Shown here piece by piece: positions 1-43,411 of a stretch of DNA of 43,411 nt. The notes under the pieces were generated by a model. The model was not told the origin of the DNA and made no database searches. It worked only from the letters and a program-made list of their open reading frames with translations. Location of the stretch: assembly GCA_001768325.1 (NCBI GenBank), contig MENQ01000026.1, positions 1-43,411 on the forward strand. Direction: 5' to 3'. Every line of letters starts with the position of its first letter. Positions within the stretch are counted from its first letter, which is position 1. The stretch comes from Bacteroidetes bacterium GWC2_46_850. GTDB lineage: Bacteria > Bacteroidota > Bacteroidia > Bacteroidales > Dysgonomonadaceae. The position numbers and the translations under genes are program-made.

Positions 1-101
1 TAAGTGGTATGCCAAGTGCATCGCTCGCTGGCAAGGTTCTTATCGGTTGATAGGTTCGCAGCTCCGAAATCCCCAACGTTTCATACCGCCGACCGTTATT
101 T
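1..101. other. Non-coding stretch downstream of the element primase
   Basis: No gene is supported here. The stretch follows the primase stop and precedes whatever lies left of the window. It contains an inverted repeat TGCCA/TGGCA with a 14-nt spacer rich in GCATCGCTCGC, and a short hairpin-like TATC-GGTT-GATA. In Bacteroidales mobilizable elements of the NBU type the transfer origin and mob genes commonly follow the primase, so an oriT is conceivable, but no relaxase gene is visible to support it. Confidence 0.25.
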
Positions 102-1388
102 TTAAATTATGTAATCGGCAAGGTCGTAGCCGAGGTGGGATTGCTGGGGGGTTGAGAAATGCTCCAGAAAGGCGGAGACGGTGAGGTGGAGGGGGAGCTC
201 GCGGTTGATCTGTTCTGCTTTCCGGAGCCACCGGTCGTAACAGCCGGCATCGGGATAGAGGATGATGGTTTTGCCACGGAGGACTCTTGATTTTTCAACG
301 TTGAGGCCGTTGAGGTTTCCGGCTGCAAGCCAGTTATAATCGTGGTAGATCATGCTTGCGATCACCGCGGTTTTCTCTGCCTCAACGATCGCTACCGGCT
401 TGTCGGGGTAGAGACGGAGGAGGTGCTCACCAAAGTAGCACTGAGAGAGGTTAAAGTCGGAGAATGAGGGGTTGGATTTCTTCAGCTTGTGGTGGACCCA
501 GTTGATGCCACCATATCCGGTTTTGATGCGCCGGCCGGTTTGCGGGTTGTACTGCATGATCTTCCCGGTCCTAACTTTTCCATGGATATCGACCTGCCAG
601 AATATCACTTCCTTCTTTATCGTGGCACCCAGCAGGTAGTTGTTGGCAGCCTCGGCAATCTGCAAATCGGAAAAATGTTTGCGGAGGAACCGGACAAAGT
701 TGGAGTCGAGGGAGAGGGAGCGTTTCAGGTATTTGTGGGGTATATAGTCGGGTTGTTTTTGAGATTGGTTGGGTTGAGGTAGAGGAAATGGATCCCGGGG
801 TTCGGGATAAGTTTGCAGTCGACGGGGACCGGATGGTTGGGGAGAGATGGGAGAATGGGGAACGGGTGGTTGGATTTTTGATTGTGAAGTAAGGTGATTG
901 GAATCCTTGGCCACAGGATTCTGATGTTGAGGTAAGTTTGAGGTTGTTCTTATGGTTTCTGCGGTTGCTTGTGGTGGATGGGGAGTGTAGCGTGAATGGA
1001 GAATGGAATATGGAGGTGGAGATTGGGGAGAGAAAGGTGAATGGAGATCGGGATAAGGATGTGGAGAATGGGGAGAGATGGGAGAATTGAGATCCGGATA
1101 TGAATGGTTGAGATGATTTGTGGTTGGGGCATGGTAACCCAGGCGTTTGAGGTCCGCGAAATATTGGCGGGGGGTGTAATGATATCCACACTTGATCTCA
1201 CGGTTGCATCGGCCAACCGTGGGGTGGATGGGGAGGTGGGTCTCCCCATCGAGGTAGCGGGTGAAGCTGTGGGGAGTCTTGCAGCCCGGGCAGGTGAAGC
1301 GGGTAGACTTGCCGGCATACTTCTGGAGATAGGGGGGCTTGTACATCATACAGGATTTCAAGAGTGAAAGGTAACAGGGTGTTACCAA
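102..1388 (-). CDS. DUF6371-type primase-like protein (zinc finger + Toprim-like domain)
   Basis: Probably a DNA primase-like protein of a mobile element. The first ~70 residues hold a CHC2-like zinc site (CPGC near residue 33, then C61 and C67). Residues ~90-230 are a low-complexity Pro/Ser/His linker with 15-residue imperfect repeats. The C-terminal part has Toprim-like motifs: VEAEKTA and LYPDAG. The start may be one of the internal ATGs at residues 14 or 15 (first bases 1349 or 1346), because MMYKPPYLQKYAGK begins the conserved part. It is the last visible gene of the element. A perfect inverted repeat GGTAACA-GGG-TGTTACC covers the upstream edge. Function is inferred from family resemblance, not shown. 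Confidence 0.75.
   Translation of the reverse strand: MVTPCYLSLLKSCMMYKPPYLQKYAGKSTRFTCPGCKTPHSFTRYLDGETHLPIHPTVGRCNREIKCGYHYTPRQYFADLKRLGYHAPTTNHLNHSYPDLNSPISPHSPHPYPDLHSPFSPQSPPPYSILHSRYTPHPPQATAETIRTTSNLPQHQNPVAKDSNHLTSQSKIQPPVPHSPISPQPSGPRRLQTYPEPRDPFPLPQPNQSQKQPDYIPHKYLKRSLSLDSNFVRFLRKHFSDLQIAEAANNYLLGATIKKEVIFWQVDIHGKVRTGKIMQYNPQTGRRIKTGYGGINWVHHKLKKSNPSFSDFNLSQCYFGEHLLRLYPDKPVAIVEAEKTAVIASMIYHDYNWLAAGNLNGLNVEKSRVLRGKTIILYPDAGCYDRWLRKAEQINRELPLHLTVSAFLEHFSTPQQSHLGYDLADYII
966..1100 (-). repeat. Three imperfect 45-bp tandem repeats inside the primase linker
   Basis: Residues 97-141 of the primase read as three 15-residue units: YPDLNSPISPHSPHP, YPDLHSPFSPQSPPP and a weaker YSILHSRYTPHPPQA. 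At DNA level the plus strand is strongly purine-rich (GGAGATGGGGAGA-like) over this stretch and flanking linker. The repeats look like products of slippage in a flexible linker. Confidence 0.7.
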
Positions 1389-1506
1389 TAAAATAGAGTC
1401 TAAACTCTGATATTCTTACAGTTATATAGATTGGTAACAAAGAAACATATATATAGGAGGGTTACCGATGTTACCAGTGTTACCAGTGTTACCAACAATG
1501 TTACCA
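1370..1506. repeat. Cluster of TTGGTAACA/TGTTACCAA motifs (iteron-like)
   Basis: TGTTACCA occurs at 1469-1476, 1478-1485, 1487-1494 and 1499-1506, with start spacings of 9, 9 and 12 bp, and a GTTACC half copy lies at 1461. An opposite copy ATTGGTAACA is at 1430-1439. A perfect hairpin GGTAACA-GGG-TGTTACC occupies 1370-1386. The cluster lies between the ATPase and primase genes. Direct repeats of this spacing resemble iterons or an operator array. Confidence 0.75.
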
Positions 1507-1555
1507 ATCTGAATTTTGCGTTTAGGATTGACAGGGTCATGCTAGTGGAAACTTA

Positions 1556-2797
1556 TTACGGATTGGTACACGAAGGGAATTCTTCATCTCCATTTAACCG
1601 GTTAAAATCTTCGGGATTGAAAGGATCCTGTTGACTGGAATTTACTTCATCGCAGAGATTGACGTCCTGGATGATCTTCTTATAGATGCGCAGGATTTTG
1701 ATCTTGAAGCTGCTGAATTTTTTCTCCTCAGGGCAGAGACGCTTGGCGATTGCGTAAGCGGAGATAGAGGGTTCTTCCAAAATGCATCCGCGAACCTCCT
1801 CCTCCAGAATCTCCCTGTCACGTTCCGTCACCATTTTGAGATGCTTATACTCACTGTCGAGATGCAAGAAGTTGAAGTGAAGGAAATTGTCCGGCTTTGT
1901 AATTTGGCAGACCATAATGTTGTAGCTGTCGTAAATGTGTTCGGTTGAGCGGACCTTGATCATCTTGATGTAACGGAAAGAACTATCGGAAGAGCTCTCT
2001 CCTATCGCGAAGCTGCTGTCGCAGAAGTTCATCAGCACCTTACTCCCCTGAAGGTCGTTCCGCGTGAGCGGCTTTGTGAGATCACGCTTGGGTGTGTGCG
2101 CCAAGACCAGCAGGGATAGGTTGTACTTGCTTTTGAGACGTTTAAGGTGCTTCATCAGCGGCAGCGCATCCTTTGCCCGCTCGTTCTCGTGGCGGAGGTA
2201 GGTGATGTTGTCGATGATCACGATCTTGGCACCGTTATCAGTAATCACTCTCTCGATCGCGTTGCTGAGGGCAAACTCAAAAGAGGCATCCTCGGGAAAA
2301 TCAGCATCCGGGTTGATCTCCACCCTGAGAAAGTTATCGCTGAATTGATAAGGATATTCGTAGTTACGAGAGTATCGGCTCTGGAATTGTTTGTCGTTGA
2401 GCTCAAAATCGCAATAAATCACTTTCTGCGCTTTTGTTTCCAGCTTAAATCCCGGAATGGATTGTCCCCGGGATATGCTGTCGGCGATTTGTACCGCCAG
2501 GATCGTCTTCCCCACGTTGGTGTCGGCAAAGAGGATGCAGAGCTCCTGTTCGAACCAGAACTCACTGAAGAGCATTCGGGGAATAGGCCGCCGGGAAGCC
2601 TGTTCGATCCACTTGTTTGCGGTTTTCACCTCGAGCAGATCGGCAGGTTGCGAAGCTTTAAGCTGTTGGAGGTTGTCGTTCAGATCATCCCCCAACAGCT
2701 TCACAAAGTTGTTGATCCTGAATTGTTCGATATCGACATCCAGGATATCTACCGACTGACTTTTCATTTCATCGGCAGAAAGAGCGTTCGCTTTCAT
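1556..2797 (-). CDS. RecA-like AAA ATPase (RepA/DnaB-like) of the mobile element
   Basis: A 413-aa P-loop ATPase. Walker A is ADTNVGKT with the Lys at about residue 97; it is atypical in lacking the usual leading Gly. Walker B is KIVIIDN at about residues 191-197, and LAHTPKR near residue 232-238 resembles the sensor/RecA L-region of RepA-type helicases. The C-terminal ~90 residues look like a winged-helix segment (AYAIAKRLCPEEKKFSSFKIK). It probably works with the downstream primase in replication or processing of the excised element. The start ATG lies 15 bp after the stop of the small HTH gene, consistent with one transcript. Confidence 0.8.
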   Translation of the reverse strand: MKANALSADEMKSQSVDILDVDIEQFRINNFVKLLGDDLNDNLQQLKASQPADLLEVKTANKWIEQASRRPIPRMLFSEFWFEQELCILFADTNVGKTILAVQIADSISRGQSIPGFKLETKAQKVIYCDFELNDKQFQSRYSRNYEYPYQFSDNFLRVEINPDADFPEDASFEFALSNAIERVITDNGAKIVIIDNITYLRHENERAKDALPLMKHLKRLKSKYNLSLLVLAHTPKRDLTKPLTRNDLQGSKVLMNFCDSSFAIGESSSDSSFRYIKMIKVRSTEHIYDSYNIMVCQITKPDNFLHFNFLHLDSEYKHLKMVTERDREILEEEVRGCILEEPSISAYAIAKRLCPEEKKFSSFKIKILRIYKKIIQDVNLCDEVNSSQQDPFNPEDFNRLNGDEEFPSCTNP

Positions 2798-2812
2798 GCT
2801 AAAGATGTTGAA

Positions 2813-3070
2813 TCATCGAAATTCTACATTGCAATCATTGAACTCCGGTAACAATGACTTCCTGGTGCCATTGTAATTTTTCTGGAGGATGAGAAGAATG
2901 TCAGACTTCCGATAGTAGATCTTTCCGCGGATGCAAGAGTAGGGCAAAACCTTATTGGTCCGCCAGCTCTGCAACGTACGGACAGAGATGTGGAATTTCT
3001 GCATCACATCCTGAGAATCGACCCAGTCGGCCCACTCATAAAGAATGGCGTAGTGTTTTTCTTTTTTCAT
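2813..3070 (-). CDS. Small helix-turn-helix protein (excisionase/MerR-like)
   Basis: 85 aa with an HTH_17-type domain covering residues ~15-62 (WVDSQDVMQKFHISVRTLQSW, then GKIYYRKSDI). Its ATG overlaps the TGA of the preceding HTH gene in an ATGA arrangement, so the two are translationally coupled. Pairs like this usually act as recombination directionality factors or regulators in Bacteroidales elements; that role is inferred from context. Confidence 0.75.
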   Translation of the reverse strand: MKKEKHYAILYEWADWVDSQDVMQKFHISVRTLQSWRTNKVLPYSCIRGKIYYRKSDILLILQKNYNGTRKSLLPEFNDCNVEFR

Positions 3071-3411
3071 GATCTTCTTCTTTTTTTGTTGGTTTGTAAA
3101 ACGGGATTCGCGATAATTTCCTGCTGCAGTTCATCAGTATGCAGCCACTCATCGATCTCACATTTCAGGAACTGGAGCTTCTTCCCCTTCTTGTGGTAGG
3201 GGATCTTCTTTTGGTTGACCCAGCTGTAGACCGTCTGCTTTGCCGGCCGGTCGGGGAGGTAATCGCAAAGCTCCTCCAGGTTGAACCAGTCATTCTGATC
3301 AGGTTGTTGGAAGGCAGAAGTTCTGATCATCTCCTCCAGGTCGTTCATCTTTGTGATGAGGTAGTTCATTGCCTCAGGGATGTCATTGAAGGTAATCGTC
3401 TTTTCATCCAT
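3067..3411 (-). CDS. Helix-turn-helix domain protein (excisionase-like)
   Basis: 114 aa. Residues ~40-92 form a MerR/excisionase-type winged helix (WFNLEELCDYLPDRPAKQTV, then GKKLQFLKCEIDEWL). The N-terminal ~35 residues are acidic and probably helical; the C-terminus is basic (KKRRRS). It overlaps the next HTH gene by 4 nt. Likely DNA-binding regulator or excision factor of the element; exact target unknown. Confidence 0.75.
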   Translation of the reverse strand: MDEKTITFNDIPEAMNYLITKMNDLEEMIRTSAFQQPDQNDWFNLEELCDYLPDRPAKQTVYSWVNQKKIPYHKKGKKLQFLKCEIDEWLHTDELQQEIIANPVLQTNKKRRRS

Positions 3412-3450
3412 GGTAAATAAATGGCAATTGGGTAATCTTCCGTGCCAATA

Positions 3451-3489
3451 GAAAAGAGCACCACTGCCTCAACGGTGAGACAGTGGTGC
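3451..3489 (-). terminator. Rho-independent terminator after the 526-aa gene
   Basis: On the minus strand the arms at 3489-3476 and 3471-3458 form a 14-bp stem (GCACCACTGTCTCA with TGAGGCAGTGGTGC, one U-G pair) with a 4-nt CCGT loop, followed by TCTTTTCT. It lies between the 526-aa gene and the HTH gene, so the latter likely has its own promoter. Confidence 0.7.
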
Positions 3490-3564
3490 AAATATAGAAA
3501 GCTAAATAAGGGAGTTAGTGGGAAAAGGAGTGTAACAAAGTCACTACCATCACGTTAAATAATG

Positions 3565-5112
3565 TTATTTGCTATCGTTTTCTATTATTCCTGTGATTTG
3601 TGGCAGCAGTTCGCGGAACAGGTCGGCCATGATCTTGAGATTCTTTTTGGTTTTTGAGCTATCGAAATCGATATCGAGTTCTGTTTTGACATTTTGAATA
3701 TGCTTATCGGTGACTTTCTGAATGAAACGGGCCCATTTCACTTTGGGTGTATTGTCGAATGTGATGCCCAGTTCATTGAAAAGGTAATAGAAGACGAGAG
3801 TCATTTGAGCAAGAGTAAAGCCTTTTGAATTGTAGGTCTCTTCATGTTCGTTGAGAACCGTCATCATGTTTCGGGTCTCCTCATCATGTTTCTCATGAAG
3901 CACCCTCAATTCTTCATTTTGTTGTGTGATGATCCGGGTGAGTCGGTCATTTTGTTCTTTCAGTTCATCCAAGGAAGTGTTCAGGTGTTCAATCATGCGT
4001 ACCATGGGAAGTTGCTTTTGTGGTGGGTTGGGATTTATTGTGTTTGTGGAGGGAACGGGTGAACCATTGCATCCCGGTGGGGGTTCATCTGACGTCAAGA
4101 GCTGCTGCAGTTGAGAGAAGCAATCGCTTAAATCGTAACAGAAGAAATCGGGGTTTCGCTGTTTCTCGGTGAGGTATTTCTCTTTGATCAGGTTTAGGAT
4201 TTGCAGCTGCTCATCATAAGAGAGACCGGAGTAGGTGACCCATTGCGTGATGAGGTGAACATTGAAATAGCGTGTAGCTTTCATCCAGTCCACCTTAGCC
4301 AGGTTGAGGGAATGAATTCTCTCGAGATATTTCTTCTCAATTTTCAGTGTCTGCGGGTCGCGATGTTTGCGGATGAAGAATGCCAGCAATCTGAACTTCT
4401 TCACCTGCTCCGGTGTCAGATCGTAGGAGTAGTTATCAATCAGAAGGAGTAGAAAGTCGAGTATGGCATCCTCCATCAGCTTGTCACCAAAATAGATGTT
4501 GTTCGCCAGGTAATGGGCTTGTGAGGGATTTGCAGCAAAGGTGCGAATGCGGTCGAAAATCTCATAAGCCTTGTTGAAGATAAATAGCCACCCCTCATCA
4601 TCAAAATTAAGATTCAAGAAGCGTTCGTTGTAGAATTTAAAATTCGCCTCATCGATCAGGTAGTCGCTCAAATTGTTCTTGGGATAGTCCTCCTTGTAGC
4701 TTGAGATCTCCTCCTCGATCTCTCTCGCGGAGGTTAGAGACTCGGGTTTTAGTTGGAGACTCTTGCTCTTGTAATGATAGTCGTAGGGATTATGGTCCCG
4801 TTCGATGATGTTGTAGGCATAGATAAATGTCTTGTCGTCGCAGATGGCGTTTTGAATCTCCTTCCGGACCCTGTAGGAGATCAGGTGATCTATTTCATCA
4901 TCGTTTTCATGGAAATTGACCGATTCATGGTTGCAGTTGTTGACCTTGAAAATCTCCCGACACCGGGCATCGGCAAAGAGATGATTGTCGCAATACTCTT
5001 CTGTTTTTCGTTTGTTTGTTCTCAGGGGATAAAGATCGTAGATTGATTTTTTGACAAGCTCGTAGAATTCGAATTCAGGTTTGTTGAACTCAAGCTTTTC
5101 TTTCGCTCTCAT
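3565..5112 (-). CDS. Unknown protein of the mobile element with coiled coil
   Basis: I do not recognise a family. The chosen start (MRAKEKLEFNKPEF) gives 515 residues; an upstream in-frame start at 5145 would add 11 residues without conserved look. The N-terminal two thirds are mixed helical and rich in aromatic and acidic residues. A Pro-rich hinge (SPVPSTNTINPNPPQK) is followed by a probable coiled coil (residues ~380-425, LNTSLDELKEQNDRLTRI) and a ~90-residue C-terminal domain. RteC-like or transposon accessory proteins of Bacteroidales have a comparable position near the element end. No signal peptide or membrane segment is seen. Confidence 0.6.
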   Translation of the reverse strand: MRAKEKLEFNKPEFEFYELVKKSIYDLYPLRTNKRKTEEYCDNHLFADARCREIFKVNNCNHESVNFHENDDEIDHLISYRVRKEIQNAICDDKTFIYAYNIIERDHNPYDYHYKSKSLQLKPESLTSAREIEEEISSYKEDYPKNNLSDYLIDEANFKFYNERFLNLNFDDEGWLFIFNKAYEIFDRIRTFAANPSQAHYLANNIYFGDKLMEDAILDFLLLLIDNYSYDLTPEQVKKFRLLAFFIRKHRDPQTLKIEKKYLERIHSLNLAKVDWMKATRYFNVHLITQWVTYSGLSYDEQLQILNLIKEKYLTEKQRNPDFFCYDLSDCFSQLQQLLTSDEPPPGCNGSPVPSTNTINPNPPQKQLPMVRMIEHLNTSLDELKEQNDRLTRIITQQNEELRVLHEKHDEETRNMMTVLNEHEETYNSKGFTLAQMTLVFYYLFNELGITFDNTPKVKWARFIQKVTDKHIQNVKTELDIDFDSSKTKKNLKIMADLFRELLPQITGIIENDSK

Positions 5113-5145
5113 GGCAGGACAGTTAGAATTAAATACGCACAGCAA

Positions 5146-5790
5146 TTGATCTTAATCCAAAGACCTCATGCTTCAAAAGGAATTTTTCAGATTATTGAAA
5201 AATATCACTCATCCGATAAACGCTGTAGCAATTACACCGCTTACCAGTTAACAAACTGTGCCGAATGATCTACTTGAGAACGATAGGGCACCAATATAAC
5301 AAGGCAAATGCCGATGTCCCAATTTCGGTATAGTGCACCACCGAAAAATATATCTTACGTTTTGACCGACATCGCTACAAAAATAAGCATAAAAAACAAT
5401 AAACAGCAAATGTGTTTGATTTTGTTAGGGATAAGGGAGTGGAGGGGTGACCGGTACCGGGGGAATTGGTAACACGTTTTGGGTGTTTCCAGGGGGTTGG
5501 GAGGATGGCCGGGTGGTATCTAAATGGGTTGAATGGTTCGCTGAAGCTTGTTATGTAATTGGTTCTTTGTTCGTTTTGTGGATTTTGTGAAGGAAAGCAG
5601 TTTTAGCAGGGATTGGTAACATTGTTGGTACAGGTAGTTATACTCCTAAATGTTACCAATGGGGATTAATGGAATCTGATTATAGCGAAATACATGCAGC
5701 GTGATTAAAAATAAAGAACCCCTAATGTTTGTTTTGTATCGGGTTGTTTTGATATATTTTTGGGGTTTTGCTCGACTATAGCTCGACTAA
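5146..5790. other. Gene-free right end of the mobile element
   Basis: About 650 bp with no convincing reading frame on either strand, where an integrase gene would be expected. It holds three further TTGGTAACA-family motifs, a GC-rich GT-biased patch around 5440-5520, and a direct repeat GCTCGACTA at 5770-5778 and 5781-5789 close to the presumed boundary. Confidence 0.6.
5465..5660. repeat. TTGGTAACA motifs near the element end, including an 11-bp inverted repeat
   Basis: ATTGGTAACAC is at 5465-5475. ATTGGTAACAT at 5612-5622 and ATGTTACCAAT at 5650-5660 are a perfect 11-bp inverted repeat with a 27-nt spacer. The same core recurs in the cluster at 1370-1506, 4 kb away, which suggests one element-encoded DNA-binding protein recognises both. 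Confidence 0.7.
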
Positions 5791-5796
5791 AAGAAA

Positions 5797-5827
5797 AAGC
5801 ACCTACCGATTGATGCGGTAAGTGCTT
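5797..5827 (-). terminator. Terminator of tRNA-Lys
   Basis: On the minus strand AAGCACTTACCG (5827-5816), a 7-nt loop and CGGTAGGTGCTT (5808-5797) form a 12-bp stem with one G-U pair, followed by TTTCTTTT. Very similar in sequence to the terminator after tRNA-Gly at 39667-39699. Confidence 0.8.
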
Positions 5828-5837
5828 GACTATGAAG

Positions 5838-5910
5838 TGACCCCGGAGAGGCTCGAACTCTCGACCCATTGATTAAGAGTCAATTGCTCTACCAGCTGAG
5901 CTACGGAGTC
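5838..5910 (-). tRNA. tRNA-Lys(CTT)
   Basis: 73-nt cloverleaf read on the minus strand. The acceptor stem GACTCCG pairs with CGGGGTC and the discriminator is A. The anticodon arm is ATTGA-CTCTTAA-TCAAT, giving anticodon CTT. The T arm has GTTCGAGCC. CCA is not encoded. A TACCTTTG -7 element lies just upstream (5925-5932 on the plus strand as CAAAGGTA). Confidence 0.95.
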
Positions 5911-6001
5911 ATTTTTTAGAGGCACAAAGGTACGTATATTTTGTAAATAAAAAAGGAACAAACCTGAAAATTTGTTCCTCTTTTATTCCACGACTACGTC
6001 C

Positions 6002-6268
6002 TTAGAGATTTGACAGTTCAGATCCAGCTTTGAACTTAGCTGTTTTCTTTGCAGGAATGTTGATTGGTTTTTTCGTGCGGGGATTGATCCCTTTTCTTGC
6101 ACTTCTTTCAGACACAGAGAATGTGCCAAACCCAACTAACACCACTTTACCACCGGCTTTCACTTCTGCGGAAATTGTTTCAAGTGTAGCGTCCAATGCT
6201 TTCTTGGCATCCACTTTGCTAAGGCCTGATTGTTCAGCAATAGCACTAATTAGTTCTGATTTATTCAT
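6002..6268 (-). CDS. hup: HU family DNA-binding protein
   Basis: 88 aa, the usual HU/IHF length. The N-terminal dimerising helices (MNKSELISAIAEQSGLSKVD) lead into the GFGTF turn and the DNA-binding arm (SARKGINPRTKKPINIPAKK), with FKAGSEL at the end. It is a nucleoid-associated architectural protein. The gene is monocistronic with its own promoter, upstream of tRNA-Lys on the same strand, and forms part of the core flank of the mobile element. Confidence 0.95.
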   Translation of the reverse strand: MNKSELISAIAEQSGLSKVDAKKALDATLETISAEVKAGGKVVLVGFGTFSVSERSARKGINPRTKKPINIPAKKTAKFKAGSELSNL

Positions 6269-6330
6269 AAGAAAACGTAAATAAAAAAATTAAACATACA
6301 TTAAGTCAAGGCTGAGCCCTGTTTTGCCGT

Positions 6331-6362
6331 CAAATATAAGTGATAAATCGAAAACAATCAAG
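6331..6362 (-). promoter_or_regulatory. Bacteroidota-type promoter of the HU gene
   Basis: On the minus strand a TATATTTG -7 box (plus strand 6331-6338) lies 20 nt from a CTTG -33-like element (6359-6362). This fits the TTTG/TAnnTTTG pattern and would give a leader of roughly 55 nt. Confidence 0.6.
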
Positions 6363-6443
6363 AAAAAAGGTAAAAAGTATTTGATTTTCCAAAAAAAATC
6401 CTTTTTATGGGTCAAAAAACCTCACCAGCTGCGAAATAATACG

Positions 6444-6451
6444 TATTTTTG
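6444..6451 (+). promoter_or_regulatory. -7 promoter element of the rhomboid gene
   Basis: TATTTTTG matches TAnnTTTG and lies about 24 nt before the rhomboid ATG. No clear -33 TTTG is seen. Confidence 0.45.
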
Positions 6452-6474
6452 CGCCTCAACATCAGATTATAACA

Positions 6475-7152
6475 ATGAACAATTATCGAAGCAGTTTTGC
6501 CGGTGTATTGCCTCTGGTCATCAAAAATATCATTATCATCAACGGGATAATCTGGCTTGCCCAGTTTGTATTGTTGAGCAGAGGAGGTATTGATCTGTCT
6601 ACATATTTCGGGCTTCACTTTCCAGCGTCTCACGATTTTCGCATTTATCAACTGGTCACCTATATGTTCCTGCATGACCCCTACTCCTTCTCGCATGTTT
6701 TCTTTAACATGTTCGCTGTTTTCATGTTCGGCCGTACGCTGGAACAGGTTTGGGGGCCCAAGCGTTTTCTCTCTTATTACCTGGTCACCGGTATCGGCGC
6801 GGGACTCATTCAGCTGCTCGTGGTTTTCATCCGCGCTCAGGCTGTGATGCCGCAGGAGATGTTTCCGTTAATCAGCAGCGTCACGGTAGGTGCCTCGGGA
6901 GCCGTCTTTGGCATATTACTGGCATTTGGCATGTTGTTCCCCAACGCAGAACTCTTTATTATTCCCTTTCCTTTCCCAATCAAGGCCAAATGGTTCGTGA
7001 TTGGATATGGTCTGTTGGAGCTGGTTTTCGGCGTTGCCAACAGATCGGGGGATAATGTAGCTCATTTCGCTCATCTGGGTGGAATGCTTTTCGGCATATT
7101 CATGATTTTATATTGGAAAAACAAGGACAAAAGGCATGGCAGGCATTATTGA
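6475..7152 (+). CDS. Rhomboid family intramembrane serine protease (first of two)
   Basis: 225 aa with about six hydrophobic segments. The catalytic serine motif is GASGA (Ser at about 141) and the catalytic histidine is in AHFAHLGG (about His200). The HVFFNMFAVFMFG segment matches the rhomboid HxxxN region in TM2. It is expected to cleave membrane proteins within the bilayer; substrates are unknown. Its 3' end overlaps the second rhomboid gene by 17 nt, which indicates translational coupling. Confidence 0.9.
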   Translation: MNNYRSSFAGVLPLVIKNIIIINGIIWLAQFVLLSRGGIDLSTYFGLHFPASHDFRIYQLVTYMFLHDPYSFSHVFFNMFAVFMFGRTLEQVWGPKRFLSYYLVTGIGAGLIQLLVVFIRAQAVMPQEMFPLISSVTVGASGAVFGILLAFGMLFPNAELFIIPFPFPIKAKWFVIGYGLLELVFGVANRSGDNVAHFAHLGGMLFGIFMILYWKNKDKRHGRHY

Positions 7153-8023
7153 TACACTCAAACTTAAATACAAGACAGGCAGTGTGATGACAAGGCTTAT
7201 TTTCATCAACGTGGCTGTTTTCATCCTGTTGAAGGTTGTCGCAGTGATATTCACGCTGTTCAATGTTCATAGCCTCGACCTGATTGTCTTTTTGGGAGTA
7301 CCCTCACAAATGACACTGTTGCTGGACCGACTCTGGACGCTCATCACCTATATGTTTGTACACGAGGGATTTCTGCATCTTCTTTTTAACATGCTCTGGC
7401 TCTACTGGTTTGGGCAGATCTTCCTGCAATATTTCTCAGGCCGCTCGCTGGGAAGTCTTTACGTGTTGGGAGGATTGGCAGGAGCATTACTTTATGTAGT
7501 CGCCTTCAATACGATTCCCTATTACATAGATATGGGACGCGGCTGGATGATCGGTGCCTCGGCATCGGTGATGGCCATCGTGATGGGAGCAGCCTTTTAT
7601 CGTCCCGATGTCCAGTTGCATCTTCTCCTCCTGGGTCCGGTAAAAATCGTCTACATTGCCATTTTTGCCTTTGTGCTCGATTTCCTCTCCCTGGGCAACG
7701 CCACCAATCCGGGAGGACACGTGGCACACATCGGAGGTGCCCTGCTGGGATATATGTTTGCCATGCAGTACAAAAAAGGCAGGGATATCACCCACTGGAT
7801 GAGTAAACTGATCGATGGATTTGTGGGGATGTTCAAACCGCGTCAAAGAAAATCGAAAATGAAGGTGGAACACGCACGTAGTGAAAACGACTGGGATTAT
7901 AATAAACGCAGACACAACGAACAGGAAGAAATTGATGCGATTCTCGACAAACTGAAACAATCGGGATACAGCAGCCTCTCAGCAGACGAAAAAAAGAAGC
8001 TTTTTGATGCGAGCAAAAAATAA
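7136..8023 (+). CDS. Rhomboid family intramembrane serine protease with cytosolic tail (second)
   Basis: 295 aa. The active-site region reads GASAS (Ser at about 142) instead of GASGA, and the catalytic histidine is in GGHVAHIGG (about His198), so it is probably active. FLHLLFNMLWLYWFG is the TM2 HxxxN region. After the last membrane segment (~residue 210) there is a basic, then acidic, tail of ~85 residues resembling the DUF6576 tail of Bacteroidota rhomboids. It overlaps both neighbours by 17 nt. Confidence 0.9.
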   Translation: MAGIIDTLKLKYKTGSVMTRLIFINVAVFILLKVVAVIFTLFNVHSLDLIVFLGVPSQMTLLLDRLWTLITYMFVHEGFLHLLFNMLWLYWFGQIFLQYFSGRSLGSLYVLGGLAGALLYVVAFNTIPYYIDMGRGWMIGASASVMAIVMGAAFYRPDVQLHLLLLGPVKIVYIAIFAFVLDFLSLGNATNPGGHVAHIGGALLGYMFAMQYKKGRDITHWMSKLIDGFVGMFKPRQRKSKMKVEHARSENDWDYNKRRHNEQEEIDAILDKLKQSGYSSLSADEKKKLFDASKK

Positions 8024-9128
8024 AAAAATAAGATTCCGAGACATCATCATATGGATAATCTTTGCTACCAATCTGGCAGCCATTATCCTGCTTTTCTGCT
8101 CATTCCTCTCCTGGAAGATCTCTCCGCTGAAAACCAACCTCTTCTCATACATAGGCCTGGGCTTTGGATTGATATTCCTGCTCAATCTATTTTACCTGAT
8201 TTTCTGGATACTTATTTCAAAATGGAAGCTGGCGTTGATCTCACTGGCGGCCATCCTGTTGTGCCATAAGCCTGTCACCACCTTTTTCCCGATGCATCTC
8301 TTTCCCGACAAGGCTCCTGAAGAAACCGTAAAGATCCTGACATACAATGTACAGGGATTTCCGGAAGAAAGAAATAAGAATTCTGCAGAACATCCCATTC
8401 TCGATTATATTGTCCGCACCGATGCCGACATTGTCTGTCTGCAGGAATACCTGGTGAGCAAGACCGGCCAATCTATCTTTTCACAGCGCGATGTGAACCG
8501 GATTCTCAACAAGTATCCCTACCGCTCAGTCACCGGTTTGGAATCCTCGGGAAAATATCATATCTTCGGACTTGCTTGCTTCTCAAAATTTCCAATCGAG
8601 AAGACGCACGAGGTGGTGTTCGAGTCCTCCTACAACGGAGCGGCAGTTTATACCATCAACATACATGGAGATAAGTATACGGTGGCCAACATACATCTGG
8701 AGTCAAACAGCATCAAAGCGGAAGATAAAAAAATGTATAGCGATTTTATTCAGAACTCCGATTCGGTGAGGCTGGAAGCAATAACAACCAACATCCGAAC
8801 AAGGCTGGGAGGCGCCTACCGCATGCGGGCACGCCAGGTAGAGAAAGTAAAACAATATATCGACAAGCAGCAAACAGAAGGGACCGTCATCTGTGGCGAT
8901 TTCAACGATACCCCCATTTCCTACGCCTATGGTCAGATGAAAAAGGGACTGAAAGATGCCTATGTCTCCACAGCATTCGGCCCGGGCATCACCTATCACG
9001 AGGATCTTTTTCTGTTTCGGATCGATTACATCATGCACAGCAAAAACATCAAAGCCTTCAAAACGAAGGTCGATAAAGTGAAATTTTCAGACCATTATCC
9101 GCTGAGAACATCTCTGAAACTGCAATAA
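8007..9128 (+). CDS. Membrane-anchored endonuclease/exonuclease/phosphatase family protein
   Basis: About 373 aa. Three hydrophobic segments in the first ~100 residues are followed by an EEP domain: LTYNVQGF, a catalytic Glu in CLQEY, CGDFNDTP with Asp/Asn, and SDHYPL at the C-terminus. Residue order is that of the DNase I/sphingomyelinase-like superfamily. The ATG at 8007 is preferred to a TTG at 8004. The start lies inside the rhomboid gene (17-nt overlap), as is usual for this trio in Bacteroidota. Whether the substrate is nucleic acid, phospholipid or inositol phosphate cannot be told. Confidence 0.85.
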   Translation: MRAKNKKIRFRDIIIWIIFATNLAAIILLFCSFLSWKISPLKTNLFSYIGLGFGLIFLLNLFYLIFWILISKWKLALISLAAILLCHKPVTTFFPMHLFPDKAPEETVKILTYNVQGFPEERNKNSAEHPILDYIVRTDADIVCLQEYLVSKTGQSIFSQRDVNRILNKYPYRSVTGLESSGKYHIFGLACFSKFPIEKTHEVVFESSYNGAAVYTINIHGDKYTVANIHLESNSIKAEDKKMYSDFIQNSDSVRLEAITTNIRTRLGGAYRMRARQVEKVKQYIDKQQTEGTVICGDFNDTPISYAYGQMKKGLKDAYVSTAFGPGITYHEDLFLFRIDYIMHSKNIKAFKTKVDKVKFSDHYPLRTSLKLQ

Positions 9129-9203
9129 ACCGTATGACTTATTGATGTAAGCATGAATTTCGATCTGCTTATCAGCAAATCAACTAATCAACTAATCAGA
9201 ACG

Positions 9204-9569
9204 ATGTACAAAATAAGCAAAGAATTTTCATTTTCGGCAGCTCATTCTCTTGATGGCCTACCCGCAGACCATCCCTGCAGCCGATTACATGGCCACAACT
9301 ACGTGGTCACCGTCCACTTGCGGGCCGGAGAACTAAATAAACAGGGTTTCGTACGCGATTACAACGAATTGCATATCGTGAAGACCTATATCGAATCCAC
9401 CCTCGATCACCGGAACCTGAACGACATCCTTGCACCACTTAACTCGTCGGCCGAAAACATTGCCAAAATGTTGTACGACCGATTCAAGCCACAGCTACCA
9501 GAGTTGTATGCCATGGAAGTAAGTGAAACGCCCAAAACATCAGCGATCTATGAACCTGAATGTGAATGA
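9204..9569 (+). CDS. queD: 6-carboxytetrahydropterin synthase QueD
   Basis: 121 aa from the ATG at 9204 (MYKISKEFSFSAAHSL); the frame is open further upstream but the family begins here. Zinc ligands are AAHSL and HGHNY, and the HPCSRLHGH stretch holds the catalytic Cys. DHRNLND is conserved. It converts 7,8-dihydroneopterin triphosphate to 6-carboxytetrahydropterin, the first dedicated step towards queuosine. It overlaps queE by 20 nt. Confidence 0.92.
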   Translation: MYKISKEFSFSAAHSLDGLPADHPCSRLHGHNYVVTVHLRAGELNKQGFVRDYNELHIVKTYIESTLDHRNLNDILAPLNSSAENIAKMLYDRFKPQLPELYAMEVSETPKTSAIYEPECE

Positions 9570-10131
9570 GATATTTTACTCACTCCAGGGTGAAGGAGGG
9601 CGCACGGGCCAGGCATCCATCTTTATCAGGCTGGCTAAGTGTAACCTGGCCTGCAGCTTCTGTGATACCGACTTTGAGCGGGGTGTGAAGATGACCACCG
9701 ATGAGCTGCTCGAAGAGATTAAACAGTATGGCTGCAAATGGATCATCTGGACAGGGGGTGAACCGGCGTTACAGTTAACAGATGCCATCGTGACCTTTTT
9801 TAAGGAAGCAGGATATCTGCAGGCCATTGAGACCAATGGTACGCGGAAAATTCCTTCCGGTATCGACTACATCACATGTAGTCCCAAACAGGATTTTGAA
9901 AAAGTAAAGGGGTTGATTCCCCGGGTAGATGAATTGCGGTTTCCCATTCAAAAGGGTGATTCCCTGCCCGATATCACCATCCTTCCGGATACGGAGCGTT
10001 ACCTGCTTAGCCCCATCTTCGACAACGATCGCATCATTCCGGAAAATGTGGATTACTGCATCTCATTAATCAAAGATAATCCGGTGTGGGCATTGAGCCT
10101 TCAAACCCATAAACTGATCGGCATCCGTTGA
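9550..10131 (+). CDS. queE: 7-carboxy-7-deazaguanine synthase QueE (radical SAM)
   Basis: About 193 aa. The radical-SAM cluster site is KCNLACSFCDTDF (Cx3Cx2C), with FYSLQGEG at the N-terminus and WTGGEPAL for SAM binding. The ATG at 9550 (MNLNVNEIFYSLQGEG) fits the family better than the GTG at 9523. It makes 7-carboxy-7-deazaguanine from the QueD product. Overlap with queD shows coupling; rnz starts 1 nt after the stop. Confidence 0.92.
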   Translation: MNLNVNEIFYSLQGEGGRTGQASIFIRLAKCNLACSFCDTDFERGVKMTTDELLEEIKQYGCKWIIWTGGEPALQLTDAIVTFFKEAGYLQAIETNGTRKIPSGIDYITCSPKQDFEKVKGLIPRVDELRFPIQKGDSLPDITILPDTERYLLSPIFDNDRIIPENVDYCISLIKDNPVWALSLQTHKLIGIR

Positions 10132-10132
10132 C

Positions 10133-11047
10133 ATGACAAAATTTGAGATAACCGTACTGGGTTGCGGATCGGCCATGCCTACCACCCTGCATCATCCCCC
10201 TTCGCAACTGATCGACCTGAATGAGAAGCTGTTCATGATCGATTGCGGCGAAGGCACCCAGCTGCAAATGCGGAAGTATAAAGCCCGCAAGAGCAAGCTC
10301 CATAGCCTCTTCATCTCTCACCTCCACGGAGATCACATCTTCGGTTTGCCCGGCCTGCTCTCCACACTCAGTCTGCTGGGAAGAACCGCCGACCTGAATA
10401 TCTATGCCCACAAGGAAATCGATTTCCTGTTGAATCCGCTCCTGTCCTACCTGGGCAACCATATATCCTTCAAGATAAATCTTTTCCCGCTGAATCCCAA
10501 CGCAGAGGAACTGCTTTTTGAAAACAGAACGATGAAAGTAACTTCCTTCCCGCTGAAACACCGCATCGACGCAAACGGATTTCTATTTGAACAGAAAGAG
10601 TCATCGCGGCATATCATACGCGAGATGATCGACTTTTATCATATCCCCGTGAAGCAGATACAGGAGATTAAAAACGGAGCCGACTACCTCACTCCCGACG
10701 GCGCCCTCATCCTCAATGAGCATCTCACCTATCCCGGCAATCCTGCCCGCAGATATGCTTACTGCTCCGACACAGCCTATGCACCCGAAATAATTCCTTA
10801 CATAAAAGATGTGGATCTGCTTTATCACGAAGCCACGTTTGCTGAGAGCGAACTGATGCGGGCAGAAGAGACATTCCACTCCACCGCCCGTCAGGCGGCC
10901 GAAATAGCCGCGGCAGCGGGAGTAAAAAAGCTGATGATCGGCCATTATTCATCACGCTACAGTGAGATAGGCACACTCCTGAAAGAGGCATTAGCCGTTT
11001 TTCCCCATACAGAACTTGCGGTTGAGGGAAAAATAGTATCTTTGTGA
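10133..11047 (+). CDS. rnz: Ribonuclease Z
   Basis: 304 aa, the short bacterial RNase Z length. The metallo-beta-lactamase motif SHLHGDHIFGLPG sits at about residues 62-74, with further metal ligands in YCSDTAY and MIGHYSSRY. It is a tRNA 3' processing endonuclease, important here because the tRNA genes in this window do not encode CCA. Follows queE almost without a gap. Confidence 0.93.
   Translation: MTKFEITVLGCGSAMPTTLHHPPSQLIDLNEKLFMIDCGEGTQLQMRKYKARKSKLHSLFISHLHGDHIFGLPGLLSTLSLLGRTADLNIYAHKEIDFLLNPLLSYLGNHISFKINLFPLNPNAEELLFENRTMKVTSFPLKHRIDANGFLFEQKESSRHIIREMIDFYHIPVKQIQEIKNGADYLTPDGALILNEHLTYPGNPARRYAYCSDTAYAPEIIPYIKDVDLLYHEATFAESELMRAEETFHSTARQAAEIAAAAGVKKLMIGHYSSRYSEIGTLLKEALAVFPHTELAVEGKIVSL
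11037..11044 (+). promoter_or_regulatory. -7 promoter element upstream of the small sorting-domain gene
   Basis: TATCTTTG inside the last codons of rnz matches TAnnTTTG; ACTTG about 18 nt upstream may be the -33 element. Confidence 0.45.
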
Positions 11048-11062
11048 GGTGATCCAAATTTT

Positions 11063-11374
11063 ATGAAACGTTTCTATACCATTCTTTTAACAGTCCTACT
11101 GCTGGGTGGAATGGGATTTCCGCTCATCTCGCAGGTGAATCCCCAAAGGAGTGTGATGGAGGCACCGGAGAAGATAAAAATAAAGCTGTCGGAGAATCGG
11201 CTTACCATTGAGAATCTGCCCAAAGACGACATACTGGAAATTTACAACATCATGGGTGTGAAAGTATTCAGCCGTCGCGTGAAGGCGGGCACCAACGAGT
11301 ATACCCTCTCCCTTCCAAAGGGATTTTACATCCTGAAAATCGGGAAGATCACAAAAAAAATCGCCATCAGTTAA
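11063..11374 (+). CDS. Small secreted protein consisting mainly of a T9SS type A sorting-like domain
   Basis: 103 aa. A signal peptide (MKRFYTILLTVLLLGGMGFP) is followed by a ~75-residue beta-rich domain. Its pattern NRLTIENLP, LEIYNIMGVKVFSR and LPKGFYILKIG-KKIAIS is that of Por-type secretion C-terminal signals. There is no cargo domain, which is unusual. It may be a decoy or surface peptide, or a remnant of a larger protein. A promoter-like TATCTTTG lies 18 nt upstream. Confidence 0.75.
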   Translation: MKRFYTILLTVLLLGGMGFPLISQVNPQRSVMEAPEKIKIKLSENRLTIENLPKDDILEIYNIMGVKVFSRRVKAGTNEYTLSLPKGFYILKIGKITKKIAIS

Positions 11375-11389
11375 GTTTAACATTTTCAT

Positions 11390-11422
11390 TTTGCTACTTC
11401 CATTCCCTTTTTTATATCTTTG
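11390..11422 (+). promoter_or_regulatory. Bacteroidota-type promoter of asd
   Basis: TTTG (11390-11393), 21-nt spacer, TATCTTTG (11415-11422). Predicted leader is about 40 nt before the asd ATG. Confidence 0.65.
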
Positions 11423-11470
11423 TGATCTTTATTTCGTCATAAATGGTTATCAACATAAAAAATTAATCGT

Positions 11471-12469
11471 ATGAACATCGCTATTGTAGGTACCAGCGGA
11501 GCTGTAGGTCAGGAATTACTCCGCGTACTGGAAGAGAGAAGCTTCCCCCTGGATGAATTGCATTTGTTTGGCTCTTCAAGAAGTGCCGGAAACACTTATA
11601 TTTTTAAAGGGGAAAAACTCACCGTAAAGGAGTTGAAACACAATGACGACTTCAAGGATATCGACATAGCGTTCGTATCTGCCGGTGGAGGCACCTCACT
11701 GGAATATGCCGAAACCATTACCAAACATGGCGCCATCATGATCGACAACTCCAGTGCCTTTCGCATGGAGGAGGATGTACCGCTCGTGGTTCCTGAGGTG
11801 AACGCGGAAGATGCGCTCAATACACCGCGCGGCATCATCGCCAACCCCAACTGCACCACCGCACAGCTGGTGGTGGCGCTGAAGGCAATTGAAGATATCA
11901 CCCACATTAAAAAAGTCCATGTCGCTACCTACCAGGCTGCCTCGGGTGCCGGCGCTGCTGCCATGCAGGAACTGGAGAATCAGTACGCCCAACTGGGAAA
12001 GGGCGAACAACCGACTATTTCGAAGTTTGCTTATCAATTGGCATACAACCTGATTCCACAGGTCGATGTTTTCACCGACAATGGATACACGAAAGAGGAG
12101 ATGAAAATGTTCAATGAAACACGCAAGATCATGCATTCCAATATTGAGGTGAGTGCCACCTGCGTGCGGGTTCCGGTGATGCGAGCCCATTCCGAGGCCA
12201 TCTGGATCGAGACCGAGCGTCCGCTGTCGCTCGAAGAAGCCCGCACAGCCTTCAGCAATGCCAAAGGGGTGGTGTTGATCGACAACCCTGCCAAAAAAGA
12301 GTATCCCATGCCGTTGGATCTCACTGGCAAGGACCCTGTCTATGTGGGACGCATCCGTAAGGATCTGACCAATGAGAATGGGCTGACCTTCTGGAGCGTT
12401 TCAGATCAGATCCGCAAAGGTGCTGCACTCAATGCCGTGCAAATTGCCGAATATCTGATCAGTCAATAA
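11471..12469 (+). CDS. asd: Aspartate-semialdehyde dehydrogenase
   Basis: 332 aa. The N-terminal Rossmann motif is [11 protein letters not shown]. The catalytic cysteine is in NPNCTTAQL (about Cys128), and [11 protein letters not shown] carries the later substrate-binding His. It reduces L-aspartyl phosphate to the semialdehyde for lysine/diaminopimelate, threonine and methionine. Own promoter; converges with the zinc-transport ATPase gene, with 8 bp between stops. Confidence 0.95.
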
Positions 12470-12477
12470 TCCGCCGC

Positions 12478-13278
12478 TCACTTCTCTTCATCGTGTTGAT
12501 GAGGTTCCTTATGTGAATGATCGTGTTGCAGCAGCACCCGGTGTGGAAGTGCACCATGGCCCAGTATCTCGATGGGGCACGATTCGTAGGCGTTGTTCAG
12601 CCACTCCTGCGATATATTGGAACCCGAATGATAGTGCAACCCCTGGTTCACACAGGCAATATTTTTCACCAGTGAGATGATGGTTCCCACATCGTGCGAT
12701 ACCAGCATGATGGCGATATCCTTGTTGATGTCACCCAGCAGTTTGTAGAAATTGGTTTCAAAAAGCTTATCAACATAGGTGCTCGGCTCATCCAGAATAA
12801 TCAGTTTCGGGTTGTCTATGATGGCTCTCCCCAGCAGCACGCGTTGGAGCTGACCACCTGAAAGTTCGCCTATTGAGCGCGACAACAGATGCTCCACGCC
12901 CAGGCGCTCGGCCACACCTTTCACCTTCTGCTTGTCTTTTGCGGTATACCTCCTAAGACGCTGCCTGGGAGGCGTGATTCCCGACAGAATCACATCCGAC
13001 ACGGAAATGGGAAATTTCTTATCGATCTGATTAATCTGGGGGAGGTAACCAATGTTCAGTGACGACACCTTTTGACCCTTCTCATAGAAGGAAATGGCGC
13101 CTGGTTGTGATTTTAACAGTCCCAGGATCGATTTCAGGAGTGTGGTCTTCCCACCCCCGTTCGGCCCGATGATACCGAGAAAATCATCGTCGTAGATGGT
13201 CAGGGACACTTCTTTCAATACATTCGGCTTGTTTTCATAACCGACGGTCAGGTTTTGAATTTCAATCAGTTTATTCAT
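12478..13278 (-). CDS. Metal (zinc-type) ABC transporter ATP-binding protein with His-rich tail
   Basis: 266 aa. Walker A GPNGGGKTT, signature LSGGQLQRV, Walker B LIILDEPST and the H-loop SHD are all intact. The last ~25 residues are His-rich (LQHDHSHKEPHQHDEEK), which suggests metal binding. The start overlaps the binding-protein gene by 8 nt. It is a ZnuC-like ATPase energising metal uptake. No permease gene follows: the next gene is asd on the opposite strand. Confidence 0.88.
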   Translation of the reverse strand: MNKLIEIQNLTVGYENKPNVLKEVSLTIYDDDFLGIIGPNGGGKTTLLKSILGLLKSQPGAISFYEKGQKVSSLNIGYLPQINQIDKKFPISVSDVILSGITPPRQRLRRYTAKDKQKVKGVAERLGVEHLLSRSIGELSGGQLQRVLLGRAIIDNPKLIILDEPSTYVDKLFETNFYKLLGDINKDIAIMLVSHDVGTIISLVKNIACVNQGLHYHSGSNISQEWLNNAYESCPIEILGHGALPHRVLLQHDHSHKEPHQHDEEK

Positions 13279-14164
13279 CTACATCTCGTGCTAATATATC
13301 GGCCATACGTAGTAATTCCTTATCCCATTCATAATTTAACGGATCTATCTCAAACACCTCCGCACCGATCTCACGGGCAATCACCTCCATATTTTTTGTA
13401 TCGAATCCCTTTTGAATAAACAGGGTGTGTATCTGCTCGCGGCGGGACAGATCGACCAATATTTTCATTTGTGCCGGTGAGGGAGTTTTACCCTGAAACT
13501 CCACACTGTGCTGGCGCAGATTGTAATCTTTCGCAAAGTAGGCAAGTGCCGGATGGTAAATGATGAAGGCACTGGAAGTGGCGTGAGTCAGTTTATCCTG
13601 TATGAGGCTATCGGTTTCGGCTAGTTGTCGGTTGAACCGTGAGAAATTAGCCCGATAGGTTTCTTCGTTTGTGGGATCCGCCTTTACCACGGCCTCCAGC
13701 ATATTGGCGGCCATTATCTTTACTGCACGGGGTGACGCCCAAAAATGAGGATCGCTATCACCATGGCCATCGTGCCCTTGCTCGTGGCCATGCCCTGCAT
13801 GATCACCCCCTTCAACCCGCTCAATACCTGTAGAACAGTCCACCAGCGTAATGTTCGGGTTGTTGGTTACCAGCCGCGTGCTCCAGGCCCGCTCAAAGCC
13901 GAGGTCGCCCACCATAAAGTAAATCAAGCTGTTGTTCATCTCCACCATCACCGATGGAGCCGGCTCATAGGTCTCCGGACTGGAACCGGGAGGTACCAGC
14001 GTATTAATTGTGAAGGCATCACCCACAATCTGTTCCAGGAAATAACGTTGTGGTTCAATGGTGACCGTAAGCACAGGTTTTTGTCCGCTGGCCCCTTTCT
14101 TGCTCCCTGTTTGACACGCGAGGAACAGTGTGGGAAATAATATATACAGAAAATATTTTTTCAT
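13271..14164 (-). CDS. znuA: Zinc ABC transporter substrate-binding lipoprotein (ZnuA-like)
   Basis: 297 aa of the cluster A-I/ZnuA family. The lipobox is FLACQ with Cys17. A His/Gly/Asp-rich loop (GGDHAGHGHEQGHDGHG) at about residues 117-135 precedes DPHFWASP; this loop is typical of zinc-specific members. HPALAYFAKDY carries another metal ligand. Exported and lipid-anchored. Coupled to the ATPase gene; no channel-forming subunit is present nearby. Confidence 0.9.
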   Translation of the reverse strand: MKKYFLYILFPTLFLACQTGSKKGASGQKPVLTVTIEPQRYFLEQIVGDAFTINTLVPPGSSPETYEPAPSVMVEMNNSLIYFMVGDLGFERAWSTRLVTNNPNITLVDCSTGIERVEGGDHAGHGHEQGHDGHGDSDPHFWASPRAVKIMAANMLEAVVKADPTNEETYRANFSRFNRQLAETDSLIQDKLTHATSSAFIIYHPALAYFAKDYNLRQHSVEFQGKTPSPAQMKILVDLSRREQIHTLFIQKGFDTKNMEVIAREIGAEVFEIDPLNYEWDKELLRMADILARDVDE

Positions 14165-14471
14165 ACGATTATTTTATTTTTTTTATTATGGTGTATGGAA
14201 TATTTGCTTTAAGCTAAATGAGCAAAGGCAAACTTGTTTGAGCTTTGCCATAGCGAGCAAATAACTAACTTTAGTGAACTCGCAACAATGATGCTTTTGG
14301 GTATAACTGTTTATGCTCGTTTCATCCGATAAGTTTTGATAGACAAATGTAGCGAATTTCGCTCTTTGCCGAAAATCATAAACAAAGTTTGTCTATTTTT
14401 GTTGCCGGAGATTACAACCAATTTATTTCGTCGTAAACCCATTATCTCAAAACTTCATACATGCTGCCCTT
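14165..14471. promoter_or_regulatory. Divergent regulatory region between znuA and mnmD with nested palindrome
   Basis: AT-rich 307-bp divergent region. A palindrome CAAACTTGTTTG (14229-14240) is nested in GCAAAG (14222-14227) and CTTTGC (14243-14248). It lies ~65 bp upstream of znuA and is the best candidate for a Zur-type operator, although it does not match a published box that I can recall. Confidence 0.35.
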
Positions 14472-15338
14472 ATGCTTTCAGACAGACATTCCCTCCCAGC
14501 CACCATCGAGATCACAGAAGATGGATCGCATACGTTGTATGTGCCGGAGTTGAATGAACACTATCACTCCACGCACGGCGCCATGCAGGAGTCTACCCAT
14601 ATTTTTATCAGGGAGGGACTACTACAAAAGCTTCTATTTCAGCCTTCCGATCAACAGCTACAACAGGAATTACAGCACGGCACGGAGGGACAACAGCAAC
14701 TCTCACGGGAAGAGTCCCTTCAGACTACCCATGAAATCAATCTGCTGGAAATTGGTTTTGGCACGGGTCTCAATGCCTTACTCACCTTGCTGGAAGCGAA
14801 AAAAAAAGGAATAAATGTGTTATATCAGAGCCTCGAGCGTTATCCCATCGCCGTTGAAGCGGCACAAAAACTCAATTATCCGGCCATGTTAAATCGGTTT
14901 GAAAAGGCTGAAGAAGAAAAATTAAATGCATTTGAACAATCCAAAAAAGAAAACTACGTCGAGGTTGAATTTAGAAACAGTACCCTTGAGCAACTATTCC
15001 TTCAGCTCCACACATCACCCTGGAATGAAGCAGTAGCCATAACCCCCGGCTTCACGCTGCTGAAGCAACAGATCGATTTCAGCCATCCTGCCACTTTTAT
15101 TCCGGATAGAAAATTCGACCTGATCTATTACGATGCGTTTGCACCTGAGAAACAGCCGAAAATGTGGACACAGGAAATCTTTAATCATCTCTACAGCTTA
15201 TGTAATCAAGGCGCTACTCTGACTACATACTGCGCGAAGGGGGTTGTGAGACGGATGCTTCAGACAGCAGGATTTATGGTGGAGCGTCTTCCGGGACCAC
15301 CGGGTAAAAGGGAAATACTAAGAGCTACAAAGCTTTAG
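14472..15338 (+). CDS. mnmD: tRNA 5-methylaminomethyl-2-thiouridine methyltransferase MnmD-like
   Basis: 288 aa. The SAM-binding motif is LLEIGFGTGLNALL, followed by FDLIYYDAFAPEKQPKMW and TYCAKGVVRRMLQTAGF, which match the MnmC N-terminal/MnmD family. The FAD-dependent MnmC2 oxidase domain is absent, as in stand-alone MnmD proteins. It would complete the wobble uridine modification of tRNAs. Transcribed alone, divergent from znuA. Confidence 0.88.
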   Translation: MLSDRHSLPATIEITEDGSHTLYVPELNEHYHSTHGAMQESTHIFIREGLLQKLLFQPSDQQLQQELQHGTEGQQQLSREESLQTTHEINLLEIGFGTGLNALLTLLEAKKKGINVLYQSLERYPIAVEAAQKLNYPAMLNRFEKAEEEKLNAFEQSKKENYVEVEFRNSTLEQLFLQLHTSPWNEAVAITPGFTLLKQQIDFSHPATFIPDRKFDLIYYDAFAPEKQPKMWTQEIFNHLYSLCNQGATLTTYCAKGVVRRMLQTAGFMVERLPGPPGKREILRATKL

Positions 15339-15409
15339 CAACAGAGAGAGCCAGAAATACACTGCTGCATCATCAATAATCAGTGTCCTGGAAATTAGGC
15401 CAAATAAAT

Positions 15410-16717
15410 CTACATATCTTTTAGCGATAACCCCCTATATTCAATTTGGAACCCAGGAAACTTGTCCGTTATTTTTAAAGATTTCTGTTTCAGTCGCTCA
15501 AGGCTGATTCTATTCGGATTTCTTTTTACTTCGTAAAATTCCAACCGTTTATCCCGTTCATTGACAGCAATAATATCAATTTCATTCTCCCCTTTACTAT
15601 CCCAGTATCCCTGGATATTGGAATATTGTTTCGATTCTGTCAACTGTTGTCTAAAATATTTTTCCAAAACCATTCCCGAATACGTCTCATAGTCGCGCTC
15701 TACAATATCTCTGACATAATCAAAATTTGAAATTTCAATTGCGCTACGGTATTTATAAGTAAACCGAAACCAAAAGTTAAGAAAATTATCCTCGATTTTA
15801 TATCGGTTGTTCCGACTTCCTTCCTTTGCCATAAAGGGTCGAATACGTTTAATGAGGTTGAAATCCTTTTCCAGTCTATCCAGGAATCCACCGACCGAAA
15901 TATTTAAGATGCCTTCCATCGAGCTCCGATCGTTTTTGGATGAAGCAATCAGGGAAAGAATTGAAAAATAGTTGCCATAGTCCTTCCCAAACTCCTCGAT
16001 TAACACATCACGTCCTTCGCTCAGGAAAAAAGAGTTTTCCTTGAAAAGCGTATCCAATATAGCTTTTCTCGTGAATGCTTCGTTGACAACAAGCAGTTCA
16101 ATATACTTTGCTACACCTCCCGTTACCATATAAAAAGTAAGTAAATCCTCGTTGCTGTACCCGGGATGATAGTCGGCGAGTATCTCCTTGATGGTTGGCA
16201 GGATGAATGGCTTAAGCATGATTTTTGATGTAGCTCTCCCGAACAACGGTTCTTTTGAGTTTTCAAAAATACGTTTCATCAACGAGTAGATGGAACCGCA
16301 CAGAATCAAGTTCAGCTTACTCTTCTCCTTGTGTGAATCCCAACTGTTTTGCATATCGCTGAAAACTGATTTATTGATGTTGTCAAACTCTTGAAACTCA
16401 TCAATCACGAGCGTGAAGTTGATTTTTTCTGATAATTGCATGATCGATTGGAACAGGTCGGCAAATTGTTGAAAATTACCCAATGAGAAACCAAGTTTTT
16501 CCTGAATCTCCCGGGTAAATTCGGTACACAACAAAGTCTCATTCTTTCGCGCGACGAAAAAATAGAGCATTGGCGTTTGACTGAATGCAATTTTTAAAAG
16601 CGTTGTTTTTCCTACACGTCGACGCCCCACGACCGTGGTCATCTGTGCCGTCGTCGTCGAAAGAGACTCAATCTTCCGCAACAATTCCAATTCCGTTTCC
16701 CTATCGTAAAACTTCAT
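15410..16717 (-). CDS. AAA ATPase with C-terminal DUF234 (nuclease-like) domain
   Basis: 435 aa. Walker A VVGRRRVGKTTLL (residues ~29-41), Walker B LVIDEFQEF, and a central winged-helix part. The C-terminal part reads DIIAVNERDKRLEFYEVK, the ID...EVK pattern of PD-(D/E)XK-like DUF234 domains. Families like this are widespread and patchily distributed; the cellular role is unknown. The gene is isolated. An imperfect inverted repeat lies just upstream of the start. Confidence 0.85.
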   Translation of the reverse strand: MKFYDRETELELLRKIESLSTTTAQMTTVVGRRRVGKTTLLKIAFSQTPMLYFFVARKNETLLCTEFTREIQEKLGFSLGNFQQFADLFQSIMQLSEKINFTLVIDEFQEFDNINKSVFSDMQNSWDSHKEKSKLNLILCGSIYSLMKRIFENSKEPLFGRATSKIMLKPFILPTIKEILADYHPGYSNEDLLTFYMVTGGVAKYIELLVVNEAFTRKAILDTLFKENSFFLSEGRDVLIEEFGKDYGNYFSILSLIASSKNDRSSMEGILNISVGGFLDRLEKDFNLIKRIRPFMAKEGSRNNRYKIEDNFLNFWFRFTYKYRSAIEISNFDYVRDIVERDYETYSGMVLEKYFRQQLTESKQYSNIQGYWDSKGENEIDIIAVNERDKRLEFYEVKRNPNRISLERLKQKSLKITDKFPGFQIEYRGLSLKDM

Positions 16718-16731
16718 TTATCGATTACTTA

Positions 16732-16763
16732 GCGCAACACCCGTTACTGCAATGCGGGTTGCG
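16732..16763. promoter_or_regulatory. Imperfect inverted repeat upstream of the DUF234 ATPase gene
   Basis: GCGCAACACCCG and CGGGTTGCG are nearly complementary, with one bulged A and an 11-nt spacer. The repeat starts 15 bp upstream of the ATPase ATG, a position fitting an operator or a 5'-leader hairpin. Confidence 0.35.
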
Positions 16764-16849
16764 TTAACAAAGGTAGGTGTAAAATTTAAATAAACAATGA
16801 GATAAAATATTTTTTTTTGCGAGCGTGCCCACTGCGAATGAGGACAATA

Positions 16850-18427
16850 TCAATGATAACGTAGCGCCAGGACCGTGATGTCGTCCGATTGCTCAAAACT
16901 CTCTACATAAGTATCCAGGCCCTCAATCACCGATTGAATCATCGTAGAGACCGAAGCATGTGTGTCCTGGTTAAAAATCTGCAGCAACCGCTCCTCACCG
17001 AACAGCTGTTGCCTACTGTTCATTGCTTCGGTTACCCCGTCGGTATACATCAGTAGGGTATCTCCTGGCGACAGGGTGATCTCTTCGTTTTTGAATTGGA
17101 TATCCTCAAAGGCTGCCAACACAATACCGGGATGCAGCTTCTGGTATTCCCGTATATTTTTACCAAGAAAGATAAATGGATTGTGTCCGGCATTGGCAAA
17201 TTCCACATGTCCGGTATTGACATTCAGTTTCGCGAAGAAGAGAGTGACGAACATGCTCTGTTCGTTCCCTTTGCAAAGCTCGTTGTTCACCCTGTAGAGT
17301 ACATCGGCAGGAGTGATTCCGGTGAGGGCGATCGATTTAATGAGGGTATTGGTCATCGACATGAAGAGGGCGGCCGGTATCCCTTTGTCGGAGACATCAC
17401 CGATGGTAAAGCCCAGATGCTCGTCATCGATCATAAAATAATTATAGAGGTCGCCACCCACCTCCCTTGCCGGCTTCATAAAGCCACAGATAGCAAACTC
17501 ATCGTGATCGCAGAACCCGTCAACCTCCTTAGGGAGCATTCCCATCTGTATGGCATTTGCGATGCGAAGCTGGCTTTCCAGGCTCTCCTTGGCAGCCGTG
17601 GTCTTCTTCAGGTCGTTCACATAGTGTTTGATTGAGTTTTGCAGGTAGAGAAACGAACCGGATAGAATGCCGATTTCATCTTTGTATTTTAGGGAGAAGT
17701 CCTTCAGATAATTTTGATCATATTCGTTTAACTTGTAGTCGTTATCGACCATCTCTTTTGAAAATTTCACGAGCTTCCTGATGGGCGCCGACATCTTGTT
17801 GGTCAGAATAAAGGCGATGATAAACGATACGATCAGGATGAATAAACCAAACAGAATAAATCCGATGGCAATACCGGCAAGCTCACTCTCCACCACCTCA
17901 TAATCATAGTCGGCCCCCACCACGTAACGTGTTCCGTTGTCGGTGGTGAAAGGCACGAAAACCGATCTTACGGAACCGTAGGCATCTTTGTAACTGCTGT
18001 AAATGACCCGATTCTCGGCCAAAGGCGCAAAATAAACCTTTCTCATGGTTTCCTTATCGCCGATGTAGTCAGTGAAGAATGTATCGGTACTCAGGCTCCC
18101 CGAAGTCCAGCGCAACTCGTTGTTGTAAATAATGTAGGAGTAGACCTCCTTTACATCCACCTTATTGGCAAATTCATGCAGGGCGCTTCTTTTGAGTTCA
18201 AATTCTTCAGGGGTGATGGAGAACTCATTTTCTATCCGGTCGTGATATGCATCTCCCACCAGGTTATGCGCTCCATAAGCCACAGAAAACAACATGTCGT
18301 CGATTACACCTTGGGTAGATTTTTCGGTAAAAAAAACAGTCACCGCTGTGGTGAAGATGACACAACCGGCTATTGATGAAAAGAGCAACAGCAGTATTTT
18401 TTTCCTGAAAGGCAGATTTCTAAACAT
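16850..18427 (-). CDS. Membrane-bound SpoIIE-family PP2C serine phosphatase with HAMP domain
   Basis: 525 aa. TM1 is at residues ~9-32. An extracytoplasmic sensor domain of ~150 residues follows, then TM2 (~184-208), a HAMP-like segment, a short coiled coil, and a C-terminal SpoIIE/PP2C domain. Metal-site motifs are EVGGDLYNY, GDVSDKGIPAAL, YTDGVTEA and the terminal DDITVLAL. It should dephosphorylate STAS-domain proteins in response to an external signal. It is the last gene of a 12-gene operon, downstream of the RsbW-like kinase. Confidence 0.9.
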   Translation of the reverse strand: MFRNLPFRKKILLLLFSSIAGCVIFTTAVTVFFTEKSTQGVIDDMLFSVAYGAHNLVGDAYHDRIENEFSITPEEFELKRSALHEFANKVDVKEVYSYIIYNNELRWTSGSLSTDTFFTDYIGDKETMRKVYFAPLAENRVIYSSYKDAYGSVRSVFVPFTTDNGTRYVVGADYDYEVVESELAGIAIGFILFGLFILIVSFIIAFILTNKMSAPIRKLVKFSKEMVDNDYKLNEYDQNYLKDFSLKYKDEIGILSGSFLYLQNSIKHYVNDLKKTTAAKESLESQLRIANAIQMGMLPKEVDGFCDHDEFAICGFMKPAREVGGDLYNYFMIDDEHLGFTIGDVSDKGIPAALFMSMTNTLIKSIALTGITPADVLYRVNNELCKGNEQSMFVTLFFAKLNVNTGHVEFANAGHNPFIFLGKNIREYQKLHPGIVLAAFEDIQFKNEEITLSPGDTLLMYTDGVTEAMNSRQQLFGEERLLQIFNQDTHASVSTMIQSVIEGLDTYVESFEQSDDITVLALRYH

Positions 18428-18449
18428 GGTTCAATGTAAAGTGTCGATA

Positions 18450-18884
18450 CTAATCGATGGCAACCACAAATATATTGCGGTTTTTCCCTTCCCTGTATTC
18501 ATAGTCAAAGAGATCCACACTTTGCCGGGCCAGGAAAATACCGAGCCCCCCAATGGGTCTGTCCTCTACCGGTTTCATCAGATCTTCCGGTGTAGGCATA
18601 CCCTTCTCTATCGGGTTAAAAGGCATGGCATGGTCTTCGAGAACTACCTTCAATTGCTTGTCCTGATATCCGATGGAGACTTGAATGGTACCATCATCTA
18701 TACCGGCCAGCGGATAACCGTAATTCATGATGTTGGTCGCAATTTCGTCTACCGCCAGGGAGAGCTTGAATATCTTCTTTCTCTCGATGTTGTTGGCTGT
18801 GGCAAAGGCTGCAATAAAATCGCGTATCGGCTCAAGTGAATCGGGCACAGCATCAAAAATCTGAAATTTGGATTCTGCCTTCAT
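18450..18884 (-). CDS. RsbW/SpoIIAB-like anti-sigma-type serine kinase
   Basis: About 145 aa with a GHKL ATPase fold: N box AVDEIATNIMNYGY, G1 DHAMPFNP, G2 PIGGLGIFLARQ. The ATG at 18884 is chosen over a TTG at 18908 because it leaves a 1-nt gap to the upstream STAS gene. In partner-switching systems such kinases phosphorylate STAS antagonists and sequester a target. No sigma-B/F-type sigma factor is encoded in the window, so the target is unknown. Confidence 0.9.
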   Translation of the reverse strand: MKAESKFQIFDAVPDSLEPIRDFIAAFATANNIERKKIFKLSLAVDEIATNIMNYGYPLAGIDDGTIQVSIGYQDKQLKVVLEDHAMPFNPIEKGMPTPEDLMKPVEDRPIGGLGIFLARQSVDLFDYEYREGKNRNIFVVAID

Positions 18885-18885
18885 G

Positions 18886-19206
18886 CTATTCCGGATATTG
18901 GTCCACAATATTTACACTGAATATCAACCCTGTCATCCTCAGCGTCTCGAGCAATTGTTCTTGGGGCCTGACCAGGATCAGAGAGGCGGTTGTACCCAAT
19001 TTTTGTTTTGCAAAAATAAGCATCCTTAATCCAGCGGATGACATAAAACTGAGTTCCTCCACATAGAGTACCAGTGCCTGCGGGTTTTGCGTAACTACCT
19101 GTTTCACCTCTTCGCCAAATTGTGGCGCGGTAGATGAATCCAAAGATCCGCCAATCGTTAATGCTGTATACTTTTCAAAAATCTCTTTTTTTACTGAAAA
19201 ACCCAT
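18886..19206 (-). CDS. STAS-domain anti-sigma factor antagonist-like protein (1)
   Basis: 106 aa, single STAS domain. The phospho-site region ELSFMSSAGLRMLIFAKQ keeps the Ser equivalent to Ser58 of B. subtilis SpoIIAA. It lies between glgX and the kinase gene, 1 nt from the latter, so is the likely direct substrate of that kinase and of the SpoIIE phosphatase. Confidence 0.88.
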   Translation of the reverse strand: MGFSVKKEIFEKYTALTIGGSLDSSTAPQFGEEVKQVVTQNPQALVLYVEELSFMSSAGLRMLIFAKQKLGTTASLILVRPQEQLLETLRMTGLIFSVNIVDQYPE

Positions 19207-19230
19207 ATCTGTTCCTCCAAATTAAATAAT

Positions 19231-21354
19231 TTATTTCCCTATTAAAACAATCACCGAACGTCCACCCACAATAAAACCTGACTGATTTTCCAGTGCTGGT
19301 TCGCTATTCAGCGGATAGAATGTCTCGGGGGGCATCATGGATGTGTTGACGGAAAGATGCCATTTCCTGTTTTCCGATAACTGGGGCAGTTCAAAATCGA
19401 GTGCATCCCAGTGCATATTGGCCGCCACATAGATGGTATCATCCTTTACGAAGCCGTTTTTGGCATGATGCCCGTCGAGCATGAAAGCGAAGACTGTAGT
19501 TGATTCAGACCAGTCGGCATGCCATGCTTTGGTGCCATGAAATGTGATATCGGCATAACCGCTCTCCTTATAATCTCTGTTGCTGTAATGCTCTTTATTC
19601 CTTAATATCGGATGCTGTCTCCGAAAGTTAATGATGTGCCGGGCAAAAGACAACAGATCGAAATTCTTCTGTACAAGACTCCAGTCCAGCCAGTTTAACG
19701 AACTGTCGTGGCAATAGGTGTTGTTATTCCCATATTGCGTCCTGCCCATCTCATCACCCATCAGGATCATCGGCACCCCCTGGCTGAGCATCAGGATGGT
19801 CAGTGCATTTTTAATCTGACGATGCCTCAGAAGGTTTACGGCGAGGTCGTCCGTCTCACCCTCCCACCCGCAATTCCAGCTGAAGTTGTCATTGCATCCA
19901 TCCTGGTTATTTTCACCGTTTGCTTCGTTGTGTTTCTCGTTGTAGGCAAACAGGTCATACAGCGTGAAGCCGTCGTGGCAGGTGATGAAGTTAATCCCGG
20001 CCGTAGTACCCCGGTGCAGGTACATCTCGGGCGATCCCTGCATGCACTGCGACAGCTGACCCACCGTATTGTGTTCGCCCTTAAGGAATTTCCTGACAGT
20101 ATCCCTGTATTTCCCATTCCATTCCGCCCAGCGACCATAGGCAGGAAAGACTCCTACCTGGTAGAGTCCGCCGGCATCCCACGCCTCGGCAATCAGTTTG
20201 CATTTGGCCAGGATGGGATCGTGAGCCAGTGATTCCAGCAACGGGGGATTGTTCAGGGGACTGCCATCCTGCGCACGTCCGAGTATGGAAGCCAGATCAA
20301 AACGGAATCCGTCTATATGATATTCTGATGTCCAGTAACGGAGGCAGTCGAGTACCATATTGCGAACCACGGGGTGGTTGCAGTTGAGGGTATTACCCGT
20401 ACCGGAGAAATTAAAATAATAGCCATCGGGGGTGAGCATGTAGTATGTTTTGTTGTCGATACCCCTGAAGGAGATGGTCGGCCCGCGGTGATCACCCTCT
20501 GCCGTATGGTTAAACACCACATCCAAAATAACTTCAATGCCGTTCCTGTGCAACTCTTTAATCAGAGTCTTCAGCTCATCCACTGCCATCCCGTACTTGC
20601 CTGTTGCGGCGTAGCCTGCCTTGGGAGCAAAGAAATTGAGTGTGCTGTATCCCCAATAGTTCACCAGCAAATCACCTGTATCTGGATTTTCATGGCTGTG
20701 TTCGAATTCATCAAACTCATAAATCGGCATCAGCTCCACGCAGTTGATACCCAACTCAAGCAGATAAGGTATCTTCTCCCTGATGGCCGCAAAGGTACCC
20801 CGGTGTCTGACGCCCGATGAGGGGTGGGACGTAAAGCCTCTCACATGGATCTCGTAAATAATCAGATCCTCCATGGGTGTTTCCAGCGGGTTGTCCTCCT
20901 CCCAGTCGAAATCATCAAACACCAGCCGCGACCGGAACGGATAATTCCTGTTCAAGCCCGAGATATCACGCCAGGTATCCCTGCCTCCTATTGCCTTGGC
21001 ATAGGGATCCGATAAAACAATATCTCTGTTGAACCGATGCCCGTTTTGCGGATCGTGGGGACCTTCCATCCTGTAACCATATTCTATATTCTCATAATCG
21101 AGGCCAAAGACAATGATGGCATATACATTTCCCACCCTGAATTCATCGGGAAGCGGTATCTCGGCATAGGGATCCTCCTCGTTTTTATTGAACAGGACCA
21201 AGGTACAGGAGGTGGCCGCACTCGAGAAAACGGAAAAGTTCACGCCGTTGGGCACCAGGGTCGCTCCGAAAGGGAGCACACGCCCCCTCCTGTATTTGAT
21301 ACCCTGGTATTCGTTTGTGGGGTAGAAATCGATCCTGTTATCGAGTGTAGTCAT
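19231..21354 (-). CDS. glgX: Glycogen debranching enzyme GlgX-like (GH13)
   Basis: 707 aa, the usual GlgX/isoamylase length. An N-terminal carbohydrate-binding beta domain (PFGATLVPNGVNFSVFSS) precedes the GH13 barrel: DVVFNHTAEGD, DGFRFDLAS (nucleophile Asp), IAEAWDAGG (acid/base Glu) and FITCHDGF. It hydrolyses alpha-1,6 branches of glycogen or limit dextrin. Unexpectedly, it sits between two STAS genes, with 2-3 nt separating the upstream STAS stop from its ATG. Cytosolic; no signal peptide. Confidence 0.92.
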   Translation of the reverse strand: MTTLDNRIDFYPTNEYQGIKYRRGRVLPFGATLVPNGVNFSVFSSAATSCTLVLFNKNEEDPYAEIPLPDEFRVGNVYAIIVFGLDYENIEYGYRMEGPHDPQNGHRFNRDIVLSDPYAKAIGGRDTWRDISGLNRNYPFRSRLVFDDFDWEEDNPLETPMEDLIIYEIHVRGFTSHPSSGVRHRGTFAAIREKIPYLLELGINCVELMPIYEFDEFEHSHENPDTGDLLVNYWGYSTLNFFAPKAGYAATGKYGMAVDELKTLIKELHRNGIEVILDVVFNHTAEGDHRGPTISFRGIDNKTYYMLTPDGYYFNFSGTGNTLNCNHPVVRNMVLDCLRYWTSEYHIDGFRFDLASILGRAQDGSPLNNPPLLESLAHDPILAKCKLIAEAWDAGGLYQVGVFPAYGRWAEWNGKYRDTVRKFLKGEHNTVGQLSQCMQGSPEMYLHRGTTAGINFITCHDGFTLYDLFAYNEKHNEANGENNQDGCNDNFSWNCGWEGETDDLAVNLLRHRQIKNALTILMLSQGVPMILMGDEMGRTQYGNNNTYCHDSSLNWLDWSLVQKNFDLLSFARHIINFRRQHPILRNKEHYSNRDYKESGYADITFHGTKAWHADWSESTTVFAFMLDGHHAKNGFVKDDTIYVAANMHWDALDFELPQLSENRKWHLSVNTSMMPPETFYPLNSEPALENQSGFIVGGRSVIVLIGK

Positions 21355-21356
21355 GT

Positions 21357-21689
21357 TTATATGAATTGTTTTTCTGCTTCATCAATGCTGCCATAAAGTT
21401 CGAAGAAATTAATGAATCCGGTCATCGACATGATGTCGCAAATCTCGTCTGAGACGTTTACCAGCAACACTTTGCCACCATTGGTACTGAGTTGTCTGTA
21501 AAGCATCAGCAAGACCCGCAACCCGGCACTGGAAAGGAAATCGACGGCGGTTAGATCCATAATTACCCGGTTAAAAGATCCCAGTTTTTCAAGGATGTGC
21601 GACTGCAATTCCCCGGCTGTGTTGCTATCTATACTTCCCTGAATTGTGATATAGACAATGTTGTTTTTTGTTTGAATTGTTACTTTCAT
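21357..21689 (-). CDS. STAS-domain anti-sigma factor antagonist-like protein (2)
   Basis: 110 aa, single STAS domain (ITIQGSIDSNTAGELQ, then VDFLSSAGLRVLLMLYRQL). The predicted phospho-Ser is retained. It differs clearly from STAS protein 1 and lies upstream of glgX in the same operon. Two STAS proteins with a single kinase suggests either two inputs or division between kinase substrate and downstream effector. Confidence 0.88.
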   Translation of the reverse strand: MKVTIQTKNNIVYITIQGSIDSNTAGELQSHILEKLGSFNRVIMDLTAVDFLSSAGLRVLLMLYRQLSTNGGKVLLVNVSDEICDIMSMTGFINFFELYGSIDEAEKQFI

Positions 21690-21703
21690 TTATTCTATTT
21701 TGA

Positions 21704-23542
21704 CTAATCGAGCCAGCTCTTTGGCGCTATTTTCACTTTCACTCTCAACTGTTTATCGGTTTGTGGCAATATCACCGTGAGCTCATCTGCATTAAAGTTG
21801 TGGTAAGGTTCTCCGTCGATGCTGCAGCTCTCTATAAAGACGCTGTTTGCCGGCAGGATGTCGGGGGAAACACGGAGAATATTGTCTTTGAAACTGTTCG
21901 GTAGCGGCTTGAAATGCAGTATCAGGGGCTGTTTGGTGATGAGCAGGTTGATGTAGGTTGCCGACAGGAAACAGAGCTCCATGCTGTGATAGCCGCTCAT
22001 GGAATGGCTCCCTTTGAACCGTTCATTGCCAAGCAGGTAAGGCAAACCGTTGGCCAGCGTGTTAAAATAGACACCGCCATCATCACTGTCGAGGAAAAAA
22101 GCATTGTAAAATGCAGCTGCTTCCCGTCCGTTTTTGTTGTACTCATCGTCTTTCAATATTCCAAACATGATGAGGTATGCCAGGATAGCCTGTTCCTGCT
22201 GCCACCATGCTTTCCGGTCGTGCCAGACAAACTCATGATGTGCTCCGTTGGGTTTGGTTACTCGCTCCACCACATCATACCAGCCACCTCTTTGTCTGTC
22301 GCAGCCAACTTCGGGCATCAGCTCCGCAATCTTTCTGGCAAAATCGAGGTACTCCTTTTTGGGTTTCAGGGATTGCATCCGCATGAGGTTCCAGGCGATC
22401 TTCAGGTTGTGTCCCACCACGGCCCTGTTTTGTTGCCAGCCCCATGTCTGATCCAGGCTCCAGTCCTCGTGAAATTTCTCCTGCACGAAAGGGCTGTTTT
22501 CATAATCTGGAAAGAAACGGGTGATGGTGTCAAAGGTATATTCGAGGAAGTCGGCATATTTATCTTCGCCGGTGGCCAGATAGAGGTTAATCAGGTAAGC
22601 AGGAGCATGATCTCCCACCGAGTTCCAGTTCTTGCGGGCACAGTTGTGAGCAAGGCTCTCCGTTCTCGGATCCAACATAATGGGATCGATGTGGGAGAAG
22701 TAACCCATATTTTCCTCGTCTTTGAAAAAGCGCTCGAACAGATCCAGTGTTTTGTCGATGTCCCATTTGATTTTGGGATCACCCGTGATCCGCATGGTCT
22801 GCGTGGGTCCCGCCAGGGCATAGATCTGCTCATACATGGGAATGGAGTCGTAATCATCGCCAAACTCCGAAGTCAGTAGCTTGGTCTCTTTTTCCCCTTC
22901 CACCTTGATTCCGTGATACCAATAAACGATATCTTCATCGGCATCATAAAAACGCATGTGATCGCGCAGGTAATCACTCCCTTTCTCGGCAGCCTCGAGG
23001 TATTCATCTTTACCAGTGAGGAGATAGGCCGATGCAAATCCGTAGATTAACCGCGAAATAGTATCTGTTTCCTGCAGATAATCCCCTTTTTTTGATCCCC
23101 CCAGGTGCAACATGGTACGATAGTTTTCATAATCGATGGGTTTATCAGGAAAATCGAACTGCCATTTCATGTAGCTGGATGCGATGGAATCAATCTGGTT
23201 GATCCACCAGTCGGGTTCCTCATGCCGGTATTTACCGGGACCCTTTCCCGGAAAGACAATCCATTGTACCTGAAAAAAGGGCTGGCTGCTATTCTCCCGG
23301 GGATAAAATGTGCCGTATGCAAAGACCATCTGCCGTGGCAGAGCCAGTAGGTTCAGCATATCGGCCGTGGCATCCTTGTATGCCTCATTCAGGTTGCGTG
23401 CATACCGCGCATAGCAATTATCCGAGATATATGCTTTGAAAATGCGGTTATCTGAAGTTTTCAGAGAAAAGGTGCGTTCGTTCAGATTGAAGTCTGTCAC
23501 GTAACCAGCGATTGTGTCGGAAAAGGTAAAGTTGATATCCAT
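21704..23542 (-). CDS. AGE-family (N-acylglucosamine 2-epimerase-like) protein, extended
   Basis: 612 aa, longer than the ~400 residues of usual AGE epimerases. The central (alpha/alpha)6-like region has HNCARKNWNSVGDHAPAY, WGWQQNRAVVGHNLKIAW and a KAWWQQEQAILAYL motif typical of AGE/cellobiose 2-epimerases. There are an N-terminal beta-rich extension (~110 residues) and a C-terminal ~70-residue tail. Likely a cytosolic sugar epimerase/isomerase; the sugar cannot be told. 14 nt upstream of STAS gene 2. Confidence 0.8.
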   Translation of the reverse strand: MDINFTFSDTIAGYVTDFNLNERTFSLKTSDNRIFKAYISDNCYARYARNLNEAYKDATADMLNLLALPRQMVFAYGTFYPRENSSQPFFQVQWIVFPGKGPGKYRHEEPDWWINQIDSIASSYMKWQFDFPDKPIDYENYRTMLHLGGSKKGDYLQETDTISRLIYGFASAYLLTGKDEYLEAAEKGSDYLRDHMRFYDADEDIVYWYHGIKVEGEKETKLLTSEFGDDYDSIPMYEQIYALAGPTQTMRITGDPKIKWDIDKTLDLFERFFKDEENMGYFSHIDPIMLDPRTESLAHNCARKNWNSVGDHAPAYLINLYLATGEDKYADFLEYTFDTITRFFPDYENSPFVQEKFHEDWSLDQTWGWQQNRAVVGHNLKIAWNLMRMQSLKPKKEYLDFARKIAELMPEVGCDRQRGGWYDVVERVTKPNGAHHEFVWHDRKAWWQQEQAILAYLIMFGILKDDEYNKNGREAAAFYNAFFLDSDDGGVYFNTLANGLPYLLGNERFKGSHSMSGYHSMELCFLSATYINLLITKQPLILHFKPLPNSFKDNILRVSPDILPANSVFIESCSIDGEPYHNFNADELTVILPQTDKQLRVKVKIAPKSWLD

Positions 23543-23551
23543 ATAGAATTG

Positions 23552-24112
23552 CTATTTTTTTCTTGTGTCCGGGAATAATCTGTTCGCATACATATAAATG
23601 AAGGGTACAAAAACGCCCCAGGCTGCTGCAATGATAACCAGACTATAAACTCCATGTGTGAGTTCCACAAGTCCGAAGCGTTCTGCCGATCTGAATATCA
23701 ATACCGCAAAGACGATTCCCAGCAGAGCGTTGACGAAATGCTTTCCTCGTGTAAAGACGAGGTAGGAGATGATCCTGACACTGAAATTGACCCAGAGGGC
23801 CAGTATCCAGATTGGCAGGAGAAACTGAAGATCGAGCAGCCGCGAAGAGGGATTCACGGAATATACCGAGGCGACAATCAGCAAGGTCTCCATTACGGCA
23901 GCAGCAAGCGTAACAAGAACTACCAGTTTTATTTTCTTCGTGATGAGTTTCTTATCCTGAAGCAGGTCTATCAGTATAATCAGCAGCACCACAGCCATTC
24001 CAAGCCATGGCATCTGCTGCAGGGCACCAAAATAACAGGCAACCACACCGATCATGAAAGTGAGGGTTCCTGTAATTTGATTCACCCAAAATGCAAGATT
24101 TGCGTTGTTCAT
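23552..24112 (-). CDS. Integral membrane protein of unknown function
   Basis: 186 aa with about six hydrophobic helices (e.g. MIGVVACYFGALQ, LGMAVVLLIILIDLL, LGIVFAVLIFRS, LVIIAAAWGVFVPFIYMY). No family motif recognised. It lies 9 nt upstream of the AGE gene and 20 nt after the ThDP enzyme gene in the operon, so a membrane role linked to the pathway is possible. Confidence 0.75.
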   Translation of the reverse strand: MNNANLAFWVNQITGTLTFMIGVVACYFGALQQMPWLGMAVVLLIILIDLLQDKKLITKKIKLVVLVTLAAAVMETLLIVASVYSVNPSSRLLDLQFLLPIWILALWVNFSVRIISYLVFTRGKHFVNALLGIVFAVLIFRSAERFGLVELTHGVYSLVIIAAAWGVFVPFIYMYANRLFPDTRKK

Positions 24113-24132
24113 TGTTCACCGTTTATTATTTT

Positions 24133-25785
24133 TTATTCATCGAAAGCGGCAAAAGGTGGATAAATTTCCGGATCGACAATGACATCGATCAGTGCCGGTT
24201 TTCCCAGGCTCAGGGCGGTTGTAAAAGCAGCTTCAAACTGATCGATCTCTGTGACCCTGAACCCTTGTGCTCCGCAAGCTTCCGCATATTTCACGTAATC
24301 GGGATTTAAGAAGTGGTTAAACACCTCTTTATTTTTCGATCTCAGTTGAAAGTATTTGATGATGTTGAATTCCGAATTATTGAAGATAATCCAGATCACC
24401 GGCACATTCTCCTGCACGGCGGTCATCAGCTCCAATCCAGCCATCTGGTAGTCTCCATCACCGCAGGCCACAATCACCGGCCTGTCGGGATTGGCATACT
24501 TTACCCCTATGGAAGCATTCACATTGGCAGCCATCGGCCCGAAGCTACCCGGGTTCTGGTAATTCCTGCCCTTGTCGAGAGTGAGATAAGCATGCAACCA
24601 GAGCATATGTCCGCCGGCATCACCAAGGATGATGCTCTTCTCTGGTGACAACCGCGATATCTCGCGTACCAGCATAGCCGGGTGAATTTTGTCACTGGAC
24701 TGCACCAGCTTCACATTCCGAAACTGATCTGTGCCCATTACAGAATGCAGCTTTCCTGCTCCCATAGCGGTCATTTTCGCATGCAGGGCAGCAATTGCCG
24801 GTTTCGCGTCCGATACTACAGGATAGTCGGCTTTATACACCTTGTCAATTTCATTGGAATCGATGTTGATGTGAATAAGCTCCTTGTTTTCAAACAGCAC
24901 ATCTTTAAAGCGCCATGTATTCCACTTGGCGAAAGAGTTTCCGATCGCAAGGACCAGATTGGACTCTTTAAAATACTTTTTGACACCGGGATCGCCCGAC
25001 GTGCCAAAAGTACCCAGACAGAGCGGATGCGTTTCAGGTAGGGATCCCTTGGCATCCATGGTGGTACAGAAAGGTATGCGAAACGCTTCCAGCATCTGCA
25101 GCAGATCACCCTCCGCATGGCTTCTGATGGTGCCATAACCGACAAGGGCCATTACCTTTTTCCCGCTATTTATGGCGTTTGTCAGCGCAGCAGCGGCCTT
25201 GTCCAGATCTTCCTGTGCGCCCAATACCGGTTTTACATGAAAACTGAGTGGCCGGTAATTGGGCACCTCCTCTTCGTAAATACTATAATCGATATGGACA
25301 TTCACCGGACCGGGGCGGCCTTCAAAAGCAAGGTTTATCGCCTCCTCGAGTATATCACAGGCCTTGGAGGGATCCTCCAGGATAAATGATTTTTTTGTGA
25401 GTGCCGAAAAGATTGCCTGCCCGTCGGGTGTTCGGTTTAGCCCCGAAGTATCGCCCAGGTCTCCTTTACCGCGCATTGCACGGGGAGTATATGCAGGCAG
25501 GGAAAGCAGCGGGAGTGAATCGGAATAGGCAACCGCCATTCCCGAAAGCAGATTCACAGCTCCCGGGCCGGCCGTACAAAAGCATACCCCCAGTTTATCG
25601 GAATACATGGCATAACCGCATGCCATGAACGAGGCGGCCTGTTCATGACGCGGGATGACGGTTTTAATTTTTTCTGTTCTGCTCAGCGCAAACAAAAAGG
25701 CAGAGTCTGACTGGCCGGATCCTCCAAATACTGTATCCACACCAATTGTCTCGAGATAATCTACAATAAGATCTCCAACATTCAT
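24133..25785 (-). CDS. Thiamine diphosphate-dependent enzyme (acetolactate synthase-like)
   Basis: 550 aa. The catalytic Glu region is PRHEQAASFMACGYAM with CTAGPGAVNLLSGMA. The C-terminal ThDP-Mg motif is GDGDYQMAG followed by IIFNNSEFN. All three domains (PYR, central, PP) are present. The family includes acetolactate synthase, glyoxylate carboligase and 2-oxoacid decarboxylases; the substrate is not determined. No small regulatory subunit (IlvN) and no ilvC/ilvD are nearby, so a non-biosynthetic role is likely. Lies 11 nt from the DJ-1-like gene. Confidence 0.88.
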   Translation of the reverse strand: MNVGDLIVDYLETIGVDTVFGGSGQSDSAFLFALSRTEKIKTVIPRHEQAASFMACGYAMYSDKLGVCFCTAGPGAVNLLSGMAVAYSDSLPLLSLPAYTPRAMRGKGDLGDTSGLNRTPDGQAIFSALTKKSFILEDPSKACDILEEAINLAFEGRPGPVNVHIDYSIYEEEVPNYRPLSFHVKPVLGAQEDLDKAAAALTNAINSGKKVMALVGYGTIRSHAEGDLLQMLEAFRIPFCTTMDAKGSLPETHPLCLGTFGTSGDPGVKKYFKESNLVLAIGNSFAKWNTWRFKDVLFENKELIHINIDSNEIDKVYKADYPVVSDAKPAIAALHAKMTAMGAGKLHSVMGTDQFRNVKLVQSSDKIHPAMLVREISRLSPEKSIILGDAGGHMLWLHAYLTLDKGRNYQNPGSFGPMAANVNASIGVKYANPDRPVIVACGDGDYQMAGLELMTAVQENVPVIWIIFNNSEFNIIKYFQLRSKNKEVFNHFLNPDYVKYAEACGAQGFRVTEIDQFEAAFTTALSLGKPALIDVIVDPEIYPPFAAFDE

Positions 25786-25796
25786 TATGAACTATT

Positions 25797-26564
25797 TTAG
25801 TTTTTTTCGAGTGCTTTCACCAGTTGTCTTCCATATTCTGCTGACGATTCCACAGAGAGTCCGGTCACAAAGGGCCAGTCCACTGCTACACAGGGATTTT
25901 CGGGTGTAGCCATATCGTCGGCAAGCACCTTCCCATTCGGACCGACTGCATCCTCTACTATATCCTGCAATGGAATAAGGAAGCCAGGTGTCATCAGATC
26001 GGTTCCCTTGTTGTCGGGCGTAGCACCCAGCAGGTCGTAGGTTAAATCAAAATCGACAAAATCCCATTTCCGCGGATGTGCAGTAACTTTCTTTCCGTAG
26101 ATAACGCTCCTGTAATTATTTTCAGGATCACGGGTGAAGGCAAGTGCACCTACCGAATAACAGATGGCACCGACCATTTTGTTGTTCTTTACGCAATGCA
26201 GAATCATGCGGTGTACAGCCGGATTATTGCAAATATCAAGTGGGGTACCCGGTCCGCCGGTCATTACCAGCGCATCGTAATCTGCCATGTTTACTTCGCT
26301 TATTTTCTTCGGATTATCCAGCTCGCCGTTACTCAACAGTTCCAGTGTACGGGCTACCGTCTCGGGGGTATTTACCTTGATGTTCTGATATCCGTCCACG
26401 AAGTCAGGATCCATGCTCATCGCAATGGGCAGGGGTTTCTTTCCTAAATAGGTAGCAAGCGTTACATTGTGTCCTGCTTTTTTGAGTGCATCCCACGGGG
26501 CCTGAAGCTCTTCGGCCCAGAAAGCATAATTGCTGGCCAATACCAATACATTTTTCTTCATCAT
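25797..26564 (-). CDS. DJ-1/PfpI superfamily protein (type 1 glutamine amidotransferase-like)
   Basis: 255 aa. The nucleophile elbow is GAICYSVGAL with Cys at about 135; an acidic partner is in FWAEEL (~Glu18/19) and MTGGPGTPLD precedes it. The size and an inserted segment resemble Hsp31-like members, some of which act on methylglyoxal or as stress chaperones. A second DJ-1 protein begins the operon. Two adjacent start codons (MM) leave 3 nt of uncertainty. Confidence 0.85.
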   Translation of the reverse strand: MMKKNVLVLASNYAFWAEELQAPWDALKKAGHNVTLATYLGKKPLPIAMSMDPDFVDGYQNIKVNTPETVARTLELLSNGELDNPKKISEVNMADYDALVMTGGPGTPLDICNNPAVHRMILHCVKNNKMVGAICYSVGALAFTRDPENNYRSVIYGKKVTAHPRKWDFVDFDLTYDLLGATPDNKGTDLMTPGFLIPLQDIVEDAVGPNGKVLADDMATPENPCVAVDWPFVTGLSVESSAEYGRQLVKALEKN

Positions 26565-26594
26565 ATTGAATTTTAAAGTGATTTAGCAAAAAGA

Positions 26595-26915
26595 TCAAAT
26601 GGTTTTCACGGGACTAAAGACATCAATGGCTTCGGTGTCGCCTACCGAAGTAAATGAGTGAGGCGCATTGGGTGGGATAAAATAGTAGTCGCCCGCTTCG
26701 AGCAATCGGGTCACACCGGCGATGGTCGCTTTGAATGCACCTTTTATCACATAACCGAATTGTTCCGATTCGTGGTGGTGCTCAGGCAATGTTACATTGT
26801 CTGCAAAATTCCAGTGCATCACATTCATATTCTGACCGCTTCCCAGATACTGGCCCAGCACGCCTTTAAACAGTTCTTTCTTTTCTGCATCCTTCGCGTA
26901 ACGAAATGGTTCCAT
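26595..26915 (-). CDS. Single-domain cupin protein
   Basis: 106 aa. Cupin motif 1 is LPEHHHESEQFGYVIKG and motif 2 is PPNAPHSFTSVG. The His cluster and Glu imply a metal-binding small beta barrel. Function could be an isomerase, dioxygenase or sugar-binding role; nothing in the sequence decides. Part of the operon, 30 nt upstream of the Hsp31-like gene. Confidence 0.85.
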   Translation of the reverse strand: MEPFRYAKDAEKKELFKGVLGQYLGSGQNMNVMHWNFADNVTLPEHHHESEQFGYVIKGAFKATIAGVTRLLEAGDYYFIPPNAPHSFTSVGDTEAIDVFSPVKTI

Positions 26916-26961
26916 AGATTTATTTGTTTGTTAATTATCTTATTTTCTGATTCACGTGCGG

Positions 26962-27918
26962 TCACATATTCAGGCAAATGCGAAAGCCAATATCGAAATA
27001 ACAGGTATACTGGTAATTGGTATTGTATCGGTAAGCGCTGAATGGCATATTGTTGTCGTGCCTGTACCAGCTACCACCTCTTTTTTGTTTATAGACACCT
27101 TCCTGAGGGCCAGCGGGGCTGGTAAGGGTATCGGTGGGGTAGGTTGCATAAAAATCGTTGACCCACTCTTCGGCATTGCCAATCAGGTTGTAAAGCCCCA
27201 AGGAGCTTTTTCCTTCTTCAAAGTCGGCAACATCGGTAAGCCTTTCCCGGTTTAATCCAAAATTTGCACACCGGTCCAAATTTTCAAAATCGTCACCCCA
27301 GGGGAAAGTCCGTCCGTCCGGATATCGGGCAGCATACTCCCACTCAGCCTCGGTTGGGAGACGGTATCCTTTGCCATAATTGCTGTTCCAGCTGTTCAGA
27401 TCGTACGTTTCTTCTAGTCCTTCACTGCGGCTAAGCATGTTGCAGTAGAAAGCAGCACCATACCAGGTTACATACACAACCGGCAGGTTTGCTTCTTCAT
27501 CAGACACCGTGAAGCGGGATTTTTCAAATCGGATGGGATTTCGGTTCCCTTTGTAGTTGGCCTCCAGATTCAGCAGCACTTGCGAATCACCGTACCTGTT
27601 TTTCACCGAGATGTTCTGTTTGTAGTCGCCGCTCAGTTCGCCCTGGAGCAATGCATAGTTTAACATCTGGCAAAATTGCGCGTTGCTTACTTCATAAGTC
27701 CCTAATTTAAAACCATTCGGAATGATGACGGTATGCAGTGGAAAACCGAGCCTGAAGTCGCCCAGTATCTGTCCCATGGTAAATGTGCCGGCAGGAATAT
27801 CTATCATTTCCGGTACTTCAAAAAGCGCTGCTCCCTCAGTTTTTTGTGTGTGGGTGCAGCTGAGAGATAAAAGAAGAGAAAGACAAAGCAGGCAGCCTGT
27901 TTGTTTGAAATTTATCAT
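26962..27918 (-). CDS. SUMF1/formylglycine-generating-enzyme-like lipoprotein
   Basis: 318 aa. A signal peptide ends in the lipobox LSLSC-T (Cys ~21). The domain shows IPAGTFTMGQ, VTWYGAAFYCNMLSRSEGLEETYDL (split here only for length), RLPTEAEWEYAARYP, LIGNAEEWVNDFY and RGGSWYRHDNN. The paired catalytic Cys of true FGE near the C-terminus are not seen, so it is probably a structural or ligand-binding SUMF1-fold protein, as in GldK/GldJ-type lipoproteins. 10 nt after the first DJ-1 gene. Confidence 0.85.
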   Translation of the reverse strand: MINFKQTGCLLCLSLLLSLSCTHTQKTEGAALFEVPEMIDIPAGTFTMGQILGDFRLGFPLHTVIIPNGFKLGTYEVSNAQFCQMLNYALLQGELSGDYKQNISVKNRYGDSQVLLNLEANYKGNRNPIRFEKSRFTVSDEEANLPVVYVTWYGAAFYCNMLSRSEGLEETYDLNSWNSNYGKGYRLPTEAEWEYAARYPDGRTFPWGDDFENLDRCANFGLNRERLTDVADFEEGKSSLGLYNLIGNAEEWVNDFYATYPTDTLTSPAGPQEGVYKQKRGGSWYRHDNNMPFSAYRYNTNYQYTCYFDIGFRICLNM

Positions 27919-27928
27919 GGTTACTCAA

Positions 27929-28495
27929 TTATTTCAGTTTAATCTTCTCAATGATTGCCTTCGCAAACAGGTGAGCGTAATCGCCAGCACGGGCAGTAAT
28001 CAGATCTTCGTCGACTACCACGTTTTCATCCACATAGACAGCCCCGTAGGCCTTTGCATCGCCCAGCAAATTGTTATGACAGACCAGCCTCCTTCCTTTG
28101 ATGAGCTCGGTGGCTGGAGCCACCAACCACAAACCATGACAGATGATTCCTTTGATGATTTCCTTTTTAGCAAAGGCACGTTTGATAAATTCGACGGCAG
28201 GGGGTAGTTTGTGAATATCTTCGGTATAACGCAACCTGTCGGCAACCATGCCGGAGGGAATGATGACAGCATCATAGCTCGAGAGCTCCTCCTCGCTCAT
28301 CTCCTCGAAGCTTTCGTTACACGCCATGGGCACTTTATATTCGTGTCCGTAGAAGGTGAGCCTCTCTTGTCCCCAGAGCCGGCTTAGAAAATGCAGGTCA
28401 AAATTTTCTTCTGCAAAGCGGTACTTATAATAGAAAATCTCATTTTCGTAAAAATCGCTTTCTATTAAAACCGCAATTTTGATTGTGCGATTCAT
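27929..28495 (-). CDS. DJ-1/PfpI family protein, first gene of the operon
   Basis: 188 aa. The nucleophile elbow is GIICHGLW (Cys ~119, His ~120), the PfpI-type Cys-His dyad, with an acidic residue near the N-terminus (ESDFYENEI). Likely a small stress or glyoxalase-III-like/deglycase-type enzyme, or a protease-like homologue; activity is unproven. Following genes are spaced 10-46 nt, so it begins the 12-gene unit. Confidence 0.85.
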   Translation of the reverse strand: MNRTIKIAVLIESDFYENEIFYYKYRFAEENFDLHFLSRLWGQERLTFYGHEYKVPMACNESFEEMSEEELSSYDAVIIPSGMVADRLRYTEDIHKLPPAVEFIKRAFAKKEIIKGIICHGLWLVAPATELIKGRRLVCHNNLLGDAKAYGAVYVDENVVVDEDLITARAGDYAHLFAKAIIEKIKLK

Positions 28496-28680
28496 TATTA
28501 TTCAGATTAAAATTGATGTAATTTATCTGATTAAGAATATTTATTAAACCCCCTTTAAAGGGATCAGATCCAAACCAAGTATGTTAATTCAGTATGTTTT
28601 AAGAATATATATAAAGAACAGGGATAGTCAGGTCACCTCGAAACCCGCTCCTGCGTAGAATCACGTTATCAAAATCTTTA

Positions 28681-28688
28681 CAAAGATA
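28681..28688 (-). promoter_or_regulatory. Candidate -7 element for the 12-gene operon
   Basis: CAAAGATA on the plus strand reads TATCTTTG on the minus strand, a full TAnnTTTG match about 190 nt before the first gene. No -33 partner is evident. The leader contains a 12-bp palindrome CCCTTTAAAGGG (28551-28562) and TCAGAT/ATCTGA arms (28502-28507, 28525-28530). Confidence 0.35.
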
Positions 28689-29124
28689 ATAATTAATTTA
28701 AAAACTTAACCTCTATTAGAGAATAATCGGACTCTTTTAGTAGATTTAGGTTTATTTAATCTCCACCGCTGGAAAGATGGTAGTTCCATCCGGTTATGGG
28801 GCGGGTCCGATACGAAAAAGGCATAAGAAGAGAGCCAATATTCTTCGAGCGTTGCAGAAGTGAGAAATGAAAGATAAGGGATATTACTCTGATAACAATG
28901 CAGTATGAGACATGTTCCAAATGATAATACCCTCTTCGAAGACCTCATAAGCGAAAACCCAGTCGTTTTCGACTCATCAGTTAACTGTTAAAGCTATTGA
29001 TCTCTTCTAGTATTAGTACAACAGAATTTGCAAGCAAATAAAATAGACCAAAGAACATGAAAATCGTCTCCTGCATTCGATTCCGGAGCATAGGATATTA
29101 TTCGTTCTTTCTTGTCCATACTTT
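28689..29124. other. Gene-poor AT-rich stretch between operon and AbiE locus
   Basis: No convincing gene. An 80-codon open frame on the minus strand (28706-28948) has no recognisable domain. A hairpin CGAAAAC-CCAGTC-GTTTTCG at 28952-28971 lacks a following U-tract. Looks like decayed accessory DNA. Confidence 0.5.
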
Positions 29125-29244
29125 CTAAATCTTTTCAATTATTTCTTTCCTAACTGCCTCCCAAGCTTTATCATTGTTATATTCAGTCCCTGGCTTGAGG
29201 ATGATATGAATATCTTCTAAAAACTCTCGGTCGGTCATTTTTTT
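29125..29244 (-). pseudogene. Out-of-frame C-terminal segment of AbiEii
   Basis: Skipping one A in the A7 tract (29238-29244) continues the toxin in another frame as MTDREFLEDIHIILKPGTEY and on to WEAVRKEIIEKI, ending at TAG 29125-29127. This segment reads like the normal C-terminus of Bacteroidota AbiEii proteins, whereas the current frame ends in an unrelated basic tail. Confidence 0.7.
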
Positions 29245-29917
29245 CTTCTATATTAGTGCGGAATTGTTTTTGTGTAGGTGGTTTGTCAACTGAAAACTGC
29301 ATATAGGTTTTATAGCAACGGATAAGTTTTTCAGCATCTATTTGTTGGTTTTTCAACGCCCAATACAGATCGAAAAGGTCACGACCTTTGCGACGTTGGT
29401 ATAAAGCACGGAGCTTAGTCCCAAGCATTTCTTCTATTTCATAACTTGTTATAATACACTCGCCGGTAAACCAACCATTTTCTATTCTGTATGGGATTTT
29501 TCTTAGTTCCAACACATTGAAATGTTCGCGTGTGTTGATCTCTATCTTCAACCGCATATTAATTATCGGCTGTGTACTTGTGTCAAAACGGTAAATAATA
29601 GTATTGTTATGAATATGCTGTTTTACCGTTCGTTTCGTTCCTAGGAAAGCAAGCCGTTCACGAATTTGTTTCAATATCGGATTAATAGGTTCTGAATTGA
29701 TTTGTACCAAATCAATGTCTTCGGAATAGCGAGCCTGCGGTTGTAAATACAATTTATGCAAGGCTGTCCCACCACGAAAAGCCAATGCATTCTTCAGAAA
29801 ATTGTCGGAAAATATCTCAACTAATGCCCTCGCAATTATTAAATCTTGTTCAACTTGTGCATCGGTAGGCCAAGGAGCTTGCGTTTTCCATTCTGTAATA
29901 TATCGTAGTGGTATCAT
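29183..29917 (-). CDS. abiEii: AbiEii-type nucleotidyltransferase toxin (frameshifted 3' end)
   Basis: 244 aa in the present frame. The nucleotidyltransferase motifs are FRGGTALHKLYLQPQ and RYSEDIDLVQ, with the later conserved MLGTKLRALYQRRKGRDLFD. It is the toxin of a type IV toxin-antitoxin/abortive infection pair. It overlaps the AbiEi gene by 4 nt (ATGA). A one-base shift at an A7 tract (29238-29244) replaces the last ~37 residues by about 17 unrelated ones (DRPRVFRRYSYHPQARD). The catalytic core is unaffected, so activity may persist. Confidence 0.85.
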   Translation of the reverse strand: MIPLRYITEWKTQAPWPTDAQVEQDLIIARALVEIFSDNFLKNALAFRGGTALHKLYLQPQARYSEDIDLVQINSEPINPILKQIRERLAFLGTKRTVKQHIHNNTIIYRFDTSTQPIINMRLKIEINTREHFNVLELRKIPYRIENGWFTGECIITSYEIEEMLGTKLRALYQRRKGRDLFDLYWALKNQQIDAEKLIRCYKTYMQFSVDKPPTQKQFRTNIEEKNDRPRVFRRYSYHPQARD

Positions 29918-30726
29918 AAATCACTCTCTATTTCCACATTTTTAATTACTTTCCATGTTTCGTCTGTTACACCTTTGTTCTCATTTTGAGTAGATAGCAA
30001 AACAGGGATACTACTTCTCCTATTTAGTGCTTTTTGTAAACTCTCAGCCAATTTTTCTTCACCTAGTATTTTATCCAAGATGTATCCTAATCGCTGAATG
30101 ACTGGTGTACTTTGATATCGCAATGCTGTTTTTACGAGTGCTGATATTTTCATAATCGGCGCTAATTCCTGTAATACGGTAGTTGCCCGATTCAGTCCAA
30201 TTTTTTGGGGATAGTTCAATAGATCAAGTGCGGTCAATTCGGGTGAGGAAATATTGATATACCCTGCATCGGTTGCCTTTTGTACAATATCGTCCTGTTC
30301 CCAATTATTTTTTGAGAAAAATGAAATTTTCAACTTTTTATTATTAATGCTTCGCGGCGCAGGGGTTCGCACTATCACAAAAAACTCCATGGGTTGCTGA
30401 TGCGCTGCACCATGCAAAGCTGCCGCAGACAATAATGCTACATAATAGGGCTTGTTCAGCGACTTCATTAGATCGTCGATAAACAGATAAGGCGGCAACA
30501 TTCCTTGCTTGGAATATTCGGGGGGAATTGTCACATAAAATCCTTGACGTACCTGTGCTATTTCGTTTTTGGATTTGAGTCTATACAGATTTTGCTTTAA
30601 AGCACCATAAGATATATTGAACTCGTTTTGCAGTTCTTCAAGTGTAAAAGAATATCGTCCGACAGAACGTATACTATCTATATACCTTCTCAGATAATTA
30701 TAAGATATTTGCTCTGACTTTTTCAT
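29914..30726 (-). CDS. abiEi: AbiEi-family antitoxin / autorepressor
   Basis: 270 aa. An N-terminal winged helix (residues ~10-70: YSFTLEELQNEFNISYGALK, RQGFYVTIPPEY) is followed by the AbiEi antitoxin domain. AbiEi proteins neutralise AbiEii without direct complex formation and repress their own promoter by binding inverted repeats. The large inverted repeat 10 bp upstream of the ATG fits this precisely. The pair sits in AT-rich DNA downstream of tRNA-Ser. Confidence 0.87.
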   Translation of the reverse strand: MKKSEQISYNYLRRYIDSIRSVGRYSFTLEELQNEFNISYGALKQNLYRLKSKNEIAQVRQGFYVTIPPEYSKQGMLPPYLFIDDLMKSLNKPYYVALLSAAALHGAAHQQPMEFFVIVRTPAPRSINNKKLKISFFSKNNWEQDDIVQKATDAGYINISSPELTALDLLNYPQKIGLNRATTVLQELAPIMKISALVKTALRYQSTPVIQRLGYILDKILGEEKLAESLQKALNRRSSIPVLLSTQNENKGVTDETWKVIKNVEIESDL

Positions 30727-30735
30727 TATATATTC

Positions 30736-30774
30736 ATTTGCGAAAGGATACGAAAAATGTATCCTTTCGCAAAT
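30736..30774. promoter_or_regulatory. 16-bp perfect inverted repeat, candidate AbiEi operator
   Basis: Arms ATTTGCGAAAGGATAC (30736-30751) and GTATCCTTTCGCAAAT (30759-30774) are perfectly complementary around GAAAAAT. The repeat ends 10 bp upstream of the abiEi start codon. Known AbiEi proteins bind inverted repeats in their promoter. Confidence 0.8.
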
Positions 30775-31057
30775 ATAAACTATTTTATTGAAATGAATAA
30801 ATAAACCGATTTCTTCTCAACAAGTTATATGAGTTCGAAACTCTCTCATTATAAATGTTAAACACTTATACACACCAAAATAAAAACCCTAAAGAGAAAT
30901 ATACATCAGCCAACAAAATACTGATTATATGCATATTATCATTGGCGTCTAATTAAATAGAATCGTCAAATAAACACGAAGATAAGTCGTGGAAAATTTT
31001 TATCGAACACATAAAGGACAAATGTAATTAATTGATTTACGGCAGGTACTAAAAATA
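30775..31057. other. AT-rich intergenic region between AbiE and tRNA-Ser
   Basis: Nothing gene-like is seen. It probably contains the AbiE promoter. A duplicate of the tRNA-Ser 3' end, which would mark an attachment site, is not present here. Confidence 0.5.
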
Positions 31058-31101
31058 AAAACAGCGAAAATCAGCATTTTGTTACTAATTTTCGCTGTTT
31101 T
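31058..31101 (-). terminator. Long hairpin terminator of tRNA-Ser
   Basis: Arms AAAACAGCGAAAAT (31058-31071) and ATTTTCGCTGTTTT (31088-31101) pair perfectly over 14 bp directly after the tRNA 3' end, with T-rich sequence following on the minus strand. Confidence 0.75.
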
Positions 31102-31102
31102 G

Positions 31103-31189
31103 CGGAAAGAAAGGGATTCGAACCCTTGGTACCCGTAAGAGTACAACGGTTTTCGAGACCGCCCCGATCGACCACTCCGGCATCTTTCC
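31103..31189 (-). tRNA. tRNA-Ser(CGA)
   Basis: 87-nt class II tRNA on the minus strand. The acceptor GGAAAGA pairs with TCTTTCC, discriminator G. The anticodon loop is CTCGAAA, anticodon CGA. A long variable arm (GTACTCTTACGGGTAC) and T arm GGGTTCGAATCCC are present. A TAAATTTG -7 box lies upstream (31201-31208). Confidence 0.95.
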
Positions 31190-31250
31190 TGATCAGCTTG
31201 CAAATTTACAATATTTCTCCCGACTTTGGAAAAGAATATGCAAAAATCCG

Positions 31251-33311
31251 TTATTTGGCTAACGCATGCAATGCCTCCCTGGTAGCGTTCAGCAACGGAT
31301 CAATGGAGATGGGTGATCCCACCCCGTTTTTCATCCAGAGCTGAGGAATGATACGCCCTTGTGTGAACATCCGGTCGATCTCCATCGCCATATTCTTTCC
31401 CCTCACCTGCTGTTCAATCTGGAAGGCAATCAGGTGACCCATCGGGTAGTTGGGCAGATAGAGCGGATAATCGATCATATGCGAGTAGATGCCCAGCAGC
31501 ATCTCATCCTTGCCCCCTAGCACATCGGCGTAGTAGCTGTTCCAGACCTCTTTCGCAATACGGATCACCGCCTCCTTCAGCTGAGCCGGTGTGGCATCGG
31601 GATGGGCATAGAGCCACTCCCACACCTGAATGTCGACAAGGGAGACACCCATGATCTCGTAACTCGACCAAAAGTTGTCCAGTGCCAGGTAATATGCATC
31701 TTCGGGATTGGGGTTCTTCAATCCCAGCAGTTCCATATCCCGTTTCTGGAAGAGGAACGCCACAGCTTCGGTGAAAGCGGTATTGGGTACACCGTTCAGC
31801 ATATAATAATCGACGTCGTTCATGGTGATGGTCTGTTCCACGTTGTGTCCAAACTCATGCACGGCAATGTTGTAACCTTTGTAATCCATGCCTCCTGCAC
31901 CTATGCGGGTGCGAAGTCGGGCCACATCGTTGCGCATCTCTGCACCCCAGGCATGGCCGGCACCACGGGAGTTGTCGACGGTGATCAATGCGGTGATCTC
32001 TTTTGCCTTCTCCGGATTCCATCCAAGCTTCACCAGGATATTGGGGAGATCTCGCTCCACGGCCTGCGCATCAGGATATTTCTTGGAGGTGATGGCAGTC
32101 AGCTCCTCTTCGGGTATTCCTCCTCCGGCACGAAAACCGTTGTACCAGATATCGAAAGGCTCCAGTTCACGACCCAGCCGTGAAGAGATAAAGGTGGCCA
32201 CCTCCTTCACCTGCGGTGAGGAGAGCAACCCTTTGAAAAGTTCCTCCACATCCTTCTGCGGCACCTCCATGGTGCCATCAAAAGCGCGAGCAAGCTGGGT
32301 GGGATAATGGGGAGAGTATGCATCGAGCATGCGCATCGCCTGAAAATTCTTCAGAAACACCTCGTAACGACGGGTATCTTCGGGAGTAGCGGCGATTGTT
32401 TTGCCATTTTCCGTCAGCTCATTGGTTCCCGGATTCCAGGTATGGCTGTCGCTGTTGATCACCTGGAGAGGGAGGGACTGATCTACGATGCGTTGCATCA
32501 CCTTATAAATCATTCGCTGCTTCTCAAGTCCTTTTTCGCCGGTAGCGTAATTCGACTTCAGTTCATCACGCAGGCCCCAGTGGGAGATCAGTTTCATGTC
32601 ATCGGGAAACAGCTGTTCCCCCTGTTCGTTGCGCAGTTTGCCCATGAAGATATTGTAATCGGAGATATAGGCATCGGCTTCGGTCACCGTGCGCGAGATA
32701 TCCTGCTGGATCGCTGCCGGCACACGAGAGATAAAACGATCACCCATGCGGGCATAGGCCCACTCCTCACGGCTCCACTGCTCACCCAACTGGGTCTTCT
32801 CCTCGAGTGAGTAGAAGGGGAAGTTGAGCGCCGTGAGAAAAGCGATCTTGTTGTTATACAAGTCGTCGGTGAGGTGGGCAGAGGCATTGTAACTACCAAA
32901 CTGCATATCCACCGGCGTGATATCGGGTCCCACAAGTTGCAACGGCGCTTTCAGCTCCACATCCATCTTGTGATAATAGCCGCCGATCACTTCAAAATTG
33001 CGTTCCAGGGTAGCAAAGAGCGATGCAAGTCCTGCTTCGTCGGCTACGAAAGAGGTGGCGCAGAACTGAGCAAAAACATCGGCTGTGCCATCCTGCTCCT
33101 GCCAGAGGGCAGTCACCTGCTTTACACCGCGTTCAATGCGGAAGGTGTGATCCTCGCCCAGTGAATCCTTCAATTGTGCGATCACTTCATTTACTCGACT
33201 GTTGGGAATGAACGTTGCTGTTTGCATACTGTCTTTTCGCTCTTGTTGGTTTACACATGCCGTCAGCAGGGTCATCACCAGGGTAACGGCAAAAAAAAGA
33301 TATCTCTTCAT
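31251..33311 (-). CDS. Secreted zinc metallopeptidase lipoprotein (HEFGH motif)
   Basis: 686 aa. A lipoprotein signal (MKRYLFFAVTLVMTLLTAC, Cys19) is followed by a large helical protein. The zinc motif AVHEFGHNVEQ is at about residue 485, with a downstream TAFTEAVAFLFQ that can supply the third ligand Glu, a gluzincin arrangement. M3-like or a related family is likely but not certain. Probably periplasmic, degrading oligopeptides. Monocistronic. Confidence 0.8.
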   Translation of the reverse strand: MKRYLFFAVTLVMTLLTACVNQQERKDSMQTATFIPNSRVNEVIAQLKDSLGEDHTFRIERGVKQVTALWQEQDGTADVFAQFCATSFVADEAGLASLFATLERNFEVIGGYYHKMDVELKAPLQLVGPDITPVDMQFGSYNASAHLTDDLYNNKIAFLTALNFPFYSLEEKTQLGEQWSREEWAYARMGDRFISRVPAAIQQDISRTVTEADAYISDYNIFMGKLRNEQGEQLFPDDMKLISHWGLRDELKSNYATGEKGLEKQRMIYKVMQRIVDQSLPLQVINSDSHTWNPGTNELTENGKTIAATPEDTRRYEVFLKNFQAMRMLDAYSPHYPTQLARAFDGTMEVPQKDVEELFKGLLSSPQVKEVATFISSRLGRELEPFDIWYNGFRAGGGIPEEELTAITSKKYPDAQAVERDLPNILVKLGWNPEKAKEITALITVDNSRGAGHAWGAEMRNDVARLRTRIGAGGMDYKGYNIAVHEFGHNVEQTITMNDVDYYMLNGVPNTAFTEAVAFLFQKRDMELLGLKNPNPEDAYYLALDNFWSSYEIMGVSLVDIQVWEWLYAHPDATPAQLKEAVIRIAKEVWNSYYADVLGGKDEMLLGIYSHMIDYPLYLPNYPMGHLIAFQIEQQVRGKNMAMEIDRMFTQGRIIPQLWMKNGVGSPISIDPLLNATREALHALAK

Positions 33312-33509
33312 GTGACTGATTATTAAAATTGCAATTAATCACGTTTTACAGGCAACCGGACTGCCGGACAAATTTAGCAGTTTTTTATTAAAAATGCATC
33401 ATCCTGAATGGCAAACATTTTGGGCATCGGATACGTTACATTACTTCGGTAGTACGTTCATACCGGCAGGGTTCTCAAAGACCACGAATTTAATTCAAAA
33501 AATATCACG

Positions 33510-34466
33510 ATGAAGCAACTTATTTTAATATCTGCACTTTTTACCTTCCTCATTCTCTCCGGAAAAACGACAGGCACTGAGAGAAAAAGCTCGGAGAAGC
33601 AAATTGAAAACAACAGAGAAACAAGAAATAACATGGACGAACAGCGTGATATTGTTGCAGAAAATGCAAAGATAGAGAAAGTGGGTTCCGGTTATTCCTT
33701 CACCGAAGGACCGGCCGTAAATTCAGAGGGAATAGTTTATTTTACCGACCAGCCCAACGACCGCATTTACCGGTGGGATGAAAAGGAGGGCATCTCTCTC
33801 TGGCTGGAAGGAACCGGCAGATCCAATGGAATGTATTTTGATCACAATGATCAGCTTATTGCGTGCGCCGACCTAAACAACAGGATTGTACACTTTGACG
33901 AGGATAAAAAAATGCATATCCTATTTGAGAAATATAAAGGCACCCACCTGAACGGTCCAAATGATCTATGGATTGCTCCCGACGGAGGCATCTATTTTAC
34001 CGATCCCTATTATCACAGAAACTACTGGCAGGAGGGACACACCGAGTCGCAGGATACCCGCGGAGTGTACTACCTTTCTCCTGAAAAGAAAATAACCCGC
34101 GTTATCGATGATTACGTGCAACCCAACGGGCTGGTAGGTACGCCCAATGGAAGAACATTGTACGTAGCAGATATCAATGACGGCAAAATATGGAAATATG
34201 ATATCGAGGCCGATGGAATCCTCACGAACAAAGCCTTTTTCGCCCCGAAAGGATCGGACGGCATGACGATTGATGAGCGGGGAAATGTTTACCTGACAAT
34301 GGGTAAAGTATGGGTCTACTCTCCCCAAGGTGAATTAATTCATGAAATTGAGGTGCCCGAGAGCCCGTCGAACATCTGTTTTGGGGGTAAAGAGAAGAAG
34401 ACGCTGTTCATCACTGCACGCACATCGGTCTACACCCTTGCCATGAATGTAAAAGGAGTAGATTGA
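33510..34466 (+). CDS. SMP-30/gluconolactonase-like beta-propeller protein, exported
   Basis: 318 aa. An N-terminal hydrophobic signal (MKQLILISALFTFLILSG) is followed by a polar linker and a six-bladed propeller. Metal-site signatures are SFTEGPAVNSEG (Glu), LNGPNDLWIAPDGGIYFTD (Asn) and YVADINDGKIW (Asp). It probably hydrolyses a sugar lactone in the periplasm; the substrate is unknown. Own transcription unit. Confidence 0.85.
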   Translation: MKQLILISALFTFLILSGKTTGTERKSSEKQIENNRETRNNMDEQRDIVAENAKIEKVGSGYSFTEGPAVNSEGIVYFTDQPNDRIYRWDEKEGISLWLEGTGRSNGMYFDHNDQLIACADLNNRIVHFDEDKKMHILFEKYKGTHLNGPNDLWIAPDGGIYFTDPYYHRNYWQEGHTESQDTRGVYYLSPEKKITRVIDDYVQPNGLVGTPNGRTLYVADINDGKIWKYDIEADGILTNKAFFAPKGSDGMTIDERGNVYLTMGKVWVYSPQGELIHEIEVPESPSNICFGGKEKKTLFITARTSVYTLAMNVKGVD

Positions 34467-34545
34467 GATCCCTGAGCCCAATTTTTCGCTATTTTTTTTG
34501 TAAGTTTGTCGAAGACGCTAATTTGTAAATCATAAGAATATCGAC

Positions 34546-35919
34546 ATGAACGAAATCAACAATTATGTAAAAACCCACGAGAAACGTTTTCTGGAGGAAC
34601 TTTTCGAACTCATCCGCATCCCATCCATCTCATCACTCCCGGCACACAAGCCCGATATGTACCGTGCCGCAGAGAAGTGGAAAGAGATTTTACTGGCCGC
34701 CGGCGCCGACAAGGCAGAGGTAATGGAAACAGCCGGGAATCCGGTTACCTATGGCGAAAAGATCATCAATTCCAAAGCACCCACCGTCATGGTATACGCC
34801 CATATGGATGTGATGCCGGTAGATCCGCTTGATCTTTGGAACACAGACCCCTTCGAGCCGGTGGTGAAAGACGGGAAGATCTGGGCCCGCGGCGCGGATG
34901 ACGACAAAGGACAATCGTTCATGCATGCAAAAGCATTTGAGTACCTGGTGCAGTCGGGGAAACTAAAATGCAACGTGAAATTTCTGATTGAAGGCGAAGA
35001 GGAGGTAGGCTCCCCCAGCCTGCCGGAGTTCTGTGCAAAGCACAAAGAGATGCTTCAGGCTGATATTATTCTGGTGTCCGACACCTCGATGATCGCACCC
35101 GATGTTCCTTCCATTACCACCGGACTGCGGGGCCTGGCCTACTGGCAGGTAGAGGTAACAGGACCGGACGTCGACCTGCATTCCGGCCTGTTTGGCGGCG
35201 CAGTGGCCAATCCCATCAACGTACTGTCGAAGATGATCGCGCAGACGATGGGCGAGGACGGAAAGATCCTGATTCCCGGCTTCTACGACGATGTGGTGGA
35301 GGTCTCCGATAAGGAGCGGGCGTTGATGGCCAGAGCACCTTTCTCTCTGGAAGCATACAAGAAATCACTGAACATCGAGGAGGTCTCCGGGGAGAAAGGC
35401 TACACCACCAATGAACGTACGGGTATCAGACCCACCTTCGACGTATGCGGTATCTGGGGTGGTTATACCGGTGAGGGTGCCAAAACGGTACTGCCATCGA
35501 AGGCCTATGCAAAGATCAGCACCCGACTTGTTCCCAACCAGGATCACAAAAAGATTGAGAAGATCTTTGTCGATTATTTTGAATCGATTGCCCCCAAATC
35601 GGTGAAAGTGAATGTGGAGTACCTCCATGGTGGTCCCTCTTATGTCTGCCCCATCGATCTTCCGGCCTACAAAGCAGCAGAAAAAGCCTACAAAGAGATA
35701 TATGGCAAGGAGCCCGTACCTGTAAGGTCTGGTGGCAGCATTCCCATTATCGCTACCTTCGAGGAGGTACTGGGCACCAAGTCGGTGTTGATGGGCTTCG
35801 GGTTGGGATCGGATGCCATTCACTCACCGAATGAAAATTTCCCGCTGGAGCAGTTCTTCAATGGCATCCGGACTATTCCGCTCTTCTATAAGTATTTCGC
35901 CGAAGAGATGACAAAATAA
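34546..35919 (+). CDS. M20-family dipeptidase/metallopeptidase
   Basis: 457 aa. Zinc-ligand motifs: VYAHMDVMPVDP, WARGADDDKGQ, EGEEEVGSP, VSDTSMIAPD and GLGSDAIHSPNE. The lid domain (DLHSGLFGGAVANP) is present, as in CNDP/PepV-like dipeptidases. Cytosolic, no signal. It would release amino acids from di- or tripeptides, which fits a peptide fermenter. Confidence 0.9.
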   Translation: MNEINNYVKTHEKRFLEELFELIRIPSISSLPAHKPDMYRAAEKWKEILLAAGADKAEVMETAGNPVTYGEKIINSKAPTVMVYAHMDVMPVDPLDLWNTDPFEPVVKDGKIWARGADDDKGQSFMHAKAFEYLVQSGKLKCNVKFLIEGEEEVGSPSLPEFCAKHKEMLQADIILVSDTSMIAPDVPSITTGLRGLAYWQVEVTGPDVDLHSGLFGGAVANPINVLSKMIAQTMGEDGKILIPGFYDDVVEVSDKERALMARAPFSLEAYKKSLNIEEVSGEKGYTTNERTGIRPTFDVCGIWGGYTGEGAKTVLPSKAYAKISTRLVPNQDHKKIEKIFVDYFESIAPKSVKVNVEYLHGGPSYVCPIDLPAYKAAEKAYKEIYGKEPVPVRSGGSIPIIATFEEVLGTKSVLMGFGLGSDAIHSPNENFPLEQFFNGIRTIPLFYKYFAEEMTK

Positions 35920-35980
35920 ATGAACCAGACAGGTTACCGGCTGTTTAATAGTTGTAAGGGTACAATTAAAAAAAGGAAGC

Positions 35981-36286
35981 ATGAAAACCTATACAACATT
36001 GTTTGAAGCGATCAACGATCTGGCTAAAAGGGGTTATACCACCAACTTCAATATAGAGAGCGATTGCATCGTATGTGCTGAAAATATGATCCGGCTTCGT
36101 CCGGATGAGTTTCAGATCGACGAGATTCATCGATTTCAGGAGATGTCGGACCTCGACAACGAAAGCATCCTTTATGCCATTTCCTCGTCGCAAAACAATA
36201 TGAAAGGATTGTTGGTGAATGCCTATGGCATCTATTCAGAGACAGCGACTACCGAGTTGGTTGAAAAACTCTCGGGACAAAAGTAA
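35981..36286 (+). CDS. Small conserved hypothetical protein of Bacteroidota
   Basis: 101 aa, acidic, mixed alpha/beta (TLFEAINDLAKRGYTTNFNI, then FQIDEIHRFQEMSDLDNESI). Resembles short Bacteroidota proteins sometimes labelled phosphoribosylpyrophosphate synthetase, a label with no visible PRPP motif here. Function unknown. 61 nt after the dipeptidase gene on the same strand. Confidence 0.75.
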   Translation: MKTYTTLFEAINDLAKRGYTTNFNIESDCIVCAENMIRLRPDEFQIDEIHRFQEMSDLDNESILYAISSSQNNMKGLLVNAYGIYSETATTELVEKLSGQK

Positions 36287-36324
36287 GAGACCTCCAGTGA
36301 GGTGAATGGCATAATTTCTCCGGA

Positions 36325-37485
36325 TCAGCAGATTTGGACATAAGCCATGTAACGGGTATCCGATGTAACGGGAGTAAGCGGCTGGTAGCCGGAAATTATT
36401 TTTCCATCTGCTACTTCAAACGGCAACTCCCGTTGCATCTTCCCATGAAAAAGTTTTGCACTTCCCGGTTTTTTAAAATAATCCACCACGAATTTACCCT
36501 CCGCACCGGGTTTCATGTACCTGTCATGGAAGATGCGTGCCACCATCCCCATATTCATCCGCATGTTGATCTCCACACAAGGCTGAATCCTGTATCCCCC
36601 ATCCGTTTCACATACCATCATGTCCACACCGGCGTAACCGGTATATAAAGTGAAATAGAGGGCAAGCTTTTGTATAAGTGACTCACGTAATCCATCCAGC
36701 AAGCCTGTCGGACAATATGCCGCCAGCCTTTCCACTATCTTCCGATCTGAGAGCAGTTCATTCCCGGCATAAGCACCCGAAGCAGCAGAACGAAACAGGG
36801 AGTAACCGGCAAATTGCACCTTTCCCTTCTGCAGATAAAACTCCATGGCAAAATCCTTCACTTTGCGTAACACAGGCTCTGCGACCACCCCTCCCTGTTC
36901 ATGAATTACTCTGCGGCACCAATCTGTTTGCTTGTCGGTAATCCCGCCTAATATCCATACCAACCCTTTGCCACTCCCGGAAACGGGCATCTTCAACACT
37001 TTATCACCCGGCGTAGATTGCAAAAATTCAAGAAGTTCATCAAGCCGGATAAAATAGTGCGATTCCCCGCAAAAATTCTTTTCTTCTTCCTTCAGCTCCT
37101 GCAACAATCGGACCGCATTTTTACGATTGGCATACTCCTTCAGTAGCCCAAGCTCCTCCATTAGAGGAATCTGATGCTCACCGGCACCCAATGACATCAT
37201 CTTCTTTCTCAACATCGGGTTCCAACCCCAGGGAGTAATCTGTTCACCCTGGCGCAAGGCAATCTCCTGAGAGGGAATCATTTCAGCTGTGATGGGAAGC
37301 AGGCTTTTTACGGAATCCAAAAACGATCGGTTCACTTCCCCCTCCGCAATCACTGCGTCACCATCTCCATACCATACAGGCAACAAAGCCAGATCCTCCG
37401 CCATTTTCATGGCTGAAGCAGGCGGGGTGTAGTTGGGAGCGAAGTTTGCCAGGGCAAGATCGTGCCAGGGATTGAATAGAAGCAT
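36325..37485 (-). CDS. ATP-grasp-like protein of unknown substrate, coupled to buk
   Basis: 386 aa. A glycine-rich ATP-binding stretch (LKMPVSGSGKGLVWI) and a C-terminal metal/ligand motif (QPCVEINMRMNMGMV) suggest an ATP-grasp fold; the N-terminus (NPWHDLALANFAPNYTPPA) is distinctive. The buk stop codon ends directly at its ATG (no gap), so it is co-expressed with butyrate kinase. The role is unknown; a carboxylate-amine ligase reaction is possible. Confidence 0.7.
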   Translation of the reverse strand: MLLFNPWHDLALANFAPNYTPPASAMKMAEDLALLPVWYGDGDAVIAEGEVNRSFLDSVKSLLPITAEMIPSQEIALRQGEQITPWGWNPMLRKKMMSLGAGEHQIPLMEELGLLKEYANRKNAVRLLQELKEEEKNFCGESHYFIRLDELLEFLQSTPGDKVLKMPVSGSGKGLVWILGGITDKQTDWCRRVIHEQGGVVAEPVLRKVKDFAMEFYLQKGKVQFAGYSLFRSAASGAYAGNELLSDRKIVERLAAYCPTGLLDGLRESLIQKLALYFTLYTGYAGVDMMVCETDGGYRIQPCVEINMRMNMGMVARIFHDRYMKPGAEGKFVVDYFKKPGSAKLFHGKMQRELPFEVADGKIISGYQPLTPVTSDTRYMAYVQIC

Positions 37486-38565
37486 CTATTTGTATTCTTT
37501 GATCTCAATTTCACCATTGAGGGCGAGGAGTGCATTCTCGGCCAGAGCACCCATTTCGTCCTGCCCGGGATACACGTATACCGGCGCAATGCGATATACT
37601 CTTTCAATGATCATGTTGCAGAACCACTTGCTGTTGGCTATGCCTCCGGTGATCAGGATGCCGTCAACCACACCTTTTAGCACGGTAGCCATCGCGCCGA
37701 TCTCCTTTGCCACCTGATAAGCCATCGCCTCCATCACCCGCAGGTATTTCTCATCGCCATCCTTCGCTTCCCGCTCCGCCACGTAAGCATCATTGGTTCC
37801 CAGGTAAGCCATCATACCCCCTTTGCCGATAATCATCTCTGCCATCTTTTCGTAGCTGTAAAGGCCACTGAAGGCGACTTTCAGCAGTTGTCCCACAGGC
37901 AGTGACCCGGAACGCTCGGGAGAAAAGGGACCGTCGCCATCCAATCCCTGATTCACATCAACCACCTTTCCTTTTTGATGGGCGCCCACGGTGATGCCAC
38001 CGCCCAGATGCACCACAATAAGATTGAGATCCTCATATTTTTTCATGATCGACTTGGCGTGTGAGCGAGCAATTGCCTTTTGATTCAAGGCATGAAAGAT
38101 GGACCTTCTCTCAAAGAGCGGATGACCGGAATATCTTGCCAGCGGCTGCAATTCATCCACCACCACCGGGTCGGCAATAAAAGCGTCGGCCGAGGGTAAC
38201 ATCTTTGCAATGTCGTGTGCGATCAGTGCTCCCAGATTGCTGGCATGCTCACCCCGTTTGCATTCCAGAAGATCTTTCCGCATTGTTTCATTCACCCGAT
38301 AAACACCCGATGCGATCGGCTTTACCAGTCCGCCACGACCGATCACCGCATCGATGGTTTCCACAGGGACGTCGGCACTTTTCAGCTCCTCATAGATGAT
38401 GTTCTTCCGGTATTCATACTGATCGGTGATCTTCTCGAATTTTCGCAACAGTTCGGGTGCATGCTTGATGGTTTTCAGAAAGATCACTTTCTCCTGCTGG
38501 TAGATGGCGATCTTCGTCGACGTGGAGCCGGGATTAATGACCAGAATGCGTGTATTTGTTCCCAT
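37486..38565 (-). CDS. buk: Butyrate kinase
   Basis: 359 aa, acetokinase family. N-terminal INPGSTSTKIAIYQ, DAVIGRGG, LIVVHLGGGITVGAH and GILITGGIANS are characteristic of Buk. It converts butyryl phosphate (or branched-chain acyl phosphate) and ADP to the acid and ATP. It follows the phosphotransacylase gene by ~90 nt. Confidence 0.93.
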   Translation of the reverse strand: MGTNTRILVINPGSTSTKIAIYQQEKVIFLKTIKHAPELLRKFEKITDQYEYRKNIIYEELKSADVPVETIDAVIGRGGLVKPIASGVYRVNETMRKDLLECKRGEHASNLGALIAHDIAKMLPSADAFIADPVVVDELQPLARYSGHPLFERRSIFHALNQKAIARSHAKSIMKKYEDLNLIVVHLGGGITVGAHQKGKVVDVNQGLDGDGPFSPERSGSLPVGQLLKVAFSGLYSYEKMAEMIIGKGGMMAYLGTNDAYVAEREAKDGDEKYLRVMEAMAYQVAKEIGAMATVLKGVVDGILITGGIANSKWFCNMIIERVYRIAPVYVYPGQDEMGALAENALLALNGEIEIKEYK

Positions 38566-38655
38566 ATATTATACTTATTTTAGATACATGTTGATGCTCA
38601 ATCCGTGGTAATCTCTGCTGGAGTTATTGTTTCCGGAAGTACAGCCGATATTACT

Positions 38656-39555
38656 TTATCTAAGGCAGGCTGCCAGCGCGATGGAGGAAAGCTTACTCCG
38701 TTCATCGTCCGAACGCGAGGTAAGTACGACGGGCACTGCGGCACCCATCACCACAGCGGCTGCTGTTGCACCTCCCAGAAAGTTGAGTGCTTTGTAGAAC
38801 ATGTTTCCTGCTTCGATATCGGGTGCCAGGATGATGTCACAGTCGCCGGCCACTTCACTCACGATACCTTTGTTCCTTGCTGCTACTGCATTCACTGCTA
38901 TATCTATCGCGAAAGGGCCGTCTACGATACATCCTTCTATCATTCCTTCCAGGTTCATTTGTTTCAATTGAGCGGCGTGTAATGTAGCCTCCATTTTCAG
39001 GTTCACCTTCTCCACCGAAGCAGCCACAGCTACTTTGGGGTTTTCTATACCCAAAGAGTGACAGGCACTGACTGCATTTTGGATGATCTGTACCTTCTCC
39101 TCCAGATTTGGTGCAATGTTCATCGCCACATCGGTTACACAGAATATTTTGTGGTAGTAGGGTGATTGAAAGAATGCCACGTGACTTAACAATTGCGCTG
39201 TGCGCAGCCCTTCCTCCCTGTCGAGTACCGCTTTCAGCAGATCACCCGTTGCCACACGGCCTTTCATCAGAATATCGGCCTCCCCTGTCCTTATCTTGGA
39301 TACAGCAATCCGAGCGGAGGATGCCGCATCGCCATCGTGATCCACAATGCCGATCCCTGCCAGACTAAAACCGATGGTCTGTGCTATTTCCTCAATTTCA
39401 GACCTCTTGCCAATCAGCAGAGGATGCACAATTCCCTGTCGGGTAGCCAGCTGTAGTGCCTCCAGTACATGCCGGTCCTCAGCGGCAGCAACCGCCACGG
39501 TATACCGCTGTCTGTTCCTGGCTCGCTCAATCAGTTCATGTAAATCACGGATCAT
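38656..39555 (-). CDS. ptb: Phosphate butyryltransferase
   Basis: 299 aa of the phosphate acetyl/butyryl transferase family (LLIGKRSEIEEIA, DILMKGRVATGDLLKAVL, DIILAPDIEAGNMFYKAL, VPVVLTSRSDDE). Makes the acyl phosphate that Buk uses for ATP. With buk it yields ATP from butyryl- or isobutyryl/isovaleryl-CoA in amino-acid fermentation. Confidence 0.93.
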   Translation of the reverse strand: MIRDLHELIERARNRQRYTVAVAAAEDRHVLEALQLATRQGIVHPLLIGKRSEIEEIAQTIGFSLAGIGIVDHDGDAASSARIAVSKIRTGEADILMKGRVATGDLLKAVLDREEGLRTAQLLSHVAFFQSPYYHKIFCVTDVAMNIAPNLEEKVQIIQNAVSACHSLGIENPKVAVAASVEKVNLKMEATLHAAQLKQMNLEGMIEGCIVDGPFAIDIAVNAVAARNKGIVSEVAGDCDIILAPDIEAGNMFYKALNFLGGATAAAVVMGAAVPVVLTSRSDDERSKLSSIALAACLR

Positions 39556-39666
39556 CTTATCTGTTATTTTGAAACTTTTCCCTTACAAAAGAACAAAATT
39601 TATTGCAGATTACGACAATTTAAGGGCATCATTTTGACATAAAGTCTTAAGTTTGCACATTAAAAA

Positions 39667-39699
39667 AGGCACCTACCGGAATAAACCGATAAGTGCCTG
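39667..39699 (-). terminator. Terminator of tRNA-Gly
   Basis: On the minus strand AGGCACTTATCGG and CCGGTAGGTGCCT pair over 13 bp with G-U pairs, followed by TTTTTT. The core closely resembles the tRNA-Lys terminator. Confidence 0.8.
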
Positions 39700-39709
39700 A
39701 TTTGAAGGG

Positions 39710-39782
39710 AGCGGCAAACGAGACTCGAACTCGCGACCCTCAGCTTGGGAAGCTAATGCTCTACCGACTGAGCTATTGCCGC
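39710..39782 (-). tRNA. tRNA-Gly(CCC)
   Basis: 73 nt on the minus strand. Acceptor GCGGCAA pairs with TTGCCGC, discriminator T. The anticodon arm TTAGC-TTCCCAA-GCTGA gives anticodon CCC. T arm GTTCGAGTC. A TACTTTTG -7 box lies upstream (39794-39801). Confidence 0.95.
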
Positions 39783-39919
39783 AAAAACTTATGCAAAAGT
39801 AAATATTTTTCGGTTAAACGTATCCTTTCACCGGTTTATTTTTCTTAGAAACAGCTTATTTTGTCATATAGGAAGCAAACTTATTCAATTTGTCAGAATC
39901 AAAAAGAAATAACCGTTAA

Positions 39920-41377
<1,458 letters not shown>

Positions 41378-41466
41378 AAAGGTCGTAGGCTGGAAATCAT
41401 AGTGGGAAAAGTGGATGTCAACGAAAAAGAAAAATAAGGCTATTCGGTTAATAGAAAAAAATTATT

Positions 41467-41474
41467 TATCTTTG
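41467..41474 (+). promoter_or_regulatory. -7 promoter element of tRNA-Pro
   Basis: TATCTTTG, 15 nt before the mature tRNA; a TTCG at 41443-41446 may be the -33 element. Confidence 0.55.
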
Positions 41475-41489
41475 CAGCCACAAATTAAT

Positions 41490-41563
41490 CGGGATGTAGC
41501 ACAGTTGGCTAGCGCGCCACGTTCGGGACGTGGAGGTCGGGTGTTCGAGTCACCTCATCCCGA
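41490..41563 (+). tRNA. tRNA-Pro(CGG)
   Basis: 74 nt. Acceptor CGGGATG pairs with CATCCCG, discriminator A. The anticodon arm CCACG-TTCGGGA-CGTGG gives anticodon CGG. T arm GTTCGAGTC. CCA not encoded. Confidence 0.95.
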
Positions 41564-41564
41564 C

Positions 41565-41595
41565 AAAAAAAGGCTGGAGACCCAGCCTTTTTTTT
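41565..41595. terminator. Bidirectional terminator between tRNA-Pro and lrp
   Basis: AGGCTGG-AGA-CCCAGCCT flanked by A-run and T-run, so it can stop transcription from both converging genes. Confidence 0.8.
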
Positions 41596-42067
41596 ATTTA
41601 TCAGCACCATCCCTCACAATGGGTATTTCCCGCTTCACGCTCTGACTCAATGAGATCATGGTCTCTGTAGCGACCACCCCCGGTATCTCCTGGATACGGT
41701 TATTTAGCAGGTCCATCAGATGTTCGTTGTCGCGTGCAAAGAGCTTGATCAACAACGTATAGGGACCGGTGGTAAAATGACACTCCGTAACTTCGGGGAT
41801 TTTATCGAATTCGGGAATTACATTTTTGTACATGGAGCCTTTCTCCAGTTTTACACCGATGTAAGCACTGGATGCATAACCAAGCACCTTGGGGTTTACA
41901 TGATACCCGGAGCCTGTGATCACGTCGTTTTCGATCATTCGCTGCACACGCTGATGAATGGCGGCACGTGAAACCCCACACTGTTCGGCTACATCCCGGA
42001 AAGGGATACGGGCATTTTGTGAAATAATCTCCAGAATCTGTCTGTCCAGTTTGTCAATTTTCTCCAT
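41594..42067 (-). CDS. Lrp/AsnC family transcriptional regulator
   Basis: 157 aa. The N-terminal HTH (LDRQILEIISQNARIPFRDV, CGVSRAAIHQRVQRM) is followed by a RAM/AsnC ligand domain. It likely senses an amino acid and, being near tpl and ptb-buk, could regulate amino-acid catabolism; this is inference. A palindrome lies ~65 bp upstream of the start. Confidence 0.9.
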   Translation of the reverse strand: MEKIDKLDRQILEIISQNARIPFRDVAEQCGVSRAAIHQRVQRMIENDVITGSGYHVNPKVLGYASSAYIGVKLEKGSMYKNVIPEFDKIPEVTECHFTTGPYTLLIKLFARDNEHLMDLLNNRIQEIPGVVATETMISLSQSVKREIPIVRDGADK

Positions 42068-42131
42068 GGAACTTTCTCTTTATAATGGTTACAAAAGTAA
42101 TAAAAATCTACCATATCATGACAATTTGGAA

Positions 42132-42152
42132 CAATTATTTTGGCAATAATTG
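42132..42152. promoter_or_regulatory. Candidate Lrp-type palindrome upstream of lrp
   Basis: CAATTATT (42132-42139), TTGGC spacer, AATAATTG (42145-42152), an 8-bp perfect palindrome in AT-rich DNA upstream of the regulator's own gene. A hairpin GGTTTTCGGGT/ACCCGAAACC at 42152-42181 follows and may terminate ispD transcription, although it lacks a good U-tract. Confidence 0.35.
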
Positions 42153-42185
42153 GTTTTCGGGTTAGATTTATACCCGAAACCATAA

Positions 42186-42884
42186 TCATTCTGTCGTTTT
42201 GATATTATTCTGCCACACGGTCTCGGCCAGGATCAGATCGAAGGGGGTTGTAATTTTAAAGTTGCTCTCTTCCCCTTTGATCAAAAAAATGTCCACTCCG
42301 CTCTTTTCAGCCACGGAGGCATCGTCGGTAAACGCCGGATCGAAAACTGTTTCATAAGCACGCTTTAATCGCACTGCCGGAAATACCTGCGGAGTCTGAA
42401 TCACACGCAACAATTGTCGATCGAGTATCCGGCTGCCGTTCTCTGTAAGCAGGCGCACACTGTTGGCTTCTTCCACCACAGGGATTACACCGCAATCATG
42501 CAGCTCTGCAGCTTCAAAACATCGAGCAATCAAATCGGTACCGACAAAAGGGCGGGCTGCATCATGCACTCCCACAATCTCCTCATCATCGATCTCCACC
42601 AAACCATTTTTTACGGAGTGAAATCGGGTTTCTCCCCCATTGACAATCTTATGAGGCACAATGAAATCATGAAGCCTGCACAGCTCTTCCCAGAGCAGTT
42701 GAAATTCATCCGGCAGCACCACCACGATTTTCATTTGTGAATTGTAACGATGAAATGCCTGTATGGTACGCATCAGCATCGGTATACCTCCTATCGGCTG
42801 AAACTGTTTAGGCAGATCACCTCCGGCACGCAGCCCCTTGCCGCCCGCGACAATGATCGTGCTCTTTTTTCGACTGGCACTCAT
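42186..42884 (-). CDS. ispD: 2-C-methyl-D-erythritol 4-phosphate cytidylyltransferase
   Basis: 232 aa. N-terminal VAGGKGLRAGGDLPKQF, VHDAARPFV and TDDASVAEKSG match IspD of the MEP isoprenoid pathway. Starts within the xseB stop (ATGA overlap). Confidence 0.93.
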   Translation of the reverse strand: MSASRKKSTIIVAGGKGLRAGGDLPKQFQPIGGIPMLMRTIQAFHRYNSQMKIVVVLPDEFQLLWEELCRLHDFIVPHKIVNGGETRFHSVKNGLVEIDDEEIVGVHDAARPFVGTDLIARCFEAAELHDCGVIPVVEEANSVRLLTENGSRILDRQLLRVIQTPQVFPAVRLKRAYETVFDPAFTDDASVAEKSGVDIFLIKGEESNFKITTPFDLILAETVWQNNIKTTE

Positions 42885-43072
42885 ACGATGTCGTCAAGTA
42901 TTTTCTGAAGTTCTTTCTCGGTCTTAGTCAACTTCTCTTTACAAAAAGTGATCAATTGTGAAGCTCTTTTGACCTTGTCGGTCAGTAGGTCCACATCCAT
43001 TTCGCCAGACTCAATAGCCGACACAATGGTTTCCAGTTCTTTTTTCGCCGAGTTATAGGTTAATTTCTCCAT
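42881..43072 (-). CDS. xseB: Exodeoxyribonuclease VII small subunit
   Basis: 63 aa, all-helical, with LTYNSAKKELETIVSAIESG and KRASQLITFCKEKL typical of XseB. Lies 36 nt downstream of the xseA fragment and overlaps ispD by 4 nt. Confidence 0.9.
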   Translation of the reverse strand: MEKLTYNSAKKELETIVSAIESGEMDVDLLTDKVKRASQLITFCKEKLTKTEKELQKILDDIV

Positions 43073-43108
43073 CTTTCATTCATTTCATATGATAAACTAA
43101 AATCAGGA

Positions 43109-43342
43109 TTACTTTTCCTCCTGTGAATTATCTGACATGTGTAACCCGGTAATCCGGGAAACAGAGATGCCATCTCTGAAACGGGTTTCAATGGTATCAT
43201 CCACTCCCAGATCCTGCATGGAGGTAACGATTCTTCCATCCTTCAGGGTGAGCGTATATCCGCGTCGAAGCACATTCTGAGGGGAGACCATCTGCACAAA
43301 TTGCTCTCTTTTTTCTATTAACGTGAGTTCGGGATAAGAAAA
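43109..43342 (-). pseudogene. xseA: C-terminal fragment of exodeoxyribonuclease VII large subunit
   Basis: The frame ends normally at 43109 and carries the XseA C-terminus (LIEKREQFVQMV, VLRRGYTLTLKDGR). Reading towards the N-terminus, homology stops near 43335 and a TGA interrupts the frame at 43343-43345. The further 66 bp to the window edge are AT-rich and show no XseA continuation in any frame. The gene appears truncated, perhaps by an insertion whose end is at the window edge. Confidence 0.7.
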
Positions 43343-43411
43343 TCATAAAAAAAGTTGTGATATAGGGAGATTATTTGTATATTTATAGCTGATAATCAAA
43401 CAAATAACAAA

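Follow-up and report, generated by a model that had tools for sequence, protein, structure and literature searches.

An icfG-type partner-switching cluster, probably linked to glycogen and sugar metabolism, in a Bacteroidota operon

What might a complete partner switch control when it is encoded among sugar-metabolism genes, with no sigma-B/F/G-type gene in the same operon? This question is raised by the window (i.e., the whole 43,411-nt stretch of DNA analyzed here), in which twelve ORFs lie at 16850..28495, all on the minus strand, and form a predicted operon (Table 1). The eleven gaps between them, from DJ1a to SpoIIE, measure 10, 46, 30, 11, 20, 9, 14, 2, 24, 1 and 22 nt, taking ATG 18884 as the kinase start (TTG 18908 would give a longer kinase overlapping STAS1). 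The ORF check, together with Pfam and NCBIfam matches, confirmed the gene number, the spacing of 1-46 nt and the protein families named in the first-pass annotation, as well as its view that a complete switch of SpoIIE phosphatase, kinase and two STAS proteins sits inside a sugar operon with GlgX and AGE. The base composition of the operon does not appear foreign (GC of 0.475, versus 0.463 and 0.462 in the flanks). Promoter-like sites were no more common than in shuffled sequences (18 vs 22.8), terminator-like sites numbered 19 against 12.9 in shuffles (sd 4.3), and the only Rfam matches were three tRNAs.

Table 1 Predicted genes of the twelve-gene run, listed from the operon's first gene to its last.
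Gene product	Coordinates	Strand	Family match
DJ1a, DJ-1/PfpI family, first gene	27929..28495	-	PF01965, 80 bits
SUMF1-like (FGE-sulfatase) protein	26962..27918	-	PF03781, 145.6 bits
Small cupin (Cupin_2)	26595..26915	-	PF07883, 58.4 bits
DJ1b, longer DJ-1/PfpI-like protein	25797..26564	-	PF01965, 47.5 bits
ThDP-dependent enzyme, acetolactate synthase/decarboxylase superfamily	24133..25785	-	TPP_enzyme N, M, C
DUF2878 membrane protein	23552..24112	-	PF11086, 64.4 bits
AGE, 612-aa AGE-family epimerase/isomerase with extra N-terminal domain	21704..23542	-	PF07221 (GlcNAc_2-epim), 67.3 bits at 161-494
STAS2, STAS-only, between AGE and GlgX	21357..21689	-	PF01740, 81.5 bits
GlgX, glycogen debranching enzyme	19231..21354	-	TIGR02100, 702.8 bits
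STAS1, STAS-only, after GlgX	18886..19206	-	PF01740, 55.8 bits
RsbW/SpoIIAB-like serine kinase (ATG 18884 start)	18450..18884	-	PF13581 (HATPase_c_2), 76.2 bits
Membrane SpoIIE/PP2C phosphatase	16850..18427	-	PF07228, 179.2 bits

The closest named system is the icfG cluster, known from work on carbon regulation in cyanobacteria. Passages of PMC8670252 place AGE, STAS, GlgX and IcfG in the Synechocystis PCC 6803 operon slr1852-1862, and those of PMC12329169 describe its kinase, two STAS proteins, phosphatase and isoamylase as a partner switch tied to carbon metabolism, in agreement with the metabolic link proposed earlier for the present operon. Taken together, the two sources give the AGE epimerase, STAS, GlgX, STAS, SpoIIE-type phosphatase and RsbW-like kinase as common to both operons, while slr1854 is called an unknown protein in a passage of PMC3564720. 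The gene arrangements differ in that the kinase precedes the phosphatase in the window, whereas the Synechocystis locus tags put the phosphatase (slr1860) before the kinase (slr1861), an order also seen in Nostoc sp. 106C (L092), and in that the window has additional ThDP, DJ1b, cupin, SUMF1-like and DUF2878 genes. Presumably the Synechocystis operon also holds a DJ-1 gene, on which we base no claim. With the AGE-STAS-GlgX-STAS-kinase/phosphatase set in a single run, an invariant serine in each STAS protein and the conserved kinase residues, the operon is very probably a Bacteroidota icfG-type cluster, an assignment that draws on other cyanobacterial sequences and published gene names rather than on the Synechocystis sequence. 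The gene set is therefore not new in kind, because its core is that of icfG. Here, we add 1) the recurrence of the icfG-type core order across about eleven phylum-level groups and on plasmids, and 2) the fusion, in some of these, of a switch protein to a sugar enzyme.

Loci for comparison were chosen by AGE alone and limited to the best 80 of at least 444 confirmed relatives, so the counts describe close AGE relatives; one locus (L048) is probably the same genome as G003, another (L103) lacks a complete AGE frame, and the end of GlgX was estimated for the subsequent counts where GlgX was not found. Among these best 80 of at least 444 loci, the order AGE-STAS-GlgX-STAS-kinase recurs in about eleven phylum-level groups, with a STAS gene after AGE in 77/78 loci, GlgX next in 67/70 and a kinase in 60/65, the second STAS after GlgX not being found in 10/69 and the kinase in 5/65. 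Gene order, which the first-pass annotation had offered as a check on its reading, is thus conserved. Such conservation in loci selected by AGE alone speaks against the explanation that the genes are neighbors by chance or hitchhiking, with no joint function; although STAS1 was found in only two of the 25 genus-sample genomes (the window's own included), we reject this explanation as highly improbable. AGE and GlgX are 68-69% and 68-70% identical, respectively, to their counterparts in four cyanobacterial loci, and the core order also recurs on plasmids, for which six of 20 records were examined. Since the same core is present in relatives of this Bacteroidota fermenter and in many other phyla, its basic job need not be specific to photosynthesis.

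SpoIIE fell within the downstream stretch examined in only 28/62 loci (among the best 80 of at least 444). However, all 11 genomes checked have a SpoIIE gene, which rules out a missing phosphatase for them, and in five stretches picked from these it lies further down the same-strand run. Phosphatase inputs vary around the constant core, comprising dCache-HAMP, a receiver domain and a kinase-receiver-GAF-phosphatase fusion.

Conserved residues of the switch proteins were examined across related loci. Both S53 and S54 of STAS2 are kept in 77/77 aligned rows, and S57 of STAS1 in 65/65, with S56 in only 29/65; kinase E55, N59, D92, G121 and G123 (numbered from the TTG start) are found in 64/64 rows. 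We take the invariant STAS serine and these kinase residues to be functional sites. The phosphatase looks intact from its sequence: of 28 rows, 25-26 retain the Asp columns 326, 344, 463, 515 and 516 (exceptions in L053, L099 and L114); this count takes all 28 rows, while alignment A3 omitted six of 27 as short or odd (L053, L090, L099, L102, L114 and L117) and added three others. Among the fold matches listed for its structure model (pLDDT 82.0, pTM 0.51), all are to PP2C folds, including the RssB and SiaA domains, and an extracytoplasmic sensor region is predicted from the model. Among the enzymes, AGE H312, H378 and H519 are invariant in 9 rows and in 30 chosen rows (there numbered 307, 373 and 514); a joint alignment of AGE and STAS2 (A2) was dropped because short rows were misplaced. 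GlgX scores above the TIGR02100 cut-off of 640.9 bits and belongs to that family, its nearest solved structure (PDB) being plant isoamylase 1 (616.6 bits), with the GlgX entry 2wsk at 426.6 bits. The best NCBIfam model for the ThDP enzyme, TIGR00118, reaches 313.8 bits, below its cut-off of 538.35, and the SUMF1-like protein is a probable lipoprotein, as judged by eye from a lipobox-like N-terminus.

The same three protein families, with their conserved residues, make up the SpoIIAA-SpoIIAB-SpoIIE and RsbV-RsbW-RsbU switches of Bacillus. Unlike these, the switch of the window is set among metabolic genes: Pfam and NCBIfam gave no sigma factor match in the twelve proteins, the operon holds no cognate sigma-B/F/G-type gene, and the genome has a single gene with sigma region 3 among 24 region-2 matches, as well as one free-standing kinase of the RsbW/SpoIIAB-like type. 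The absence of a sigma-B/F-type gene from the operon, as had been stated earlier, is thereby confirmed. We also considered SiaABCD, a Pseudomonas aeruginosa system whose diguanylate cyclase is SiaD. It likewise involves a membrane SpoIIE phosphatase, and the PP2C domain of SiaA was among the top fold matches, but the NCBIfam SiaA model scores only 66.5 bits on the present phosphatase, far below its cut-off of 700, and the twelve proteins gave no GGDEF/diguanylate cyclase match at E 0.1.

The missing sigma-B/F gene does not in itself indicate a non-sigma output, because the Synechocystis kinase Slr1861 is reported, in passages of PMC12329169, as an anti-sigma factor for SigC that works with the unlinked Ssr1600. 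On this point the first-pass interpretation is not supported. A transcriptional switch, in which the kinase is the anti-sigma factor of the primary sigma or of an ECF factor, with the enzymes simply expressed alongside, therefore stays a strong rival, the more so as seven of eight fused STAS domains (see below) lack the invariant serine, though on balance we doubt that it is correct. Within the window's genome, an unlinked SpoIIE-STAS pair adjoins an ECF sigma gene; among 16 same-genus genomes, the window's own included, this SpoIIE and the operon's kinase were each found in G000 and G003 only, both of which retain the SpoIIE-STAS-sigma order. However, this co-occurrence may be one event, given how closely G000 and G003 are related. 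Furthermore, relatives of the ECF gene occur in 14/25 same-genus genomes, nine of them with neither that SpoIIE nor the kinase found, and one of these nine (G005) has a relative at 74% identity, indicating that the ECF gene does not need them. Beyond its single region-3 sigma gene the window's genome shows no other, and therefore no evident SigC counterpart. A local sigma factor as output was found neither in the operon nor, as a sigma-like ORF, in the best 80 of at least 444 AGE loci, using a mostly ECF-type profile derived from the 24 sigma loci of the window's genome, whose sensitivity to other types is gauged by one independent hit (L045).

We consider it likely, as an explanation of the whole, that the operon encodes a phosphorelay of the icfG type, working by partner switching to adjust sugar metabolism linked to glycogen. 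By this scheme, an extracytoplasmic signal would set the activity of the phosphatase, and unphosphorylated STAS2 would hold the kinase. According to passages of PMC12329169, both STAS proteins of Synechocystis are substrates of the kinase and one of them is a substrate of the phosphatase, while the targets of the two STAS proteins are given there as unknown; by analogy, the present kinase may phosphorylate both and the phosphatase reverse at least one. Output would run through STAS1 and could consist, at least partly, of binding to the AGE enzyme, a step that we regard as plausible but short of probable.

A concrete candidate for the target of the STAS proteins is suggested by eight related loci (six phylum-sample genomes and two plasmids) in which AGE carries a STAS domain at its C-terminal end. 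In 8/8 the fused domain scores higher with the STAS1 profile than with that of STAS2, as compared in bits because the E-values were computed for sets of 12 and 6 sequences. Seven of the eight have lost the invariant serine, and the eighth (Nostoc C052) has Thr in its place, so the fused form is unlikely to be switched as the separate STAS proteins would be. BLAST found no separate STAS or kinase in the examined stretches of the six phylum-sample fusions (one stretch being 6.9 kb), although all six genomes hold a free-standing kinase at another place. In the 50 rows listed, a fold search with the fusion model gave no folds other than those of AGE-type and related sugar enzymes, so the identification of the fused STAS relies on Pfam, profile matches and predicted secondary structure. 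These fusions support the idea of a STAS protein acting on an enzyme, and with it the part of the first-pass interpretation, partly supported overall, that proposed direct STAS-enzyme contact. We tentatively propose, with some reservation, that STAS1 docks on the AGE epimerase (and perhaps on GlgX) and gates the flow of glycogen-derived sugar, that the kinase-phosphatase pair sets this docking, and that the AGE-STAS fusions, mostly without the invariant serine, represent the frozen contact of a module spread over many phyla and plasmids.

The accessory genes could instead indicate that the cluster chiefly serves to process reactive carbonyls or unusual sugars (DJ-1, glyoxalase, ThDP, SnoaL, GMC oxidoreductase), drawing its carbon from glycogen and sensing stress through the switch. 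Related clusters do carry glyoxalase, SnoaL, GMC oxidoreductase and metallo-beta-lactamase-fold genes, and among the best 80 of at least 444 loci, DJ1a relatives occur in 54, DJ1b in 36 and ThDP in 37 of the 56 that span at least 20 kb. However, family names do not show activity, matches to solved DJ-1 structures are weak, the best reaching about 50 bits, and neither DJ1b nor ThDP lies in the examined stretch of any of the 12 cyanobacterial loci in that set that span 20 kb or more, while the core stays, which makes this explanation unlikely. Reactive-carbonyl defence, part of the first-pass interpretation, is accordingly not among its supported parts. Where both genes are found among the best 80 of at least 444 loci, DJ1b adjoins ThDP in 39/43.

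The operon is well supported as an icfG-type cluster, and the gene identities proposed for it in the first-pass annotation were reproduced in family searches of the twelve proteins. In Synechocystis, the operon slr1852-1862 encodes an AGE-family epimerase (AGE), a STAS protein, GlgX and IcfG (PMC8670252), and PMC12329169 describes the icfG cluster as the kinase Slr1861, the STAS proteins Slr1856 and Slr1859, the phosphatase IcfG and an isoamylase. The latter paper reports that both STAS proteins are phosphorylated by the cluster's kinase, that IcfG dephosphorylates Slr1856, not Slr1859, that mutants of the cluster show carbon phenotypes, and that Slr1861, together with the unlinked Ssr1600, is the SigC anti-sigma factor; it cites the original icfG work (Shi 1999; Beuf 1994; Gonzalez 2001). 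No paper on an icfG cluster outside cyanobacteria was recognised in a literature search of partial coverage. With ATG 18884 as the preferred kinase start, the intergenic gaps in the operon are 10, 46, 30, 11, 20, 9, 14, 2, 24, 1 and 22 nt.

Coordinates of the operon, its neighbours and features of related loci
Feature	Location	Strand	Remark
Operon, twelve ORFs	window 16850-28495	minus	
AAA ATPase gene	132 nt past operon end	minus	next gene on minus strand
AbiEii/AbiEi-type toxin-antitoxin pair	window 29183-30726	minus (operon's strand)	687 nt upstream of operon
SpoIIE, STAS, ECF sigma genes, unlinked	L046:7188-10124		window's genome; dCache-HAMP-SpoIIE
SpoIIE, STAS, ECF sigma genes, unlinked	L166:3660-6787		genome G003
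Tandem pair of STAS2-type genes	L084:10815-11613		Chloroflexi MAG; separates AGE from GlgX
Series of SnoaL-like genes	L031:3341-8059		Runella cluster; next to GMC oxidoreductase
Kinase, receiver, GAF and SpoIIE domains in one protein	L117:14882-17308		808 aa

Among the best 80 of 444 AGE relatives from titled genomes (63-96% identity), with each count restricted to loci having enough sequence, a STAS gene (STAS2) comes after AGE in 77 of 78 loci and GlgX after that in 67 of 70. Behind GlgX stands another STAS gene (STAS1) in 59 of 69 loci, and the kinase keeps its place in 60 of 65, the five loci where it was not found being two from Nitrospirota and three cyanobacterial. Within the same best 80 of 444, the 56 loci of at least 20 kb contain the DJ-1/PfpI genes DJ1a (54) and DJ1b (36), the ThDP enzyme (37), the cupin (5), SUMF1 (5) and DUF2878 (3). 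The window's accessory genes stand near the core again in Balneolota (L054, L055), in a deltaproteobacterial MAG (L116) and, in part on the opposite strand, in an Acidobacteria MAG (L113). At the residue level, S53 and S54 of STAS2 are kept in 77/77 rows, S57 of STAS1 in 65/65 (with position 56 divided between 29 Ser and 36 Ala), and E55, N59, D92, G121 and G123 of the kinase in 64/64; 25-26 of 28 rows keep the phosphatase Asp columns, and each of 30 chosen AGE rows has the same three histidines. From family knowledge, we take these to be catalytic or phospho sites.

SpoIIE was found downstream, within the sequence examined, in 28 of 62 loci (best 80 of 444), and elsewhere in the genome in all 11 genomes queried. 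It closes a same-strand run 8-15 kb past the kinase region in each of five extended stretches (Spirosoma, Persicitalea, Dyadobacter, Runella and Mucilaginibacter), and the one distal SpoIIE checked for domains has a receiver domain. Large genes lie between kinase and SpoIIE in some Bacteroidota (L057, L161-L165), e.g., an nSTAND1-WD40 protein gene in L057, and genes for a TonB receptor, a HEAT protein and sensor kinases in L161.

The switch may act on an enzyme or on a sigma factor. Sigma searches of the window's genome gave 24 region-2 matches and a single region-3 match, and only one kinase of the RsbW/SpoIIAB-like family is free-standing there, the eight remaining family matches lying within frames of at least 391 aa; these searches thus did not find the usual sigma-B/F partner. 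On another contig of the window's genome, a second SpoIIE (dCache-HAMP), a STAS gene and an ECF sigma gene lie side by side. Among 16 same-genus genomes, the second SpoIIE and the kinase were found only in the window's own genome and G003; of nine genomes outside the genus, 4 of 9 gave weaker SpoIIE matches and 7 of 9 matched the kinase. The ECF gene has relatives in more of the genus (14 of 25 same-genus genomes), so the unlinked SpoIIE-STAS pair may serve the operon's kinase and not the adjoining ECF sigma factor, which we offer only as a lead.

On the enzyme side, a STAS domain is fused to the C-terminus of AGE in G429 and in five genomes that belong to one Chlorobiaceae-like genus. A search for the FMO protein, typical of green sulfur bacteria, was positive in G111, in G134 (of the same genus as G111) and in G193, and negative in G429. 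The fused STAS is visible in the AGE alignment for three genomes, exceeds the Pfam cut-off in both of two tested, and is recovered by profile in 6/6 phylum-sample genomes (52-57 bits). GlgX followed by a long AGE also occurs in two of six plasmid records examined. In Nostoc sp. C052 the AGE extension is recognised as STAS by Pfam and reaches 105 bits against the STAS1 profile; in Gemmobacter aquarius it has no Pfam STAS match and reaches 37 bits in the profile search. The STAS1 profile outscores the STAS2 profile in all eight fused domains; because iteration over STAS hits produced both profiles, each could contain a mixture of types, and assignment to the STAS1 type is tentative. In the Nostoc C052 domain, Thr takes the place of the invariant serine, which the seven others have lost. 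Fused genes classically hint that the separate proteins touch, and the AGE-STAS fusion thus hints at contact of a STAS protein with the epimerase.

Among the titled relatives (best 80 of 444), a Porphyromonadaceae MAG and Proteiniphilum sp. UBA5267 come closest, with AGE 96% identical. Across the window's genome and the 24 relatives that make up the genus sample, STAS1 was found only in the window's genome and in G003, which has all twelve operon genes in identical order. In the phylum sample, 34 of 395 genomes match AGE at E 1e-10. Of these, 13 (counting the window's own) do so at ≥41% identity across most of its length; the match of one further genome is limited to 59 residues. A tree of 82 AGE proteins is mostly phylum-ordered, since its 11 groups can be explained with 11 label changes against a possible minimum of 10; within these rows the cluster appears old, not freshly spread, though plasmid copies exist.

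AGE has matches in 20 plasmid records; in 16 the identity is ≥50% over ≥97% of AGE length. DJ-1, AGE, STAS and GlgX follow in order on plasmids of Runella rosea, Streptomyces, Deinococcus and Nostoc NIES-3756; in the PLSDB tables, which are incomplete, the kinase is listed for Runella rosea and Streptomyces, and SpoIIE for Streptomyces and Deinococcus. The Streptomyces plasmid cluster is adjoined by a GlgE-type maltosyltransferase and GlgB. In Runella rosea the cluster lies on a named plasmid. The 66697-bp contig G230:C31 (loci L031/L032) has 127 identical bases in common between its ends, inside the AGE gene, which points to a probably circular molecule, perhaps a plasmid. In several phyla, a MinD/ParA-type ATPase gene lies behind the cluster (L167, L169, L170, L088, L090, L101, L104, L107, L123).
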